Position numbers and translations under genes: made by a program. A model generated the notes under the pieces. That model did no database searches. It was not told where the DNA came from and saw nothing but the letters and a program-made list of their open reading frames with translations. A DNA stretch of 64,000 nucleotides from Gemmatimonadota bacterium. GTDB taxonomy: Bacteria > Gemmatimonadota > Gemmatimonadetes > Longimicrobiales > Gaopeijiaceae. This document shows, piece after piece, positions 1 to 64,000 of this stretch; the first letter of the stretch is position 1; every line of letters starts with the position of its first letter. The stretch covers positions 1 to 64,000 of the forward strand of contig JAJCZZ010000053.1 of the NCBI GenBank assembly GCA_029262115.1, read 5' to 3'.

Positions 1-192
1 TAACGTTCCGAGGGTGCCGACGTGGCCCAGCACAGATACCGGCCGTCCGACCGATTCTGCGTGAGCCCAACTGCTCCGCCGACCCTCCCAACATGGTAGA
101 GGGCCATGTTCCCCGGAGCGAGCCCCGCGAGCGCAGGCGGCACCCGATAGCTAGAAGACGCGCAATACCGAAGGCTATACGCGCCAAACTAC

Positions 193-405
193 CTACAGAT
201 CGTCGGGCGTGAGTCCGGTTCTCTTGGCGATCCGCGCCAACATCCGCGGACCGATTTCCTCTCGGTCGTGGAACGCGAAGACGAAATCCGGCCAGCCGGC
301 TCTACTCAAGACTCGATGGGACCCGGAACTCCTCTTCACCTCCCAGCCGATCCGAAGGAGTGCTGCCAGCACGCGCCTTGAGCGTGTGCTGGGCCAAGAA
401 CTCAC
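193..405 (-). CDS. hicA: HicA-family mRNA interferase toxin
   Basis: The 70-residue protein has the HicA layout: a short basic N-terminus (TRSRRVLAALLRIGWEV), a conserved SGSHRVL segment whose His (about residue 30) matches the catalytic His of the family, and a C-terminal helix (RMLARIAKRTGL). HicA toxins are small dsRBD-fold RNases that cleave mRNA. It lies downstream of, and overlaps by 4 bp, the HicB-like gene on the same strand, so the two are co-translated with the antitoxin first. Many hic loci have the reverse order. An IS4-type transposase remnant overlaps the pair on the other strand, which fits an accessory locus. Activity is not shown by the sequence. Confidence 0.82.
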   Translation of the reverse strand: MSSWPSTRSRRVLAALLRIGWEVKRSSGSHRVLSRAGWPDFVFAFHDREEIGPRMLARIAKRTGLTPDDL

Positions 406-608
406 GCTGTCGAGAAGGAGATCGTCATCAACTCAGGACTCGCCTCGTCGTGATCGAGGCGGTCAGCCAACACGCGAAGTGCCAAAGCCTGCACCTTGCC
501 TCGCGCTTCAGCCTCAGTCGCGCCATACGCCAAAACTCCAGGCAAGGACGGCACCTCGGCGATCCAACGCCCGTCTTCCTCCTGCTCAATTTCGATGGCC
601 AGCGTCAT
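402..608 (-). CDS. hicB: HicB-family antitoxin, short form without DNA-binding tail
   Basis: The 68-residue protein begins with the typical partial RNase H-like HicB fold: MTLAIEIEQEEDGRWIAEVP, then SLPGVLAYGATEAEA and a helix (RGKVQALALRVLADRL). This domain binds and blocks HicA. Longer HicB proteins carry a C-terminal ribbon-helix-helix or HTH for autoregulation; this one ends right after the core domain, so it may not bind its own promoter. It is the first gene of the pair, and its stop overlaps the hicA start. About 100 bp upstream lies the start of the recognisable transposase remnant on the opposite strand. Confidence 0.8.
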   Translation of the reverse strand: MTLAIEIEQEEDGRWIAEVPSLPGVLAYGATEAEARGKVQALALRVLADRLDHDEASPELMTISFSTA

Positions 609-705
609 TGGGCTACCTCCGATCTTTCCGGGTGGGGCCGAAATCTAACCCGGGCGACCCCTACCAAGATACGTTCGGCTCAGGCCGGCTGCCCGTTCAC
701 GGCGT

Positions 706-1322
706 GTCTTCTAACGCTGCGCTACGAGACGATCGAGCTGGCGCCGCCGTTCTATCACCGCGACAAGGCAGCCGTCCCGCTCTGGATCATTCACGTGGCC
801 GAAGAGGATCCGCCGCCGGGCGTCACGCCCGTCCAGTGGTTCCTCCTCACCACCATCGAGCTCCGCTCGCCGGAACAGGCCCTGCGCTGCGTCGAATGGT
901 ACTGTCTGCGCTGGCGCATCGAGGACTGGCACCGCGTCCTCAAGAGCGGCTGCAACATCGAAGAGTTGGGCCACGACAGCGCCGAGCGGCTGGGCCGCGC
1001 TGTGGCGATATACGGCGTCATCGCATGGCGCATCATGCTCATGACGCTCCTGGGACGCACAGACCCCGGCCTGCCTCCCGACGTGCTCTTCTCCGACCTC
1101 GAACTCCGGGTCCTCGACGCTTATACTTATACTCAACGGCGAAGGGACTTGCCCGCGCCCACCACACTGAAAAACGCGGTCTGGATCGTCGCCTCTATGG
1201 GCGGCTATCTGCGCCGCAAGAGCGACCCCCCGCCGGGTCACGAAGTCCTGTGGCGGGGCTACACGAAACTACGAGCCATGGCCATCGGCTTCTCGCTGCA
1301 CGACGCCGGGCCCGGCCCCTGA
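706..1322 (+). pseudogene. IS4-type transposase remnant (C-terminal half)
   Basis: From about base 706 the + strand encodes the C-terminal half of an IS4/Tn5-like DDE transposase. The diagnostic YREK signature (Y-x2-R-x3-E-x6-K) is intact around 899-945 as YCLRWRIEDWHRVLK, so the catalytic Glu region is present. The N-terminal part with the first two Asp residues is missing: upstream in-frame sequence is the antisense of the hicBA genes and shows no transposase similarity. I see no clear terminal inverted repeats. It is therefore a fragment and presumably inactive. It shows that the left end of the window has been a landing site for mobile DNA. The next gene starts immediately after its stop codon. 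Confidence 0.75.
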
Positions 1323-1568
1323 ATGGCGAGCGAGGGATCTGTGCACCACTACCGAAACGTTCAGGGCGACTCCGGAGTCGCCGCCTACGAGACGGGGCCT
1401 GACTACATTCGCGTGAAGTTCAAGCACGGCGGCACCTACGAATACGACTACGCGACGACCGGTCCGTTCCATGTCGAGCGGATGAAGGCGCTCGCCGCTT
1501 CCGGGCACGGGCTGGCGTCGTTTATCAGCAAGTTCGTCAAGGCAAACTACGCCCGGCACGAGACGTAA
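1323..1568 (+). CDS. KTSC-domain small protein
   Basis: This 81-residue protein matches the KTSC domain pattern: a short strand (SGVAAYETGPDYIRVKFKHGG), then TYEYDYATTGPFHVERMKAL, and a basic end (FISKFVKANYARHET) in the place where KTSC proteins carry their lysine/tyrosine-rich motif. KTSC proteins are small, often phage- or plasmid-associated, and have no firmly established biochemical role; some are thought to bind nucleic acid. The ATG directly follows the transposase-remnant stop codon, so its position may be a by-product of the insertion. Domain assignment is from pattern only. Confidence 0.6.
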   Translation: MASEGSVHHYRNVQGDSGVAAYETGPDYIRVKFKHGGTYEYDYATTGPFHVERMKALAASGHGLASFISKFVKANYARHET

Positions 1569-1932
1569 GCTCCCACTCTCACGTCCCTGCCGTCGCCCGA
1601 CGTCTCCGCTGCGGCGCACGGTGCGCTGCGTCCGGCGTCACCGTGTCCTCTGGGTCGCCCCGTCCCCGCAAACGCCTCGAATCCACCCCGCTCACCCAAA
1701 CTCTGACCACCCGCCGGCCCCACCTCCGTGCGCCGCGGCCCGCTGGCGACAAGCGCCTTATGAGCAATGGGCAGGCCTAGCGGACGGGCTGCCCCCGGGC
1801 GCTCGCTGCGGCGGCGACGGGACGCGCCCCGTCGTGACGGCATCAGTTCGTACGGTTGAGGCGATTTCCTTCGCAGTGGTGTAGGATCGGTGCTCGGGTT
1901 GGTGTGCTCGTCGGACGAGGATCTGGAGACGC
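1569..1932. other. Gene-free interval
   Basis: I see no convincing gene, tRNA or insertion-sequence end in these 364 bp. Short open frames on both strands are low-complexity and lack ribosome-binding sites. Near the right end a TAGGAT hexamer (1882-1887) lies about 45 bp before the next start codon, with TTGAGG at 1856-1861. The 20-bp spacing is long, so this is only a weak promoter candidate for the secreted protein that follows. Confidence 0.4.
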
Positions 1933-3231
1933 ATGAGATTGGCGGAAAATCGTAGAGGCGCGGGTCGGATCGTGAGGGCCGCGGGGACGGGCCTTATGGT
2001 GGTGGCGGCGTTGGTGGGCGCGGTGAGACCTGCTTCGGGACAGTTCCTTCTGGTGCCGATGGATCGCACGCAGCAGAACCACCTCAAGGCGTACGGGCTC
2101 ACCTACTTCTCGTTGACGGAGGGGATCCGCGCCGAGTGGCTCCTCAACTACCGGGGGGGCTCGTTCCTCCTGGCCGATCGACCGGAGTTACGGCGGGAGG
2201 CGGCCTTCCGAGGGGTCACGTTCTCACCGATCGACGCGGGGACGGAGGCGCAGATCCGGGCGCGCATCGCCGACGGGAACATGGAATCGGTGCCGCTCGA
2301 GAAGGCGCCCAAAGTGGCGGTGTACACGCCGCCGAACACGACTCCGTGGGACGATGCGGTGACGATGGCCCTGGAGTACGCCGGTATCGAGTACGAGACG
2401 ATCTGGGACGACCGGGTGCTGAGCGAGGGGCTGGACGACTACGAGTGGGTCCATCTCCACCACGAGGACTTCACGGGACAGTACTCGAAGTTCTACCTGA
2501 CGTACGCAGGGGCGCCCTGGCTGCAGGACGAGGTGGCGCGCAATCAGGAAGTGGCGCGCGCGAACGGGTTTGCGGACGTGCCGGCCCTGAAGAAGGCGGT
2601 GGCTCGCAAGATCCACGACTACGTGGAGGGTGGGGGCTTCCTGTTCGCGATGTGCTCGGCCACGGAGACGATCGAGTTGGCGATGGCGTCGGCCGGGGTC
2701 GATATCGCGGCGGCCTACTCGGACGGGAGTCCGCCCGATGCGGACGCGACTTCCAAGATGGACTGGGGGCGCGCGATGGCGTTCGAGGGGGCGGAGGTGC
2801 AGACGGCGCCGTCCGTGAACGCGTTCTCCGACATCGACGGGCATCAGGTCAACACGCCGTGGCGGTCCGAACTGGGTGTGTACACGCTGTTCGACTTCTC
2901 CGCCAAATTCGATCCGGTCCCGGCCATGCTGACACAGAATCACGAGTCGGTCATCCCCGACTTCTACGGCCTGACGACCTCCTTTCGGGAGGACCGTCTG
3001 AAACCGGGCACCATCGTGTTGGCTCGGGAGGGCGATCGGGCGAAGTACATCCATGGTTCGCTGGGCGAGGGGACGTGGACGTACTTCGGGGGGCACGATC
3101 CGGAAGATCCGGAGCACCAGATCGGCGATCCCCCGACGGACCTCGCGTTGCACCCGAATTCACCGGGATACCGGTTGATCCTCAACAACGTTCTCTTCCC
3201 CGCTGCAAAGAAGAAGAAGCTCAAGACTTGA
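1933..3231 (+). CDS. Secreted protein of the family often mislabelled 'asparagine synthetase B'
   Basis: The 432-residue protein has a Sec signal peptide (basic N-region, hydrophobic core near residues 17-34, ASG|Q). The rest matches a conserved family common in Bacteroidota: VPMDRTQQNHLKAYG, LLNYRGGSFLL, a WVHLHHEDFTGQY segment (about 172-184), GGGFLFAMCSATETIELA (Cys241), and a C-terminal HDPEDPEHQIGDPPTDLALH plus LILNNVLFPAAKKKK. Databases often call these 'asparagine synthetase B', but no AsnB glutaminase N-terminus or ATP pyrophosphatase loop is present. The Cys in a GGGFLFAMCSA turn, the alpha/beta pattern and the Asp/His-rich segments look more like a GATase-1/ThuA-like fold. Export implies a periplasmic or outer-surface role; function is unknown. 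Confidence 0.7.
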   Translation: MRLAENRRGAGRIVRAAGTGLMVVAALVGAVRPASGQFLLVPMDRTQQNHLKAYGLTYFSLTEGIRAEWLLNYRGGSFLLADRPELRREAAFRGVTFSPIDAGTEAQIRARIADGNMESVPLEKAPKVAVYTPPNTTPWDDAVTMALEYAGIEYETIWDDRVLSEGLDDYEWVHLHHEDFTGQYSKFYLTYAGAPWLQDEVARNQEVARANGFADVPALKKAVARKIHDYVEGGGFLFAMCSATETIELAMASAGVDIAAAYSDGSPPDADATSKMDWGRAMAFEGAEVQTAPSVNAFSDIDGHQVNTPWRSELGVYTLFDFSAKFDPVPAMLTQNHESVIPDFYGLTTSFREDRLKPGTIVLAREGDRAKYIHGSLGEGTWTYFGGHDPEDPEHQIGDPPTDLALHPNSPGYRLILNNVLFPAAKKKKLKT

Positions 3232-3287
3232 GTCAGCGTTCTCCGGGGGGCGGGCCCGGGCACGAGGGGATCCCCGAGGGTTTCCCC

Positions 3288-5939
3288 ATGGATCCGTCAC
3301 GGGCCGTGCTGGTGGGTCTCGACGGCCTCGAGGGGGCGGATCTCACCCGTCCGTCGGTCCCTGGCGAGAGCGCGGTGCCCGATCGGAAGCCGCCCGTATC
3401 GTCCCGCCCGCTGACGCTCTCGACCAGGGCGCAGCGGAGGATCCGTTCGGAAATCGAACGCGCCTCGGGTCGGGAGGTCTGCTTCCTGGCGGATGTGGAC
3501 AGCAAGCGGGTCGTCCACAACCCCCGCGCCGTGGCTCGGGGGAACTTCGCGGCGGTGCTGGTTGCGGCCCGCGATGCCGAAGAGGGTGGGGTCATGATCC
3601 ACAACCACCCGTCCGGCGGGCTCGAGCCGTCCGAGGCCGATCTGCGGGTGGCGGCCCAGCTCTACGAGCAGGGGTTGGGCACGGCCATCACGGACAACGC
3701 GGCGAGCGACCTCTACGTCGTGGTCGAGCCGCCCCGCCCCCGTGAGCGTACTCGTCTCGACCCCGAGGAACTGGAGGCGTTGATGGCGCCCGACGGCGTG
3801 CTTTCGCACCGGCACGCCGGCTACGAGGATCGTCCGGGCCAGAGGGCGATGATGCGGGAGGTGGCCGGCGTGTTCAATGACGGGGGGATCGCGGTGGTGG
3901 AGGCGGGGACCGGGACCGGCAAGTCGCTCGCGTATCTGGTTCCGGCGGCAAGGTGGGCGCTCCAGAACGGGGAGCGAACCGTGGTGTCCACCAACACGAT
4001 CAATCTCCAGGAGCAGCTCGCGGGAAAGGATCTGCCCTTCGTCCGAGACCTGCTCGGCCAGGAGGTCCCGTGGGCTCTGGTGAAGGGGCGGGGCAACTAC
4101 GTCTCGATCCGTCGCGCGCTCCTCGCGTCCGATCAACAGGGGTCGCTGTTCGAGGACGACCGCGCGAACGAGATGGCGTCTCTCCTGGAGTGGTTGGAAG
4201 CGACCGACGACGGCTCGCTGTCCGATCTGCCGTTCTCACCGGCGCCCGACACCTGGGAGGAGGTGCGTAGCGACCCGGACATCTGTCTGCGCGCCAAGTG
4301 TCCGCACTTCCAGTCCTGCTTCTACCAGCGGGCCCGCCGCCGTGCGGCAGGGGCCAAGCTGCTCGTCGTGAACCACCACCTGCTGTTCACGGACGTGGCT
4401 GTTCGGCGAGTTACACGTAACTGGACACAGTCGGCCGTGCTCCCGGCCTACAAGCACGTCATCCTCGACGAGGCCCACAACGTCGAGGACGCGGCGACCC
4501 AGCATCTCGGGGTCGAGGTGACCCGGCACGGCATCTACCGCGTGCTGAGCCGCCTCGATCGGCGTGGCAGGGGCATCCTGACGGCGGTGCACAACGGGCT
4601 GGGTGGTTCGCAGGAGGGGGTCAATCTACGAGAGCGCATCGAGAACCGGTGCCGGCCGGCCCTGTCGAGGGCACGTGCGCAACTCGACGGCTTCATCGGC
4701 GCGTTGGAAGGCTTCGTGGGGGAGGGCACCCTGCGACTCGGGCCCCGCGGCGCCGGGGAGGCCACCGACAGGGAGGATATCCGCGAGCGGATGGAGGCGC
4801 TGCTCGCGACGCTCGGATCGGTCGAGCGGGAGCTCGCGGAAATCCGGGCACGCATCGAGCTCGACGAGGAGTTGGCGACGTCGCTGGAGGCGCGGGTTCT
4901 CGATCTCCGAAGTGTGGAGCGTCGGATCGCGGCGTACGGGCATGGCATCCGGCTGGTGCTCGACCCGGGGGAAGACGCCGACGCGTGGGTACGTTGGCTC
5001 GAGATCCGTGGCGGTCGGCGGCGCCCCAACCTCGCGCTGGCCGCCGCTCCTATTTCTCTCGGAGATGTGCTTCGAGAGTCGTTCTTCACCGAGGTGGATA
5101 CGGCTGTCCTGACGTCGGCTACGCTGACCACTCGAAAGCGGTTCGACTTCCTACGGGGGCGGCTCGGGCTCGACGAGTCGGTGCTCCTGGAAGCCGATCC
5201 CCCGGTATCGGTGCATGAGCGCATCGTGTCGTCTCCGTTCGACTACCCGACCCAGACGGTGCTCGCGGTTCCCACCGATCTTCCGGCCGCCGACGGGGGA
5301 GGGGGCGAGGACTTCCAGGACGCCACCGCGCGCGTCGTGGGCGACCTTGCCGAGCTCAGCGACGGCGGCCTCTTCGTGCTGTTTACATCCCACTCGGCCC
5401 TGCGGCGGGTCGCCGAGCGTCTGCGGTGGGCCGGTGTCGATCGCCGGTGGCCGCTCTTTGTGCATGGCGAGGACGACCGGCACCGGCTGCTTCATCGATT
5501 CGTCGGGGCGGGCCGGGGCATTCTGCTCGGCACCGCCTCCTTCTGGGAGGGCGTGGACGTGCCGGGAGACCCACTCCGCGGCCTTCTGATCCAGAAGCTC
5601 CCGTTCCGCGTTCCGACCGAACCGGTGACGGCCGCCCGTATGGAGCGGATCGAGGAGTCGGGTGGCAGCGCCTTTCACGACTTCATGCTGCCGCATGCCG
5701 CGCTTCGGCTGAAGCAGGGCTTCGGGCGTCTGATCCGGGCTCGCACCGACCGCGGGGCCATCGTGCTCCTGGACGACCGGATCGTGACGAAGCGGTACGG
5801 CCGCTATCTCCTGGATTCGCTGCCGGACGCGCCGGTGGTCAAGGGTGCGTGGACGGACGTCCATCGCCGTCTGGCGGATTTCTACGGGCATCCACTCGGG
5901 CGCCCTCGGGCTCTTGGAACGGCTGGCTCCGAGTCATAG
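3288..5939 (+). CDS. JAB/RadC-type domain fused to DinG-like superfamily 2 helicase
   Basis: The 883-residue protein has two parts. Residues about 40-150 form a RadC-like JAMM/MPN domain with a complete metal motif (H105-x-H107-x7-S115-x2-D118 inside IHNHPSG). Residues about 180-870 are a DinG/XPD-family helicase: Walker A EAGTGTGKS (205-213), DEAH box (394-397), and C-terminal SF2 motifs including GTASFWEGVDVPG and a QGFGRLIR segment. Three cysteines of the Fe-S region are present (C333, C338, C344), but the usual first cysteine in the KGRGNY-x-C position is Ser273. DinG unwinds DNA, RNA-DNA hybrids and G-quadruplexes during repair. The ATG at 3288 is the first Met before the JAB domain. The fusion suggests a repair helicase with an attached metalloprotein module of unknown activity. 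Confidence 0.88.
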   Translation: MDPSRAVLVGLDGLEGADLTRPSVPGESAVPDRKPPVSSRPLTLSTRAQRRIRSEIERASGREVCFLADVDSKRVVHNPRAVARGNFAAVLVAARDAEEGGVMIHNHPSGGLEPSEADLRVAAQLYEQGLGTAITDNAASDLYVVVEPPRPRERTRLDPEELEALMAPDGVLSHRHAGYEDRPGQRAMMREVAGVFNDGGIAVVEAGTGTGKSLAYLVPAARWALQNGERTVVSTNTINLQEQLAGKDLPFVRDLLGQEVPWALVKGRGNYVSIRRALLASDQQGSLFEDDRANEMASLLEWLEATDDGSLSDLPFSPAPDTWEEVRSDPDICLRAKCPHFQSCFYQRARRRAAGAKLLVVNHHLLFTDVAVRRVTRNWTQSAVLPAYKHVILDEAHNVEDAATQHLGVEVTRHGIYRVLSRLDRRGRGILTAVHNGLGGSQEGVNLRERIENRCRPALSRARAQLDGFIGALEGFVGEGTLRLGPRGAGEATDREDIRERMEALLATLGSVERELAEIRARIELDEELATSLEARVLDLRSVERRIAAYGHGIRLVLDPGEDADAWVRWLEIRGGRRRPNLALAAAPISLGDVLRESFFTEVDTAVLTSATLTTRKRFDFLRGRLGLDESVLLEADPPVSVHERIVSSPFDYPTQTVLAVPTDLPAADGGGGEDFQDATARVVGDLAELSDGGLFVLFTSHSALRRVAERLRWAGVDRRWPLFVHGEDDRHRLLHRFVGAGRGILLGTASFWEGVDVPGDPLRGLLIQKLPFRVPTEPVTAARMERIEESGGSAFHDFMLPHAALRLKQGFGRLIRARTDRGAIVLLDDRIVTKRYGRYLLDSLPDAPVVKGAWTDVHRRLADFYGHPLGRPRALGTAGSES

Positions 5940-5994
5940 ATTCCCCGCGTACCGACCGCCGTTCTCCATCCGCGACCCACACGAGCCTCGATCT

Positions 5995-6201
5995 ATGAAG
6001 AAGTACATAGGACTCTTCATCGGCACGATCTACGTCCTGATCGCGTTCGGCGCCTTCCGCAACGCCCTCGATGGGCTCGAGGGCGGACACATGGATCTTC
6101 TGGTCTGGTGGTCCGTGATCGCGCTCCTCCTCATGGGGGCGGGAGTCGGCGCGCTGCTTGGGACCTGGTCTCACGCGTGGGCGGATCAAGAGGCGCACTG
6201 A
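5995..6201 (+). CDS. Small two-helix membrane protein
   Basis: The 68-residue protein starts MKKYIGLFIGTIYVLIAFG and has two hydrophobic stretches (about residues 4-20 and 36-60) joined by a short polar loop (RNALDGLEGGH). The C-terminus is GTWSHAWADQEAH. I recognise no family. It lies 55 bp after the helicase gene, with no obvious terminator between them. Its 3' end, including the stop codon, is tandemly repeated in the DNA that follows. Confidence 0.6.
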   Translation: MKKYIGLFIGTIYVLIAFGAFRNALDGLEGGHMDLLVWWSVIALLLMGAGVGALLGTWSHAWADQEAH

Positions 6202-6267
6202 TCGGGACCTGTCTCCCGGGTGGGCGGATCAAGAGACGCGCCGATCGGGACCTGTGTCTCACGCGGG
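6160..6267 (+). repeat. Tandem repeat (~44 bp) of the preceding gene's 3' end
   Basis: A unit starting GGGACCTG and containing GTGGGCGGATCAAGAG occurs as a first copy at 6160-6203 (inside the coding end of the small membrane gene, with its TGA stop), a second at 6204-6246, and a partial third from 6247 to about 6267. The copies differ by a few substitutions and 1-bp indels, so the duplication is not brand new. The extra copies are non-coding. A similar event with a similar unit length is seen after valS. Confidence 0.8.
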
Positions 6268-6370
6268 GCGTGAGCCCGGGTCGTACTGATTGCGTTCGGG
6301 CGGCACCGTTATCGGCCCGGTCGACCGGGACGTCCACCGGTCGAGGTGCGTTGGTCGGAGCAAGCTGAAC

Positions 6371-6412
6371 CGAGGCCGCTCGCCCCCAGGGCGTGCGGCC
6401 TCGACCCTTTTT
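6371..6412 (+). terminator. Rho-independent terminator-like hairpin
   Basis: A perfect 9-bp inverted repeat (CGAGGCCGC at 6371-6379 and GCGGCCTCG at 6395-6403) encloses a 15-base loop and is followed by ACCCTTTTT. This is a canonical terminator shape on the + strand. It ends only about 12 bp before the GTG start of the FAH-family gene, so it either ends transcription from the helicase side or acts as a leader attenuator for that gene. Confidence 0.7.
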
Positions 6413-6424
6413 CGGGAGAGGACC

Positions 6425-7048
6425 GTGGAGTCGAAGCCGTCGAAGATCGTCTGCGTGGGACGCAACTACGCGAAGCATGCGAAGGAGCTCGGCAACGACG
6501 TCCCGAGCGAACCGCTGATCTTCCTCAAGCCGCCGTCGGCGCTTCTGCCCAGCGGCCAGCCGATCGTCCTCCCACATGGGGCGGGGAGAGTGGACTTCGA
6601 AGGCGAAATTGGTCTGGTCATCGGCGCTCGGGCGTCGGCGGTGCCGGCCGCTTCGGGCTGGGACCACGTCGGGGCGATCGTCGCGGCGAACGATGTGACC
6701 GCTCGGGACCTTCAGCGCTCCGACAGCCAGTGGACCCGGGCCAAGGGCTTCGACACATTCTGCCCGGTGGGGACGCCCGTGACGGTCGATAAAGTCGACC
6801 GTGCACGACTGGCGGTCGTGACCCGGGTCAACGGCGAGGTCCGCCAGGAGGCCCCGGCCAGTGACATGGTGTTCGATATCCCCGCGCTGATCGCCTACAT
6901 CAGCGCGATCATGACGTTGGAAGAAGGGGACCTCGTCCTGACCGGCACACCGGAGGGCATCGGACCGCTCTCCCCCGGAGATGTCGTGGAGGTCGCGGTG
7001 GCCGGAGTCGGTGGCGTGACGAATCCGGTGACGGCGGCGGACCGGTGA
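6425..7048 (+). CDS. Fumarylacetoacetate hydrolase (FAH) family protein, FAHD1-like
   Basis: The 207-residue protein is the compact, single-domain form of the FAH family. Visible family motifs are VCVGRNYAKHAKELG near the N-terminus, the metal-binding GRVDFEGEIGLVIG, NDVTARDLQ, KGFDTFCPVGTPV and the C-terminal LTGTPEGIGPLSPGD. Members of this size act on acylpyruvates, fumarylpyruvate or oxaloacetate with Mg2+; the substrate cannot be read from the sequence. The GTG start at 6425 gives a normal family N-terminus. The last 4 bp overlap the next gene's GTG, so it is translationally coupled to an aminotransferase. Confidence 0.86.
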   Translation: MESKPSKIVCVGRNYAKHAKELGNDVPSEPLIFLKPPSALLPSGQPIVLPHGAGRVDFEGEIGLVIGARASAVPAASGWDHVGAIVAANDVTARDLQRSDSQWTRAKGFDTFCPVGTPVTVDKVDRARLAVVTRVNGEVRQEAPASDMVFDIPALIAYISAIMTLEEGDLVLTGTPEGIGPLSPGDVVEVAVAGVGGVTNPVTAADR

Positions 7049-8217
7049 CGCACGCCACGCACGCCACGAACGCCCGCTTCGACGCGCTGCCCCCGTACCC
7101 GCTCGCCGGAATGAAGGAGATGCGGGCGCGGCTCGTGGCCGACGGTGTGGACGTCCTGGACCTCGGTGCGGGAGACGCGGACCTCGCCCCTCCTCCCGCG
7201 GCGGTCGAGGCGCTTCAGCGCGCGGCCGCGGATCCGGCGTATTCACGGTACCCCTTCCAGGCAGGTCTCCGTGGCTTCCGCGACGAGGTCTCGCGGTTCA
7301 TGGAGCGTCGCTTCGGGGTGTCCGTCGACCCTGTCACCGAAGTCCTGCCGCTGATCGGGTCGAAGGACGGGATCGCGCACCTCCCGTTCGCCTTTCTCAA
7401 CCCCGGGGACTACGCGGTCATCCCCGATCCGGGCTACCAAGCGTACCTCGGCGGCGTCACGCTCGCGGGGGGGAGGGCGCACCGGGTCCCGCTGCGGCCC
7501 GAACACGACTTTCTCGTGCCCTTGGAGGGGGTCCCGGCGGACGTGGGCGCGGCCACGCGGATGCTGTACCTCAACTACCCGAACAACCCGACGGCCGCCT
7601 CGGCGCCCGACGGGTACTTCCGCCAAGCGATCGACTGGTGCACGGAACGCGGGACCGTCCTCGTGCATGACCATGCGTATTCCGAGATCGCCTTCGACGG
7701 ATACCGCCCAAAGAGCCTGCTGGAGTTCGATGGGGCTCGCGACGTCGGCATCGAGTTCCACTCGCTGTCGAAGACCTATAACATGACTGGATGGCGGCTG
7801 GGTTGGGCGGTCGGGAATGCCGAGATCATCGCGGCACTCACCCGCGTCAAGACGTTCATGGACACGGGCGCGTTCCTGGGGATCCAGGCGGCGGGAGTCG
7901 CCGCGCTCCGGAGCTGGGAGCACTGGGTGCCCGGAAACGTGAGCGTATTCCAGGGTCGACGGGACCGCGCGGCGGCTGCGTTGCGCTCAGCGGGCTTCGA
8001 AGTCACGGTCCCCAGGGCAACCATGTATCTGTGGACCCCCGTCCCACAGGGTGAGAGTTCGGAGGCCTTCGCGCGCCGGGCGTTGTCGGAGCAGGGCGTG
8101 ATTGTCCTGCCGGGTGCCGCGCTCGGAGAGGGCGGCGAAGGCTTCTTCCGCATCGCGCTCACCCTCTCGGAAGATCGGCTGGCCGAAGCTGCCGCCCGGC
8201 TGGGTCGGCTGCTTTAA
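7045..8217 (+). CDS. Class I/II PLP-dependent aminotransferase (LL-diaminopimelate aminotransferase-like)
   Basis: The 390-residue fold-type I aminotransferase has the PLP lysine K243 in SLSKTYNMTGWRLGW, the substrate/cofactor segments YLNYPNNPTAA and VHDHAYSEIAFDG, and an N-terminal DLGAGDADLAPP. The organisation resembles DapL and related aspartate/alanine/LL-DAP aminotransferases. DapL would convert tetrahydrodipicolinate to LL-DAP in lysine and peptidoglycan synthesis, but general aminotransferases of this branch look similar, so the substrate is uncertain. The GTG start overlaps the FAH gene by 4 bp. About 90 bp separate it from the following TonB-like gene. Confidence 0.82.
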   Translation: MTHATHATNARFDALPPYPLAGMKEMRARLVADGVDVLDLGAGDADLAPPPAAVEALQRAAADPAYSRYPFQAGLRGFRDEVSRFMERRFGVSVDPVTEVLPLIGSKDGIAHLPFAFLNPGDYAVIPDPGYQAYLGGVTLAGGRAHRVPLRPEHDFLVPLEGVPADVGAATRMLYLNYPNNPTAASAPDGYFRQAIDWCTERGTVLVHDHAYSEIAFDGYRPKSLLEFDGARDVGIEFHSLSKTYNMTGWRLGWAVGNAEIIAALTRVKTFMDTGAFLGIQAAGVAALRSWEHWVPGNVSVFQGRRDRAAAALRSAGFEVTVPRATMYLWTPVPQGESSEAFARRALSEQGVIVLPGAALGEGGEGFFRIALTLSEDRLAEAAARLGRLL

Positions 8218-8307
8218 CGGGACGGGTTCCGCGGGACTCTGGAGCGCGGCCCCGACGACCGCGCCTGACCCGAGGAACCGCCCCCCGATGAGGGTTTACG
8301 ACTAGAC

Positions 8308-9150
8308 ATGGATCCCCAGGCCGGACGACCGTCTCCGATCAAGGACCGGAGCCGCCCCCAACGGTCCTCCGGGTTCGCCCCGCGCCGGGTTCTGTGGACC
8401 GCGTTCGGGATCTCCGCCGCCCTCCATCTGATTGCGCTCGTGCTCTACCCGGGGCTCACCGACGGCGAGCGGGGCCTGGTGGCTCCGATCACCCGACCCG
8501 ACTCCTCGGTCGTTTCGCTCGACGGAATCCTGATCGTCGAACTGATCGAGCGGGAAGACGAAGAGGACGAGCCGGAGGTGGACTCGCCGCCCGCCCAACC
8601 CCTTGAGCCGACGGCCTCGCCCCAAGGTGCCCCAGCGGGGCCGCGCGCCGCCCCCTCGCCCCAGGGTCCCGTCGCCCCGGCAGTCCCGGTCGGGCCGTCG
8701 GCCGCGGAGCGCTTGAGAGTACGGCTCCGCGACGCCCGGCTGTGGGCCCCGATCGACCCCGTGCACACCCGGCTGAGCACCGAGCAGAGACTCGAACTCG
8801 AACTCGCGGGTCGACTCGAAGCCTGGAGCGACTCGGTCCGGGTGGCGGAGGCGGCCCGGCTCGCGGCTACCGATTGGACCTACACGGACGAGGACGGAGG
8901 TCGGTGGGGGGTGTCCGATGGCAAGATCTATCTTGGCGATCTCGTCCTGCCCTTCCCGTTCGCGTTCGGAATGAATCCCCAGCAGTTGGAGGAGTTCCGG
9001 GAACGAGAGTGGGAGTGGTTGGAGATCCAGAGGGGAATGGCCACGGGGGAGATCCGCGACGGATGGAAGGAGCGCGCGCAGGCCATCCGCGCACGCCGGG
9101 ACCAGGAGCGGGCCCGAGCCCGTCCGGACACCTCAGGTGTCCGCTTCTAA
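8308..9150 (+). CDS. TonB-like inner-membrane protein lacking a TonB C-terminal domain
   Basis: The 280-residue protein has a basic N-terminus, one membrane segment (about residues 27-47, ending LHLIALVLYP) and then an acidic and Pro/Ala-rich linker (EREDEEDEPEVD, repeated PQG and PVAP units). This is the architecture of the N-terminal two thirds of TonB. The C-terminal half is charged and helical, rich in Arg and Glu, and shows no TonB C-terminal beta domain. It could be a periplasm-spanning structural or partner protein. I cannot assign a function. Gene neighbours give no strong clue. Confidence 0.6.
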   Translation: MDPQAGRPSPIKDRSRPQRSSGFAPRRVLWTAFGISAALHLIALVLYPGLTDGERGLVAPITRPDSSVVSLDGILIVELIEREDEEDEPEVDSPPAQPLEPTASPQGAPAGPRAAPSPQGPVAPAVPVGPSAAERLRVRLRDARLWAPIDPVHTRLSTEQRLELELAGRLEAWSDSVRVAEAARLAATDWTYTDEDGGRWGVSDGKIYLGDLVLPFPFAFGMNPQQLEEFREREWEWLEIQRGMATGEIRDGWKERAQAIRARRDQERARARPDTSGVRF

Positions 9151-9234
9151 CGCCGTAAACGGAGTGCCGCGTACCGGTCTCGTACCGCATGTAAACAGAT
9201 GTCTGGTGGTGCGCGGTAGGGGCCCGTACGTTCC

Positions 9235-10668
9235 ATGCGTGCAAAAAGCGAATGTGGCCGGCGGCGGATCGGTCCTTTGCAGGCGGATTTTCCGGCATCT
9301 CCCGAGGCTTCTCGCTGGACAGGCGGTGACCACGTGATCCACGACCACTCCGGTCGGTCCTTCTATGCGGGCCTCCTCGAGGCCCTGACCCAGGTCATGG
9401 GGTCCGCCAAAGGATACCTCATGGACCACGCTCCCCGCGTGGCGCTTCTCTCGACTGTCATCGGCGAGGGAATGGGGCTGGACCGCAAGGAAGTGGCGGA
9501 GCTCTTCTTCGCGTCGGTCCTGGCCGACATGGGCATGATCGGGCTTGCCGAGGAGGCGTGGGACAACCCCGTCCCACAGCTCCCCGACGACGTCCGTGCG
9601 CGCGTGCAACTGCATCCGGTGCGGTCGCAGGAGCAGGTGGAGTTGATTCCCCACCTCGGCACTCTGTCTCCCCTCGTGCGGCATCATCACGAGTGGTGGG
9701 ACGGCAGCGGCTACCCGGACGGACTTGCGGGGACGGACATCCCCATCGGTGCCCAAATTCTCCGGTTGTCCGACACGGTGGCCGCTCTGGCTCAACCGCG
9801 GCCCCACCGCGGGCCACTCACGACCGACCGGATGGTGGCCCTGGTGCAGGAGGGCGTCGGGAAGGAGTTCGGACCGGAGGTTGCTGGCGCGTTCCTGACC
9901 ATGCATGGCGCCGGCGACATCCCGGAGTTCGAGCCGATCACGTTCCGACACGCGGTAACGCGGGCCGCCGGCCATCTGCTTCCCGACGAAGTATCGCCCC
10001 TGTCGAGCGACCACCTCCTCGCGATCCTCGCCAACCTCATCGACGCGAAGGACCCGTATACGGCCGGTCACTCCCGCCGCGTGGCCACGCTCGCGGTGGC
10101 CGTGGCCTCGGAACTGGGCCTGCAGGACCACATGAAGTCCACGCTGTGGGCCGGGGGGTATCTTCACGACCTGGGCAAGCTTCGCGTTCCCCTACGGATT
10201 CTCGCGAAGCGGGGTGCCCTGTCCGAGGAGGAAATGGGGCTGGTCAAGCGTCACCCGTCCGACGGGGCCGCGATCCTGGAGACCATTCCGTCGCTGCAGC
10301 ATCTCACGACGGGGGCCCGATACCACCATGAACGGTGGGATGGGAGTGGGTACCCTGAGGGTCTGCGCGGGGGGCACATCCCGCTGGTGGCCCAGATTAT
10401 GGCGGTTTGCGACGCCTACGACGCCATGACGTCGACGCGCGCCTATCGAAGCAGTCGGTCCCATGCGGCCGCCATGCGGGAGGTGGAGGGCCATGTCGGC
10501 ATCCACTTTGGACCCCGTGCAGCCGATGCGTTCCTCGCTCTTCCGCAGGGGCTCTTCGAGTCCGTACAGGCTCCGGTGGTGCCTGGCTCCCCCTTTCGGT
10601 TTCCAGGGCGGTTGGCCGGGCCGCGGACACGGCGGGCAGGCTCCCAAGGAGCTTCCGCAGCAGTCTGA
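9235..10668 (+). CDS. Tandem HD-GYP domain protein, first domain degenerate
   Basis: The protein (477 residues from the ATG at 9235) contains two HD-GYP units. The second is canonical: GHSRRVATLA, GYLHDLGKL (H311, D312), KRHPSDGAAIL and YHHERWDGSGYPEGL. HD-GYP enzymes hydrolyse cyclic di-GMP with a binuclear metal site. In the first unit the HD pair reads LADMGMIG (A97, D98), so a metal-binding His is lost, although HHEWWDGSGYPDGL is kept; it is probably a regulatory or dimerising half. No receiver domain or membrane segment is visible. A GTG at 9334, preceded by an AGGCGG-like site, is an equally good start and would remove 33 unconserved residues. Confidence 0.85.
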   Translation: MRAKSECGRRRIGPLQADFPASPEASRWTGGDHVIHDHSGRSFYAGLLEALTQVMGSAKGYLMDHAPRVALLSTVIGEGMGLDRKEVAELFFASVLADMGMIGLAEEAWDNPVPQLPDDVRARVQLHPVRSQEQVELIPHLGTLSPLVRHHHEWWDGSGYPDGLAGTDIPIGAQILRLSDTVAALAQPRPHRGPLTTDRMVALVQEGVGKEFGPEVAGAFLTMHGAGDIPEFEPITFRHAVTRAAGHLLPDEVSPLSSDHLLAILANLIDAKDPYTAGHSRRVATLAVAVASELGLQDHMKSTLWAGGYLHDLGKLRVPLRILAKRGALSEEEMGLVKRHPSDGAAILETIPSLQHLTTGARYHHERWDGSGYPEGLRGGHIPLVAQIMAVCDAYDAMTSTRAYRSSRSHAAAMREVEGHVGIHFGPRAADAFLALPQGLFESVQAPVVPGSPFRFPGRLAGPRTRRAGSQGASAAV

Positions 10669-10891
10669 GGCATAAGGCCCCCCGGAGGAGCGCCCGCTGG
10701 CCGGTCGCTCAGGGTGTGGAGACCCTCCGGGAAGCTGCGGGGCCACTCCGCCCATGCCTCCAAGTGCGTGCGGCGCCCTTGCGAGAGTGCCCGGCCGGTT
10801 CCACACGTGTCCGCCGTTGCCCATCTTACGGGTTCGCTCTGAGAGGGGTCCGCCGCCCGCGGCCGACTCCGACCCACAACGGAACCCTATC

Positions 10892-13639
10892 GTGTCCCAG
10901 GATCTGGCTCCCCGTTTCGACCCTCGGGCCGTCGAGCCCGCGCGCTACGCCTCATGGATGGAGCGTGGGCACTTCCACGTAGCGCCCGAGGCCGTTCTGG
11001 ACGAGGGCGCCGAGCCGTACGTGATCGTGATTCCGCCGCCGAACGTGACGGCGGTGCTGCACATGGGCCACGGGCTCAACAACACCGTCCAGGACGTCCT
11101 GATTCGCTGGCGGAGGATGCAGGGTCGGGCGGCGCTGTGGGTGCCCGGCACCGATCACGCGGGCATCGCCACGCAGAACGTGGTGGAGCGGCGTCTGGCT
11201 GCGGAGGGAAAGACCCGCGACGACCTGGGCCGGGAACGGTTCGTCGAAGAGGTGTGGGACTTCGTCGGTAAGACGGGCGGCGTCATCCTGGACCAGCTCA
11301 AGGCCATCGGGTGCTCGTGCGACTGGAGCCGCACGCGCTTCACGCTCGATCCCGAACTGAATCGGGCGGTGCGCGAAGTCTTCGTGCACCTGTACGAGAA
11401 GGGGCTGATCTACCGCGGGGAGTACATCATCAACTGGTGCCCTCGCTGCCACACCGCGCTGTCGAATGAAGAGGCTGAGGGCCACGAGACCCAGGGCTCG
11501 CTCTGGCACCTTCGCTACCCCATCGAGGAGGATGCCTGGGGCGCCGCGGAGTCGGCGGCCGCGGCGGGTGCGGACGCCGTCGGTCAGATGGGCGACGGGC
11601 GCTGGTACCTCACGGTCTCCACGACCCGGCCCGAGACCATCCTGGGTGACACCGGTGTGGCGGTTCACCCGGACGACGAGCGGTACGCCGCCCTGGTGGG
11701 CGCCTCGGTGACGCTGCCACTGACCGGTCGTTCGATTCCGGTGGTGTCGGACACGTACGTGGACCGGTCGTTCGGTTCGGGCATGGTGAAGGTCACACCC
11801 GCGCACGACCCCAACGACTTCGACATCGCTGGGCGCACGGGCATCGAGATCCTGGACGTGATGCGGGACGACGCGACCATGAGCGACGCGGTGCCGGAAC
11901 CGTTCCGTGGAATGGATCGCTTCGATGCGCGTGCCGCCGTGCTCGACGCCCTCGAGCGGGAAGGCCTGCTGGCGGGGAAGGACGAACACACGCACTCCGT
12001 TCCGCACTGCTACCGGTGCGATACGGTCGTGGAGCCGCGCCTGTCCCTGCAGTGGTTCGTGAAGATGAAGCCGCTGGCCGAGCCCGCCCTGGCGGCGTCG
12101 CGGGACGGAACCGTCACCTTCTCACCGCCCCGGTGGAAGAAGGTGTACGAGCACTGGATGGAAAACATCCGGGACTGGTGCATCTCGCGGCAGCTCTGGT
12201 GGGGCCACCGCATTCCGGTGTGGTACTGCGCGTGCGGCGAGGTCATCGTCGCGCGCGACGATCCGGACGCCTGCCCGAAGTGCGGCGGGACGGAACTCGA
12301 GCAGGATCCGGACGTGCTCGACACGTGGTTCAGTTCGCAGCTGTGGCCGTTCTCCGTATTCGGATGGCCTGACCGAACGCCCGACCTCGAAGCGTTCTAC
12401 CCGGGCCACACGATGGTGACGGCTCCCGAAATCCTGTTCTTCTGGGTCGCCCGGATGATCATGATGGGGTACGAATTCCACGGTGAGGCTCCGTTCACCG
12501 AGGTCTATTTGCACGGCACGGTCCGGGATGCCCAGGGGCGCAAGATGTCCAAGTCGCTGGGCAACGGCATCGATCCGCTCGATGTCGTCGAGACGATGGG
12601 TGCGGACGCCATGCGCTTCACGCTCGTGTCCCAGTGCGCGGTCGGCACGGACATCATGCTCGATCACGAGGACGTGGAAGGGTCGTTCTCGGCGGGCCGG
12701 AACTTCGCGAACAAGATCTGGAACGCGGGCCGCTTTGCCCTCATATCTCTTGGAGATGGCACGGTGAAGGCACCCGACGCCGTGGAAGCGGACCTCCGGA
12801 TGGAGGATCGCTGGATCCTGGCGCGCACGGCACGCGCGGCCGCCACGGCCACGGACGGGCTCGAAAAGTACCGTCTCCACGAAGTGGCCGAAGCGCTCTA
12901 CCGCTTCTTCTGGGGCGAGATCTGCGACTGGTACCTCGAGCTCATCAAGGGCCGGCTGGCGGATGGGGCGGACCCCGCGTCTCGTGAGGCGGCGCGTACC
13001 ACGCTGGTGACCGTGCTTGACCGTGCCCTCCGTCTTCTCCATCCGATCATGCCTTTTGTCACCGAGGAGCTGTGGCAGCGCCTTCCCATACCGGAGGGAC
13101 AGACACGTACGGACGATCTGATCGTGGCAGCGTGGCCGAGCGAGGAGCGGTCGGAGCCCGAGGCCGAACGTTCCATGGAACTTCTCCAGGAGCTGATTGT
13201 CGAGGTCCGGCGCCTGCGCAAGGAGTATGGGGTGGGCGAGGGACAGCGGGTCACGATCCATCTGGCGGCGGGTGACGCGTCGCTGACGACCCTGGTCGAC
13301 TCGCAAACCGAGGCGCTCGAGCGGTTGGCTCGCGTGGACCGGGTCGACACCTCTCCGCCGTCCGGAATCGGAGCGCATGCGGTCCTGAACGGCGGCGCCG
13401 AGCTCTTCCTTCCCCTGGCAGGGCTGATCGACGTCGATCAGGAGCGCGCCCGACTTCAGTCGGAGGTGGATCGCTTGCGCGGCCAGCTTCGCAGCACGGA
13501 AGCCAAGCTCTCCAACGAGAAGTTCACGTCGCGGGCTCCTGCCGAGATCGTGGAGAAGGAGCGTGCGAAGGCGGACAGTCTCCGGGACCAGATGAGCAAG
13601 CTCGAGGGGAAGGTGACCGAGCTCGCGGGGACCGCATGA
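10892..13639 (+). CDS. valS: Valyl-tRNA synthetase
   Basis: The 915-residue class I synthetase has the signature HMGH (57-60, HIGH box) in IPPPNVTAVLHMGHGLNN, a CP1 editing domain, DTWFSSQLWPFSVFGWPD, KMSKS (551-555) and the ValRS-specific C-terminal coiled coil (about residues 845-915, heptads of Leu with many Glu/Arg/Lys). It charges tRNA-Val and hydrolyses Val/Thr-tRNA errors. The GTG at 10892 gives the normal N-terminus; the in-frame sequence upstream is not conserved. It heads the long co-directional run ending with purH. Its 3' tail is tandemly repeated in the following spacer. Confidence 0.97.
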   Translation: MSQDLAPRFDPRAVEPARYASWMERGHFHVAPEAVLDEGAEPYVIVIPPPNVTAVLHMGHGLNNTVQDVLIRWRRMQGRAALWVPGTDHAGIATQNVVERRLAAEGKTRDDLGRERFVEEVWDFVGKTGGVILDQLKAIGCSCDWSRTRFTLDPELNRAVREVFVHLYEKGLIYRGEYIINWCPRCHTALSNEEAEGHETQGSLWHLRYPIEEDAWGAAESAAAAGADAVGQMGDGRWYLTVSTTRPETILGDTGVAVHPDDERYAALVGASVTLPLTGRSIPVVSDTYVDRSFGSGMVKVTPAHDPNDFDIAGRTGIEILDVMRDDATMSDAVPEPFRGMDRFDARAAVLDALEREGLLAGKDEHTHSVPHCYRCDTVVEPRLSLQWFVKMKPLAEPALAASRDGTVTFSPPRWKKVYEHWMENIRDWCISRQLWWGHRIPVWYCACGEVIVARDDPDACPKCGGTELEQDPDVLDTWFSSQLWPFSVFGWPDRTPDLEAFYPGHTMVTAPEILFFWVARMIMMGYEFHGEAPFTEVYLHGTVRDAQGRKMSKSLGNGIDPLDVVETMGADAMRFTLVSQCAVGTDIMLDHEDVEGSFSAGRNFANKIWNAGRFALISLGDGTVKAPDAVEADLRMEDRWILARTARAAATATDGLEKYRLHEVAEALYRFFWGEICDWYLELIKGRLADGADPASREAARTTLVTVLDRALRLLHPIMPFVTEELWQRLPIPEGQTRTDDLIVAAWPSEERSEPEAERSMELLQELIVEVRRLRKEYGVGEGQRVTIHLAAGDASLTTLVDSQTEALERLARVDRVDTSPPSGIGAHAVLNGGAELFLPLAGLIDVDQERARLQSEVDRLRGQLRSTEAKLSNEKFTSRAPAEIVEKERAKADSLRDQMSKLEGKVTELAGTA

Positions 13640-13771
13640 GCGAGCCCCGGGGGACGGTGAGCGAGCTTGGGGGGACCGCATGAACGAGCCGCAGTGGAGC
13701 ATGAGCGAACTCGGGGGGACCGCATGAACGAGCCGCAGTGGAACATGAGCGAACTCGGGGGGACCGCCTGA
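13614..13771 (+). repeat. 44-bp tandem repeats of the valS tail
   Basis: The last codons of valS, including GGGGACCGCATGA, are repeated in tandem. A divergent first copy covers about 13619-13658; 44-bp copies lie at 13659-13702 and 13703-13746; a partial copy runs from 13747 to 13771. The two full copies are nearly identical and contain GAACGAGCCGCAGTGG. Each copy repeats the valS stop codon context. The GTG that starts the next gene (13738) lies inside the third copy, so the duplication has built the spacer and start region of the downstream lipoprotein gene. Confidence 0.85.
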
Positions 13772-15375
13772 CGTCCGTTCGCGGATGGTGCACCGTCGCG
13801 GCTGTCGGTCTGGTGGTCGCGACCTCGTGCGCGCGGCAGGGGGCGCCGCCGGGCGGGCCGGAGGACCGGCGGCCTCCCGTCGTGGTGCTGACCCAACCCG
13901 ACACGTTCGCCGTCCTGAACGACTTCTCCGGGCCGGTGCGGTTCGTCTTCGACGAACGGCTGAGTGAGCGCATCTCCGGGGGCGTAGGCGATCTTGTCAT
14001 GGTCTCGCCCCGGACGGGTGACGTCCGGGTACGCCTCGGCCGGAACGACGTGACCGTCGACGTCGACGGCGGCTTCGAACCCGGTCGCGTGTACCGTGTG
14101 ACCCTCGCGCCGGACGTCAGTGACCTCTTCGGGAACCAGGTGCGGGATCCATTCGAGCTCGTGTTCAGTACAGGCGGAGAACTGCATCCCACCGCGTTGG
14201 CCGGCTTCGCCTGGGATCGCCTGACGGCGGATGGCATGGACGGGGCTCTCGTGCTGGCCCGGGACGTCGAGGACTCCACGGCGGTCCATGTCGCCCGAGC
14301 CGACGGGGACGGCCTCTATGCGTTTCGCTATCTGCCGCCCGGTCGCTATGCCGTCACGAGCTTCCTGGACGTGAATCGGAATGGCGAGTTGGATCCGACC
14401 GAGGCCCGGGGTGAGATCCGCCCCCTTCTTGGCCCGGCCGACACGGTCGTTGCCGATGTGCCGATGCTGATCCCGGACACGAGCGCCGCGAAGGTCATGG
14501 CGGTCCAGGTCATCGACTCCGTCACACTCGTTGTCCGCTTCGATGACGCGCTCGACCCGGCGGTTTCGGTGCGAACGCTGGGCGTTGGCATCCAGCCGGA
14601 CAGCGGCGCCAGCGAGGACGTGGTCACGCCTTCGGTCGAGCGGGTCTACCACGTGTGGGAGTACAACCGGTGGGTCGACGAGGTGGTGGACTCGTTCGCG
14701 CGGCTGGACTCCGCGGCGGCGGCGCAGGACGCGGCCCGCCGGGATTCGGTCGCCACGGCCGCCGCCGAGGCACAGCCAGATTCGGCCGCCGCCGAGGCAC
14801 AGCCGGATTCGGCCGCGGTCGAGGCACGGCCGGATTCGGCCGCGGTCGAGGCACAGCCGGATTCGGCCGCGCCTTCCGTCGAGGCACCGGCTCCGCTCGC
14901 ACCGAGGCGGCCGCCGACGAAGGTGGAGGTGACGGGGAGGCCGGCCGCCGGTACCGGCGATCAGCCGCCTCCACCGCCGACTCCCGGTGCCCCGAGACGG
15001 GAGGACCCGCTCCCGCAACGTCGGGTCGTGCTTCGGCTGGAGGGCTTCCTGCCGACCAACGAGCCGTTCCGCTTGTTGGTCACGGGCGTGAGGAACATCA
15101 ACGGGATCCCGCAGGGTGGGGGAAGCGCCGCGTTCGTGCGCTCGCCGCCCTCGGTCGATTCGAGCGCGGTGGCCGCTGACTCCATTGGCGCTGCCGCGGC
15201 CGACACAGCTGCTGTGGACACGCTTCGGGCGGCCATCGACTCGACCGCCGTCGACACGCTTCCGGCGGTGAACGACTCGGCCGCGGTGGACACGCTGCGG
15301 ACGGGCACCGACTCGGCCGCAGCGGATAAGCTCCGTGTGGGCCCTGATCGCTTGCGGGTACCACGCGGTCCGTGA
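13738..15375 (+). CDS. Ig-like domain lipoprotein with low-complexity repeats
   Basis: The 545-residue protein has a lipobox at VATSC (Cys31) and then PPGGPEDRRPPVVV, the start of a bacterial Ig-like (BIG_5 type) domain seen in surface lipoproteins. A second beta domain with Ca-type LDVNRNGELDP (about 210-221) follows. Residues about 340-380 are four imperfect 9-residue repeats of AEAQPDSAA, encoded by 27-bp DNA repeats. The C-terminus carries degenerate DSAAVDTLR-type repeats. It is predicted to be outer-membrane or periplasm-anchored; function unknown. The GTG start lies within the valS-tail repeats, and the end overlaps selA by 4 bp. Confidence 0.75.
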   Translation: MEHERTRGDRLTSVRGWCTVAAVGLVVATSCARQGAPPGGPEDRRPPVVVLTQPDTFAVLNDFSGPVRFVFDERLSERISGGVGDLVMVSPRTGDVRVRLGRNDVTVDVDGGFEPGRVYRVTLAPDVSDLFGNQVRDPFELVFSTGGELHPTALAGFAWDRLTADGMDGALVLARDVEDSTAVHVARADGDGLYAFRYLPPGRYAVTSFLDVNRNGELDPTEARGEIRPLLGPADTVVADVPMLIPDTSAAKVMAVQVIDSVTLVVRFDDALDPAVSVRTLGVGIQPDSGASEDVVTPSVERVYHVWEYNRWVDEVVDSFARLDSAAAAQDAARRDSVATAAAEAQPDSAAAEAQPDSAAVEARPDSAAVEAQPDSAAPSVEAPAPLAPRRPPTKVEVTGRPAAGTGDQPPPPPTPGAPRREDPLPQRRVVLRLEGFLPTNEPFRLLVTGVRNINGIPQGGGSAAFVRSPPSVDSSAVAADSIGAAAADTAAVDTLRAAIDSTAVDTLPAVNDSAAVDTLRTGTDSAAADKLRVGPDRLRVPRGP

Positions 15376-16826
15376 GCGACCCCCGCCGCCGGTTGCCGTC
15401 CGTCGAGTCCCTCCTGGCCAACGACGTCTTCGAGGGCTTGCTGGAAGAGTATCCCAGGACGCGGGTGGTCGCTGCGATCCGCGGAGAGATCGACGACGTG
15501 CGGACTTCTCTCTCGCAGAGCGGCATGGACGGGGGTGACCTCGAGACGGTATCGGGGTGGGTCGACCGAGTGTCCGCCCGGCTGGCACGGGAGGACGTCC
15601 CTTCGCTTCGCCGCGTGATCAATGCGACCGGCGTTGTGCTCCACACCAATCTCGGTCGGGCACCTCTGGCCGCCGCCGCCGTGCGGGCGATGGCGGCCGC
15701 GTCGGGCTACGCAAACCTCGAGTACGACCTCGGCGAGGGTGTGCGGGGGTCACGCTACGACCACTGCGTCGACCTCCTCCGGGAGCGGACCGGGGCGGCC
15801 GATGCCTTGGTGGTCAACAACTGTGCGGCTGCTCTGCTTCTCGCGCTGAATACGGTGGCCGCTGGGCGTGGGGTGGTGGTCTCTCGAGGGGAACTGGTCG
15901 AGATCGGCGGCGGCTTCCGCGTTCCGGAGATCATGGAGCGTTCGGGAGCGCGTCTGATCGAGGTGGGGAGTACGAACCGGACCCGAGCGCAGGACTACCG
16001 GGCGGCGCTCGCGACCGGAGGCCCCGCGGCTCTTCTCAAAGTGCATCGGTCGAATTTCCGGATCTCTGGCTTCACCGAGGACGTGGCGATCGGCGAATTG
16101 GCGGCGCTGGCCGCCGAGTTCGGGGTGCCCCTCATCCATGATCTGGGGTCGGGGCTCATGGACGACCCCGGCGCGCTGGGACTTCCTGACGAGCCGAGGC
16201 CGTCCACCTCCCTCAGGGACGGAAGCGACCTCGTCGTGGTCTCTGGAGACAAGTTGCTCGGAGGGCCGCAGGCCGGCCTTCTGCTTGGGAGTGAGGAACA
16301 CATCGCCGCCCTCCGGGGCAATCCGATGTGCCGGGCGCTCCGCGTCGACAAGGTCACGCTCGCGGGGCTCGAAGCCACGCTCCGACTCTACCGGGACCCC
16401 GCAACGGCCCGATCCGCCATCCCCACGCTTCGAATGCTCTCCATTCCTCTCGATAAGCTCGAAGAGCGTGCCCGCTCCCTGGCGGCCGCTCTCGAGCCGG
16501 CCGGTCCTTGCCACGTCGCGGAGGGCGTCAGCGCTGTGGGCGGCGGTACCTACCCGGGGGTCGAGCTTCCGAGCTGGACCGTTCGGATCCCCGTCAGGAG
16601 GGCGGGGGCACTCCTGGAACGTCTCCGTCGAGGAGACCCCCCCGTCGTGGCGCGCGTCGAGGATGGTGAGGTGGTCCTCGATATGCGCACGATCGCCCCG
16701 GCCGAAGTCGAGGAGGTCGTGCGAAGGGTATCGTCGGCCCTGTCGCAGCCGGACGAGTCTGCACCGGACGAGTCGGCCTTGTCGGAGGCGGACGAGTCGG
16801 ACGTGTCGGAGTCGGACGAGTCGTGA
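15372..16826 (+). CDS. selA: L-seryl-tRNA(Sec) selenium transferase
   Basis: The 484-residue PLP enzyme has the SelA features: an N-terminal helical domain, VINATGVVLHTNLGRAPL, YANLEYDLGEGVRGSRYDH, AADALVVNNCAAALLLAL, KVHRSNFRISGFTE and the PLP lysine K294 in VVSGDKLLGGPQAGL. SelA converts seryl-tRNA(Sec) to selenocysteyl-tRNA(Sec). The last ~25 residues are an acidic DES repeat not typical of SelA. No selB, selD or clear selC occurs in the window, so the rest of the pathway must be elsewhere. The GTG overlaps the lipoprotein gene by 4 bp, and its stop overlaps gmhB by 4 bp. Confidence 0.93.
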   Translation: MSDPRRRLPSVESLLANDVFEGLLEEYPRTRVVAAIRGEIDDVRTSLSQSGMDGGDLETVSGWVDRVSARLAREDVPSLRRVINATGVVLHTNLGRAPLAAAAVRAMAAASGYANLEYDLGEGVRGSRYDHCVDLLRERTGAADALVVNNCAAALLLALNTVAAGRGVVVSRGELVEIGGGFRVPEIMERSGARLIEVGSTNRTRAQDYRAALATGGPAALLKVHRSNFRISGFTEDVAIGELAALAAEFGVPLIHDLGSGLMDDPGALGLPDEPRPSTSLRDGSDLVVVSGDKLLGGPQAGLLLGSEEHIAALRGNPMCRALRVDKVTLAGLEATLRLYRDPATARSAIPTLRMLSIPLDKLEERARSLAAALEPAGPCHVAEGVSAVGGGTYPGVELPSWTVRIPVRRAGALLERLRRGDPPVVARVEDGEVVLDMRTIAPAEVEEVVRRVSSALSQPDESAPDESALSEADESDVSESDES

Positions 16827-17389
16827 CAGCACCCGTCCGGCACGCGGTCTTCCTCGATCGGGACGGTACACTCATCACGGAGCGCCACTACCTTGCCGAT
16901 CCGGAGGGTGTGGAGCTGGTGGAGGGGGCGGTGGAGGCGCTGAAGGCCCTCCGGGCGGCGGGCTTTCTACTAGTCGTCGTGACGAATCAAGGCGGTATCG
17001 CCAAGGGCCTTTATTCGATCGGGGACTACAATCGGGTGGCCGAGCGCCTGGACAGGATGCTGCTCGACAACGGGGTTCCCCTCGACGCCACCCGATTCTG
17101 TCCGCACCATATCGATGCCGGGTTGCCGTGCTCGTGCCGGAAGCCCGCCACGGGCATGCACACGGAGTTGGCGGAGTCGCTGGGCATCGACCTGTCGCGG
17201 TCGTGGTTCGTCGGCGACAAGTTGAGCGACACCCTTCCGGCTGAGACCTTGGGGGGGCGGGCAGTCCTCGTACGATCGGGGTACGGGTCGACGTGGGCGG
17301 ACCGCGTGCCCCCCGACGTGGCGGTGGTCGACGATCTGTCCGCGGCGGCGCGATTTATCCTGGCCGCAGAGGGCTCCGTGGATCGGTGA
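16823..17389 (+). CDS. gmhB: D-glycero-D-manno-heptose-1,7-bisphosphate 7-phosphatase
   Basis: The 188-residue HAD phosphatase has the nucleophile motif FLDRDGTL (D12, D14), VVTNQGGIAKG, a zinc-binding loop CPHHIDAGLPCSCRKP typical of the GmhB/HisB-N group, and WFVGDKLSDTLPA. GmhB dephosphorylates heptose-1,7-bisphosphate in the pathway to ADP-heptose for LPS core or glycoprotein glycans, which points to a Gram-negative envelope. The GTG start is inside the selA stop (GTGA overlap). About 100 bp separate it from erpA. Confidence 0.9.
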   Translation: MTAPVRHAVFLDRDGTLITERHYLADPEGVELVEGAVEALKALRAAGFLLVVVTNQGGIAKGLYSIGDYNRVAERLDRMLLDNGVPLDATRFCPHHIDAGLPCSCRKPATGMHTELAESLGIDLSRSWFVGDKLSDTLPAETLGGRAVLVRSGYGSTWADRVPPDVAVVDDLSAAARFILAAEGSVDR

Positions 17390-17489
17390 AAATCGACCGA
17401 ACCCTCGTTCCCTATGGGTGTATGACCTGCTGCCGACCTCGAAGGGTCGTCCGACGAGTGCGGCTCTCAAACTGTTTGGAGGGATTGCC

Positions 17490-17822
17490 ATGCTGGCGCT
17501 GACACTGACGCCCACGGCTTCAGAGAAGGTTCAGGAATTCATTCAGGAGCACGGGGTCGAGACCGACGCCGGTCTTCGGGTCGCGGTTCTTCCCGGGGGA
17601 TGTTCCGGTTTTCAATACGGATTGAACATCGAGGATGCGCCGGAAGACGGCGACGAAGTCATGGATCTCGGGGGCGTGAAAATCTTCGTCGACCCCTTCA
17701 GCGCCCAGTACCTGGACGGGATCGAGATCGACTATGTGACCAGCTTCATGGGCCAGGGCTTCTCGTTCCGCAACCCGAACGCCGCCGGTGGGTGCGGGTG
17801 CGGCAGTTCCTTCACGGTTTGA
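17490..17822 (+). CDS. erpA: A-type iron-sulfur carrier (IscA/ErpA family)
   Basis: The 110-residue protein starts MLALTLTPTASEKVQEF after a GGAGGG ribosome-binding site. It has the three invariant cysteines of A-type carriers: C38 in GGCSGFQYGL and C102/C104 in GGCGCGSSF. These carriers deliver Fe-S clusters to target enzymes. The next gene encodes NadA, itself a 4Fe-4S enzyme, and overlaps this stop, so co-expression of carrier and client is plausible. ErpA versus IscA cannot be decided from sequence alone. Confidence 0.92.
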   Translation: MLALTLTPTASEKVQEFIQEHGVETDAGLRVAVLPGGCSGFQYGLNIEDAPEDGDEVMDLGGVKIFVDPFSAQYLDGIEIDYVTSFMGQGFSFRNPNAAGGCGCGSSFTV

Positions 17823-18865
17823 TCGCGCCGGGGAAGGTACCGACGCCGACGCTTCCGACCCCGCTCGACTACGCGGGCCTCTCGCGAGAGGAGCTCACAG
17901 CGCGCATCACGGCGCGGAAAGTCGAGCGCAACGCGGTCATCCTCGGCCACAACTATCAGAGGGTCGAGATTCAGGAAGTCAGCGACTACCTCGGCGATTC
18001 GCTGGGCCTGTCGCAGGAGGCGGCCGCTACGGAGGCGGACGTGATCGTGTTCTGCGGCGTGCACTTCATGGCGGAGACGGCCAAGATCCTGTCGCCGGAG
18101 AAGACGGTGCTGATGCCGGATCTCCGCGCCGGATGTCCCATGGCGGACTTCGTCACGGGACCGGCGCTCCGGCGCCTCAAGGAAGAACACCCGGATGCGG
18201 CCGTCGTCGCGTACGTGAATTCGACGGCGGAGGTGAAGGCCGAGTCGGATGTCTGCTGCACGTCGTCGAACGCGGTGGCGGTCGTGAAATCGATTCCTCG
18301 CGATCAACCCATCATCTTCGTTCCCGACCGGAATCTGGCGCGGTACGTCCAGCAGCGGACGGGACGCGACAATATCATCGCGTGGGACGGCTACTGCTAC
18401 GTGCACGACGACATGGTCCTCGATGAGCTCGCCCGCGCCCGCAAAGCGCACCCCAACGCGCTCGTGGTGGTGCACCCCGAGGCGCGCTCGGAGCTGCTGG
18501 AGGCGGCGGACATCGTCACGTCCACGGCCGGGATGGTGGATGTGGCCGAGAAGAACGACGCCGTGATTTTCGGGACGGAGCGGGGGTTGGTCGACCGCAT
18601 GAAAGCGCAGTTCCCCGAGAAGACGTTCGTGCCGCTGTCCGGCGCCGCGGTTTGCGGGAACATGAAGCTGAACACCATGGCGAAGCTGGCCTGGTGCCTC
18701 GATCACGGTCGTCACGAAGTCGTCCTTGACGAGGCGATTCGCGTCCGCGCCCACCGTGCGCTCGACCGGATGCTCGAGCTTTCGGGAGGGTGGAGCGCGC
18801 CGACCCAGGAAGAGGCGGCCCTGGAGTTGGCGGGTGTTCGGCCGTCCGGGTGCGGATGTTCGTGA
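17819..18865 (+). CDS. nadA: Quinolinate synthase
   Basis: The 348-residue protein condenses iminoaspartate with dihydroxyacetone phosphate to quinolinate in de novo NAD synthesis. The three 4Fe-4S ligands are visible: C79 in FCGVHFMAET, C193 in WDGYCYVHDDM and C279 in AVCGNMKLN. Other NadA marks are NAVILGHNYQ, DLRAGCPMADF, YVNSTAEVKA and TSSNAV. The most likely start is a TTG whose TTGA overlaps the erpA stop. The C-terminus ends with SGCGCS, an extra Cys pair not needed for the cluster. No nadB or nadC lies nearby. Confidence 0.94.
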   Translation: MIAPGKVPTPTLPTPLDYAGLSREELTARITARKVERNAVILGHNYQRVEIQEVSDYLGDSLGLSQEAAATEADVIVFCGVHFMAETAKILSPEKTVLMPDLRAGCPMADFVTGPALRRLKEEHPDAAVVAYVNSTAEVKAESDVCCTSSNAVAVVKSIPRDQPIIFVPDRNLARYVQQRTGRDNIIAWDGYCYVHDDMVLDELARARKAHPNALVVVHPEARSELLEAADIVTSTAGMVDVAEKNDAVIFGTERGLVDRMKAQFPEKTFVPLSGAAVCGNMKLNTMAKLAWCLDHGRHEVVLDEAIRVRAHRALDRMLELSGGWSAPTQEEAALELAGVRPSGCGCS

Positions 18866-18869
18866 CCCG

Positions 18870-19523
18870 ATGAGGGTCACCGCCTTCACCGGTGGGGCGT
18901 TCGTTCAGAACGGCTACGTGGTCGCATGCACCGGGAGCGGGGCCACGGTGGTCGTCGATCCCGGGGCCGAGTCGGCCCGTATGGTCGGCGCGCTGAAGGC
19001 CGACCGCGCCGAGGTCGCGGCCGTCTACCTGACGCATGCCCACCTCGACCACGTGGAAGGTCTTCACCGGGTTCACGCTGCCTACCCCGACGCTCCCATC
19101 TGGCTGCACCCGGACGACCAGCCGCTGTGGGAGGCCATGCCGCAACAGGCCGCGATGTTCGGGATACCGTTTCACGAACAGCCTGAGCCCACCCACGCGT
19201 TCGAACACGGCCAGGACGTGGAGTTCGGGCAGTGCGTGTTCCATGTGCGCAAAGCCCCGGGCCACGCGCCGGGACATGTGGTGCTGGTGTCGCGCGACGA
19301 CCCGCTCGCACTCGTGGGTGACGTCATCTTCCAGCGAGGAATCGGACGCACGGATCTACCGGGCGGCGACCTGGCCACGCTGATGCGTTCGATCCGCGAA
19401 GAGATCCTGACGCTGCCGGACGAGACGGTGCTCTACAATGGGCACGGTCCTCCTACGACGGTCGGTGAGGAACGGATGGGCAATCCCTTCCTCATCCCGC
19501 AAGTCGGCGGACGACGCGTGTGA
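18870..19523 (+). CDS. Metallo-beta-lactamase fold hydrolase (glyoxalase II-like)
   Basis: The 217-residue protein has the MBL metal motif THAHLDHVEG, a second-site PGHAPGHVVL, GDVIFQRGIGRTDLPGGD and a C-terminal YNGHGPPTTVGEER. This short form matches the YcbL/GloB-like subgroup of thiolester or related hydrolases. Substrate is unknown. It lies 4 bp after nadA, and its end overlaps purN by 4 bp, so it is inside the nad-pur run. Confidence 0.88.
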   Translation: MRVTAFTGGAFVQNGYVVACTGSGATVVVDPGAESARMVGALKADRAEVAAVYLTHAHLDHVEGLHRVHAAYPDAPIWLHPDDQPLWEAMPQQAAMFGIPFHEQPEPTHAFEHGQDVEFGQCVFHVRKAPGHAPGHVVLVSRDDPLALVGDVIFQRGIGRTDLPGGDLATLMRSIREEILTLPDETVLYNGHGPPTTVGEERMGNPFLIPQVGGRRV

Positions 19524-20203
19524 CGGCACCCCTCCCCGCGGCCGTCTTCGCCTCCGGCGGAGGCTCCAACCTCCAGAGTCTCCTGGATCATTCGGAGAGT
19601 ACGGAGGCGCCGTGGCGGATCTCGGTGGTGATCGCGAACCGCGACGCCGGCGTGCTGATGCGTGCCCGCGCCGCGGGCATTCCCACCGCCGTGATTCCCA
19701 CGAAGGACCGAGATCCTCAGGACGTGGGCGAAGAGACCCTGAGTGTGCTCGGGACCCATGCGGTCGATCTCGTCTTTCTGGCCGGGTACCTCCGCCTCCT
19801 TCCGCCCGCCGTCATCTCGGCCTTTCGCAACCGGATTCTCAACGTTCACCCCGCGCTCCTCCCGGCCTTTGGTGGTAAGGGGATGTACGGGATGCACGTC
19901 CACGAGGCCGTGTTGGCTTCGGGTGCGAGGGTGAGCGGCCCGACCGTTCACCTGGTGGACGAGGAGTACGACCGCGGACGGATCCTCGCACAGCTTCCCG
20001 TGCCGGTCCTGCTGGGCGATACAGCGGAGGAGCTGGCGGCCCGGGTGCTGGCGGCCGAACATCGCCTCTTCTCGATCGTCGCGGACCACGTGGCGCGGGC
20101 CGTGTTGGAGGGAAGGGAGCCCGAGCCGCTGGACGCCCGGCACTGGGAGGATATTTCGCACGCCTCGAACCAAGATCAATCGACTCGAAAGGACGGAATA
20201 TGA
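19520..20203 (+). CDS. purN: Phosphoribosylglycinamide formyltransferase
   Basis: The 227-residue protein shows the PurN pattern: AAVFASGGGSNLQSLLD, VVIANRDAGVLMRA, LVFLAGYLRLLPP and the catalytic region RILNVHPALLPAFGGKGMYG, with GARVSGPTVHLVDEEYDRG. It transfers a formyl group from 10-formyl-THF to GAR in purine synthesis. The C-terminal 20 residues are polar and unconserved. The GTG start overlaps the MBL gene, and the stop overlaps the purH ATG by 4 bp. Confidence 0.95.
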   Translation: MTAPLPAAVFASGGGSNLQSLLDHSESTEAPWRISVVIANRDAGVLMRARAAGIPTAVIPTKDRDPQDVGEETLSVLGTHAVDLVFLAGYLRLLPPAVISAFRNRILNVHPALLPAFGGKGMYGMHVHEAVLASGARVSGPTVHLVDEEYDRGRILAQLPVPVLLGDTAEELAARVLAAEHRLFSIVADHVARAVLEGREPEPLDARHWEDISHASNQDQSTRKDGI

Positions 20204-21894
20204 AGCGGGCGCTCCTCAGCGTTTCGGACAAGAGCGGGATCGTGGACTTTGGCCGTGAGTTGGTCCGACGAGGATGGGAGGTCGTTTCCACGGGAGGTAC
20301 GGCGGGGGCGCTTCGGGGGGCCGGCCTGCCCGTGACCGACGTGGCGGAGATCACGGGACACCCCGAGATGATGGACGGTCGAGTGAAGACCCTCCACCCG
20401 GCGGTGCACGCCGGAATCCTCGCGCGCCGCAGTACGGCTACGGACATGGAGGCGTTGGTCGCGCAGGGCTACGGGCCGATCGATCTGGTGGTGGTCAATC
20501 TGTACCCGTTCCGTGAGACCGTCGCTCACGGGGGTGTCGGGGTGGCCGAGGCGATGGGCAAGGTGGATATCGGCGGGCCGACGATGATCCGTGCGGCCGC
20601 GAAGAGCCACCCGGACGTTCTGGTCGTCGTGGATCCCGACGACTACGACGCGGTGCTCGGCGTCCTCGACGGGGAAGGGGAGGACGAACCGAAAACGCGT
20701 CGGGCGCTGGCGGCAAAGGTGTTCCGGCATGTCAGCGAGTACGACGGGGCGGTCGCCGAGTATCTGGAGGGTGACTCGGTGGGTACGGGGAAGGGGGCCG
20801 CGGCGGATGGCGTGGATGGAGATCCGGATGCTCCCACCTGGCCGGCTCGGCTCTCGGTCGAGCTGTCGAAGGTCGACGCCCTTCGGTACGGGGAGAATCC
20901 TGATCAGCCGGCGGCGTTCTACCGTCTGGGTGAGTCGGTCGGAATTGCCGCGCTCGAGCAGCACCACGGCAAGGCGCTGTCCTACAACAATATTCTCGAT
21001 CTCGACGGCGCTCTCCTGTCGTTGGCCCCATTCGCGCTCAGCCCGCGCCCGGCGGTGTGCATCGTCAAACACACGACTCCCTGCGGCCTCGCGATCGACG
21101 ACTCCCTCCGTGGCGCCTGGGACAAGGCGCTGCGCTGCGATCCGATCAGCGCGTTCGGGTCGGTCATCGCTGTGAACCGTCCGGTCGACCGCGAGACGGC
21201 GCAACGGATCTCCGAGCTGTTCGTGGAGTGCGTGGTCGCGCCTGCGTTCGACGACGACGCGATGGCAGTCCTGACCGGCAAGAAGAACATCCGGTTGCTC
21301 ACCTTTCCCGCGGATACCGAGGCTCAGGCCCTCCGCCCATTCGGCCCTGGACTGGCGGGAGCGCCGGAGAGCGTCCGCTCAGCGGCGTGTTTTCTCAGCA
21401 ACCACGGTCGGCTGCCCGAAGCTCGCACGCTCCGGAGCGTGTACGGCGGGGTCCTGGTTCAGAGCCCACCCACGCCTCCGTTCTACGGGATCGCGGAAGG
21501 GAACTGGGAGGTGGTCACCACTCGGTCGCCGGACGCCCGCGAGATGGACGATCTACGCTTTGCCTGGGCGGCCGTGTACGGTGTCAAGTCGAACGCGATT
21601 CTGCTGGCGCGTGATGGGGCTACTCTGGGCATCGGCGCCGGCCAGATGAGTCGTGTGGACTCCTCTCGGATTGCCGTCCGCAAGGCCGCCGATCAGGAGT
21701 TGTCGCTGAACGGCGCCGCGCTCGCGTCCGACGCGTTCTTTCCCTTCCGCGACGGCGTGGACGCGGCCGCCGCGTCCGGCGTGAAGGCCATCGTCCAACC
21801 CGGTGGCTCGATCCGCGACGAAGAGGTCATCGGCGCGGCGAACGAACACGGCATCGCGATGGTGTTTACGGGCCGGCGACTCTTCCGCCACTGA
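20200..21894 (+). CDS. purH: Bifunctional AICAR formyltransferase / IMP cyclohydrolase
   Basis: The 564-residue protein carries both final steps of IMP synthesis. The N-terminal MGS-like cyclohydrolase domain (about 1-150) begins [20 protein letters not shown] and contains [14 protein letters not shown]. The C-terminal AICARFT domain includes [52 protein letters not shown] and [14 protein letters not shown]. Length is slightly above the usual ~520 because of a loop near residues 190-215. It is the last gene of the valS-to-purH run. Confidence 0.97.
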
Positions 21895-21928
21895 GAGGCG
21901 TCACCTACGCCGCGTATCCCCGCGGAGG

Positions 21929-22525
21929 TCAGCAGCCTCCCATGAACCAACCCATGAGCCGGTCCAGGATCGCCTCGTCTGCATGGAGAGCCACCTCCAT
22001 GCGCTGACCGTCGGGGCCGCTCACTTCGTGCACGATGGCGACCCACCGGCCGACCATATCCTCGGGTGATACGTCGGGAATCGTCAGCGTCAGATCGGAG
22101 AGGCGGACCGGCCCCAGATCCAGCGGCATCGCCATTTCCCGAGGCGCGCCGCTCTTCACTTCCGACCACCCGTTCGGGGTGGCCTCGACGAGAGCCAGCC
22201 GGATTGCGGATACCATTCCGCCCTCCCACTCGCCCGGCGCCAGGCGGAGGGTGATTCCACGCAGCTCGGCACGCAGCTCGGCGCCCTCGCGGTGAAGACG
22301 CCCACCGTAGTCGCCGGCCAGAGCGCCCTCCTGCTCCAGATTGCTGGCGTAGAATGCGACGCCGTCACTTCCGACTCCCTCCCGCTCGACCCGGATGACG
22401 ACATCGTGCTCGCGCAGGCCGTCGGGCACCCGCCACGGTCCGCGGTTCTCCACCGCCATCCGTCCAACGACACCCAGCCCGATGGCGGCGACGGCCAACA
22501 GTTCGGTGCGTAGAGGGGTTCGCAT
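21929..22525 (-). CDS. Hypothetical membrane-anchored or secreted protein
   Basis: The protein (198 residues from the ATG at 22525; another ATG at 22540 adds five residues) starts [21 protein letters not shown], a likely signal anchor. The rest is a mixed beta-type domain with [20 protein letters not shown]-like and [17 protein letters not shown] segments, and it ends GWFMGGC. I recognise no family. It faces purH tail to tail with 34 bp between the stops. Codon use is like its neighbours. Confidence 0.5.
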
Positions 22526-22540
22526 CGTCTCGACTCCCAT

Positions 22541-22585
22541 CCGAGGGATGCCCCGTGAAAAGGGGCGCCATTCCTTCGGATTTTT
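22541..22585 (+). terminator. Long hairpin with T-run between hypothetical gene start and tRNA-Ser
   Basis: On the + strand CCGAGGGA (22541-22548) can pair with TCCTTCGG (22572-22579), and CCCC/GGGG close an inner GTGAAAA loop; ATTTTT follows at 22580-22585. This is a good + strand terminator that would stop read-through from purH before tRNA-Ser. In the minus direction the same hairpin sits directly before the start of the hypothetical gene, where it could affect translation instead. Confidence 0.5.
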
Positions 22586-22644
22586 GCACAGCAGATCGCG
22601 TGCCACGCCAACCGATAGGGTCGGACGTATGCGGAGGAGAAGAA

Positions 22645-22728
22645 CGGAGGGGGTGGGATTCGAACCCACGAGGGCTTGCGCCCGCCGGTTTTCAAGACCG
22701 GTGCATTGAACCGCTCTGCCACCCCTCC
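22645..22728 (-). tRNA. tRNA-Ser(UGA)
   Basis: Read on the minus strand, the sequence starts GGAGGGGTGGCAGAGCGGTT, has an anticodon arm ACCGG-TCTTGAAA-ACCGG type with anticodon TGA, a serine-type extra arm (GGGCGCAAGCCC) and a T arm GTGGG-TTCGAAT-CCCAC, and ends CCCCTCC plus discriminator G. The acceptor stem pairs over 7 bp. No CCA is encoded. It reads UCA and related serine codons. Confidence 0.96.
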
Positions 22729-22819
22729 AGGGCGCCGGTGGATGGTGTCGAACCCATGAACCGCGGGGCGAAGTTCGCGACCTCGACTCGACCTACGCCG
22801 AAGAAACAAGATGACTCGT

Positions 22820-22883
22820 GACCCGCTGCGGGTCCACGGGGCGGCGCGTTCGGCCACCGTGGACCCACCCGGCATCCCCGGGT
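22820..22883 (+). promoter_or_regulatory. Mutually exclusive hairpins before the thioredoxin gene
   Basis: GACCCG (22820-22825) can pair with CGGGTC (22829-22834). The same CGGGTC bases overlap GGGTCCACGG (22830-22839), which pairs perfectly over 10 bp with CCGTGGACCC (22857-22866). A third hairpin, CCCGG-catcc-CCGGG, ends about 11 bp before the start codon. Two alternative folds in one leader are the shape of an attenuator, but there is no U-run, so this may simply be a GC-rich spacer. Confidence 0.35.
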
Positions 22884-22894
22884 ATTGAGAGGTT

Positions 22895-23497
22895 ATGTCA
22901 GAGAACGGAGACGGGGTGACCCCCGAGGACGAGGCGCGCGCCGGTTGGAGATCGGTCCTGCCGTGGCTGGAGCGCCTGGTGACCGGGGCCCTGCTCCTCT
23001 TCGTTGCGGTGCGCGTGGGGCCTCAGGTCGGCGCGCTTGTCGGCGTGGAGTCGGGCGACGCCGAAGAGCCGACGCTGGAAGTGACCACCCTCGAGGGCGA
23101 TTCGATGTCGCTGGACGCACTCCGAGGCAAGGTCGTCGTGGTGAACTTCTGGGCCACCTGGTGCGGACCGTGCAAGCTCGAGATGCCCGCGCTGCAGGCG
23201 GCGTACGAGCGCTACGACTCCGCGGACGTCGCCGTGGTGGGGCTGTCCGTGGACGCCGGACCCCGCGGGATCGCGGAGTTTCTACGTGACCGCGGCATCA
23301 CCTACCCGGTCGGCATGGCCACCTGGGAGCACCGCCGAGCCTTTGGGGGAATCCGGGGGATACCGACGACGTTCGTCGTCGACCGTGCGGGCACCGTGCG
23401 GCATCGGGTGGTGGGGTACTTCGCCCCGCCCGCAATGAACGCGGCGGTGCGACGGCTGCTCGAGGAGTCGGACGGGGAGTCAATCGTCTCAAGGTGA
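22895..23497 (+). CDS. TlpA/ResA-like membrane-anchored thioredoxin
   Basis: The 200-residue protein has one N-terminal membrane anchor (about residues 24-46) and a periplasmic thioredoxin fold with the active site [23 protein letters not shown], and the cis-Pro segment [15 protein letters not shown]. This matches TlpA/ResA proteins, which reduce disulfides for cytochrome c maturation or protect periplasmic thiols. The ATG at 22895 follows a GAGAGG ribosome-binding site. A membrane cytochrome c is encoded about 5 kb downstream, but there is no direct link. Confidence 0.9.
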
Positions 23498-23546
23498 TCA
23501 CGAAGGGGACCGCTGAGACGTATCGCGTGAATCCAATGGGATGCCG

Positions 23547-23773
23547 GCGCACACCCACGATGCGAGCGACATCGCCAGCGGCACCCTTTCCGACGCGTGA
23601 CTGACCGGAAACGTGCCGTGCTCAGCGCGCCGACACTGACGTTTGAGGGGGCTTTGGCATGAGGTGGTGGCCCCTTTCTGGCGAGTTCCGCGATGAGAGG
23701 TGAAGTAGGGGACTCCACGCCGTCGGACATGCTATCGGCCCTGGGCGAACTGGCCGCGCGCTGCGAGTCATAG
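23547..23773 (+). pseudogene. Decayed second copy of the downstream S74 lipoprotein gene
   Basis: 23547-23650 encodes AHTHDASDIASGTLSDA, a stop, then LTGNV and, after a 1-bp frameshift, VLSAPTLTFEGAL. This matches codon by codon the intact gene at about 24288-24393 (AHTHTANDITGGTLPDT, LSGNV, LLSAPALTFSGAL); a CGN-to-TGA change creates the stop. Further on, 23693-23773 reads LSALGELAARCES and ends, like the last part of the intact gene (LAAVSELAVQCSE). The middle is deleted. So a full paralogue once stood here in the same orientation. Confidence 0.75.
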
Positions 23774-23937
23774 TTGTGAGCCGGCACTCGTTGCTCTGCC
23801 AGGTCGAACCCTCCTTCCTTCAGCGTGTATGCCGGAGGGGCGTGCCCGGTCGGCCTGCCCACTGGAACTGGACCGGCCAACTCCGAGTGGCCAGAGCGCC
23901 TTTTCGCGACCCCACCCACCTTCGTCTTCCGCTCGAC

Positions 23938-25317
23938 ATGAACTTCTCCCGGATGCCTCTCCGCGTGCCCTCTCGCCATGCGATCACCGTGGCCCTGTGC
24001 CTCGTCCCCCTCGTGGGGTGCGACTCGCCCACCATCGTCGAAGGGAACCCGGTTCAGAACGTCGAGCCCCATACGCACGACGCGTCGGATGTCGTGACAG
24101 GGTGGTTCGATGACGGCCTGTTTTCGCCGACCATACGGATCATCGACCGGGACTCCGTACGGTTCAGGGGAGTTCTAGCTTGGGGGGCGGGCCCGTTTCT
24201 CGAGTCGTCGGACCTGGCCGGACTCCCCTCGCTCGTCGGCGACGTCGACGAGCGCCTGTCTCGACTCGAGAGCGACTTCAATGCCCACACCCACACGGCG
24301 AACGACATCACCGGCGGGACGTTGCCGGATACCCGGCTGTCAGGGAACGTGGCCCTGCTGAGCGCGCCGGCGCTGACATTCTCGGGTGCGTTGGGGTGGG
24401 GTGACGGCAGGTTGATCGGATCTTCGGACGCGGTAGGTACGGGGAGCGGAGGCGGGGCGACGGGTGTCTTTGCCGACGCGGCCAACATCTTCACCCAGCA
24501 GCAGACGTTCGCCAACCGGCTGATGGTGGCGAAGTTCACGGGCGACCCCGTCGACGGATCGGGAACGATCGGACTCCGGTTCGAGCGGAACCGGGACACG
24601 CCGCTGTCCCCTCTCGGGATCACATGGACCATGTCGGGAGCCGAGCGTTGGGCCATGGGCATCGACGAGGGAGCCGAGTCCTTCCCGGACTTCGTGATCC
24701 TCTACAACACCGACGTGGGCGACGTCTTCCGTGTGGCCGACGGGGCCCACTTCCAGATGGGGGCAGGTGTCGGACCGACGCCGACAGAGCACCTTCTGTT
24801 CCTGAACGACCGACCGGGAAGCGGGAACCAGAACGTCCTCAACATGCAGAGCTCAGGCGACGCCGACCGATACATCCGCGCGTTGGATCCGGCCACGGGG
24901 GTGGTGCCCTTCGCGGTCGGCACGAGCGGGGCGGTCGGGATCGGGAAGGACTTTCCGACCCAGGCAGGTCTTATGCTCGACGTGAACGGCGATGCGCGTG
25001 CGCGTTCCTGGGAAACGCTCTCGGACCGGAATCTGAAGGAGGAGATCCGCCCGGTCGGTTCCGTCCTGGAGCGGTTGGCCCGCCTGCAGGCCGTTCAGTT
25101 CCGCTGGAAGGAGACCGGTGAGCAGGACCTCGGAGTGATCGCTCAGGAGGTCGAGGCGGTGTTTCCCGAGCTGGTCACGGAGCGCGACGGGGTGAAGTCG
25201 GTGGACTATTCCGGCCTGACGGCCGTGCTTCTGGCCGCCGTCTCCGAGTTGGCCGTGCAGTGCAGCGAGCACGGCGTCGCCCACGACCATACGGACGGCT
25301 CGGGCGGCGGACGGTAG
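23938..25317 (+). CDS. Lipoprotein with tail-fibre-like repeats and C-terminal S74 autoprocessing chaperone domain
   Basis: The 459-residue protein has a lipobox (CLVPLVGC, Cys28), then collar-like repeats of the phage tail-fibre type (HTHDASDV and HTHTANDITGGTLPDTRLSGNV). A beta-rich middle follows, and the last ~100 residues match the intramolecular chaperone (peptidase S74) domain: LSDRNLKEEI with S362 and K367 in the positions of the catalytic Ser-Lys pair, then FRWKETGEQDLGVIAQEVEAVFPELV and YSGLTAVLLAAVSEL. In phage spikes this domain trimerises the fibre and cuts itself off. Here it sits on a predicted lipoprotein, so a trimeric surface fibre is inferred. The start could also be the ATG at 23953. 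Confidence 0.82.
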   Translation: MNFSRMPLRVPSRHAITVALCLVPLVGCDSPTIVEGNPVQNVEPHTHDASDVVTGWFDDGLFSPTIRIIDRDSVRFRGVLAWGAGPFLESSDLAGLPSLVGDVDERLSRLESDFNAHTHTANDITGGTLPDTRLSGNVALLSAPALTFSGALGWGDGRLIGSSDAVGTGSGGGATGVFADAANIFTQQQTFANRLMVAKFTGDPVDGSGTIGLRFERNRDTPLSPLGITWTMSGAERWAMGIDEGAESFPDFVILYNTDVGDVFRVADGAHFQMGAGVGPTPTEHLLFLNDRPGSGNQNVLNMQSSGDADRYIRALDPATGVVPFAVGTSGAVGIGKDFPTQAGLMLDVNGDARARSWETLSDRNLKEEIRPVGSVLERLARLQAVQFRWKETGEQDLGVIAQEVEAVFPELVTERDGVKSVDYSGLTAVLLAAVSELAVQCSEHGVAHDHTDGSGGGR

Positions 25318-25373
25318 TTCGGGCGGGCCACCCAGGCGTTCTGGTCGCGCCCGACGCTCGAGCGCGCCGGCCT

Positions 25374-26570
25374 TCAACGCACCGGCGACGGCCCTCCATG
25401 CACCGCGGCCGGATCGCCACCGGCAAGTACGTGCTCCCACGCCTCGACCATGGCGTCGTATCGGAACCGGGTACGGATTCGCCGTGCGCCCTCCCGGCCG
25501 AGTCGCTCCGCTTCGGCCGGGTCCCTGAGGAGCGCGGCGATCGCGGTGGCGATCGCCTCCGGCTGTGAGTCCACGAGGACGCCCGCGCGCGCCGCATCCG
25601 CGCAGGCGTCGCCGGCTCTGTCCCCATCCGCCCCTCCCACATCCGCCGTTTCCGCATCCAGCGCCTCGGCCGCACCGCTCACGCGAGTGCTGACAACCGG
25701 GATTCCGGCCGCCATCGCTTCCAGCATCGCGTTGGCCATGCCCTCGCGGTCGGACGTGATGAGAAACACGTCGAGCGCGGCCAGGACGGTGTCGACATCG
25801 CTTCGAAAGCCCAGGAAGTGGGCTCGCGCCGTCAGCCCCGCGTCGGCGACCCGGGCGCGCAGGTCGGCCTCGTGGGGCCCCTCGCCCGCCAGAACGAGGT
25901 GGACGTCTTCCGGCAGCAATCCGAGCGCGTCGATCATCCGGTCGATCCGCTTCTGACGGTCGAGTCGAGTGACTGCCCCGATCAGGCGCGCGTCAGTCGG
26001 GAGGCCGAGGGTTTCGCGTGCCGCTCGGGCCCGGTCGACTGGCCCCACCCGACGCGAGGGTTCGGGGTCGCGTGGGAGGGGAATGCCGTCGTAGACCGTG
26101 ACCACGCGCCCGGGGTCCAGGTCCGCCATCCCCGTCACGAAGCGCGTCCGGATTTCATCCGCATTCACGAGAACGGCGTCCGTCCAGCGGCGGACCGCCA
26201 GCCGGTAGGTCCAGTGGCGGTCGGGAAGGTCCGACGACAGGCCGATGCGGGCGACGACGGTCGGCACACCGGCCAACCGGGCGGCCATCCCGGCCAGCCA
26301 GAGCTTCTTGTACGTGCTGACGAGAAAGGCGTCGGGACGGTGTGCCCGAAGCATCCTCGAGAACCGGATCGAGTCCGTCACCATCAGGTGGCCACCCAGG
26401 ACTCCGATGGAGGCCGACACCCCGTAGGTCGCGGCCCGTTCTTCCATCGCCTGGTTCCTGCAGAAGAAGTGGACCTCGTGCCCACGCTCCGCGAGTCCGC
26501 GCAGGAGCAGGAGCGTCCACTTCTCACCCCCGCCGAAGCGAGCCGCGCCGTTGTGAGCGACGACGCGCAC
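25374..26570 (-). CDS. Glycosyltransferase family 4 (GT-B fold)
   Basis: The 398-residue enzyme has the N-terminal [21 protein letters not shown] and the C-terminal sugar-nucleotide region [78 protein letters not shown]. The E(x7)E-type motif (EGMANAMLE) is typical of retaining GT4 enzymes that build LPS, exopolysaccharide or glycolipids. The acceptor is unknown. A low-complexity insert ([19 protein letters not shown]) interrupts the C-terminal domain near residue 325. It starts with GTG and follows the CDGSH gene by 11 bp on the same strand. Confidence 0.9.
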
Positions 26571-26581
26571 AGCGCCTCCGC

Positions 26582-26803
26582 TCAGCTCGTGGGCGCGAGC
26601 GTGCTGTCCCAGTCACATGTCTTGTGACTCCCGTCGCAGAACGGCTTGCGCTCGGACTGCCCGCACCGGCACAGCGAGTACGGCCGGCCGTCCGGCGTCG
26701 GAATTTCGTTGCCCTCGTGATCGAACAGCGGAATTCCTCCGTCGACACGGAGGGATGCGTCGTCGCGGATGACGATCTTCACTTCGGGCATGGTATCGGA
26801 CAC
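26582..26803 (-). CDS. CDGSH iron-sulfur domain protein
   Basis: The 73-residue protein contains the 2Fe-2S motif [18 protein letters not shown] (C-x-C ... C-D-G-S-H), with three Cys and one His ligand. Before it comes a short beta segment ([10 protein letters not shown]). Bacterial single-domain CDGSH proteins bind a labile redox 2Fe-2S cluster; roles in electron transfer or cluster transfer are proposed. The GTG at 26803 has a GGAG site 8 bp upstream and is preferred over the ATG at 26791. It is probably co-transcribed with the glycosyltransferase, although no functional link is apparent. Confidence 0.92.
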
Positions 26804-26914
26804 GGGTTACTCCGGATCGCTGATGGATATGACGGGTATCGAGCCGTCAACCCCGCAGGATCCGGGCCGGTTCCCCACGGCCCCCTCCGGCGACACGCGT
26901 ACAGAGGAAGCGAA

Positions 26915-28168
26915 TTGATTCCGGTACACCGAAGGAAAACGATCGCGGTCGACGTCGGTGGCGTCGTCATCGGTGGTGGGGCGCCCGTCGTCGTGCAGTC
27001 GATGACCAACACGGACACGGCAGATGTGGCCTCGACGGTGGAGCAGGTGAAGCTGCTCGCGGACGCGGGGTCCGAGTTGGTGCGGGTGACGGTCAACAAC
27101 GACGACTCCGCCCAGGCGGTGCCCGAGATCGTGTCCCGGCTCACGGCCGACGGGTATCGGACGCCGATCGTCGGGGACTTCCACTACAACGGACACCTCC
27201 TCCTCACGAAGTACCCGGACGCGGCGCGCGCCCTCGCCAAGCTCCGGATCAATCCCGGAAACGTCGGCACGAAGCACCGGGACGCGAACTTTCAGCAGAT
27301 CGTCGAAGTCGCGGTTGAATTCGATAAGCCGGTCCGCATCGGTGTGAACTGGGGGTCGCTGGACCAACGGCTCCTGACCGAGCTGATGGACGAGAATGCC
27401 GCCCGCTCCGATCCGAAGCCGGCGGACCAGGTCCTCATGGACGCGATGGTCGAAAGTGCGGTCCGTTCGGTCGCTCTGGCGGTCGAGACCGGCCTCGCGC
27501 GCGACAAGATCGTGATCAGCACCAAGGTCTCCACCGTCCGCAAGCTCATCTACGTGTACCGGATGCTCGCGGAGCGGTGTGACTACCCGTTGCACCTCGG
27601 CCTGACGGAAGCGGGTCTCGGCGCCAAGGGCATCGTTGCCACCACCGCCGGTCTGGCTCCGCTCCTCCTGGACGGGATCGGCGACACGATTCGCGTGTCG
27701 CTCACGCCGCGCCCCGGTGGCGACCGCGCCGAAGAGGTGAGGGTCGCCCAGCAGGTCCTCCAGTCCCTCGGCATTCGCGCCTTCGAACCGCAGGTCACCT
27801 CGTGTCCGGGATGCGGTCGAACCACGTCCACCTTCTTCCAGGAGATGGCGGAGGATATCACGGACTTCATCCGGGACAGCATGCCGGCGTGGAGGCTCGA
27901 GTATCCGGGCGTCGAGGACTTGGAGGTGGCGGTGATGGGGTGTGTCGTCAACGGACCCGGGGAGTCGAAGTACGCCAATATCGGCATCTCCCTGCCGGGC
28001 ACGTTCGAAGAGCCGAAGGCCCCCGTCTACATCGACGGTGCCCACGCCATGACGCTGAAGGGCGAGGGGTTGGTGGAGGAGTTCAAGGAGATCCTCGTCG
28101 ACTACATCCGGCGGACCTACTCGGGCGAGAAGGCCGTCGCGACCGGCGTGGCGGTGGCCTCGGAGTAG
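26915..28168 (+). CDS. ispG: 4-hydroxy-3-methylbut-2-enyl diphosphate synthase
   Basis: The 417-residue protein is the Fe-S enzyme of the MEP isoprenoid pathway that turns MEcPP into HMBPP. Motifs are [57 protein letters not shown], and the cluster cysteines in SCPGCGRT and GCVVNGPGE. The TTG start at 26915 has an AGAGGA site 6 bp upstream. Its 5' end is divergent from the CDGSH gene, so the ~110 bp between them should hold two promoters. Confidence 0.95.
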
Positions 28169-28183
28169 GCCGGGCCGGCGGCG

Positions 28184-28666
28184 TCAGCCACCTCCGTCCA
28201 CCCGGCGCAAGAATTCGAGGACGGCGCGTGCCCGCTGCGGGGTGGTCCCTCCCGGCACCATCATCTGGACCCCGTACTGTGCCTTCAGGGATCGAGCGAC
28301 GGGATCCGAAGTCGTCATCGAGTCGGGCCGAAGCACCATGGCCATGAGCCACTCCGGCGACCGCCGTGCCGTGACGCCGGCGAGGGACGGGCCCACGCCG
28401 GCGCCACTGGTGATCCCGTGGCAGGCGGCGCACCCGGCCTCGAAGACCCGCGCGCCCAGATCCGCCAGTGCCGAGTCGATGGGCGCTCCGGCTTCGGGTG
28501 GCGCGACCGCGTACGCGCCCAGCGAACGGTCCAATGACCGGCTGTGGGCGTCGCGCGCGACCAGCCATGCACCCAGTGCGACCGACACGAGAACGGCCAG
28601 CCCGGTTGCCAGCGCGCCGATGCGGCGGCCGCGCGAAGGGGGCGGTCGAGGGGGCAGGGCGTTCAC
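28184..28666 (-). CDS. Membrane-anchored mono-heme cytochrome c
   Basis: The 160-residue protein (from the GTG at 28666) has one N-terminal membrane segment (RIGALATGLAVLVSVALGAW), then a class I cytochrome c domain with heme motif CAACH in FEAGCAACHGITSGAGVGPSLAGV and a candidate axial Met in GVQMMVPGG. It likely carries electrons in the periplasm. Longer in-frame starts up to 28807 are possible, but the extra residues are not conserved-looking. It converges on ispG with 15 bp between the stops. Confidence 0.85.
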   Translation of the reverse strand: MNALPPRPPPSRGRRIGALATGLAVLVSVALGAWLVARDAHSRSLDRSLGAYAVAPPEAGAPIDSALADLGARVFEAGCAACHGITSGAGVGPSLAGVTARRSPEWLMAMVLRPDSMTTSDPVARSLKAQYGVQMMVPGGTTPQRARAVLEFLRRVDGGG

Positions 28667-28866
28667 TCCCGAGCGTACCCCGGCGTCCTGTTCCGTTCCC
28701 ACAGCGACATTGCTGCGTGTGCACGGACCGAGGTAGGTTGCGGAACCGGTCCGCGATTTATCAACTACAACTGTCGGAGACAACCGTACCATGTCCCCCG
28801 TCATCACACCCGGAGGACGTGGGCGCGACCGACCGTCCTGGCCATCCCGTGCTCGGTGAGACAGAC

Positions 28867-30069
28867 ATGAGTTTTTCCCGGCGGACCCTCAGTCTCGTGA
28901 CCTTCCTGCTGATCCTGGCCGTACTCGGCGCGGGGGTGGGTTGGCGTCTCTGGAGTGAAGGGGACAGTCCCGACGAGGCGACCGCGGCCGAGACGAATCC
29001 CGACCTGCCGGACGTCTCCAGCGCCGGCCAGTTTTCCACCGATGTTCCTCAGCCCGTGCGGGGCGCGGAGGCGTCCCGGGACACGCTGTGGATTCGGGTG
29101 AGCGCGGAGGGCCGGGCCGAGGCGTACCGGCGCGCCACCCTGTCCGCACAGGTGGAGGGTCGCGTGGATCGGCTCCCCGCTCGGGAGAACGCTCTGGTGG
29201 GGAACGCCGGGCTGCTCCTCCAGATCGACACGATCGACCTGGCGCTCAATGTGGCCCAGGCCGAGGCCGATCTGATGACGGCACAGGCCGAGTACCGCCA
29301 AATCACCCTGTTCGACGACGAGATCGTCGACGACGCCATCCGCGAGGAGCGGAATCGGATCGCGCGAACGCGCAGCCAGTTCGATCAGCGCCAGGTGGCG
29401 CTCCGCCAGGCGCAGATCCAGTTGGCGCGCAGCCGGGTCACGGCGCCGTTCGGCGGCCGAGTGGCCGACCTGAAGGTTGTCGAAGGTCAGTACGTCACGG
29501 TCGGGACCGAACTCATGACCGTGATCGACCTCGATCCGATCAAGGTCGAGGTGCAGGTTCTGGAGGCCGCGTTGCCGACGCTCTCGGCGGGGCGCAGGGC
29601 AGAGGTCACCTTTTCGGCGTTCCCGGGCGAAGAGTTCCTCGGACGGATTCGGAGCATCAACCCGATGGTCGACCCGGAGACCCGCACGGCGCGCGTCACG
29701 GTGCTTCTCCCGAACCCCGATCACCGCATCAAGCCGGGCATGTACGCCGAGGTTTCCATGGACGCGGAGGCCCTTCCGGATCGGATGATCGTGCCCCGGG
29801 CCGCCCTCCTCGAGCGGGGCGACGGGCGCCGGCGGACCATCCTCTTCGTGTACGAACCGAAAGAGGGGGAGTCGCACGGTCTGGCCAAGTGGCGGTACGT
29901 GTCCGTGGGACGGGAGAACGACACGCACGTCGAGATCCTCCCGGACGGCGAAGGCATCGTGGAGCCGGGTGAGGTGGTGCTGGTGGACGGCCACCACTAC
30001 CTCGCCCACGACACGCCGGTCCGGTTGGTGGAGGATGTGAGCGCGGAGGGGGGGAGGCCAGGGCGATGA
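28867..30069 (+). CDS. RND efflux periplasmic adaptor (HlyD/MFP family)
   Basis: The 400-residue membrane-fusion protein has an N-terminal anchor (residues 6-27), a lipoyl/barrel-sandwich half (EGRAEAYRRATLSAQVEGRV), a coiled-coil hairpin (about 135-195), the second lipoyl half (ARSRVTAPFGGRVADLKVVEGQYV) and a beta-barrel with INPMVDPETRTARV. It links an inner-membrane RND pump to a TolC channel. It is the first gene of the adaptor-channel-pump-pump operon and overlaps the TolC gene by 4 bp. Confidence 0.93.
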   Translation: MSFSRRTLSLVTFLLILAVLGAGVGWRLWSEGDSPDEATAAETNPDLPDVSSAGQFSTDVPQPVRGAEASRDTLWIRVSAEGRAEAYRRATLSAQVEGRVDRLPARENALVGNAGLLLQIDTIDLALNVAQAEADLMTAQAEYRQITLFDDEIVDDAIREERNRIARTRSQFDQRQVALRQAQIQLARSRVTAPFGGRVADLKVVEGQYVTVGTELMTVIDLDPIKVEVQVLEAALPTLSAGRRAEVTFSAFPGEEFLGRIRSINPMVDPETRTARVTVLLPNPDHRIKPGMYAEVSMDAEALPDRMIVPRAALLERGDGRRRTILFVYEPKEGESHGLAKWRYVSVGRENDTHVEILPDGEGIVEPGEVVLVDGHHYLAHDTPVRLVEDVSAEGGRPGR

Positions 30070-31499
30070 GGGGGATGGGGGGGAAGACGGGAAGGGCGGT
30101 GGGCTGTCTGATGGCTTTCACCATCAGTACCGGGGCGCTCGGTGCCACACCGGCCGATGTGGGTGCGCAGGACGCCGATACACTGGTCCTGGGGCTGGAT
30201 CAGGCGCTCGAAATCGCACGCGGGAGCAATCCGACCTATCGACAGGCGGTGAACTCGACGGGTCTGAACGGCGCGGAGACGCGAACGACGTGGCTGTCCC
30301 AGGTGCTGCCCCAGGCACAGCTCAACCTGTTTTCCACCGGCTTCGACGGAAATATCAGTCGCATCGGGACCGACGATTTCGGCAATCCGATCCTGAGGCC
30401 GGAAGCCGACTGGGTGTACGCGTCGACGACCCGACAGGCACTCACCCTCAACTGGTCGATCCAGGGTGCCTCCCTGTTCCAGGCTCTCGATCGGCAGCGA
30501 CTGACGAACACCCAACGTGAGCTCTCCGAAGCCGGAGCGCTGACGGGCGTCGAGATCGCGGTCCGACGGGCCTTCATGGACGTGCTGGAGCAGCGTGACC
30601 TCCTCGAAGCGGAACGCGAGACGCTGGAGGGCCGCCGCACCGACCAGGACGTCTCCAACCGCCTGTTCCGGCTTGCCATGCGCACACGTGTCGACGTTCT
30701 GAACGCGGAGTTGGCCGTCGAGCAACAGACGCTGGCCGTGCAACAACAGTCCGCCGCGTTCCAGCGCGCGAAGCTCACCCTCCGCACGGCGTTGGGAGAC
30801 GAGGCGCTTCCGCCGCTGCGCCTGGTGGATGAAGTCCTTCCGATCTTCGATCCGGGGTCGCTGGATCCGGAAGCGCTGGTCGCGACGGCCGAGCGGGTGA
30901 ATCCCGAAATGCGCAGTGTGTCCGTTGCCGTCGACGAGGCGGAGCTGGGTGTCAGCGAGGCCAACCGCTCCTGGTGGCCGACGCTTACGGCCTCGGCTCA
31001 GCTTTCGCGCGTCGCACGATCGAACGCGGCGACCGGGGAGTCGTCGGGAGCGGCGCTCTTCGACGTCTCGTTCGACGAGGACCTGGATCAGAACTTCTAT
31101 GTCGGGCTGAGCTTCCCGATGTTCAACAACTACTTCCAGAACCGTCAGGAGCAGCACCGCGCGCGGATCGACAGAAGCAACCGCCGGGAAGCGCTGCGGG
31201 AAACGCAGTTGCGCACCGAGGAGACCGTCCGGAGTGCGCTCCTGGAGCTCGAGAACCAGCACGAGTCCCTCCGGCTCGCGGAGCGGTCGGCCGTGATCGC
31301 CCGAGAAGCGCTCCGACTGGCCCGGGAGGAGTACCGTCTGGGTACGCGTGACTTCGAGGACCTTCGTGATGCGTTCGACCAGGAGGCCCAGACGCGGCGC
31401 CAGGTGATTCAGGCGCGCCACGCCTTCGTCGACGCGCTGTTGAGCCTCGAGGAGGCCGTCGGTACGGCAGTCCGGCCCGCTGGCGCGCCGGGGGCGTAA
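30066..31499 (+). CDS. TolC-family outer membrane efflux channel
   Basis: The 477-residue protein has a signal peptide (ending near GALGATPADVGAQ) and two repeats of the TolC outer-membrane efflux domain: long alpha-helical segments such as LTNTQRELSEAGALTGVEIAVRR and EEYRLGTRDFEDLRDAFDQ, with beta strands (LTLNWSIQ, YVGLSFPMFNN). Three protomers form the exit duct. ATGA overlap with the adaptor and a 3-bp gap to the pump show an operon. Confidence 0.92.
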   Translation: MRGMGGKTGRAVGCLMAFTISTGALGATPADVGAQDADTLVLGLDQALEIARGSNPTYRQAVNSTGLNGAETRTTWLSQVLPQAQLNLFSTGFDGNISRIGTDDFGNPILRPEADWVYASTTRQALTLNWSIQGASLFQALDRQRLTNTQRELSEAGALTGVEIAVRRAFMDVLEQRDLLEAERETLEGRRTDQDVSNRLFRLAMRTRVDVLNAELAVEQQTLAVQQQSAAFQRAKLTLRTALGDEALPPLRLVDEVLPIFDPGSLDPEALVATAERVNPEMRSVSVAVDEAELGVSEANRSWWPTLTASAQLSRVARSNAATGESSGAALFDVSFDEDLDQNFYVGLSFPMFNNYFQNRQEQHRARIDRSNRREALRETQLRTEETVRSALLELENQHESLRLAERSAVIAREALRLAREEYRLGTRDFEDLRDAFDQEAQTRRQVIQARHAFVDALLSLEEAVGTAVRPAGAPGA

Positions 31500-31502
31500 C
31501 CA

Positions 31503-34500
31503 GTGTCGATCCCCGCTACCAGCACGCGACGCCCCGTCGCGGTGTGGATGATGTTTCTCGCGGTGCTTCTGCTCGGGGTCATCTCGTATCTGCGCCTTCC
31601 CATCGACCTCCTGCCGGACGTCAGCTATCCGAGGCTGGTGATCTACACGTCCTATCCGGACGTCGCCCCCGCCGAGGTCGAGCGGCTCGTCACCGAACGG
31701 ATCGAAGCGTCAGCCGCGGCTGTGCCCGGAGTCGAGCGGATCACGTCCGTGTCGCGCGAGGGCGTCAGTCTGGTGACCCTGCGCTTCGTGTGGGGGGCGG
31801 ATATGGACTTCGCGATGCTGAACCTCCGCGAAGGCATGGACAACGTTCGGGAGTCGCTGCCCGAGAGCGCGACGCGCCCCGCCATCCTCCGGGTGGATCC
31901 GGAGTCCGAGCCGATCATGGTCCTGTCGATGGCCGGGGGCGAGGACCTGTGGCAGACCAAAGAGCTGGCGGAGACGGTCTTCCGCCGGCGCCTGGAGCAG
32001 CTCGACGGCGTCGCTCAGGCTGCCGTCAGCGGAGGACTCGACCGGGAGATCCAGGTCGAGGTGAATCCGGGCCTGCTGGAGTCTTACGGGCTGACGCTCG
32101 CCGAGATTTCGACGGCGCTGGATCAGGCCAACGTCAGCGCGCCGGGAGGCACCATCCTGCAGGGGCGCTACCGGTACCCCCTCCGCACCTTGGGAGAGTT
32201 CCAGACCGTCGAGGAGATCGCCGACGTCGTCGTCGCCCGACAGGAAGTCGGTGGCTCCGGTGGCTCCGGTGGCGGAGGGGGTGCCCCCCCGGGTTCGGGT
32301 ACGGCTTCCACGTCACAGCAGGCGTACCGGGTCGTGCGCCTCAAGGACGTGGGTCGCGTCATCGACGGCTTCGCCGAGCGGGAGGCCATTGCGAGCTACG
32401 GCGGCGCCGAGGCCGTCGGCCTGCTCGTGTTCAAGGAGTCCGGCGCCAACACGGTCGGCGTGGCGGAGCTGGTCGAAGAGACGATCGAGCAGTTGGCGGT
32501 CGAATACCCCGCCATCCAGGTCGACGTGGCCTATAGCCAGGCGGGCTTCATCGCGGATTCGATCTCCAATGTGGTCCAGGCGCTCGTATTCGGGGGATTC
32601 CTGGCCTTCCTCGTTCTCTTCCTTTTTCTGAGAGATCCTCGCTACCCGGTCGCCATCGCGCTCGCGATCCCGATCTCGGTCGTCGGTACGTTCGCGCTGA
32701 TGGAGGCGTTCGGCGTGTCGCTGAACATCATGAGCCTCGGCGGGCTCGCGCTCGGCGTCGGCATGCTGGTCGACAACTCGATCATCGTGCTCGAGAACAT
32801 CTTCCGCCATCGGGAGGAGCTCGGCGAAGACGCGGTCACCGCGGCGACGCGGGGAGCCGAGGAGGTTCAGGCCGCGATCACGGCGTCGACCCTCACGACG
32901 GTGAGCGTGTTCGGGCCGATCATCTATGTGGAGGGCGTGGCCGGCGAGCTGTTCAAGGATCTGTCGTTGGCGGTGGCGTTCAGCTTGGTCGCCTCTCTCC
33001 TCGTGGCCCTGACCCTCCTGCCGTCGCTCGCGGCTCGCTTTGCGGGCATCGGTGACGTGGTAAAGCCACCGCCGCGTGTGGATCCGCCCGCCCGCGTGCG
33101 TGCCCCGGGCGTGTGGGGCCGGGCCAAGTGGGTGGCCGGGGGCGCGGCACGGGTGCCCGGAAGCGTCGGTCGTGGGAGCTGGAGGCTGGGGCACGACCTG
33201 GTCGTGTTCTGGGGCCAGTCCGCGGGCTCGGTGCTGGGGCGGGTGAGTGGTCCACTCATTTCCTCGTTCGACCGGGCGTTCAATCGATTCGCCGCGCGGT
33301 ACCACCGGGCGCTCGAGTGGTCCCTCGATCGGTCGGGAGCCGTTTTAGGCGGGGCGGCGGCCGCCCTCGCGCTCAGCTTGCTCGTGGCCTTCGGTCTGCA
33401 GAGGGATCTGCTCCCTCAGGTGGACCAGGGCGCGTTCCAGATACGGTTGGAGCTCGAAGAGGGCACGGCGCTCGAGGCGACGGCGGACGCCGCCCGCACG
33501 ATCGAGGACGCCGTGCTCGACGACCCGGACGTGGCGGCGGTCTTCACCAACATCGGTCGCGACGTGCGGGCGTACGCGGACGGCGAGGAGGCGACAGGCC
33601 TGCACACCGCCACTTTCCAGGTCCGCGTGCGTGACGGCGCGGGAACGGACGAGGTCGCGGGTCGGGTACGCCAACTGGCCTCGCGCTTCCCACCGGGGGC
33701 GCTGAACGTCGAGACCGGTCAGGCCACCGCGCTGGGTGCCATGCTCGGCGGCGCCGAGGCCGACATCGCGGTGCGTCTCCGCTCGGAGGACCTCGACCTG
33801 GCGTTCGCGACCGCCGAGGACGTCGTCGCCCGGCTGGCGTCCGTCGCTAGCGTGGCGAACGTGCGGATCGGCACTGAGCGGGGTCAGCCGCAGGTGCAGA
33901 TCGAGATCGATCGTGCCGCGTGCGCGGCGTACGGCGTCGAACCACGACTCGTCGCCGAGACGGTCGACCGCACCATGCGGGGCGACGTGGCCACGGAATT
34001 CGTGGATTTCGATCGGAAGATCGACATCCTGGTCCGCTACCCCGCGGCGCAACGGTACTCGATGGAAACGCTGGAGCGCATCCGGGTGCAGGGGGTGCCG
34101 ATCCGCGAACTGGTCCGCATCCGGACCGCGGTGGGTCCTGCCGAAGTGCATCGGGAGGACCAGGCCCGCGTCGTTCCGGTGTACGCCGACGTCGTTTCGG
34201 GCGGGCTCGACCAGGCCATCGCCGAGGTGCAGACCGCGATGCAAGGGGTACCCTCCAACCGCGACATCCGCTGGGAGGTCGGCGGCGAGAACGAAGAGAT
34301 GCGCCGGTCGTTCCGTGACCTCGGCTTCGCGTTCGGGCTCGCGCTCATCCTGGTGTACATGATCCTGGCGGCCCAGTTCGAGTCGTTCGTGCACCCGTTC
34401 ACGATTCTGATGAGCGTCCCGCTGGCGCTGGTGGGTGCGGTCATGGCGCTGGTCCTGACGGGGCAGGGACTCAATACGATGAGCCTGATCGGGGTGGTCA

Positions 34501-34859
34501 TCCTCGTCGGGATCGTCGTGAACGATGCCATCGTGAAGGTCGACTTCATCAACCAGGCGCGGACGGCGGGCGCGTCGGTCCGGCGCGCCATCCTCGAGGC
34601 CGGCCGGGTACGGCTCCGGCCGATCATCATGACCACCGTGACCACCGTGCTGGGGCTGCTGCCGATGGCGCTCGGCATCGGGCGCGGGTCCGATCTTCGG
34701 GCCCCACTCGCCATCGCGGTCATCGGGGGACTGATCGTGGCCACGGCCCTCACGCTCATCGTGGTCCCGGTCATCTACCAGAGCGTCGAAGGCCTTCGGG
34801 CCCGGCTTTCTCCGGCTCGGGCCCCGACCGGAACCCTCGCAACGGCCCCGGGAGACTGA
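31503..34859 (+). CDS. RND efflux permease, first of two (AcrB/HAE-1 superfamily)
   Basis: The 1118-residue protein has the twelve-helix RND layout with two large periplasmic loops. Motifs include SIPATSTRRPVAVWMM at the start, the TM4 signature LGVGMLVDNSIIVLENIFRH and the C-terminal ILVGIVVNDAIVKVDFIN. The single Asp followed by Asn in TM4 is common in this subgroup. It is longer than AcrB because of a Gly/Ser-rich loop (about residues 249-271) and a ~60-residue insert rich in Pro, Arg and Gly (about 519-580) between the two halves. The GTG start is 3 bp after the TolC gene. Substrate is unknown. Confidence 0.93.
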   Translation: MSIPATSTRRPVAVWMMFLAVLLLGVISYLRLPIDLLPDVSYPRLVIYTSYPDVAPAEVERLVTERIEASAAAVPGVERITSVSREGVSLVTLRFVWGADMDFAMLNLREGMDNVRESLPESATRPAILRVDPESEPIMVLSMAGGEDLWQTKELAETVFRRRLEQLDGVAQAAVSGGLDREIQVEVNPGLLESYGLTLAEISTALDQANVSAPGGTILQGRYRYPLRTLGEFQTVEEIADVVVARQEVGGSGGSGGGGGAPPGSGTASTSQQAYRVVRLKDVGRVIDGFAEREAIASYGGAEAVGLLVFKESGANTVGVAELVEETIEQLAVEYPAIQVDVAYSQAGFIADSISNVVQALVFGGFLAFLVLFLFLRDPRYPVAIALAIPISVVGTFALMEAFGVSLNIMSLGGLALGVGMLVDNSIIVLENIFRHREELGEDAVTAATRGAEEVQAAITASTLTTVSVFGPIIYVEGVAGELFKDLSLAVAFSLVASLLVALTLLPSLAARFAGIGDVVKPPPRVDPPARVRAPGVWGRAKWVAGGAARVPGSVGRGSWRLGHDLVVFWGQSAGSVLGRVSGPLISSFDRAFNRFAARYHRALEWSLDRSGAVLGGAAAALALSLLVAFGLQRDLLPQVDQGAFQIRLELEEGTALEATADAARTIEDAVLDDPDVAAVFTNIGRDVRAYADGEEATGLHTATFQVRVRDGAGTDEVAGRVRQLASRFPPGALNVETGQATALGAMLGGAEADIAVRLRSEDLDLAFATAEDVVARLASVASVANVRIGTERGQPQVQIEIDRAACAAYGVEPRLVAETVDRTMRGDVATEFVDFDRKIDILVRYPAAQRYSMETLERIRVQGVPIRELVRIRTAVGPAEVHREDQARVVPVYADVVSGGLDQAIAEVQTAMQGVPSNRDIRWEVGGENEEMRRSFRDLGFAFGLALILVYMILAAQFESFVHPFTILMSVPLALVGAVMALVLTGQGLNTMSLIGVVILVGIVVNDAIVKVDFINQARTAGASVRRAILEAGRVRLRPIIMTTVTTVLGLLPMALGIGRGSDLRAPLAIAVIGGLIVATALTLIVVPVIYQSVEGLRARLSPARAPTGTLATAPGD

Positions 34860-34862
34860 GCC

Positions 34863-37800
34863 ATGATCCGACTGAGCATCCGCCGCCCCGTCGCCGTTGC
34901 CATGACGTACTCGGCCGTCGCGCTCCTCGGGGTGTTCGCCTGGAAGAACATCCCGATCGAGACGCTGCCGGACACGAGCCTCCCCCGCCTTACCGTCACG
35001 GGCACCTGGCGGGGAGCGTCGCCGGAGACGGTGGAGGCGTTCCTGACCTCGCCCCTGGAAGCCGCCATCCAACAGGTCCGCGGGGTGGAGAAGATCGTCT
35101 CCCAGTCCTACGAGAATCAGAATCTCGGGACGGCGGAGATCGAGATCGAGTTCGCGCGCGACACGGACATGGACTTCGCCCGGCTTGACCTGTCGGAGAG
35201 GATCGCGACGCTTGAAGAGGAGCTTCCCCCCGGCGTCGACGGGGTGACCGTCGCACGGTACACACCGCGCGAATTCGAAGAGCAGAGCACGCCGTTCCTG
35301 GTCTACCAACTCACGGGACCGTACACGCTCGAAGCGCTGCGGCGCCATGTCGACGACGTGGTCGTTCCGGAGATCGCCCAGCTCGACGGCGTCGCTCAGG
35401 TGCAGGTCTGGGGCGGGCGGGAGCGCCGGCTCGAGGTGCGGCTGGACGAGAACCGGATCGGTGCCCTGGGGATGGAGCCCTGGGAGGTGAACCAGCGCAT
35501 CCGTGAGTTGGACCTCGTGCGGGAGGCCGGTGCCGTCCGCTCCGACGGGGCGCAGATGACCATCACCATCGTCAATCGTCCGGCCACCGCGGCCGACGTG
35601 CGCGACGCGGTCATCACGTCACGGGGGGGCACGCTCGTGCGCGTGCGCGACGTCGCCACCGTGCACGACGCGTACGACGAGGCACGCCAGTTGAATCGAG
35701 TGGACGGCCGGCCCGCGGTGACCTTCCAGATTCTGAAGGAGCGGGCGACGAACACGGTCCGGGTCGCGGAGGCGGTCAAGGCGCGCGTCGCGGAGCTGGA
35801 GCCCATCAACCCGTTCGGCGCGCGCTTCCTCCTCCAGACGGATGAGAGCGAGAACATCAAGGAGCAGCTCACGGAGCTCCGGGCACGGGCTTTGTTCAGC
35901 GCCGTCGTGATCTTCCTGGTGCTGCTGGCGTTCCTGCGCTCCCTTCGCTCGGCGGCGCTCATCTTCGCGACCATCGCCTTCAGCGTGTTGATTGCGCTGA
36001 ACCTGATCTACTTCGGGGGGCTGACCCTGAACCTGCTGACGCTCATGGGGCTCGCCATGGGCTTCGGTCTGATCGTCGACAACTCCATCGTCGTGCTGGA
36101 GAACGTCTATCGACGGTGGCAGCGCGGCCAAGAGCCCATGGCCGCGGCCGAGAGCGGCGCGCGGGAGGTGGTCCTGCCGATCCTGGCGTCCACGGCCACC
36201 ACGCTCATCGTCTTCGTGCCGTTCGTCTACTTGCAGGGGGAGCTGCGCGTATACTACGTGCCCCTGGCGGTCGTCGTCGGACTTACGCTGATTGCCTCGC
36301 TCTTCGTCGCGTTCACGTTCATTCCTTCGATGGCGGGGCGGATCCTCGGGCGGGGTGGGTTGGTGTTCGCGGAGACGTCGCGTGTTGGAGTGGATGCCTC
36401 ACCGGCGCCGGGGGGATCGAAGTACGATGACCACCCGTTCTATGTCCGCTTCTACGCGGACATCATCGGCTTCACGGTCCGATTCCCCTGGCTGGCGCTT
36501 TTGGTGACTGCGGGCGTGTTCGGCGGCTCCTACCACGTCTTCGACAAGTACGTCACGACCTGGGCGATGTGGGGCGGCGGGTGGGGAGACGACACGTACA
36601 TCAGTGTGAGCGTTCGATTGCCACGGGGATCGGACCTCGACCGGACCGACGAGCTGATGGGCTTCTTCGAGGAGCGCGTCGCCACGATGCCCGAGGTCAA
36701 GACGTTCACCGCTCAGGTGAGTCCGACCTTCGGCAGCATGCGCATCGAGTTTCCGGACTTCCTGGAGAACACGCAGGTGCCGGTGGCCATCAAGGAGCAG
36801 ATGGTGGCGTACAGCCACACGTTCACCGGGGCGGAGGTGCGGGTTCGCGGCTTCGGTCCATCGTTCTACGGCGGGGGCTCCAGCCCGCCGAACTACGCCA
36901 TCCAGGTGCTCGGCTACAACTACGAACGCGTGCGCGACATCTCCGAAGACATCGGCAAGCGACTCCAGGGCATCTCCCGCGTTCAGGAAGTCGACACCAA
37001 CTCGTCCGGTCGGTTCTTCAACCGCGACAAAGCGTCGGAGTTCGTGGTCACGGTCGATCGCGGCATCCTGGCCGGATACGGGATGACCGTAACGCAACTC
37101 GTGAACAACCTGATGTCGGCGGTGGGCGGCAGCGCCCAACAGGGACGCATCAAGCTGGGCGGCGAGGAGGTCCAGTATGTCGTGAAGCTCGACGCCGGCG
37201 ACGACATGGACGTGCTGGCGCTCCGAGAGACGCTCCTCGACACGCCCGACGGTCGACGGATCCGTGCGGGCGATGTCATACAGGTCGAGTCCGAGGAGAT
37301 CCTGGCGCGTATCCGGCGCGAAAATCAGCAGTACGAGCGAACGGTCGCCTACGAGTTCCGCGGACCGACCAAGCTCGGCGACCTCTTCCACGATGCCGTG
37401 ATTGCCGGGACGGACGTCCCGCCCGGCTACACGGTCCAGAAGGGACAGTCCCGGTGGCTGATCACCGAGGAGCAACAGAACCAGATCTGGATGGTGCTCG
37501 CGGTCAGCCTCCTCCTCGTGTACATGGTCACGGCCGCCGTTTTCGAGTCCTTGCTACAGCCCCTGTCTGTCATCTTTACCGTCCCGCTCGCCCTGATCGG
37601 CGTGTATCTCATCTTCTTCTACACGGGAGCGTCGTTCACCAGGGAAGCATACATCGGGGTCATCATGATGCTGGGCATCGTGGTCAACAACGCCATCCTG
37701 CTGGTCGACCACGTGAACGCGGTGCGGCGAGTACGGACCGACCTGACGCTGTCGGAGGCCACGGTTCAGGGCACGCTGGAACGGGTACGACCGATCCTCA

Positions 37801-38063
37801 TGACGACGGCCACGACCGTCCTGGGCCTCCTCCCGCTGGTCCTGTTCGGGGACCGTACGGGCTCGAACATCTGGGACGCGCTGGCTCTGGTCCTGATCGG
37901 TGGGCTGCTGTCGTCGACCCTGTTCGTCCTGACGATCACGCCGGCGGTCTACCGGGTGCTCGAGGGGTGGAAGTTGCGCTTTCAGGGGCGTGAGGAGACC
38001 GCCGGCAGCGCCCCCGAAGCGGGCGTCGCGCTGGACCCCCGACCGGCCCCCGCCGCCGGGTAG
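34863..38063 (+). CDS. RND efflux permease, second of two
   Basis: This 1066-residue RND pump starts MIRLSIRRPVAVAMTY and has the TM4 motif MGFGLIVDNSIVVLENVYRRW and the later MMLGIVVNNAILLVDHVN. It is not a recent copy of the preceding pump: the periplasmic loops differ (for example the WAMWGGGWGDDTYISVSVRLPRG segment). Two different RND permeases behind one adaptor recall MdtBC, where the pumps form a heteromeric trimer. The ATG follows the first pump's stop by 3 bp. Confidence 0.93.
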   Translation: MIRLSIRRPVAVAMTYSAVALLGVFAWKNIPIETLPDTSLPRLTVTGTWRGASPETVEAFLTSPLEAAIQQVRGVEKIVSQSYENQNLGTAEIEIEFARDTDMDFARLDLSERIATLEEELPPGVDGVTVARYTPREFEEQSTPFLVYQLTGPYTLEALRRHVDDVVVPEIAQLDGVAQVQVWGGRERRLEVRLDENRIGALGMEPWEVNQRIRELDLVREAGAVRSDGAQMTITIVNRPATAADVRDAVITSRGGTLVRVRDVATVHDAYDEARQLNRVDGRPAVTFQILKERATNTVRVAEAVKARVAELEPINPFGARFLLQTDESENIKEQLTELRARALFSAVVIFLVLLAFLRSLRSAALIFATIAFSVLIALNLIYFGGLTLNLLTLMGLAMGFGLIVDNSIVVLENVYRRWQRGQEPMAAAESGAREVVLPILASTATTLIVFVPFVYLQGELRVYYVPLAVVVGLTLIASLFVAFTFIPSMAGRILGRGGLVFAETSRVGVDASPAPGGSKYDDHPFYVRFYADIIGFTVRFPWLALLVTAGVFGGSYHVFDKYVTTWAMWGGGWGDDTYISVSVRLPRGSDLDRTDELMGFFEERVATMPEVKTFTAQVSPTFGSMRIEFPDFLENTQVPVAIKEQMVAYSHTFTGAEVRVRGFGPSFYGGGSSPPNYAIQVLGYNYERVRDISEDIGKRLQGISRVQEVDTNSSGRFFNRDKASEFVVTVDRGILAGYGMTVTQLVNNLMSAVGGSAQQGRIKLGGEEVQYVVKLDAGDDMDVLALRETLLDTPDGRRIRAGDVIQVESEEILARIRRENQQYERTVAYEFRGPTKLGDLFHDAVIAGTDVPPGYTVQKGQSRWLITEEQQNQIWMVLAVSLLLVYMVTAAVFESLLQPLSVIFTVPLALIGVYLIFFYTGASFTREAYIGVIMMLGIVVNNAILLVDHVNAVRRVRTDLTLSEATVQGTLERVRPILMTTATTVLGLLPLVLFGDRTGSNIWDALALVLIGGLLSSTLFVLTITPAVYRVLEGWKLRFQGREETAGSAPEAGVALDPRPAPAAG

Positions 38064-38073
38064 AGTCCCCAAT

Positions 38074-38973
38074 ATGCGTCCGCTCCGTCAGCGCCGTCCG
38101 TGCCGCTCCTTCCGCCCGCACCGCCCGCTCCCTTCGGTCTGCCCGCGCCGCCAGCACCGCCGCTTCGCCCTCGATGGGGTCGTCGGGCTCGTGTGCGCCG
38201 CGGCTGCTCTGGCGCCCGTCCCAGCCTCCGCGCAGCAGGTGCACGGGCTGGTGCTCTACAACTACGAGGACGTGCCCGTCGCGTTGGCGACGGTCAGCCT
38301 GATCGACACGGCCGGCGTGGTCGTCGCGTCCGCCTTCACCGACGTCAACGGGCGCTTCTCGATTCCGATCGAGGCGGCTGGGACCTACTCCGTCCATGCC
38401 GAGCACCTGACCGCCTTCGACATGGTGGACGGCCCGCTGCAACTCAGCCCCGGGTCCAACACCATGGTGGCGTTCCACATGGTGCCGCATCCGATCGCGC
38501 TCGAGGCGCTGACCGTCGAAGTCGATGGGCGCTCACGCGCCCTTACGCGCTCAGGGTTCTTCGAACGGCAACGAAACGGCTTCGGCTACTTCGTGGAACC
38601 GGCGGATATCGAACGGCGGCGGCCGATCCGCGCGAGCGACCTTCTGCGGACAATTCCCGGGGTGCGCTTCATCGAGTCGAACGGCATGGCTGGCAACAGC
38701 GGCTACCCCATGATGTCCTACGCCATGCGGAGCCGGCTCACCACGAATGCGAGCAGGCCATGCTTTCCGCGCGTCTATGTTGACGGAATCGTGGTGGAGC
38801 AGGGCGGCACGGCCTTCGGCCCGTCCGGCGGATTCGACCAGATCATTGCGGCGAGTGACGTAGCCGCCATGGAAGTGTACCGCAGCCCCGCGGAGACGCC
38901 CGTTCAATTCGGCGGGATGACGGCGTGCGGGGTCATCCTGATGTGGACGAGAATGGGGCTGATCGGGCGCTGA
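38074..38973 (+). CDS. Carboxypeptidase-regulatory-like plus TonB-plug protein without a barrel
   Basis: The 299-residue protein has a long basic N-region, a signal segment ending ASAQQ, a carboxypeptidase regulatory-like beta domain (about 60-150: VHGLVLYNYEDVPVALATVSL, DVNGRFSIPI), and then a TonB-dependent receptor plug-type domain (DLLRTIPGVRFIES, PRVYVDGIVVEQGG, DVAAMEVYRSPAETPVQFGG, CGVILMWTR). A transporter would continue with a ~500-residue beta-barrel; this one stops. It lies 10 bp after the second pump, so it belongs to the efflux operon. Such plug-only proteins have no proven role. Confidence 0.8.
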   Translation: MRPLRQRRPCRSFRPHRPLPSVCPRRQHRRFALDGVVGLVCAAAALAPVPASAQQVHGLVLYNYEDVPVALATVSLIDTAGVVVASAFTDVNGRFSIPIEAAGTYSVHAEHLTAFDMVDGPLQLSPGSNTMVAFHMVPHPIALEALTVEVDGRSRALTRSGFFERQRNGFGYFVEPADIERRRPIRASDLLRTIPGVRFIESNGMAGNSGYPMMSYAMRSRLTTNASRPCFPRVYVDGIVVEQGGTAFGPSGGFDQIIAASDVAAMEVYRSPAETPVQFGGMTACGVILMWTRMGLIGR

Positions 38974-39061
38974 CCTGCCCGCACATCTCCATAGTACAGC
39001 GGTTCGGCTACCTTTTCTGGCTGACCGGAACGCATGCTCTTCGCCTCGAGACGCCGCCGAC

Positions 39062-41419
39062 ATGGATGCCTCCTCCCACGCCCGCGAATCCAAGCCCGAC
39101 TTCATCCGGCAGATCGTTGCCGAACATCTCGAAGAGGGCCGGTACGACCAGGTCGTAACCCGCTTTCCCCCGGAGCCGAACGGCTACCTGCACATCGGGC
39201 ACGCGAAGGCGATCTGCACGAACTTCGGCATCGCCGAGGAGTTCGGCGGCCGCTACCACCTCCGCTTCGACGACACGAACCCCGAGACCGAGAACGAGGA
39301 CTTCGTCCGGGCCATCCAGGACGACGTCCGCTGGCTGGGCTTCGACTGGGGCGACCATCTCTACTTCGCATCGGACTACTTCGAGCGGATGTACGACTCC
39401 GCGCTCGTGCTCATCCGGAAGGGGCTGGCGTACGTGGACTCGTCGTCCGAGCAGGAGATCCGGGACGCACGCGGCACGGTAACCGAGCCGGGACGGCCCA
39501 CGGCGTATCGGGACCGCACGGTCAAGGAGAACCTCGATCTGTTCGAGAGGATGCGGGCGGGCGAGTTCCCGAACGGGGCGCACGTACTTCGCGCGAAGGC
39601 GGATCTCGAGTCGCCGAACATGATCATGCGCGACCCGGTCCTCTACCGGATCCGGCACGCATCGCACTACCGCACCGGAGACGACTGGTGCATCTACCCG
39701 CTCTACGACTACGCCCATTGTCTCGAAGACGCGTACGAGGGTATCACGCACTCGCTGTGCACGCTCGAGTTCGACAACAACCGGGAGATCTACGACTGGC
39801 TGCTCGAGAACGTCGGCTTCGAGGAGCCCCGCCCGCATCAGTACGAGTTCAATCGGCTTACGCCCGACTACACGGTCGTGTCCAAGCGCCGGTTGATCCG
39901 GATGGTCGAGGAGGGACTCGTCGATGGGTGGGACGACCCGCGGATGCCGACGCTGGCGGGCCTGCGTAGGCGGGGTGTGCCGCCCGAGGCGGTGCGGCGC
40001 TTCACGGAGATGGCCGGTCTGGCCAAGACCAACGCGCGGATGGACATCGGCAAGTTGGAGTTCGCCATCCGTGATACGCTGAACCCGGTCGCACCCCGGC
40101 TCATGGCGGTGCTCGACCCGCTCAAGGTGGTCCTCACCAACTATCCAGACGGGCCCGGCGAGGTCATCGAGGCGCCCCTGTATCCACACGACGTGCCGCT
40201 CGAAGGAACACGGCCGGTGCCATTCGGACGCGAGGTGTGGATCGAGCGGGCGGACTTCTCCGACGATCCGCCCAAGGGCTTCCGGAGGCTCGTGGCGGGC
40301 GGCGAGGTGCGGCTGCGCTACGCCTATGTCGTGCGGTGCGACGAGGTCGTCCGGGACGACGCGGGACGCGTGACCGAGCTACGGTGCAGCTACGACCCGG
40401 ACACACGCGGCGGCGACACGCCGGACGGGCGGAAGGTAAAGGGGACCGTTCAGTGGGTGTCAGCCGAGCACGGCCGCGACGCGGAAATGCGTCTGTACGA
40501 TCGACTCTTCACCGAGGCGAATCCCGAGGCCGCGGCCGGCCAGGACGGCGACTTCCTGGACTTCCTGAACCCCGAGTCGCGGACGGTCGTGGCCGGCGCG
40601 TGGGTCGAGCCGTACGCGCTCGAAGTGGCGGACGACGAGCGCGTGCAGTTCGAGCGGACCGGGTACTTCTGGCGGGATCCGGTGGACGGTCGTGGCGACG
40701 CGCTGGTCTACAACCGGATCGTGACCCTGAAGGACACGTGGACGAACCGCCGAGAGACGGGCGCCGCCCCGGGTGGAGGAGGGGACGGTGGGCGGTCCAC
40801 CTCGGGCGCCCGCGCCACCACCTCGACGAAGCACGTGCCCGGCGAGGACCGCAGCGCCGCCCGTGAGGCCGATCCCGAACTCGCCGCCCGCATGGAGCGA
40901 TACACGAAGGCGTGGGCGCTGAGCGACGAACAGGCCGATGTCCTGACCGGGACGAGGGCGGGGAGCGACTTCTTCGAAGAGGCAGTGGCCGAGCACCCGG
41001 ACCCCGTCGGCGTGGCGACCTGGATGGTGAACGACGTGCGCAGCGTCCTGACCGACGACGGTGTGACGGTGCTCCCGTTCGACGGCGTGGCCCTCGGGCG
41101 CCTCGTCGGGATGGTGGCGCGCGGCGAGATCTCGCGGCGGGCGGCGAAGGACGTTCTGGCCGACATGGCCGAATCGGGAGAGGAGCCCGACGCGATCGTG
41201 AAGCGTCTCGGGCTCGCGAAGATGGACGACGTCGAGGCGCTGGGCCGTGTGGTGGACACCGTCCTCGAGGAGTGGTCGGACAAGGTCGAGGCCTACCGGG
41301 CCGGCAACCGGAACCTGATCGGCCTGTTCGTGGGCCAGGCCATGAAGGCCACGGGCGGGGCGGCCGATCCGAAGACGGTGCGGAAGCTGCTCACCACTCG
41401 CCTGGAGGGCGGCACGTGA
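39062..41419 (+). CDS. glnS: Glutaminyl-tRNA synthetase with C-terminal YqeY-like domain
   Basis: The 785-residue protein has the GlnRS HIGH box (H44-I-G-H47 in FPPEPNGYLHIGHAKAI), the KMSKS-equivalent VSKRR (273-277), DDTNPETENEDF, and the anticodon-binding beta barrels. After about residue 600 a Gly/Ser linker leads into a ~170-residue GatB/YqeY-type helical domain (ADPELAARMERYTKAWAL ... NRNLIGLFVGQAMKATGGAADPKTVRKLL). Such GlnRS-YqeY fusions are known; the tail is thought to help bind tRNA-Gln. Its stop overlaps the gltX start by 4 bp. Confidence 0.95.
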   Translation: MDASSHARESKPDFIRQIVAEHLEEGRYDQVVTRFPPEPNGYLHIGHAKAICTNFGIAEEFGGRYHLRFDDTNPETENEDFVRAIQDDVRWLGFDWGDHLYFASDYFERMYDSALVLIRKGLAYVDSSSEQEIRDARGTVTEPGRPTAYRDRTVKENLDLFERMRAGEFPNGAHVLRAKADLESPNMIMRDPVLYRIRHASHYRTGDDWCIYPLYDYAHCLEDAYEGITHSLCTLEFDNNREIYDWLLENVGFEEPRPHQYEFNRLTPDYTVVSKRRLIRMVEEGLVDGWDDPRMPTLAGLRRRGVPPEAVRRFTEMAGLAKTNARMDIGKLEFAIRDTLNPVAPRLMAVLDPLKVVLTNYPDGPGEVIEAPLYPHDVPLEGTRPVPFGREVWIERADFSDDPPKGFRRLVAGGEVRLRYAYVVRCDEVVRDDAGRVTELRCSYDPDTRGGDTPDGRKVKGTVQWVSAEHGRDAEMRLYDRLFTEANPEAAAGQDGDFLDFLNPESRTVVAGAWVEPYALEVADDERVQFERTGYFWRDPVDGRGDALVYNRIVTLKDTWTNRRETGAAPGGGGDGGRSTSGARATTSTKHVPGEDRSAAREADPELAARMERYTKAWALSDEQADVLTGTRAGSDFFEEAVAEHPDPVGVATWMVNDVRSVLTDDGVTVLPFDGVALGRLVGMVARGEISRRAAKDVLADMAESGEEPDAIVKRLGLAKMDDVEALGRVVDTVLEEWSDKVEAYRAGNRNLIGLFVGQAMKATGGAADPKTVRKLLTTRLEGGT

Positions 41420-42855
41420 GCGTCCGGGTGCGCTTCGCCCCATCCCCCACGGGATACCTGCACGTTGGAGGGGCCCGCACCGCGCTGTTCAACTGGCTTA
41501 TCGCACGGAAGCATGGAGGCGTCTTTGTGCTGCGTGTGGAGGATACCGACCGGGCCCGCTCGAGTGATGAGCACACCGCCGCGATCCTGGACGGTCTCAC
41601 TTGGCTGGGTCTGGACTGGGACGAAGGGCCGTTCTTCCAGTCGTACGGACTCGAGCGTCACCGTGCCGCCGCGCTCCGCCTTCTCGAGGAGGGCAAGGCC
41701 TACCGTGACTTCACGACCCCTGGAGGGATCAGGGACGAGGCGGAAGCGCGGGGCATGCATCCGAGCCACGTCGCGCGGGAGAAGGCCGACGCGCTGGGAG
41801 ACGCTGAGGCAGAGAAGCGGGCCGCCTCGGGTCAGCCGTTCGCGGTCCGGTTTCGGGTGCCGGAGGGCGAGACGGTCTTCCAGGACCGCGTCCACGGCGA
41901 GATGCGCTTCGCCAACCGGGACGTGGACGACCTGGTCATCCTCCGGAGCGACGGCACCCCGGTGTACAATCTGGCGGTGGTGTCGGACGACGACGAGATG
42001 GGCATCACCCTGGTGCTTCGAGGGGACGACCACCTCTCCAACACGCCGAAGCAGGTCCTCCTCTACCGGGCGCTGGGGTATCCCGAACCGGACTTCGCGC
42101 ACGTTCCGTTGATCCTCGGCGCCGACGGGAAGCGGCTATCGAAGCGGCACGGGGCGACGGCTGTGGGCGACTACGAGAACCAGGGCATCCTTCCCAGCGC
42201 CATGGTCAACTTCCTCGCGTTGCTCGGGTGGAATCCGGGAGATGAGCGAGAAATGATGTCCGTGGCGGAGCTGGTGAAGGCCTTCGACGAAGCCAGAATC
42301 CTCAAGAAGAGCTCCGTCTTCGATCTGGAGAAGCTGGGGTGGCTCAACGGCCGGCATCTGGCCGAGACTCCGACGGACCAGTTGGTCCCACGCGTACGGT
42401 CCCGGCTCGAGGGAGCCGCACAGCCCGCGAGCGAACGACTGGACAACTCAGAGTGGATGAGCGCCCTGGTCGACCTCCTGAAAGTCCGGGCCCGCTCCGT
42501 GGATGAGATGGCCGAGCAGGCCCGACCGTTCGTCTTCGACGAGGTCGCCTTCGACGAGCGAGCGGTCGCCAAACATTGGGAGCGCGATCCGAGCGGTGCG
42601 CTCGACCGCCTCGAGGCCGTCGGCGGCGCCGTCAAAACGTGTGAATGGCGCGAGGACGCGCTGGAAGTAGCGGTGCGCGACTCGGCGGCCGACCTCGGCA
42701 TCGGGGCAGGCAAGCTCATTCACCCGCTTCGGGTGGCGTTGACCGGGCAGATGAACAGCCCGGGGATCTTCGACGTGATGGTGCTGCTCGGCAAAGAACG
42801 CACCATGGAACGGCTCCGATCGGCCCTGGTCCGTCTGCGCAGCCTGGGAGAATAA
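41416..42855 (+). CDS. gltX: Glutamyl-tRNA synthetase
   Basis: The 479-residue enzyme starts VRVRFAPSPTGYLHVGGARTALFN (HIGH box as HVGG). It has LRVEDTDRARSSDEHTAAIL, the KMSKS-like KRLSKRHGA, and a C-terminal helical anticodon domain. The GTG start at 41416 overlaps glnS. Because a dedicated GlnRS is encoded next to it, this GluRS is probably discriminating and charges only tRNA-Glu. Confidence 0.96.
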   Translation: MSVRVRFAPSPTGYLHVGGARTALFNWLIARKHGGVFVLRVEDTDRARSSDEHTAAILDGLTWLGLDWDEGPFFQSYGLERHRAAALRLLEEGKAYRDFTTPGGIRDEAEARGMHPSHVAREKADALGDAEAEKRAASGQPFAVRFRVPEGETVFQDRVHGEMRFANRDVDDLVILRSDGTPVYNLAVVSDDDEMGITLVLRGDDHLSNTPKQVLLYRALGYPEPDFAHVPLILGADGKRLSKRHGATAVGDYENQGILPSAMVNFLALLGWNPGDEREMMSVAELVKAFDEARILKKSSVFDLEKLGWLNGRHLAETPTDQLVPRVRSRLEGAAQPASERLDNSEWMSALVDLLKVRARSVDEMAEQARPFVFDEVAFDERAVAKHWERDPSGALDRLEAVGGAVKTCEWREDALEVAVRDSAADLGIGAGKLIHPLRVALTGQMNSPGIFDVMVLLGKERTMERLRSALVRLRSLGE

Positions 42856-42861
42856 CCTTTC

Positions 42862-42891
42862 TTGACACCCCTTTCCGACGCACATTAGGAT
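42862..42891 (+). promoter_or_regulatory. Sigma-70-type promoter upstream of the LexA-like gene
   Basis: TTGACA (42862-42867) and TAGGAT (42886-42891) are separated by 18 bp, directly after the gltX stop and about 50 bp before the LexA-like GTG start. The -35 is a perfect consensus. No inverted repeat typical of a LexA operator is obvious around it. Confidence 0.65.
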
Positions 42892-42944
42892 AGCCCTCCC
42901 CGCCGTATGTTTCCTGCGGCTCCCTGCTCGCCAAAAGGCAATCC

Positions 42945-43661
42945 GTGGCACGCTCCGACCTCACCCCTTCTCGTGAACTACCACGCGGTTCGGCGCGCCG
43001 GGTCGGGGAGAGCGAGTCACTCACGGACGTCGAGAGGAAGATCCTCGACTTCATGGTGCAGTACCTGCGCGCGAATACGTACCAGCCGTCGATCCGTGAG
43101 ATCGGCGAGCGGTTCGGCATCAAGAGCACCAAGACCGTGTCGGAGCACCTCCAGTCTCTGGCCGACAAGGGCTTTCTGGAACGCGATCCGTCGCGCTCCC
43201 GCGGCGTCAAGATTCTCGGGGTCGATCTGTCGGCCCAGACCGTGTCCGTTCCGTGCTTCGCGGAGGTCCCGACGGACGGTCGACGTCCGCTGACCAAGGA
43301 CGCCGACTTCCACCTCTCGCTGGATCGGCGGTTGGCGGGAGGGAAGGGGTGCTTCTTCGTGAGGGCGGGGTCGGGCGACCTCGCGGTGCTCGGCGTGACG
43401 GAGGGCGACTACGTTCTGGTCGAGCCGGTCGGCGTGGACGACATCACGGACGGGCAGATCGTCATGGCGCGCGACGGGGGTGCCTCGTGGTTCCACCGCG
43501 TCGGCCGCAACGGATCGGGGCTCACACTGGAGTCCCTCAAGCCGGGCGCCGGCCTGACCTTGGTGGAAGATGCGTCACGCCTTCTCCTGCTCGGGCGCGT
43601 CATCGCCTTCTACCGCAGGATGGACGACAGCGCCGGGGCGCTGAACCTCACGCAGCACTGA
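42945..43661 (+). CDS. LexA-like repressor apparently lacking the autocleavage residues
   Basis: The 238-residue protein has the LexA winged HTH (LTDVERKILDFMVQYL, QPSIREIGERFGIKSTKTVSEHLQSL, KGFLERDPSRSRGVKIL) and a C-terminal S24-like fold (FFVRAG, GVTEGDYVLVEP, DGQIVMARDGG, LLGRVIAFYRR). Aligned by eye to E. coli LexA, the Ala-Gly cleavage bond falls on T110-D111, the catalytic Ser on D145 (S143 is two residues away) and the catalytic Lys on H184. It would then bind DNA but not self-cleave under RecA, so its tie to the SOS response is doubtful. The GTG at 42945 is the best start. tadA follows 24 bp downstream. Confidence 0.82.
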   Translation: MARSDLTPSRELPRGSARRVGESESLTDVERKILDFMVQYLRANTYQPSIREIGERFGIKSTKTVSEHLQSLADKGFLERDPSRSRGVKILGVDLSAQTVSVPCFAEVPTDGRRPLTKDADFHLSLDRRLAGGKGCFFVRAGSGDLAVLGVTEGDYVLVEPVGVDDITDGQIVMARDGGASWFHRVGRNGSGLTLESLKPGAGLTLVEDASRLLLLGRVIAFYRRMDDSAGALNLTQH

Positions 43662-43685
43662 GGTCGTCGTCCGCGTCCGGTCATC

Positions 43686-44216
43686 TTGAGAGCCCCGACC
43701 GCAGGACCCCTCACCGACGGCGCGTCCGACCAACCGACGCCGACTGATCCGGTGGACCGCATGTGGATGGCGCGGGCCTTGGAGTGCGCAGCCGCGGCCG
43801 GCTTCCGCGGAGAGGTGCCGGTCGGCGCCGTCCTCGTCTCGGGGGAGCGCTTGGTGGCTGAGTCGCACAACCGGACGGTCACCGACGCGGATCCCACGGG
43901 GCACGCCGAGATGTACGTGCTACGTCGCGGAGCTGCCCTCCAGGGAGACTTCAGGCTCATCGACGCCGTACTCTACGTGACCCTGGAACCGTGTGCGATG
44001 TGCGCGGGTGCAATCGTGCTGGCCCGTGTGCCGCGCGTCGTCTTCGGGGCGAGCGACCCGAAGGCCGGTATGGCCGGATCGCTCGGGAATCTGCTTCAGG
44101 ACCCGCGGCTTAATCACCGATGCGACGTGACGCCCGGGATTCTGGCAGACCGGTCCGCGGCGTTGCTGCGGCGGTTCTTTCGTGCGCGGCGTGGGGCGGG
44201 GGCGGGGGGGGCGTAG
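43686..44216 (+). CDS. tadA: tRNA-specific adenosine deaminase
   Basis: The 176-residue zinc deaminase has the HAE motif (GHAEMYVLR) and PCAMC (LEPCAMCAGAIVLARV), with FRGEVPVGAVLV and FGASDPKAGMAGS. TadA makes inosine at the wobble position of tRNA-Arg(ACG) and is essential in most bacteria. A TTG at 43686 gives the longest form; an internal ATG at 43761 (MARALECA) would give a more usual N-terminus. A Gly/Ala/Arg tail (RRGAGAGGA) ends the protein. Beyond it begins the lower-GC accessory island. Confidence 0.92.
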   Translation: MRAPTAGPLTDGASDQPTPTDPVDRMWMARALECAAAAGFRGEVPVGAVLVSGERLVAESHNRTVTDADPTGHAEMYVLRRGAALQGDFRLIDAVLYVTLEPCAMCAGAIVLARVPRVVFGASDPKAGMAGSLGNLLQDPRLNHRCDVTPGILADRSAALLRRFFRARRGAGAGGA

Positions 44217-44704
44217 GCCGGACTCGAACTTCCGCCCCGTGTCCGCTCGAGGCTCGGCCCTGCTACCAGGCCGGGACGTTCGGCGCCCTTCGGCTCGCAG
44301 GCACGCTCAACGAAGACACGAAACGACTGGGGTCGCCCTCACTGGTGTCCAAGAGAGTATGGCGGGAATACTACGGGTGAGTATCAACGGATGTATCGTG
44401 CCCGCAGAGGGCCGCCCCCCCGGAGTCGTACGAGCGAATCCGACGGAGTCCCTTCCGTCCTGTACGCTATGGCCTCCTCCGCCGGGCTTGAGAAGCCTCT
44501 ACCGCCCTCGAACCCCGTGCTACGCCTACGCGGTGAAGACAGCGGAAGGAGAGGGTTCCCTCGGTAGGTAAGCCAAGAGGAGGCCAAGTGTATCTTGGCC
44601 GAATAATAGCTCAGTTCCGCCTGGCCGTGCCCCCGACCGCGGGGAATGGGCGGACCGTGTACGCTGCAGCCCTCGACCGGGGTCAGTCCGCAGATTATCT
44701 TGCA
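44217..44704. other. Gene-free boundary between core genes and the accessory island
   Basis: These 488 bp hold no gene I can support. Because tadA often precedes the SRP RNA gene, I looked for the conserved GGAA-tetraloop domain and did not find it. Near 44217-44245 the minus strand has a tRNA 3'-end-like string (AAGTTCGAGTCC), but the T stem does not pair. GGCCCTG-ctac-CAGGCC (about 44257-44273) can form a short hairpin. GC falls within this stretch, so the island edge probably lies here. Confidence 0.4.
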
Positions 44705-45364
44705 TCATGGCAGCAAGTCCCGCAGGTCCTCGGCCTCTGCAATGCCCGCGTGAACTCCCCGGTACCCGACGAACGTCGGGGTCATCCGAATCCCGAGCTT
44801 TACCGCCAGCTCCTCGTCCGAACGCAGGCGCGCGCGAGCTTGGTCAGAGGCCATGCATGTTACCAACTGACCTGGCGCTGACATTCCGGCGCTTTCGGCT
44901 TCGACGAACCAGTCGGCCGTGTCACTCTGCCACCTGTCAGTGGTTAGGAGGTGCTGGTGCATCTCACTGAACTCATCGGCGAGATCGGCACAAATGGCCG
45001 CCAACGCGGCTGATTCAGCGTACGGATGAAGCAGTCTCAGAGGAAGATGCCGATGGATCAGGGTCGCGTCCTCCAAGGCTGCGACCGCCTGAATCGTCGT
45101 TTCGGCCCGACGACAGTAGGGGCATTGGTAGTCAAAAAACTCAATAAGTACCCTTGAGGCGGCCGTCGGTTCTGGCCCGGTAGGGGCCAAAGATGACCAG
45201 TTCTCCGCGATCAATTCCCTTGTAGCCCGTTGCTGGACAAGGTCGCCGAGCCAACCTCCCAACGGCCCGCGAGGCGAAGCCAAGGCAATCAACACGAATC
45301 CTAAAACGGCCACATTGACAACCTGATCTAATTTGCCAGCACGGTGATTTTCGTTGTTATCCAC
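44705..45364 (-). CDS. Membrane-anchored DsbA-like thioredoxin (CPYC)
   Basis: The 219-residue protein has a short polar N-terminus, one membrane segment (about residues 13-30) and a DsbA/thioredoxin domain: VLIEFFDYQCPYCRRAETTIQ (C81-P-Y-C84), a helical insertion as in DsbA, and the cis-Pro region GIRMTPTFVGYRG. This group forms or reshuffles disulfides in the periplasm. It starts with GTG 95 bp downstream of the six-cysteine peptide gene on the same strand, without a terminator between. The peptide is therefore a plausible substrate. Base composition is less GC-rich than in core genes. Confidence 0.85.
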   Translation of the reverse strand: MDNNENHRAGKLDQVVNVAVLGFVLIALASPRGPLGGWLGDLVQQRATRELIAENWSSLAPTGPEPTAASRVLIEFFDYQCPYCRRAETTIQAVAALEDATLIHRHLPLRLLHPYAESAALAAICADLADEFSEMHQHLLTTDRWQSDTADWFVEAESAGMSAPGQLVTCMASDQARARLRSDEELAVKLGIRMTPTFVGYRGVHAGIAEAEDLRDLLP

Positions 45365-45459
45365 GTGTATGTCTCAACGCCTTGAGCGCATGGTTACGGT
45401 GATCTTGGCACATTCATCTTGAGGCGGCGGGGGCTCGCCAGTTGATTTCGGCTGCGGAG

Positions 45460-45660
45460 CTAGCAGCCCCGTCCGGACTGCCCGGAGTCGTCGCAGTCCC
45501 AGTAGTAGCACCCACCCGCGACACACATTTCGCAGACCTCGCCCGTGCTGGCTGTTACGTCATCGCAATTGCCATCCGCCGCCGCCGGTGCGACAGCGAA
45601 GGTCGCAGTGCCGATCATGACACCGAGGACCAGAAACAGCTTCCGCAAAAGGTTATTCAT
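45460..45660 (-). CDS. Small secreted six-cysteine peptide
   Basis: The 66-residue precursor starts at an ATG (45660) with a strong GGAGGT site 6 bp upstream. It has a classical signal peptide (MNNLLRKLFLVLGVMIG ... APAAA|DG, cut after residue 28). The predicted mature peptide is 38 residues with six cysteines at positions 4, 15, 18, 23, 28 and 38, plus an acidic, Gly/Tyr/Trp-rich composition and a C-terminal Cys. Three disulfides are possible. It matches no peptide family I know. The next gene on the strand is a DsbA-like oxidoreductase, and across the divergent promoter lie a secreted beta-propeller and a regulator. A longer in-frame start at 45714 exists but lacks a ribosome site. Confidence 0.7.
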   Translation of the reverse strand: MNNLLRKLFLVLGVMIGTATFAVAPAAADGNCDDVTASTGEVCEMCVAGGCYYWDCDDSGQSGRGC

Positions 45661-45737
45661 GTGAAGACCTCCTTGAGATTGTGAGGGCTGACGCGGCCCC
45701 CGCCGCTTCGACATAATCGTGGGTCCTGCACCCCCCA

Positions 45738-45753
45738 GCCTTCAGCTGAAGGC
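45738..45753. promoter_or_regulatory. 16-bp perfect palindrome in the divergent promoter region
   Basis: GCCTTCAGCTGAAGGC is a perfect 16-bp palindrome lying between the six-cysteine peptide gene and the beta-propeller gene. On the minus strand TTATGT, a possible -10, lies about 20 bp closer to the peptide. On the + strand TTGAAG (45844-45849) and TACTTT (45865-45870) with 15-bp spacing precede the propeller. The palindrome could be the operator of a dimeric regulator. Confidence 0.45.
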
Positions 45754-45892
45754 CAAGGATTTCAGGGGACGGGTCCATGAGTGGCTTTAGTTGCGAAAAC
45801 CACACGCGCGTCGGCTGGTGCTCTTGCCATGGCGGTCGCCTAGTTGAAGAGTTCGAGGGTCGGATACTTTGCCCTCAGCAAGGTGGGTGCGA

Positions 45893-47104
45893 ATGCATCG
45901 GGATCGTCGGACTGGCGGTCGCGTAACGTGGCTGGTTGCTGCGTTCGCGCTGCTACCGTTTGCGTCGACCGCCTCGGGTCCGGCCCCTGTCGTACGCCTC
46001 CCTCCACCTGATTGGTTGTTGGATGAGACTCCCAGCCTCTCGCTGGGTGGCCCGCAAGGCGGTGGTTCGGCGGCAGGGGAGTTCCTTTGGATCCGTGACG
46101 CGTTCTTACTTCCCTCCGGTTCGGTCGCTGTGCTTGATGGGGGTTCTGGAGAAGTGCGGGTCTTCGATCTCGATGGGCGAGTGACCGGCCAAGTCGGTGG
46201 AATGGGTGATGGCCCTGGCGAATTTCGGTATTTGGCATCGGGCCGGGCCCTCGGCGGCGATACGCTTCGGATCTTCGATCTGACATCTCAACGCGTCACG
46301 GACCTGACCATAGAAGGCACGGTCATCAAGACCGTGCCCGCCCTGAGGGGTAGGTCAGGACTTCCGAGGTTGGTGGGAAGGCCGTCAGAGGCGTCAGAGG
46401 TTGGCGGAGTGCCGCACGCACGGATCAACCTCACCACGATTGAGCGTGCTCGACGTGGAACCGGCACCAATCGCGATGAGTTGGTCGTGGGCCTGTACAC
46501 TGCCGAGGGAGCCACGACGGCACGGGTCGTACAGGCGGGTCCGAGCTTCACCGTGAGAGAGGGTCAGCGTTCCCTGACCCGACCGGTCCCCTTCGCTCCT
46601 CAGGCGTTGGTGGCGCTCGGTGATGGCGTCGCAGTAATCGGTAACACCCATCGCGCGTCGTTCGACATGATCGACTTCACCGGCAAGCGTATCGGCCGGT
46701 TTCAGGCGAGCGGAGTTTCGAGGTCGGCAACGGAAGGGGACTGGTCCGAGTTCCGCACTCGTTTCTTGGACGAGGCCGAATCCACGATGCGTCTCCCAGG
46801 GGTCGGTGAGGTGAGCGGCTCGGACCTTCACCGGCGCTTCCTGGCGGAGACGCCCCGTGGTCGAAGGCATCCCCTGTTCTCCGAAGCCCGACTGCGCGGC
46901 AACGAAGAGCTCTGGGTCCGAGTGGCCCAAGCTGAACCCGGCGAGCAAGAGTGGTGGGTCGTCACGACGGGGGGGGTCGTTGGGCGGGTCACGTTCCCGG
47001 TTAGCTGGACGCTGCTCGACGCCGGGGTCGCTCACGTCATCGTGACCGTAAAGGACGAACTGGACGTCGAGTCCGTCCACGTGTATCACCTCACGAGACG
47101 ATGA
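45893..47104 (+). CDS. Secreted six-bladed beta-propeller protein
   Basis: The 403-residue protein (ATG at 45893, AGGTGGG site upstream) has a signal peptide (GRVTWLVAAFALLPFASTASG). It has propeller blades of the NHL/6-bladed type: AFLLPSGSVAVLDGGSGEVRVFDLDGRV, then GMGDGPGEFRYLASGRALGGDTLRIFDLTSQRV, and later VALGDGVAVIGNTHRASFDMIDFTGKRIG. The GxGPGEF signature marks the family. Such propellers bind ligands or proteins outside the inner membrane. It overlaps the AraC-type gene by 4 bp and diverges from the peptide/DsbA pair. Confidence 0.8.
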   Translation: MHRDRRTGGRVTWLVAAFALLPFASTASGPAPVVRLPPPDWLLDETPSLSLGGPQGGGSAAGEFLWIRDAFLLPSGSVAVLDGGSGEVRVFDLDGRVTGQVGGMGDGPGEFRYLASGRALGGDTLRIFDLTSQRVTDLTIEGTVIKTVPALRGRSGLPRLVGRPSEASEVGGVPHARINLTTIERARRGTGTNRDELVVGLYTAEGATTARVVQAGPSFTVREGQRSLTRPVPFAPQALVALGDGVAVIGNTHRASFDMIDFTGKRIGRFQASGVSRSATEGDWSEFRTRFLDEAESTMRLPGVGEVSGSDLHRRFLAETPRGRRHPLFSEARLRGNEELWVRVAQAEPGEQEWWVVTTGGVVGRVTFPVSWTLLDAGVAHVIVTVKDELDVESVHVYHLTRR

Positions 47105-47898
47105 TCGGTGCGACTGGCGGGAACGTCGGGGGACGTGAGGTCGCCGTATGGGTGCCGTCCGAGACTTCCCTGTGGCGGTTGCTGCAAGCCGACCTAAAGG
47201 AGATCGGGATCAAGTGGAGGGTGTATGATAACGGATCGACCCAGAACGCCTGGGGTTCGGCGGTTGGTCCAAGACTGCTCCTGATCAACTCTGCTCGCGA
47301 GGCGGGGTGTGCGAGCGCGCTCCGTGGGCGAAGCGCCATTGCGTATGCTGTGGCAGCGCCCGAGCTGTTTCGAGCAATGGGAGCTCTTCCGCAGATCGAC
47401 TTCGTTTTCGTCGGGGAGGTCGAGCGCCTTCATGGGCTGATCAAAGAATGGGAGTCGTGGGTTCGGTGGCCGATTGGGAGGACCGACTCTGCCGCTCTGA
47501 CATCGGCGTTTAGGGTTCTTGCAGAGCACCCGTCGCAGATCGCGGACCGTCCGCGATCGATCTCAGCGGTTGCTGATCGAGTTGGGTGCTCACGGGGTTA
47601 TCTCGCGCAAACTGCTCGTGCGCACGGGATTGATCTTCGGCGCCTGATCGACATCCAGTTGACCGGTTGCGCGCTCTGGTTGAGAAACGAACGCACGGTC
47701 TCTTGGGAGGTGATCGCCTATCGCCTCGGCTACCGTAGCCCAGGTGGCCTCACGGAGTTGTTCCGCCGGACAATAGGGGTCGTTCCGTCGTCGTCTGGGC
47801 CGAAGGGGACGGAGTTGCTTGAAGCGGTGCGGGCCGATGCCCTGGCACCCGCACGCCGGGCTGCAGGGATGGCCGCTCTTCGGTGGAAGAGCGGATAG
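47101..47898 (+). CDS. AraC-type regulator with an unusual N-terminal domain
   Basis: The 265-residue protein has a C-terminal AraC HTH pair (about residues 152-235): SISAVADRVGCSRGYLAQTARAHG and VSWEVIAYRLGYRSPGGLTELFRRTIGVVPS. The N-terminal ~120 residues form an alpha/beta region (REVAVWVPSETSLWRLLQADL ... FVFVGEVERLHGLI) that lacks the cupin of classical AraC and also lacks a clear phospho-acceptor Asp pattern. It may be a degenerate receiver-like sensor. Its ATGA overlap with the propeller gene suggests co-translation and control of this same locus. Confidence 0.8.
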   Translation: MIGATGGNVGGREVAVWVPSETSLWRLLQADLKEIGIKWRVYDNGSTQNAWGSAVGPRLLLINSAREAGCASALRGRSAIAYAVAAPELFRAMGALPQIDFVFVGEVERLHGLIKEWESWVRWPIGRTDSAALTSAFRVLAEHPSQIADRPRSISAVADRVGCSRGYLAQTARAHGIDLRRLIDIQLTGCALWLRNERTVSWEVIAYRLGYRSPGGLTELFRRTIGVVPSSSGPKGTELLEAVRADALAPARRAAGMAALRWKSG

Positions 47899-47924
47899 TC
47901 CTCTTGGCGCGTCTCTTTCCCCCC

Positions 47925-49841
47925 TCAGACCTCCACCTCCTCGACGCTACGCCCCCAGACCCCTAGCGCCAGCGCCAGCACGCCCATACCGCCAACCAGC
48001 GCCATCCAGTTGGGGAGCCCGAACGCGGTGCCGATGTCGCCGAGCAGCATGGCGACCACGGCCACGAGGAGGGCGTACGGGAGCTGCGTGCGGACGTGAT
48101 CCACGTGGTCGCAGGCGGAGGCGGTCGACGAGAGTACGGTCGTGTCGGAAATGGGCGAGCAGTGGTCGCCGAAGATCGCACCCGCGAGTACGGAGCTTAT
48201 GGAGCCCAGCAGGATGGAGTACTGCGCCCCGCCGTCGAAGCCCACGTCACCCCCGAGCGACACGGTCAGGGGGATGACGAGCGGCAGCAGAATGGCCATG
48301 GTGCCCCATGACGTTCCGGTCGCGAAGCTCATGGCGGCCGCAGTCAGGAACACCAGCACGGGGATCGCTTGAAGAGCCACCCGATCGGAAAGGAGCTGCG
48401 AGAGGTACTGTGCCGTGCCGAGCTCCTCGGTCACGGCACCGAGCGACCAGGCCAGGACCAGGATGACCATCGCCAGGAACATGGCCCGCATTCCGGCCAC
48501 CGTGGCGTCGATTCCTTCCGCAACGGTGAGGATCCCCTGGGCCTTGGACAGGCCGACCGCGACCAGAACGCCCGCGAGCGATCCCCACAGAAGTGTCGCG
48601 AACGGGTCGGCGGCCCCGAATATGTCCATCAGGGACGCGTCCGCGCCCGCCCCGGCCCGGCCCGTCGTGTACAGCCCGGCCAGGACGACGACGATGATGG
48701 TGAGGATGGGAACCGCGGCGTTCCACCAGCGCGGTGTAACCCCCTCCTTGACCTCGATGGCCGTATCACCGACGTCAGCGGCGAGCTGGGCCCCGGGGCG
48801 GAACAGGCCGCCTCCCGCCGCGGCCCGGGCCTCGGCCCGCCCCATGGGTCCGAAGTCGCGCCCCCACCACGACGTCAGGAACACGAAGAAGAGGGCCAGG
48901 AGCGGGTAGAACAGATAGGGGATGGTGTGGAGGAAGATCGCGAACGGGCTGGCCTCGAGCAGGGTGGCCGCGTGATCCGGATTCTGCTCGGCCGCGATGC
49001 GCAGTCCGTCTGAGATCAGGCTGATCTCGTAGCCGACCCAGGTGGAGATCGGGACGAGTGCCGCGACCGGGGCGGCGGTCGAGTCCACCAGGTAGGCGAG
49101 CTTCTCGCGGGAGATCCGCAGGCCGTCGGTGATGGGGCGCATGGTGTTTCCGACGATCAGCGTGTTCGCGTAGTCGTCGAAGAAGATGGCCATGCCCGCT
49201 GCCCAGGTGGCCAGCTTCCCGCGCCGCCGGGTTCGGGCGAACGGGCTGACCGCGTCGACGATGCCCTTCGTGCCCCCGTTCCGCGAGACGACGCCGACGA
49301 CACCACCGAGCAGCAGCGAGAACACGACGATCTGCGTGTGGCCGCCGTCGACGTCTCCCAGGGCCGGCACGACGAACTGATCGATCAACCGCCACGTCGC
49401 GGTCAGCGGGTTGAAGCCGGCCACCGCGAGCGCGCCGAGCCACACACCGGCAAACAGCGCCGTCACCACCTCTCTGAACAGAAGCGCCACCACGATAGCC
49501 AGGATCGGCGGTAGCAGGCTGAACCACCCGGGCATGAAGGTCGGGGCCACCGATTCGGTCGCGCTCCCGTACCGGATCTGGAGGGGGAGCTGGGCCCGCT
49601 CCGTGACCACCAGGCCTTCGACCGCCACGCTCTGACCCGGGAGGGCCTGGCCCCGGCCCAGGGAGCGCCCGCGGGCATCGGCGACGTTGACCTCGACCGC
49701 CTCCGAGCCGGCGGTGACGGACACCGTGAAGGGGACGCCGTCCAGAACGACGGCGGGCGCGTCGCTCACCTCTTGCGCACGGACGGCGGAGGGGAGTGCG
49801 ACGAGCGCAGCGGCGAAAGCGGCGAGAAAACGGAGTCGCAT
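47925..49841 (-). CDS. NhaC-family Na+/H+ antiporter with N-terminal periplasmic domain
   Basis: The 638-residue protein starts with a signal peptide (MRLRFLAAFAAALVALPSAVRAQ), then a ~75-residue beta-type domain (PFTVSVTAGSEAVEVNVADARG) before the first transport helix near residue 105. The membrane part has NhaC-type motifs: GNTMRPITDGLRISREKLAYLVDSTAAPVAALVPISTWVGYE, FATGTSWGTMAILLPLVIPL and GAIFGDHCSPISDTTVLSSTASACDHVDHV. It should exchange Na+ or similar cations (or charged metabolites) for protons. The extra domain is unusual for NhaC. It converges with the AraC-type gene and is divergent from the pyr operon. Confidence 0.88.
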   Translation of the reverse strand: MRLRFLAAFAAALVALPSAVRAQEVSDAPAVVLDGVPFTVSVTAGSEAVEVNVADARGRSLGRGQALPGQSVAVEGLVVTERAQLPLQIRYGSATESVAPTFMPGWFSLLPPILAIVVALLFREVVTALFAGVWLGALAVAGFNPLTATWRLIDQFVVPALGDVDGGHTQIVVFSLLLGGVVGVVSRNGGTKGIVDAVSPFARTRRRGKLATWAAGMAIFFDDYANTLIVGNTMRPITDGLRISREKLAYLVDSTAAPVAALVPISTWVGYEISLISDGLRIAAEQNPDHAATLLEASPFAIFLHTIPYLFYPLLALFFVFLTSWWGRDFGPMGRAEARAAAGGGLFRPGAQLAADVGDTAIEVKEGVTPRWWNAAVPILTIIVVVLAGLYTTGRAGAGADASLMDIFGAADPFATLLWGSLAGVLVAVGLSKAQGILTVAEGIDATVAGMRAMFLAMVILVLAWSLGAVTEELGTAQYLSQLLSDRVALQAIPVLVFLTAAAMSFATGTSWGTMAILLPLVIPLTVSLGGDVGFDGGAQYSILLGSISSVLAGAIFGDHCSPISDTTVLSSTASACDHVDHVRTQLPYALLVAVVAMLLGDIGTAFGLPNWMALVGGMGVLALALGVWGRSVEEVEV

Positions 49842-49983
49842 GGGCCGGGCTCGGAACTGGAAGGACCGAGGCGGGCGCTCCGGATGGGCTTCCCGGGGTA
49901 CCCGACTCGGCGCGGAAGACGGCGATGGATTGGGTGGATGATGGGGCGGACGGCGCCTTCGTGACAACCCGCGCGGGGCCGCG

Positions 49984-50012
49984 TTGACCCGTTTTCCGGT
50001 GCCCGCTAGGTT
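49984..50012 (+). promoter_or_regulatory. Sigma-70-type promoter of the pyr operon
   Basis: TTGACC (49984-49989) and TAGGTT (50007-50012) are 17 bp apart, placing the transcript start near 50019, about 27 bp before the pyrR ATG. The -10 resembles that of the LexA-like gene (TAGGAT). The leader is too short for a classical PyrR attenuator. Confidence 0.6.
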
Positions 50013-50045
50013 CGGGCGCCGACCCTTCCAACCGCCGCGAGAGCG

Positions 50046-50606
50046 ATGCCCGCCGACCGAATTTCCGTGATGGACGAGGGCGCCGTTCGTCGAGCTCTGG
50101 CCCGGATGGCACGGGAGATCGTCGAGAAGAACAATGGCACCGAGGGGATGGTCCTGATGGGCATCCACCGGCGCGGCACGCAGATCAGCGCGTATCTCGC
50201 CCGGGAGATCGAGGAGGCGTCGGGTGCCTCCGTCGCCTTGGGGTCCATCGACATCACGCTGTATCGGGACGACCTGATGGCCATTGGTCCACGCCCCGTC
50301 GTCGGCGCCTCCGAGCTTCCGCAGGGAGGGATCGACGACCGGACGGTCGTCATCGTGGACGACGTGCAGTTCACGGGTCGGACCGCCCGTGCCGCCATGA
50401 ATGAGCTGATGGACTGGGGGCGCCCGTCCCGGATCCTCCTCTGCGTTCTGGTCGATCGCGGCGGCAGGGAGGTCCCGATCCAACCGGACGTCGTGGGCCG
50501 CCACGTGGACGTGACCTCGGAGGGCCAACGTGTGGATGTCCTCGTGCCTGACGTGGACGGGCGCCTGGGGGTCGAGTTGGTCACCCCGCCGGTGGAGGCG
50601 GCGTGA
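50046..50606 (+). CDS. pyrR: PyrR, pyrimidine regulatory protein / uracil phosphoribosyltransferase
   Basis: The 186-residue PRTase-fold protein has the PRPP-binding motif [22 protein letters not shown], the [14 protein letters not shown] segment and [13 protein letters not shown] of PyrR. In Bacillus PyrR senses UMP and binds pyr mRNA to promote termination; it is also a weak uracil PRTase. Here it heads the operon and overlaps pyrB by 4 bp. With a very short leader, control may act at translation or the protein may serve only as an enzyme. Confidence 0.92.
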
Positions 50607-51574
50607 GCGAGCCGATTACGGCTCTCGGCAAGGACCTGATCGGGCTCGAGCCGCTCACGCGTGAGCAGATCCTGTCGATTCTCGACACGGCCGAGCCATT
50701 CAAGGAGATCTCCGAGCGGCGCATCAAGAAGGTGCCGGTGCTCCGCGGCAAGACCATCGTGAACCTCTTCTTCGAGGCATCCACGCGGACGCGTGTGTCC
50801 TTTGAATTTGCGGAGAAGCGACTGAGCGCCGACACGGTGAACATCTCGTCGTCGGGCTCGTCGGTCGTGAAGGGCGAGACGTTGGTCGACACGGCTCGGA
50901 ATCTGGAGGCCATGCGCATCGACATGGTCGTGATCCGTCATGGAGCGTCCGGGGCGGCCCGCTTCCTCGCGGAGCGCATCCCCTCCAATGTGGTGAATGC
51001 CGGCGACGGCTCCCATGAACACCCGACGCAGGCGCTCCTGGACATGCTGACCATCCGGGACCATCTCGGAGACCTGGAGGGTCTGAAGGTCTGCATCGTG
51101 GGCGACGTGCTCCATTCCCGCGTGGCTCGATCGAACATCTACGGGCTCCTGAAGATGGGCGCCGAGGTCGGCGTGTGCGGCCCGCCGACGCTCGTCCCGC
51201 GCGGCTTCGCTGAGTTGGGTTGCACGGTATTCACACGGGTCGAGGACGCCATCCAGTGGGCCGACGCGCTGAACGTGCTCCGGCTCCAACTCGAGCGCAT
51301 GCAGGGCGGATATGTGCCGTCACTGCGGGAGTACAACCGGATCTGGGGCGTCAGCAGTGAGCGTCTGGAGCGGGCACCGAAGGACATCCTCATCCTCCAC
51401 CCGGGTCCGATGAACCGCGGCGTCGAGATCGATTCGGACGTGGCGGACGGTCCCCACTCCGTGATCCTCAACCAGGTGACCAACGGTGTGGCGGTCCGCA
51501 TGGCCGTCCTCTACCTGCTCGCGGGCGGACGACCGGAGACGGCCGAAGCGGCCAAGGGCGGAGCGGGCTCGTGA
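50603..51574 (+). CDS. pyrB: Aspartate carbamoyltransferase catalytic chain
   Basis: The 323-residue protein shows the ATCase carbamoyl-phosphate site [56 protein letters not shown], and the aspartate-side [18 protein letters not shown]. It makes carbamoyl-aspartate, the first committed pyrimidine step. No pyrI regulatory chain is present, as in class C ATCases that work with dihydroorotase. GTG start overlaps pyrR; the stop overlaps pyrC by 4 bp. Confidence 0.96.
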
Positions 51575-52851
51575 GCAAGATCCTGTTGAAGGGCGGGCGC
51601 GTCGTCGACCCGAGCCAGACGCTGGACGGCGTGCGGGACGTCCGCCTCGTCGACGGAATCGTGGCCGAAGTCGGCGCCGATCTGGACGGGTCGGACGATA
51701 CGCGGACGGTGGACTGTTCCGGGCTCGTGGTCACACCGGGCCTGATCGATGTTCACGTCCATCTGCGGGAGCCGGGCGAGGAGCACAAGGAGACGATCGA
51801 GAGCGGGGCACGATCGGCCGCGGCGGGTGGCTTCACCGCGGTGTGCGCGATGCCGAACACGAACCCCCCGATCGACGACCCGGCCGCCGTCGGATACGTG
51901 GCCGCCCAGGGACGTCGTGCGGGAGCGGCGCGTGTGTATCCTGTCGGCTGCATCTCGGTTGGTCGGGCTGGGGAGCGCCTGGCGCTCGTGGGGGAGATGG
52001 TCGAGGCGGGTGCCGTGGCCATTACCGATGACGGGAATCCCGTGATGGATTCGGGGTTGATGAAGCTCGCGCTTCAGTACGCCCAGACGTTCGGGATCCC
52101 GGTGGCCGACCATCCGGAGGACATCACGCTGTCCGCGCGCGGGCACATGAACGCCGGTCTGATGTCCACCCGGCTGGGGCTGTCCGGAAAGCCCAACGCG
52201 TCCGAGGACATCCACATCGTCCGCGATCTCCTCCTGGCGGAGCTGACGGGGGGCCATATCCATCTGCAGCACGTGTCCACCCGGTTCGGAGTCGAGTCCA
52301 TCCGTCAGGCGAAGGCGCGGGGCGTGCATGTCACGGCCGAGGCGTCTCCGCACCACCTGATTCTCACGGAGGAGGCGGTGGAGGGGTATCGGACCGACGC
52401 GAAGATGAATCCGCCGCTCCGCTCGCCCGAAGACCGGGCGGCCGTTCGGGAGGGTGTTGCGGACGGGACGCTCGACACGATCGCCACGGACCACGCCCCC
52501 CACCACTACGACGAGAAGGAGGCCGCCTTCGCGGACGCTCCGTTCGGTATCGTAGGACTGGAGACGGCCCTGGGGCTGGTGCTCACCCACGTCGTGGGTG
52601 AGGGTGTGATCGATCTGCCGACGATGGTCGAGCGCATGAGCTGTCACCCAGCACGGACATTCCGCCTGCCGGGCGGCTCCCTGGCGTCGGAGTCCGCCGC
52701 CGACGTCACCGTGTTCGATCCGATCGCGACCTGGACGGTCGATCCTTCGGCGTTCGTGTCGAAGAGCCGCAATACGCCGTTCGGCGGCTGGAAGCTGAAG
52801 GGCAGGGTACGCTACACCATCGTCAACGGGCAGGTGGTGTTCGAGCAGTAG
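51571..52851 (+). CDS. pyrC: Dihydroorotase
   Basis: The 426-residue amidohydrolase has the type I DHOase motifs: [20 protein letters not shown] with the two metal His, MPNTNPPID, a metal region around [14 protein letters not shown] and HLQHVST, and [12 protein letters not shown]. It cyclises carbamoyl-aspartate to dihydroorotate. The adjacent PyrB lacks a regulatory subunit, and PyrB and type I PyrC commonly form a joint particle. It ends the operon, and a strong hairpin lies 67 bp beyond. Confidence 0.95.
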
Positions 52852-52913
52852 GGAGACTCTGCGTTGGCGAGGCCGGCCCGCACGACTACCGGAGCGCCCT
52901 TCCACCCTACCAC

Positions 52914-52947
52914 AAAAAGGACCCCGGCGACGGATCGCCGGGGTCCT
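52914..52947 (-). terminator. Strong terminator of rpsT (possibly bidirectional)
   Basis: AGGACCCCGGCGA (52918-52930) and TCGCCGGGGTCCT (52935-52947) form a perfect 13-bp stem with a CGGA loop. Reading the minus strand, the stem is followed by a T-run (complement of AAAAA at 52914-52918), so it ends rpsT. On the + strand it may also stop pyrC transcripts, though the tail there is less T-rich. Confidence 0.9.
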
Positions 52948-52980
52948 TCGTCTTCTCGAACTACACGAACGATGGTGCCC

Positions 52981-53235
52981 TCAGGACAGACCGTTCACGT
53001 GTCGTTGAAGCTGACTCTTGACCCGCGCCACCCGATTCGGGTGAAACAGCCTGCGGGTGGCGGCGCGGTCGAGGAGGGCCACGGCTTCGAGGAAGCGCGC
53101 TTGGGCAGCCTCGGCCGAGTCGGCGGCGCGCACCGACTTTACGATGGTACGGATGCGGGCGCGCTCGGCGCGGTTTCTCGTCCGAGCCGTGCGGCTCAGC
53201 TCCATCCGCTTCTTGGCACTCTTGATGTTCGGCAT
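52981..53235 (-). CDS. rpsT: 30S ribosomal protein S20
   Basis: The 84-residue, very basic helical protein starts MPNIKSAKKRMELSRTARTRNRAERARIRT and ends FHPNRVARVKSQLQRHVNGLS, the full S20 pattern. It binds 16S rRNA early in 30S assembly. It is transcribed alone and ends in a strong terminator 34 bp downstream. Confidence 0.96.
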   Translation of the reverse strand: MPNIKSAKKRMELSRTARTRNRAERARIRTIVKSVRAADSAEAAQARFLEAVALLDRAATRRLFHPNRVARVKSQLQRHVNGLS

Positions 53236-53322
53236 TCGTGTCTCGTACTGGTTGGCTGCTTGGATATCGAGCCCGTAAAGCTAGAAAGGGCAGGCGGCCG
53301 AATCAACCGGGGGCCGCATCGC

Positions 53323-54456
53323 TCAGCGGCCGCCGTCGTAGCTTCGGACCGGAACCGCGACGTCCACTGCTCCGGCGCGGGCGAAAACCAGGCGGACACC
53401 GACGGTGGCGCCCGGCTGGAAGCGGGCCCGGTCGGGCTCAGAGAACATGCCGTGAAAGGCGCCGGGGAGTAGGCGTACCGTGTCCCCACCGGGGAGCGGG
53501 AGGTTCGCCAGAGGCTCCATGCGGGTCATCCCGCCCACGGTCGTCATGCGGTGCAGCGTGGCCTCCGCGGCGAGGGTAGTGGAGAGGCCGGTGAGGGTGT
53601 CCGCGGACGTGCCGAGATTGGCGATCGTGAGGTACAGAGCGGCCGGACTCCCAGGCGGCGGCGCCGGGATCCAGGCGCCCGTGACGGCGATGTCGCCCAC
53701 GCGAGCCGCTCCGCCCGGGGTCGCGGTCGGCGCTCCCGCGATCGCGCCCTCGGTGGCGCCGGCAGTCCCGCTGCCCGATGTCGAGAGGCCTGATGTTGCC
53801 GCGCCTTCGGGTGCACCGACCGCCGCCACCTCGTCCCACGGGAAGGCGTGCAGCATCCCGAGGTCGTGCCGCCACACCGCTACCGGAGTGTCGGGTCCAT
53901 ACATCACGTGCGTGAGGCCGTCCGGCGTGAACGCGTACACCAGCGCAGGGTGCCCCACCGTGTACACGGGCCCCGCGCCCGAGCGTTCGGGCGGAGGGTA
54001 GCGAAAGTGGGCGAGCGCTTCGGCAAGGACCTCGGGCGTTCCGGTCAGCCCCACGAATGAGGAGTCGAACGTAGCGAGCCATCCGTGGAGGCGTTCGGGC
54101 GTGTCGCGTTCCGGGTCCACCGTCACGAAGACGACATCGACCGAGGCGTGCACCTCCACGTCGGCGTCTCCCAGCGCTGCCGCCAGCGTGGCCATGTGAA
54201 TCGGACAGATGTCGGGGCAGTACGTGTAGCCGAAGAACAGCAGCGTCGTCCGGCCTTCGGTCTCCGCGCGGAAGTCCCACGCGCGACCGTCCGTGTCGCG
54301 CAGAACGACGTCGGGGCGGGGCATGGGCGCGATGGTTTTCGTGCCACGGAGCGGCAAGTCGCCGGGGCGTGGTTGCCCTGGGCCGTCGCGGTTCGCGGGG
54401 GGCTCTCCGCATGCCGCGGAGGCGACCAGGGCCAGGGTCAGGAGGCGGCGAATCAT
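53323..54456 (-). CDS. SCO1/SenC and PCuAC copper-chaperone fusion lipoprotein
   Basis: The 377-residue protein starts MIRRLLTLALVASAAC (lipobox ASAAC). Its first half is a SCO1 thioredoxin-like domain with FGYTYCPDICPIHMATLA, VTVDPERDTPERL and a later HPALVYAF His region, the copper-binding C-x3-C plus His set. After a Gly/Ala/Ser/Thr linker (about 215-245) comes a PCuAC domain with LHRMTTVGGMTRMEPL and GAFHGMF, giving the H-M-M-H-M copper site. Both domains deliver copper to the CuA site of cytochrome oxidase and are usually separate proteins. A longer start at 54483 is possible but would put residues before the signal. Confidence 0.9.
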   Translation of the reverse strand: MIRRLLTLALVASAACGEPPANRDGPGQPRPGDLPLRGTKTIAPMPRPDVVLRDTDGRAWDFRAETEGRTTLLFFGYTYCPDICPIHMATLAAALGDADVEVHASVDVVFVTVDPERDTPERLHGWLATFDSSFVGLTGTPEVLAEALAHFRYPPPERSGAGPVYTVGHPALVYAFTPDGLTHVMYGPDTPVAVWRHDLGMLHAFPWDEVAAVGAPEGAATSGLSTSGSGTAGATEGAIAGAPTATPGGAARVGDIAVTGAWIPAPPPGSPAALYLTIANLGTSADTLTGLSTTLAAEATLHRMTTVGGMTRMEPLANLPLPGGDTVRLLPGAFHGMFSEPDRARFQPGATVGVRLVFARAGAVDVAVPVRSYDGGR

Positions 54457-54507
54457 GCGGGCGGTACACTGGACCCCCGCCATCGGTTCTCGGTAGCTTC
54501 ACCGGCT

Positions 54508-55161
54508 ATGGAACCTGTCCTCCTCATTGCCGTCCTGATCGCCTCGGTCGTCGTCCACGAAGTCGCGCATGCCTGGCAGGCGCGGCGGGAGGGCGACGAT
54601 ACCGCGGAGAAGCTCGGCCGGATCACGTTGAACCCGATTCCCCACCTGGACGTGATGGGGTCGCTCATCGTGCCGCTCGGACTCTACCTGACGGGGACCA
54701 ACTTCCTGTTCGGATGGGCCAAGCCGGTTCCGGTCAATCCGGCCAACTATCGCGACTACAAGTGGGGCGACATCCGGGTTTCGCTCGCCGGAATCGTGGC
54801 CAATCTCGCTTTGGCGCTCCTTTCGACCGTCTTTGCCGCCCTCGTGTTCAAGTTCGGTGGGACCGGGACGTCTCAGGGTCCGGTCGTGGCAGCGTTGTCT
54901 CAGGTGGCGATGTACGGGATCCTGATCAACCTCGTGCTCGCGTTCTTCAACCTGATTCCGATCCCACCCCTCGACGGCTCCCATGTGCTGTTCCACTTCC
55001 TGCCGCGGCCGATGGCGCTCCGCTACCGCGAAGCAGGCAAGTACGGCCTGTTGATCCTGATGGGCATCATGTTCCTGGTGCCGGACGCCTTCCGGGTTCT
55101 GCTCTACCCGGTGAGCGTCCTGATGGGGGTCGCCGACCAACTGATTCGTTTGTGGATCTGA
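54508..55161 (+). CDS. Site-2-protease family (M50) membrane metalloprotease
   Basis: The 217-residue multi-pass protein has the zinc motif HExxH as VVHEVAHAW near residue 18 and the second-site FNLIPIPPLDGSHV. No PDZ domain is present, so it is the short YwhC/FtsH-less type of S2P, different from RseP. It cleaves substrates inside the membrane; the target is unknown. The end overlaps scpA by 10 bp, an arrangement common in other phyla where a short M50 protease precedes scpAB. Confidence 0.9.
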   Translation: MEPVLLIAVLIASVVVHEVAHAWQARREGDDTAEKLGRITLNPIPHLDVMGSLIVPLGLYLTGTNFLFGWAKPVPVNPANYRDYKWGDIRVSLAGIVANLALALLSTVFAALVFKFGGTGTSQGPVVAALSQVAMYGILINLVLAFFNLIPIPPLDGSHVLFHFLPRPMALRYREAGKYGLLILMGIMFLVPDAFRVLLYPVSVLMGVADQLIRLWI

Positions 55162-55955
55162 CGCTCGCCGCCGCCGGGGGCCGCGACGGATTCTTCCTCG
55201 TCGAAATCGAGCGGTTCCAGGGTCCGATGGACCTGCTGCTCCATCTGATCCGGACGCAGGACATCGACGTCTTCGACATCCCCATATCGAAGATCACGGA
55301 CCAGTTTCTCGGTGCGATCAAGGGGCTTGCCGCCACCGATCTGGACGCGGCAGGTGAGTTCCTGGAGATGGCCGCAACGCTGATCCGTATCAAAGCGCAG
55401 ATGCTGCTTCCGCGCGCCTCGGACGAGGACGACGAAGACCCCCGCGCCGAGCTCGTACGACGCCTACTCGAATACGAGCAGATCCGGGAGATCTCCCAGC
55501 GGATGTCCGCCGCCGAGGCGGTGCGCGGCCGCAAGTTCTCCAAGGGATACGTACCGCCCCGACCGAAGCGTCCGATCCACGAGACGCCGCTGGAGACCAC
55601 GTGGGACGAGGTGTTCGCGGCTGCTCTCCGCGTGGAGATGCCGGTGGAGCAGGACCGGGAGCACTGGGTGACCACGCGGCCGGTCGCGATGGAGGACAAG
55701 ATCGTGCTCATCCTGGACCGCCTGAAGCGGTCGACGCGGGTGGAGTTCAGCACGCTCATCCGGGGCTTCCGCGACCGCATGCACGGCGTGATGACCTTCT
55801 TGGCCGGCCTCGAGCTGACGCGCCGCCGCATGCTGTTTCTGCGGCAGACCGAACCGTTCGCGGAGCTGTGGATCTACCGCCGCGAGGACGAGCCGGACGG
55901 CGGCGACGCCGAACCGGTGGATAGCGAAGCCGTCGAACCAGGAGTGCAGGCTTGA
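55152..55955 (+). CDS. scpA: Segregation and condensation protein A
   Basis: The 267-residue kleisin starts at a GTG and shows FQGPMDLLLHLIRTQDIDVFDIPISKITDQFL, GEFLEMAATLIRIKAQMLLPR, an acidic linker, and a C-terminal winged helix (KIVLILDRLKRSTRVEFSTLIRG). With ScpB and SMC it forms the condensin that compacts and separates chromosomes. It overlaps both neighbours, and scpB follows directly. Confidence 0.94.
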   Translation: MDLTLAAAGGRDGFFLVEIERFQGPMDLLLHLIRTQDIDVFDIPISKITDQFLGAIKGLAATDLDAAGEFLEMAATLIRIKAQMLLPRASDEDDEDPRAELVRRLLEYEQIREISQRMSAAEAVRGRKFSKGYVPPRPKRPIHETPLETTWDEVFAAALRVEMPVEQDREHWVTTRPVAMEDKIVLILDRLKRSTRVEFSTLIRGFRDRMHGVMTFLAGLELTRRRMLFLRQTEPFAELWIYRREDEPDGGDAEPVDSEAVEPGVQA

Positions 55956-56824
55956 ACGCGCATCAGATCGTGGAGGCGGTGCTGTTCGCCGCAGACGCCC
56001 CTCTCACCGCGGAGGAGATCGCGCGGGCCGACGAGACCCTGGACGAAGACGCGGTCGAGGCGTCCCTGCAATTCCTCCGGGCCGAGTACGACGACGCGGG
56101 GCGCGCATTCCAGCTCACGGACCTCGCGGAAGGGCACCAGATTCTCACCCGTCCGGAGTTCGCGCCGTACCTCGAGCGCTTCGACAACGTCCCACGGCCG
56201 TCGCGCCTGTCCGGGCCGGCCCTCGAGACCCTGGCCATCATCGCGTATCGACAGCCGCTGGGTCGCGTGGAGATCGAGTACATCCGCGGAGTGGGTGCGT
56301 CCGGCGTGATCAAGACGCTCCAGGATCGTCAACTGATCGACGTGGTCGGGAGGGCCGAGGGGCTCGGGCGACCGCTCCTGTACGGCACGACCAAGCAGTT
56401 CCTCGAGCACTTCGGCTTTCGCTCTCTGGAGGACCTGCCGCGCCCGGAGGAGCTCCCGGTCGTACTGCGGGAGCGCGTCCCGCTCGGGATCGAGGACGAT
56501 GACGAGGTCGAGGAGTCCGGGCAGGAAGAGATCTTCCCGGCGGACGGTGAGGGACCGGGGGATGCGTCCGCGGAGAATTCGGAGGAGGGGGACAAGGAGG
56601 ACGAGTGGGACGCCGCTGAGGAGTTCGACGAGGCGGAGGAGTCGGACGACCGGGGCGAATTCGACGAAGCCGAAGTCGCCGACACGGACGGAGCCGACGA
56701 CACGGACGTCGCCGAATCCGACGACGCCGAATCCGATGCCGAGGCGGCCGAATCCGGTACCGCCGCCGACCCCTCCTCGGAGGCGTCCCCTCTCGACCAC
56801 CGCGTCGAGTCGCCGGATCGGTGA
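55952..56824 (+). CDS. scpB: Segregation and condensation protein B with long acidic tail
   Basis: The 290-residue protein has the tandem winged-helix ScpB core (to about residue 180): QIVEAVLFAADAPLTAEEIA, RPSRLSGPALETLAIIAYRQPLGRVEIEYIRGV and LLYGTTKQFLEHFGFRSLEDLP. The last ~100 residues are almost only Asp, Glu, Ser and Ala, an acidic tail absent from most ScpB. The TTG start lies in the scpA stop (4-bp overlap), and the end overlaps the pseudouridine synthase gene by 4 bp. Confidence 0.93.
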   Translation: MNAHQIVEAVLFAADAPLTAEEIARADETLDEDAVEASLQFLRAEYDDAGRAFQLTDLAEGHQILTRPEFAPYLERFDNVPRPSRLSGPALETLAIIAYRQPLGRVEIEYIRGVGASGVIKTLQDRQLIDVVGRAEGLGRPLLYGTTKQFLEHFGFRSLEDLPRPEELPVVLRERVPLGIEDDDEVEESGQEEIFPADGEGPGDASAENSEEGDKEDEWDAAEEFDEAEESDDRGEFDEAEVADTDGADDTDVAESDDAESDAEAAESGTAADPSSEASPLDHRVESPDR

Positions 56825-57570
56825 CCGACGGCGTCCGGGTCCAGAAGTTCCTCTCCCAATCGGGTCGCGCCTCCCGCCGGGAGGCGGAGCGGCTCATGCT
56901 GGCGGGCCGCGTGCGGATCAACGGAGAGGTGATCACGGAGTTGGGTGCCCGCGTGGTGCCCGGAAAGGATCAGGTGGAGGTGGACGGCCAGCTCGTCACC
57001 GAGGCCGAGGTGCGTTGGCTCCTCTTCCACAAACCGTCCGGCGTCATGACGACGCGGAAGGACCCGCACGGCGAGCGGACGATCTACGACATCCTGCCCC
57101 GTGACGCGTCGGGCCTCCGTTACGTCGGGCGGCTCGACGTGGACACGGAAGGGCTCCTCCTGATGACCAACGAGGGGGATGTGCTTCATGGGCTCACCCA
57201 CCCCAGCCGCCAGGTCGAGCGCGAGTACCGGGCGACCGTGGCCGGCGTCCCGTCGCGCGACAGCCTCCGGCGCCTGGAGTCCGGTGTCGACCTCGACGAC
57301 GGGCCCGCCCAGGCCGCCCGCGCGTGGATCGTGGACCGGCAGGGTGACAACGGGGTGGTAGGGTTGATTCTGACCGAAGGACGAAACCGCGAGGTCCGGC
57401 GGCTGATGTCCCGGGTTGGGCACGAGGTGTCCCGGCTCGTGCGCGTCCGTTTCGGTCCCATTGAACTGGGTGACCTGGCTCCCGGAGCGTGGCGCCCCCT
57501 CTCGTCCACCGAGCGCGGCCGATTGGTCGACTGCGCTCGCGAACCCGACCTGCCGCATGGATCTTCGTGA
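56821..57570 (+). CDS. RsuA/RluB-family rRNA pseudouridine synthase
   Basis: The 249-residue enzyme has an N-terminal S4 RNA-binding domain (VRVQKFLSQSGRASRREAERLMLAGRVRINGEV), the catalytic motif YVGRLDVDTEGLLLMTNEGD with the invariant Asp, and LILTEGRNREVRRLMSRVGHEVSRLVRVRFG. It isomerises one uridine in rRNA; the RluB type acting on 23S rRNA is likely because it follows scpAB, as in many genomes. It starts with GTG, and its end overlaps the next gene by 14 bp. Confidence 0.93.
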   Translation: MTDGVRVQKFLSQSGRASRREAERLMLAGRVRINGEVITELGARVVPGKDQVEVDGQLVTEAEVRWLLFHKPSGVMTTRKDPHGERTIYDILPRDASGLRYVGRLDVDTEGLLLMTNEGDVLHGLTHPSRQVEREYRATVAGVPSRDSLRRLESGVDLDDGPAQAARAWIVDRQGDNGVVGLILTEGRNREVRRLMSRVGHEVSRLVRVRFGPIELGDLAPGAWRPLSSTERGRLVDCAREPDLPHGSS

Positions 57571-59215
57571 CAAGACCGTTCTGATCCTCGGGGGCGCCGG
57601 CCTGGTCGGCCTCGCCGTGGCCCGCCGGGCCCTGGAAGGACACCCCGCGCGTATCATCCTGGGATCGCTCCGCGAGTCGGAAGTGGAGAGCGCCCTCGCG
57701 GAGCTGGGCGCGCAGGCCTCAGAACGCGGCGTTGCGCTCGACGGCGTGTGGGGTGACCTGTTCGTCCCGTACGATATGAAAGACCGCACGCGTGCGGATA
57801 TTTTACGCGACGAGGACACGAGGGGTCGGCTGGTCGACGACCTCTACGGCGAGCTGACGGAGGACGTGGTGCTCCGCTCGACGCTGGGTCGGATCCTGAT
57901 CGACGCGTCGCCCGAGATCATCGTCGATTGCATCAACACGGCGGGGGCGTTGGCGTATCAGAATGTGTTCGCTTCCGCGGCCAGGCTCCGCGAGGCGGCC
58001 GCCGCCGACCGGGTCGACGCGGTCGCCGTGGATACGCATCTGGCCACACTCTATCTACCCCAACTCATCCGTCACACGCAGATCGCCCTGGAAGGCATGA
58101 AGAGTGCGGGGACGCAGGTCTTCGTGAAGGTGGGCACCGCCGGGACGGGAGGGATGGGACTGAACATCCCCTTCACGCACTCGGAGGAGCGGCCGTCCCG
58201 TGTTCTGCTGGCCAAGAGCGGTATCGCCGGGGCGCAGACCCTCTTCCTCTACCTGATGGCTCGGACTCCGGGTGGGCCCGCCGTGAAGGAGGTGAAGCCG
58301 ACCGCGGCCATCTCCTGGAAGTCGATCGGGCAGGGTCCGATCGAGCGGGGTGGCAAGCCGATTCGTAGGGTGGACGCGACCGAGGCGCTCCCACTTGCCG
58401 ACGCCTTCGGGCCGGGTGCGGAAAACGCGCATCTGGACATGGGCGGCGCGCTGGAAGGGGTCTTTCTGGACGCGGGAGAGAACGGCGTCTTCACGGTTGG
58501 AGAATTCGAGACGCTGACGGCCCTCGGCCTCATGGAGTTCGTCACGCCGGAGGAGATTGCCGACAACGTCGTGCGCGAAATCCTGTCCCACCCGACGGGC
58601 AAGGACGTGGTCACGGCGCTGGATGCGGCCACCATGGGTCCGACGTACCGCGCGGGTGTGCTGCGCAGCGCCGCGATCGACCACATGGAGGCGCTCGAGG
58701 AGCGTGCCGGGATCCGCTCGGTGGCGTACGAGATGTTGGGACCGCCGCGGCTGTCCAAGTTACTCTTCGAGGCGGAGATCCTACGCCGGCTCTACGGCTC
58801 GCTCGAGGCGGCTGTGGCACTCGATCCGGTCGGGTCGGCGGACCGCGCGGCAGCCCTCATCGATGAAGACGCCGACCTGAGACAACGTATCCTGAGCATC
58901 GGCCTTCCGATCCTGCTTCCCTCGGGGAAAGAACTCCTCCGTGGGCCGGACGTGAAGGTGCGGCCGGAGCCCGATATCCCACTCGGCGACGAACGACTGA
59001 TCGAACGCGGATGGGTCGATCTGCGTTCGGAGAATTGGGAGCACTGGGCCGACCGGTGCCGGGCGCTTCGTGACGAGATCACGACGCGCCCGGGGGTGGA
59101 GCTCGGGTCCATGGGAGATCACGAGTATGGGGACCTGACCGGTCGGATCCGCCCCGGTCGCATGGCGGCCTGGATCTTCCGGTATGAAGACAAGGGCGAG
59201 CGCATCAAGCGGTAA
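57557..59215 (+). CDS. Large Rossmann-fold protein of unknown function
   Basis: The 552-residue protein opens with a dinucleotide-binding motif KTVLILGGAGLVGLAVARRAL, then GVWGDLFVPYDMKDRTRADI and IIVDCINTAGALAYQNVF, as in extended dehydrogenase/epimerase folds. A Gly-rich GTAGTGGMGLNIPFTHSEERPS segment follows near residue 205. The C-terminal ~300 residues match nothing I know. It could be an NAD(P)-dependent oxidoreductase. It overlaps the pseudouridine synthase gene by 14 bp. Confidence 0.6.
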   Translation: MDLRDKTVLILGGAGLVGLAVARRALEGHPARIILGSLRESEVESALAELGAQASERGVALDGVWGDLFVPYDMKDRTRADILRDEDTRGRLVDDLYGELTEDVVLRSTLGRILIDASPEIIVDCINTAGALAYQNVFASAARLREAAAADRVDAVAVDTHLATLYLPQLIRHTQIALEGMKSAGTQVFVKVGTAGTGGMGLNIPFTHSEERPSRVLLAKSGIAGAQTLFLYLMARTPGGPAVKEVKPTAAISWKSIGQGPIERGGKPIRRVDATEALPLADAFGPGAENAHLDMGGALEGVFLDAGENGVFTVGEFETLTALGLMEFVTPEEIADNVVREILSHPTGKDVVTALDAATMGPTYRAGVLRSAAIDHMEALEERAGIRSVAYEMLGPPRLSKLLFEAEILRRLYGSLEAAVALDPVGSADRAAALIDEDADLRQRILSIGLPILLPSGKELLRGPDVKVRPEPDIPLGDERLIERGWVDLRSENWEHWADRCRALRDEITTRPGVELGSMGDHEYGDLTGRIRPGRMAAWIFRYEDKGERIKR

Positions 59216-59232
59216 ATTCACAAGGGATCGGA

Positions 59233-60000
59233 ATGTCCAACGAGCGCAGGTATAGTGACGACGAAGTCGCCCGGATCTTCGAGACGGCTACCACGGTCCA
59301 GGAGGAGAGCCGGGGGCCCCTGGCGGACCCTCGCGCGTCGGGGTCGGGAACCGGCCTGACCCTGGCCGAACTCAAGGAGATCGGCACCGAGGTCGGCCTC
59401 CCACCGGAGCGGATCGAGGCCGCCGCTACGGCGCTCGATAGCGGCGGACTCGAACGAACCACGGTTCAGCGGAGACTGCTGGGCCTGCCGGTGTCGGTCG
59501 GACGGGTGGTGCCCTTGCCACGGGCGCCCACGGACGAAGAGTGGGAGATCCTGGTGGGTGAGCTACGCAGAACGTTCGCGGCGCGAGGTAAGGTCGGTGG
59601 CCACGGCGCCCTCCGCGACTGGACCAACAGCAAACTGCACGCGTTGGTCGAGCGGACAAAGGGGGGCTACCAACTGCGGCTGGGGACCACGAAAGGGAAT
59701 GCAGTCCCGTTCGGCCTGATGGGGGGCGCCGGGGTGGTCATGGCCATCCCGCTCGCCCTTCGGGAGTTTATGAAGGGTCAGCCGATGGACGCTCTTTTCG
59801 TCCTGGTGGTGTTCGGCATCATGGGGATGGTGGCGCTGAGTCAGGGCGTGATCACCCTGCCCAGTTGGGCACGGCGCAGGCGCGAGCAGATGGACTACAT
59901 CGCGGAGCGCGCGCTCGAGTTGGTCGGGGGAGAGGGCGTGGAGTCACCGTCGACCGACCCGCTCCTCCCGGGCACGGGATCTGCTGAAGGGACGCCTTGA
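59233..60000 (+). CDS. Hypothetical membrane protein with SHOCT-like N-terminal helices
   Basis: The 255-residue protein starts YSDDEVARIFETATTVQEES and has LTLAELKEIGTEVGLPPERIEAAATAL, two short helices like those in SHOCT or DUF1707-type proteins. A beta region (GYQLRLGTTKGNAVP) and two membrane segments (about 165-182 and 188-208) follow, then a basic stretch (RRRREQMDYIAE). Similar layouts occur in membrane-stress or toast-rack type proteins. No function can be given. It is 17 bp after the Rossmann gene and 25 bp before upp. Confidence 0.55.
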   Translation: MSNERRYSDDEVARIFETATTVQEESRGPLADPRASGSGTGLTLAELKEIGTEVGLPPERIEAAATALDSGGLERTTVQRRLLGLPVSVGRVVPLPRAPTDEEWEILVGELRRTFAARGKVGGHGALRDWTNSKLHALVERTKGGYQLRLGTTKGNAVPFGLMGGAGVVMAIPLALREFMKGQPMDALFVLVVFGIMGMVALSQGVITLPSWARRRREQMDYIAERALELVGGEGVESPSTDPLLPGTGSAEGTP

Positions 60001-60025
60001 CGTCCCCGCCTTGTCAGGAGCCAGG

Positions 60026-60673
60026 ATGCCCTATCAGGACCGCTTCCCAACGCTGACCGTCGTCGACCACCCGCTGGTCAAGCACAAGCTGCATCTCCTC
60101 CGATCGACCGACACGCCCCGGAAGCTCTTCCGCGAGTTGATCGAGGAGATCACCACGCTGATGACCTACGAGGCCACCCGGTCGCTGCCCGTCGAGGAGG
60201 TCGAGGTCACGACGCCGCTGGAGGCCATGGTCGGACACCGTCTGGAGGGCCGTGCACCGGTGGTGGTCCCCGTGCTGCGGGCCGGCCTCGGCATGGTGTC
60301 CGGCGTGCTCAACGTTTTGCCGGGCGCACGGATCGGCCACGTCGGAATCAAGCGCGACCACGATTCCCTGCAGCCCATCGAGTACTACTTCAATGTGCCA
60401 CCGCAGGGCGGCTCGCTGCGGTTCATCGTTGTGGATCCGATGCTCGCCACCGGTGGGTCGGCTTCCGCCACCATTCGGGGGCTCAAGGCACGCGGGGCGG
60501 GCGACATCCGGCTCATGTGCATCGTGGCCGCGCCCGAGGGGGTCGAGGCGGTCTCACGGAACCACCCCGACGTTCCGATCTTCGTTGGCGTGATGGACCG
60601 CCAGTTGAACGACGTGGGGTACATCCTGCCCGGCCTGGGCGATGCCGGTGACCGGCTCTACGGGACCGAGTGA
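60026..60673 (+). CDS. upp: Uracil phosphoribosyltransferase
   Basis: The 215-residue protein has the UPRTase marks VVDHPLVKHKLHLLRSTDT, VVPVLRAGLGMVSGVL, and the PRPP loop VVDPMLATGGSASATIRGLK, ending with NDVGYILPGLGDAGDRLYGT. It salvages uracil to UMP. ATG 60026 with AGGAG five bases upstream is preferred over the in-frame TTG at 60011. It converges with trkH, 62 bp apart. Confidence 0.96.
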   Translation: MPYQDRFPTLTVVDHPLVKHKLHLLRSTDTPRKLFRELIEEITTLMTYEATRSLPVEEVEVTTPLEAMVGHRLEGRAPVVVPVLRAGLGMVSGVLNVLPGARIGHVGIKRDHDSLQPIEYYFNVPPQGGSLRFIVVDPMLATGGSASATIRGLKARGAGDIRLMCIVAAPEGVEAVSRNHPDVPIFVGVMDRQLNDVGYILPGLGDAGDRLYGTE

Positions 60674-60735
60674 TGGTGAGAAGGGACGCGCGTTCGTAGG
60701 AACGCGGTCGGGTGGCCGCTCGCGACGCTTCCGCC

Positions 60736-62208
60736 TCAGTGGAAGCTACGTCGCCGCTTCCACGTTTCCGGGTGGAACAGCAGGAGGACCGTGTAGATCT
60801 CCAGGCGGCCGACAAGCATGAGAAAGCTGAGGAGCCCGAGCTGCATGCTGTCCATCCAGCCGTAGTTCTCCGTCGGCCCCACGAGCCCGAAGCCGGGGCC
60901 GACGTTCCCGACCGCCGACAGGCTGGCGGCGATCGACGTCAGAATGTCGATGCCCATGTAGCTGAGCACGACCGCGCCGCTCAGGCAGAGCAGAAGATAG
61001 AGGACCACGAAGCCCACGACGTTGGCCATGACATCGTCGGAAACGGCCTTGTTGCCGACCCGCGCCAGCAGGACGGCCTTCGGGTGCAGGTGGCGGCGCA
61101 GCTCGTTGGCCGTCTGCTTGAGAAGGAGAAGGACGCGGACCGCCTTGATGCCACCCCCCGTCGACCCCGCCATCCCCCCGAGGAAGAAGAGCGCGAACAG
61201 CGTCATCTGGGAGGCCGGCACCCACACCTCGTAGTCGGCTGAGACGAAGCCCGTGGTCGTGGCAATGGCCACCGTCTGGAACAGCGCGTCACGGATGGCC
61301 GGCTCGACGGATTCTGACAGCCCACCGGGATATCCGCCGGCGCCCAGATTCACGATGGCGATGATGGTCGCGGTGAACACCAGCGCGCTGGTGAAGAAGC
61401 GCCACTCCTGGTCCTTCCCATACAGAAATCGGCCGGTCGCCGCGCGGAAGTGGAGGCTGAAATTCACGCCCGCGAGGTACATGAACACGATCGTGACCCA
61501 CTGGATGTAGGGCGACTCGAAGTGCGCCATGGAGGCGTTCTTCGTGCTGAAGCCCCCGGTGGCCATGGTCGCGAACGCATGGTTCACGGCGTCGAACACG
61601 CCCATGCCTCCCAGAACGTACAGGACGATCTCGGTGACCGTCAGACCGACGTAGGCCATCCACAGCAGCTTGGCCGTCTGGGTGATCCGGGGTCGAAGGC
61701 GCTCGGGCGTCGGGCCCGGCACCTCCGCGCGGAACAGCTGCATCCCCCCGACGCCGAGATACGGGAGCACCGCGATGACGAGCACGATGATGCCCATCCC
61801 GCCCAGCCAGTGGGTGAGAGAGCGCCACAGGAGGACACCGTGCGGCAGGGCCTCGATGTCCGAGAAGACCGTGGCACCCGTGGTCGTGAAGCCGGACATG
61901 GCCTCGAAGAAGGCCGCCATGGGTGAGGGCGCGACCCCGGCGAACAGGTAGGGTAGGGCGCCGGTGAGCGCGGTCGCCGCCCACGCCAGCGTGACGATGG
62001 CGAAGCCTTCCCGCGGGGTGATGTCTCCCTCGAAGCGCGTCAGTCGGTACAGAGCCAGTGCCACAGCGCCCGTGATGAGCGCGGAGATGAAGAACGCCGG
62101 AGCATCACCGTCGCCGTAGAACAGGGCGACGACGCCGGGAGCCAGCATGGCGATCGCGACGAACGCCTGAAGCAGGCCCACGACATTGGCGATCTTGCGA
62201 AGCGACAT
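60736..62208 (-). CDS. trkH: TrkH potassium uptake channel subunit
   Basis: The 490-residue membrane protein has the four pore motifs of the TrkH/KtrB family: FFEAMSGFTTTGATVF, HAFATMATGGFSTKN, FQTVAIATTTGFVSADY and LSAVGNVGPGFG, with FLGGMAGSTGGGIK between. It moves K+ across the inner membrane with TrkA as the cytoplasmic gate. The start codon overlaps the trkA stop by one base (TGATG), so the two are coupled. Confidence 0.95.
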   Translation of the reverse strand: MSLRKIANVVGLLQAFVAIAMLAPGVVALFYGDGDAPAFFISALITGAVALALYRLTRFEGDITPREGFAIVTLAWAATALTGALPYLFAGVAPSPMAAFFEAMSGFTTTGATVFSDIEALPHGVLLWRSLTHWLGGMGIIVLVIAVLPYLGVGGMQLFRAEVPGPTPERLRPRITQTAKLLWMAYVGLTVTEIVLYVLGGMGVFDAVNHAFATMATGGFSTKNASMAHFESPYIQWVTIVFMYLAGVNFSLHFRAATGRFLYGKDQEWRFFTSALVFTATIIAIVNLGAGGYPGGLSESVEPAIRDALFQTVAIATTTGFVSADYEVWVPASQMTLFALFFLGGMAGSTGGGIKAVRVLLLLKQTANELRRHLHPKAVLLARVGNKAVSDDVMANVVGFVVLYLLLCLSGAVVLSYMGIDILTSIAASLSAVGNVGPGFGLVGPTENYGWMDSMQLGLLSFLMLVGRLEIYTVLLLFHPETWKRRRSFH

Positions 62209-63551
62209 CAGGCGAACAGCGCTTCGATGTCCACGATGGCGTCGGGAAGCGCGAAGACGATGACCTCGTCGCCGGCCTGGATCCGGTCGTTGCCCCTCGG
62301 GATGATGATGTCGTCCTTTCGCACGATGGTCCCGATGAGGGCACCTTTCGGGAAGTCCAGGTCCTTGAGCGCCGTCCCGATGATCTTCGCGTCGGCTTCC
62401 ACCTTGAACTCGATGGCCTCGGCGTCGATGCCGGACAGGTGCGCGACGGTCATCACCCTGCCGCGGCGCACGTAGCGCAGGATCGCGTTGACCGTGGCCA
62501 TTCGAGGCGATACCGCGGCGTCGATCCCGACGCGCGGAACAAGCCGGAGGTATTCGAATTTGTGGATCAGACTGACGACCTTCCGGGCCCCGGCGGTCTT
62601 CGCGAGCAGGCTGGACAGGAGGTTGGTTTCGTCGTTGTGTGTTGCCGACAGGTAGCCGTCGACGCCCGATACGCCTTCCATTTCCAGAAGCTCGAGGTCG
62701 GTCGCGTCCGCGTGCAGGACCAGCGCCTTCGGAAGGAGTTCCGCCAACTCGACGCACCGCCGCCGGTCCCGGTCCAGGATCGTGACCTCGACGCCGTTTT
62801 CCGTCAGCAGTTCGGCCAGGAACTCCCCCTCCGTGCTCCCACCGGCGATCATGACGCGCCGGAGCTCGTACCGATCGTAGCCGGCCATCGGCGGGATGTA
62901 CTTCACCTCCGCGGTGGGGGCCAGCATGTAGAGCTGGTCGCCGGCGCGCACGACGGTTTCGCCGTCAGGGATCGTGGTCTCGCCGTCCCGCACGATGGCC
63001 GCGGTCACGTAGTGCCGATCGGCGAACAGGCGACCGAGCTGCGCCATCGATTTGCCCGCCACCTGGGCCCCTTCCTTCACCTGCAGCCCCAGGAGTTGGA
63101 CACGCCCATCGGCGAACTGGGCCACGTCGGTGGCGGCCGCGCTCCGGAGCAACTGGTAGGTCTCCCAGGCGCACTCGCGCTCGGGGTTGATCATCAGGTC
63201 GATGCCCATGTGCTCCCGAGACAGGACGCTGCCCTGGGCGTAGTACTCAGGGTTGGAGATGCGCGCGATCGTGTACTTCACGCCCAGGCGCTTCGCGGCC
63301 AGGCAGGCGATCAGATTGACCTCGTCCCGGCTTGTGACCGCCAGGAGGATGGTCGCGTTCTTCACACCTGCTTGCTCGAGCACCGAGAGCGACGCCCCGT
63401 TGCCCACCACGGTCATGACGTCCAGATGCTGGGCCGCCACGTCCGCGCGTTGCGGGTCGGACTCGATGAGCACCACGTCCTGATTTTCTTCGGAGAGACG
63501 TTTGGAAAGGTGGAACCCCACCTCGCCGGCGCCCACAACCAGAACGTTCAT
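62208..63551 (-). CDS. trkA: TrkA potassium uptake regulatory subunit
   Basis: The 447-residue protein contains two RCK units: NVLVVGAGEVGFHLSKRLSEENQDVVLIESD and a second VMIAGGSTEGEFLAELLTENGVEVTILDRD, each followed by an RCK-C domain (LLGLQVKEGAQVAGKS and AIEFKVEADAKIIGTAL). The first GxGxxG is intact; the second is GGSTEG. It binds NAD(H)/ATP and controls TrkH. The ATG at 63551 gives the standard TrkA N-terminus. Confidence 0.95.
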   Translation of the reverse strand: MNVLVVGAGEVGFHLSKRLSEENQDVVLIESDPQRADVAAQHLDVMTVVGNGASLSVLEQAGVKNATILLAVTSRDEVNLIACLAAKRLGVKYTIARISNPEYYAQGSVLSREHMGIDLMINPERECAWETYQLLRSAAATDVAQFADGRVQLLGLQVKEGAQVAGKSMAQLGRLFADRHYVTAAIVRDGETTIPDGETVVRAGDQLYMLAPTAEVKYIPPMAGYDRYELRRVMIAGGSTEGEFLAELLTENGVEVTILDRDRRRCVELAELLPKALVLHADATDLELLEMEGVSGVDGYLSATHNDETNLLSSLLAKTAGARKVVSLIHKFEYLRLVPRVGIDAAVSPRMATVNAILRYVRRGRVMTVAHLSGIDAEAIEFKVEADAKIIGTALKDLDFPKGALIGTIVRKDDIIIPRGNDRIQAGDEVIVFALPDAIVDIEALFA

Positions 63552-63715
63552 GCGTTCCTGGACAGGGTCGATGACTGGCATGCGGTCGAGCCGACTCTCC
63601 GCTCGAATGCTCCGCCGAAACAGTGTTGAAGGTAGCGTCCGGGCGCAGAAGGTGAAGCGGACACGGCGCCGGTGGGCCGGAGCGGTCAGGCGACTGGCCG
63701 GCGGGAGGCTCCAGG

Positions 63716-63737
63716 ACGTTCATGAGACGTTCACAAG
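63716..63737. repeat. 11-bp direct repeat upstream of the terminal lipoprotein gene
   Basis: ACGTTCATGAG (63716-63726) is followed directly by ACGTTCACAAG (63727-63737). Two adjacent copies one helical turn apart resemble binding sites of response-regulator-type activators. They lie about 95 bp before the lipoprotein ATG and about 165 bp upstream of trkA in the other direction. Confidence 0.35.
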
Positions 63738-63831
63738 ACGAGACGGAGGTCGCGTGGCACCTCTTCTGCAGTCGCTCGAAACGCCAAGGCGGCCGCGGCT
63801 GACGGCCGATGACCTGGAACTCGAGGGGGGG

Positions 63832-64000
63832 ATGATCATGCGAAAAGCTTTGATTACGAGACGGTCCATCACGAGAGGAGCCACCGTGGTGGCGGCGATC
63901 ACGGCGACGTCGGCGTGCGCGCACGTCGGGCAGGAGGACTTCGACGCGGGAATGGCCGAACTGAGGGCCGAGATCATTCGCGGCGACGAGGACGTGAGCC
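63832..64000 (+). CDS. Lipoprotein, 5' part only (runs off the window)
   Basis: From an ATG at 63832 (a second at 63838) after a GAGGGGGG site, the frame stays open to the end of the window: MIMRKALITRRSITRGATVV, then AAITATSACAHVGQEDFDAG and MAELRAEIIRGDEDVS. The basic N-region, hydrophobic core and TSAC lipobox indicate a lipoprotein. The following polar helix resembles the start of Pal/OmpA-type or coiled-coil lipoproteins, but too little is visible to assign it. Confidence 0.6.
   Translation, partial: MIMRKALITRRSITRGATVVAAITATSACAHVGQEDFDAGMAELRAEIIRGDEDVS

What the first reader, a model, noticed from the sequence alone, without database searches (positions are those of the whole stretch)
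44705..47898. Candidate new system: six-Cys peptide, DsbA-like oxidase, beta-propeller and AraC-type regulator
Four genes form two divergent, tightly coupled arms: (peptide, DsbA-like) and (propeller, AraC). All but the regulator are predicted exported or membrane-anchored. The simplest reading is a secreted disulfide-rich peptide, its folding catalyst, an extracellular propeller that could bind or process it, and a regulator that controls both arms. Bacteroidota have loci pairing small exported peptides with 6-bladed propellers (NVEALA-type), but the peptide here is different and the phylum is probably different. The stretch is less GC-rich than its surroundings, consistent with transfer.
Basis: partly seen in the sequence, partly recalled or inferred. 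Interest (0 to 1): 0.78.

Follow-up and report, generated by a model that had tools for sequence, protein, structure and literature searches.

The report
Cysteine-peptide cassette with disulfide enzyme
A small mobile gene set, repeated across a poorly studied bacterial phylum, makes fast-changing secreted peptides held together by disulfide bonds, along with what looks like their own bond-forming enzyme, often fused to a propeller-shaped partner; what the peptides do is unknown.

Summary
The host is a Gemmatimonadota genome. The four genes lie as described and form a 3.7-kb insertion between tadA and nhaC, which are 77-208 bp apart in six relatives.

I searched only with the DsbA-like protein and then looked at the neighbours. 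Of 45 close subfamily members, 44 have a six-bladed NHL-type propeller within 2 kb. Under strict criteria 36 have a small Sec-exported Cys-rich ORF nearby. In 14 the DsbA-like and propeller domains are one protein. More distant DsbA genes give 16/79 and 12/79. Searches starting from peptide profiles land on the same loci.

The peptides match no Pfam or NCBIfam family. Cys numbers are even in 60 of 64, and they are acidic. Mature parts evolve fast in some groups. The usual order is peptide-propeller-DsbA or peptide-DsbA-propeller on one strand. The window's divergent order is unusual, and its AraC-type gene does not recur, so the regulator is not core.

Best reading: a Sec-exported precursor is oxidised by a dedicated membrane-anchored DsbA-like enzyme, with the propeller as docking platform. 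The peptide's purpose remains unknown. I found no description of this cassette in the open papers searched.

The parts
45460..45660 (-). Precursor of a secreted six-Cys peptide (66 aa; signal about 1-28, mature about 38 aa: DGNC...GC; Cys spacing C-x10-C-x2-C-x4-C-x4-C-x9-C)
   Evidence: ORF with RBS; profile A6 of relatives matches it and other cassette peptides; no Pfam or NCBIfam family
44705..45364 (-). DsbA-like thiol oxidoreductase with N-terminal membrane anchor, CPYC active site (C81, C84), Thr-cisPro (T195-P196) and an extra invariant Cys pair (C125, C170)
   Evidence: Pfam DSBA E=1.9e-12; alignment A1; PDB relatives by profile: 3gyk, DsbA-like, ScsC, BdbD
45893..47104 (+). Exported six-bladed NHL-like beta-propeller (ATG start; an upstream TTG at 45869 is possible)
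   Evidence: AlphaFold mean pLDDT 78.6, pTM 0.77; Foldseek top hits are NHL domains of Thin, Brat, TRIM71; profile hits to NHL proteins
47101..47898 (+). AraC-type helix-turn-helix regulator, overlapping the propeller stop by 4 nt; local passenger or regulator, not core
   Evidence: HTH_18 E=8.4e-7; no homologue at other cassette loci
44217..47924 (.). Inserted segment between tadA (ends 44216) and nhaC (begins 47925), absent in relatives
   Evidence: tadA and nhaC are 77-208 bp apart in six relatives

Best explanation
This is a mobile peptide-maturation cassette. Step 1 (inferred from the signal sequence): a small precursor is exported by Sec and trimmed to a 38-residue acidic peptide. Step 2 (inferred from linkage, Cys parity and characterised precedents): a dedicated membrane-anchored DsbA-like enzyme on the periplasmic side forms, and perhaps corrects, its three disulfides, with genomic DsbB as a likely electron acceptor. 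Step 3 (inferred from 14 natural fusions and the Trx-NHL structure of NHLRC2): the NHL propeller docks the peptide against the CXXC site, or is the partner onto which the folded peptide is loaded. Step 4 (open): the matured, fast-evolving peptide is released or stays in the periplasm as a competition factor, signal or propeller ligand. Shown here: conserved co-occurrence and fusion, an intact CXXC, exported peptides with even Cys counts, patchy distribution and insertion. Not shown: redox activity, peptide expression, binding, end function.
For: Loci were chosen by DsbA similarity alone: 44/45 have a propeller within 2 kb and 36/45 a strict-criteria Cys peptide, against 16/79 and 12/79 for lower-scoring DsbA genes (Fisher p about 1e-18 and 9e-13). 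At least three more peptides appear with relaxed criteria. Fusions: (15 at score >=150; the tree needs 3 label changes). Reverse test from peptide profiles. Even Cys number in 60/64 non-redundant peptides, p=4e-14; only 3/64 have positive net charge. Coding constraint plus fast mature regions: mature pN/pS 0.10 to about 1.3 (1.75 for one pair with only 8 substitutions), DsbA 0.20-0.44. Peptide is nearly always the first gene. Own genome holds two more cassettes (L068, L081) and one DsbB. Precedents: TmcD, a DsbA-family enzyme, makes the TMcin disulfide (PMC13252029); NHLRC2 has its Trx domain at the propeller cup (PMC6107167).
Against: No dedicated exporter, protease, immunity or outer-membrane secretion gene recurs. 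Nothing shows that the peptide leaves the cell. Cassettes without a propeller exist (7 of order peptide-DsbA), so the propeller is not always needed. The window's propeller is closer in sequence to stand-alone propellers. Propellers are very numerous in these genomes, so some co-location is expected, though 44/45 and fusions are not. The peptide model is poor (pLDDT 56), so no fold is claimed.
Confidence: 0.7

Rival explanations
1. The matured peptide is a competition factor (bacteriocin-like), the cassette being a minimal maturation unit for it.
For: Fast mature region with conserved signal and Cys frame; tandem paralogues (L052, L061, L182, L200, L218); mobile context such as a relaxase beside cassette L127; characterised bacteriocin systems carry a DsbA-like gene.
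Against: Peptides are acidic (mean net charge about -5), unlike most membrane-active peptides. No immunity or transporter gene recurs.
Confidence: 0.3
2. The peptide is a small disulfide-rich subunit or ligand of the propeller, as in amine dehydrogenases where a Cys-rich small subunit sits on a propeller heavy subunit; the DsbA-like enzyme assembles the complex.
For: Propeller next to or fused with the peptide's presumed oxidase; a propeller lies within 2 kb in 44 of 45 high-scoring cassettes. The amine dehydrogenase parallel is from general knowledge.
Against: No residue but Cys is conserved in the mature peptides, so no cofactor Trp; the propellers are six-bladed NHL-like, not seven-bladed; no MauE-type or radical SAM gene recurs.
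Confidence: 0.25
3. The peptide is a secreted signal whose propeller is receptor or processing partner, with regulators such as the local AraC-type gene responding.
For: Exported peptide and propeller together; AraC-type gene coupled to the propeller in the window.
Against: The AraC-type gene is absent from the other cassettes; no sensor kinase or other regulator recurs.
Confidence: 0.15
4. Peptide thiols bind metal or buffer redox stress; the DsbA-like protein is a metal-stress (ScsC-like) enzyme.
For: The profile relates the DsbA-like protein to ScsC and metal-resistance proteins among others.
Against: Even Cys counts in 60/64 fit full pairing; no metal transporter or sensor recurs.
Confidence: 0.1
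5. Chance neighbours in genomes full of propellers and spurious ORFs.
For: Propellers are very abundant (up to 264 first-look candidates per genome).
Against: 44/45 against 16/79, 14 fusions, no peptides in 153 kb of control DNA, reverse searches, coding constraint.
Confidence: 0.02

Closest known systems
TMcin gene cluster (tmcD, DsbA-family) in staphylococci, PMC13252029; also pediocin PedC and glycocin oxidoreductases
   Same: Small exported peptide whose disulfide is made by a DsbA-like enzyme of the same cluster (shown experimentally for TmcD)
   Different: Those have ABC transporters, proteases and escort proteins, one or few disulfides and no propeller; here Sec signal, 6-10 Cys, propeller often fused to the oxidase, Gram-negative hosts
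NHLRC2 / SOQ1 (thioredoxin-NHL proteins), PMC6107167
   Same: Thioredoxin-fold domain N-terminal to a six-bladed NHL propeller; the active site faces the propeller cup
   Different: Trx8/TlpA-like with CC(I/V)NC motif and no conserved operon in bacteria; here DsbA-like with CxxC, membrane anchor and linked Cys-rich peptides
Bacteroidota NVEALA peptide next to six-bladed propeller
   Same: Small exported peptide beside a six-bladed propeller
   Different: No NVEALA family hit in 59 peptides; the constant partner here is a DsbA-like enzyme
DsbA-like / ScsC / BdbD / Com1 oxidoreductases
   Same: Fold, CXXC and cis-Pro of the enzyme
   Different: Those are general or stress oxidoreductases, not tied to a hypervariable peptide or fused to a propeller
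Helicobacter DsbI (PMC4597128 abstract)
   Same: Dsb-pathway membrane protein with a propeller
   Different: DsbB-like redox partner, not a DsbA-like enzyme; no peptide gene

Membership tests
DsbA-like thiol oxidoreductase (Pfam DSBA) | Score above Pfam cut-off | tested here: met
   47.8 bits against 25.6
DsbA-like thiol oxidoreductase (Pfam DSBA) | CxxC and cis-Pro loop | tested here: met
   Both Cys and the Thr-Pro invariant in 26 members
DsbA-like thiol oxidoreductase (Pfam DSBA) | Oxidase or isomerase activity | not testable with these tools
   Needs biochemistry
Bacteriocin/RiPP cluster with dedicated oxidoreductase (TMcin type) | Precursor peptide plus DsbA-like gene | tested here: met
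Bacteriocin/RiPP cluster with dedicated oxidoreductase (TMcin type) | Dedicated transporter and leader protease | tested here: not met
   No such gene recurs near the cassettes; peptides carry Sec-like signals
Bacteriocin/RiPP cluster with dedicated oxidoreductase (TMcin type) | Antimicrobial activity | not testable with these tools
   Needs assay
NHLRC2/SOQ1 Trx-NHL proteins | NHL-type six-bladed propeller | tested here: met
NHLRC2/SOQ1 Trx-NHL proteins | Trx8/TlpA-like domain with CC(I/V)NC motif | tested here: not met
   DsbA-type domain with CxxC
NVEALA peptide family | NVEALA-type family match | tested here: not met
   No Pfam or NCBIfam NVEALA hit among 59 peptides
Methylamine / quinohemoprotein amine dehydrogenase | Cofactor Trp in small subunit | tested here: not met
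   Only Cys is conserved in mature peptides
Known anti-phage defence system | PADLOC model match | tested here: not met
   No hit

The most novel reading that the evidence does not exclude
An undescribed class of mobile systems in Gemmatimonadota (with peptide-DsbA relatives in Bacteroidota, Rhodothermota and Pseudomonadota) in which hypervariable, acidic, disulfide-rich secreted peptides are matured by a dedicated DsbA-NHL-propeller enzyme that recognises each peptide family, giving an evolvable peptide arsenal or signalling repertoire.
Probability: 0.4. Interest if true: 0.87.

Novelty: new variant of a known kind. Interest (0 to 1): 0.74.

Why it matters
It links a peptide family with no match in Pfam or NCBIfam to a specific folding enzyme by co-occurrence and natural fusion, in a phylum with few cultured members. 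It gives a direct handle on what the numerous six-bladed propellers of Gemmatimonadota can do, and points to a possible dedicated catalyst for making multi-disulfide peptides. One peptide-DsbA pair lies in a named strain (Oleiagrimonas soli 3.5X, L131), so the core claim can be tested.

Tried and rejected
tRNA- or repeat-mediated integration: no tRNA near, no convincing border repeats. Rfam: nothing at the locus. The first related-loci query with the full DsbA alignment failed because no stretch was conserved enough. First-look peptide hits in the family at E around 0.01-1 were mostly in long frames, hence chance; only those in short frames near DsbA were followed. AraC as a core gene: rejected. 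Structure of the peptide: model too poor to use. Plasmid collection: only ordinary DsbA hits covering at most 35% of a fusion protein. VKOR as oxidant: none found in the genome. 'NVEALA' is in no held paper. Record titles calling some contigs Gammaproteobacteria were not trusted: the same contig (L048 = L107) comes from a genome that the genome search places in the window's own family.

Full report
WHAT IS THERE. The window carries, between tadA (ends 44216) and nhaC (starts 47925), two divergent gene pairs: a 66-aa peptide precursor and a DsbA-like gene on the minus strand, and a propeller and an AraC-type gene on the plus strand. The DsbA-like protein passes the Pfam DSBA cut-off. The peptide matches no family. 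The propeller has only a weak Pfam match, but its AlphaFold model (pLDDT 78.6, pTM 0.77) matches NHL six-bladed propellers in the PDB, as does its family profile. The segment is about 60-64% GC in a 67-68% region.

IT ARRIVED AS A BLOCK. The order gltX-lexA-tadA is kept in most of the relatives examined. In six of them nhaC follows tadA, convergent as here, after only 77-208 bp between the aligned parts. In the window 3.7 kb with exactly these four genes fill that gap. No border repeats or tRNA explain the mechanism. Codon scores of the four genes are also low in a simple codon model.

THE TRIO RECURS. A peptide search in the own genome gave a weak hit (C40, E=0.18) that proved to be a small Cys-rich exported ORF followed by a propeller and a DsbA-like gene. 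I then fetched loci chosen only by DsbA similarity, plus controls: propellers without a DsbA neighbour, ordinary DsbA genes of the same family, and DsbA genes of other phyla. A fixed rule for small exported Cys-rich ORFs (signal-like stretch, RBS match of at least 4/6, at least 5 Cys) found one in 34 of 48 subfamily loci and 15 of 20 phylum-wide loci, but in 0 of 11 propeller-only loci over 153 kb. By subfamily profile score, loci at or above 200 bits (45, one contig counted twice) have a propeller within 2 kb in 44, a peptide in 36, at least one in all 45, and a one-chain DsbA-propeller fusion in 14. Loci below 150 bits have 16/79 and 12/79 (Fisher p about 1e-18 and 9e-13). Several loci lacking a strict peptide have one under relaxed rules (L040, L049, L063). 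The 'control' DsbA loci that do carry peptides look like low-scoring members of the same thing.

REVERSE TEST. Profiles made from peptides alone, searched over 249 genomes each, land beside a DsbA-like or propeller gene in nearly all cases: 10 of 11 contigs for the CC-type peptides, and all but two weak hits for the window-type peptides. Many of these contigs supplied the profiles, so this shows specificity more than new discovery.

ANATOMY. The usual order on one strand is peptide-propeller-DsbA (15), peptide-DsbA-propeller (12) or peptide-[DsbA=propeller] (12); the window's divergent order is seen once. On the DsbA tree, 'fused' needs three changes, so fusion arose, or was undone, more than once. 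No other gene recurs around the cassettes except integrases and transposases. The AraC-type gene is not found at other cassette loci. The enzyme has an N-terminal membrane anchor, an invariant CxxC, an invariant Thr-Pro and a second invariant Cys pair. The genome has one DsbB and no VKOR. The own genome carries at least two further cassettes (L068, L081).

THE PEPTIDES. In 60 of 64 non-redundant peptides the mature part has an even number of Cys, mostly 6 or 8 (p=4e-14 against parity by chance; relatedness not corrected). Mean net charge is about -5 and only 3 are positive. Even counts fit full disulfide pairing rather than free thiols or metal sites; acidity is unlike typical cationic antimicrobial peptides. 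In close relatives the signal is conserved while the mature part changes fast with the Cys kept: mature pN/pS runs from 0.10 to about 1.3 (one pair with 8 substitutions gives 1.75), against 0.20-0.44 for DsbA. The low values in some pairs show that these are real, constrained genes; the high values in others fit relaxed or diversifying selection. These are uncorrected counts on short genes. Tandem copies occur (L052, L061, L182, L200, L218).

RANGE. All high-scoring loci are Gemmatimonadota by GTDB kinship or record title, apart from a few contigs binned as other phyla. Patchy presence, transposases and a relaxase beside one cassette (L127; titled Bryobacterales, 91% DsbA identity to a Gemmatimonadetes copy) point to mobility; misbinning cannot be excluded for L127. 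Peptide-DsbA pairs without a propeller occur in the named strain Oleiagrimonas soli (L131) and, as two tandem peptides, in a Bacteroidetes contig (L118).

MECHANISM. I propose that the DsbA-like enzyme is the peptide's own oxidase or isomerase and that the propeller presents the peptide to it. Support: linkage, fusion, Cys parity, and two outside precedents. TmcD, a cluster-encoded DsbA-family enzyme, makes the TMcin disulfide (PMC13252029). In NHLRC2 the thioredoxin domain's active site faces the cup of a six-bladed NHL propeller (PMC6107167). From general knowledge, Thr before cis-Pro with CPYC also occurs in DsbG, which would fit proofreading of multi-disulfide peptides. What the peptide finally does is open; competition factor, propeller subunit and signal are the main candidates.

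NOVELTY. Neither the peptides nor the DsbA-NHL fusion are named in Pfam, NCBIfam or PADLOC, and the open-access papers searched did not describe them. Subscription papers were not searchable. It works like a dedicated disulfide-maturation cassette but lacks the transporter and protease of known ones, so I file it as a new variant.

Noticed in passing
L127:3644-7841: A MobC-like gene and a relaxase (Pfam Relaxase E=6e-24) lie directly beside a peptide-DsbA-propeller cassette in a contig titled Bryobacterales, suggesting a mobile carrier.
   Followed up: partly
L118:5155-5780: Two tandem 8-Cys exported peptides upstream of a DsbA-like gene in a Bacteroidetes contig.
   Followed up: partly
L131:5526-6534: Peptide plus DsbA-like gene without a propeller in Oleiagrimonas soli, a named strain that could serve as an experimental host.
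   Followed up: partly
L061:1485-3572 and L182:2221-2697: A second peptide type with strongly conserved leader (LNxLAxxTILVGG) and CC...CCGxxC frame, in tandem copies, shared by Gemmatimonadota, Rhodothermales and Pseudomonadota.
   Followed up: partly
L273, L283, L289 (between tadA and nhaC): In three relatives the tadA-nhaC gap is about 1.3-1.4 kb, so this spot may be a recurrent insertion site.
   Followed up: no
window 39062-41419: GlnRS-like ORF of 785 aa with a long C-terminal extension that looks like a YqeY-type domain (by eye only).
   Followed up: no
window 45725-45766: Imperfect palindrome (73%) in the divergent promoter region between peptide and propeller; possible regulator site.
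   Followed up: no
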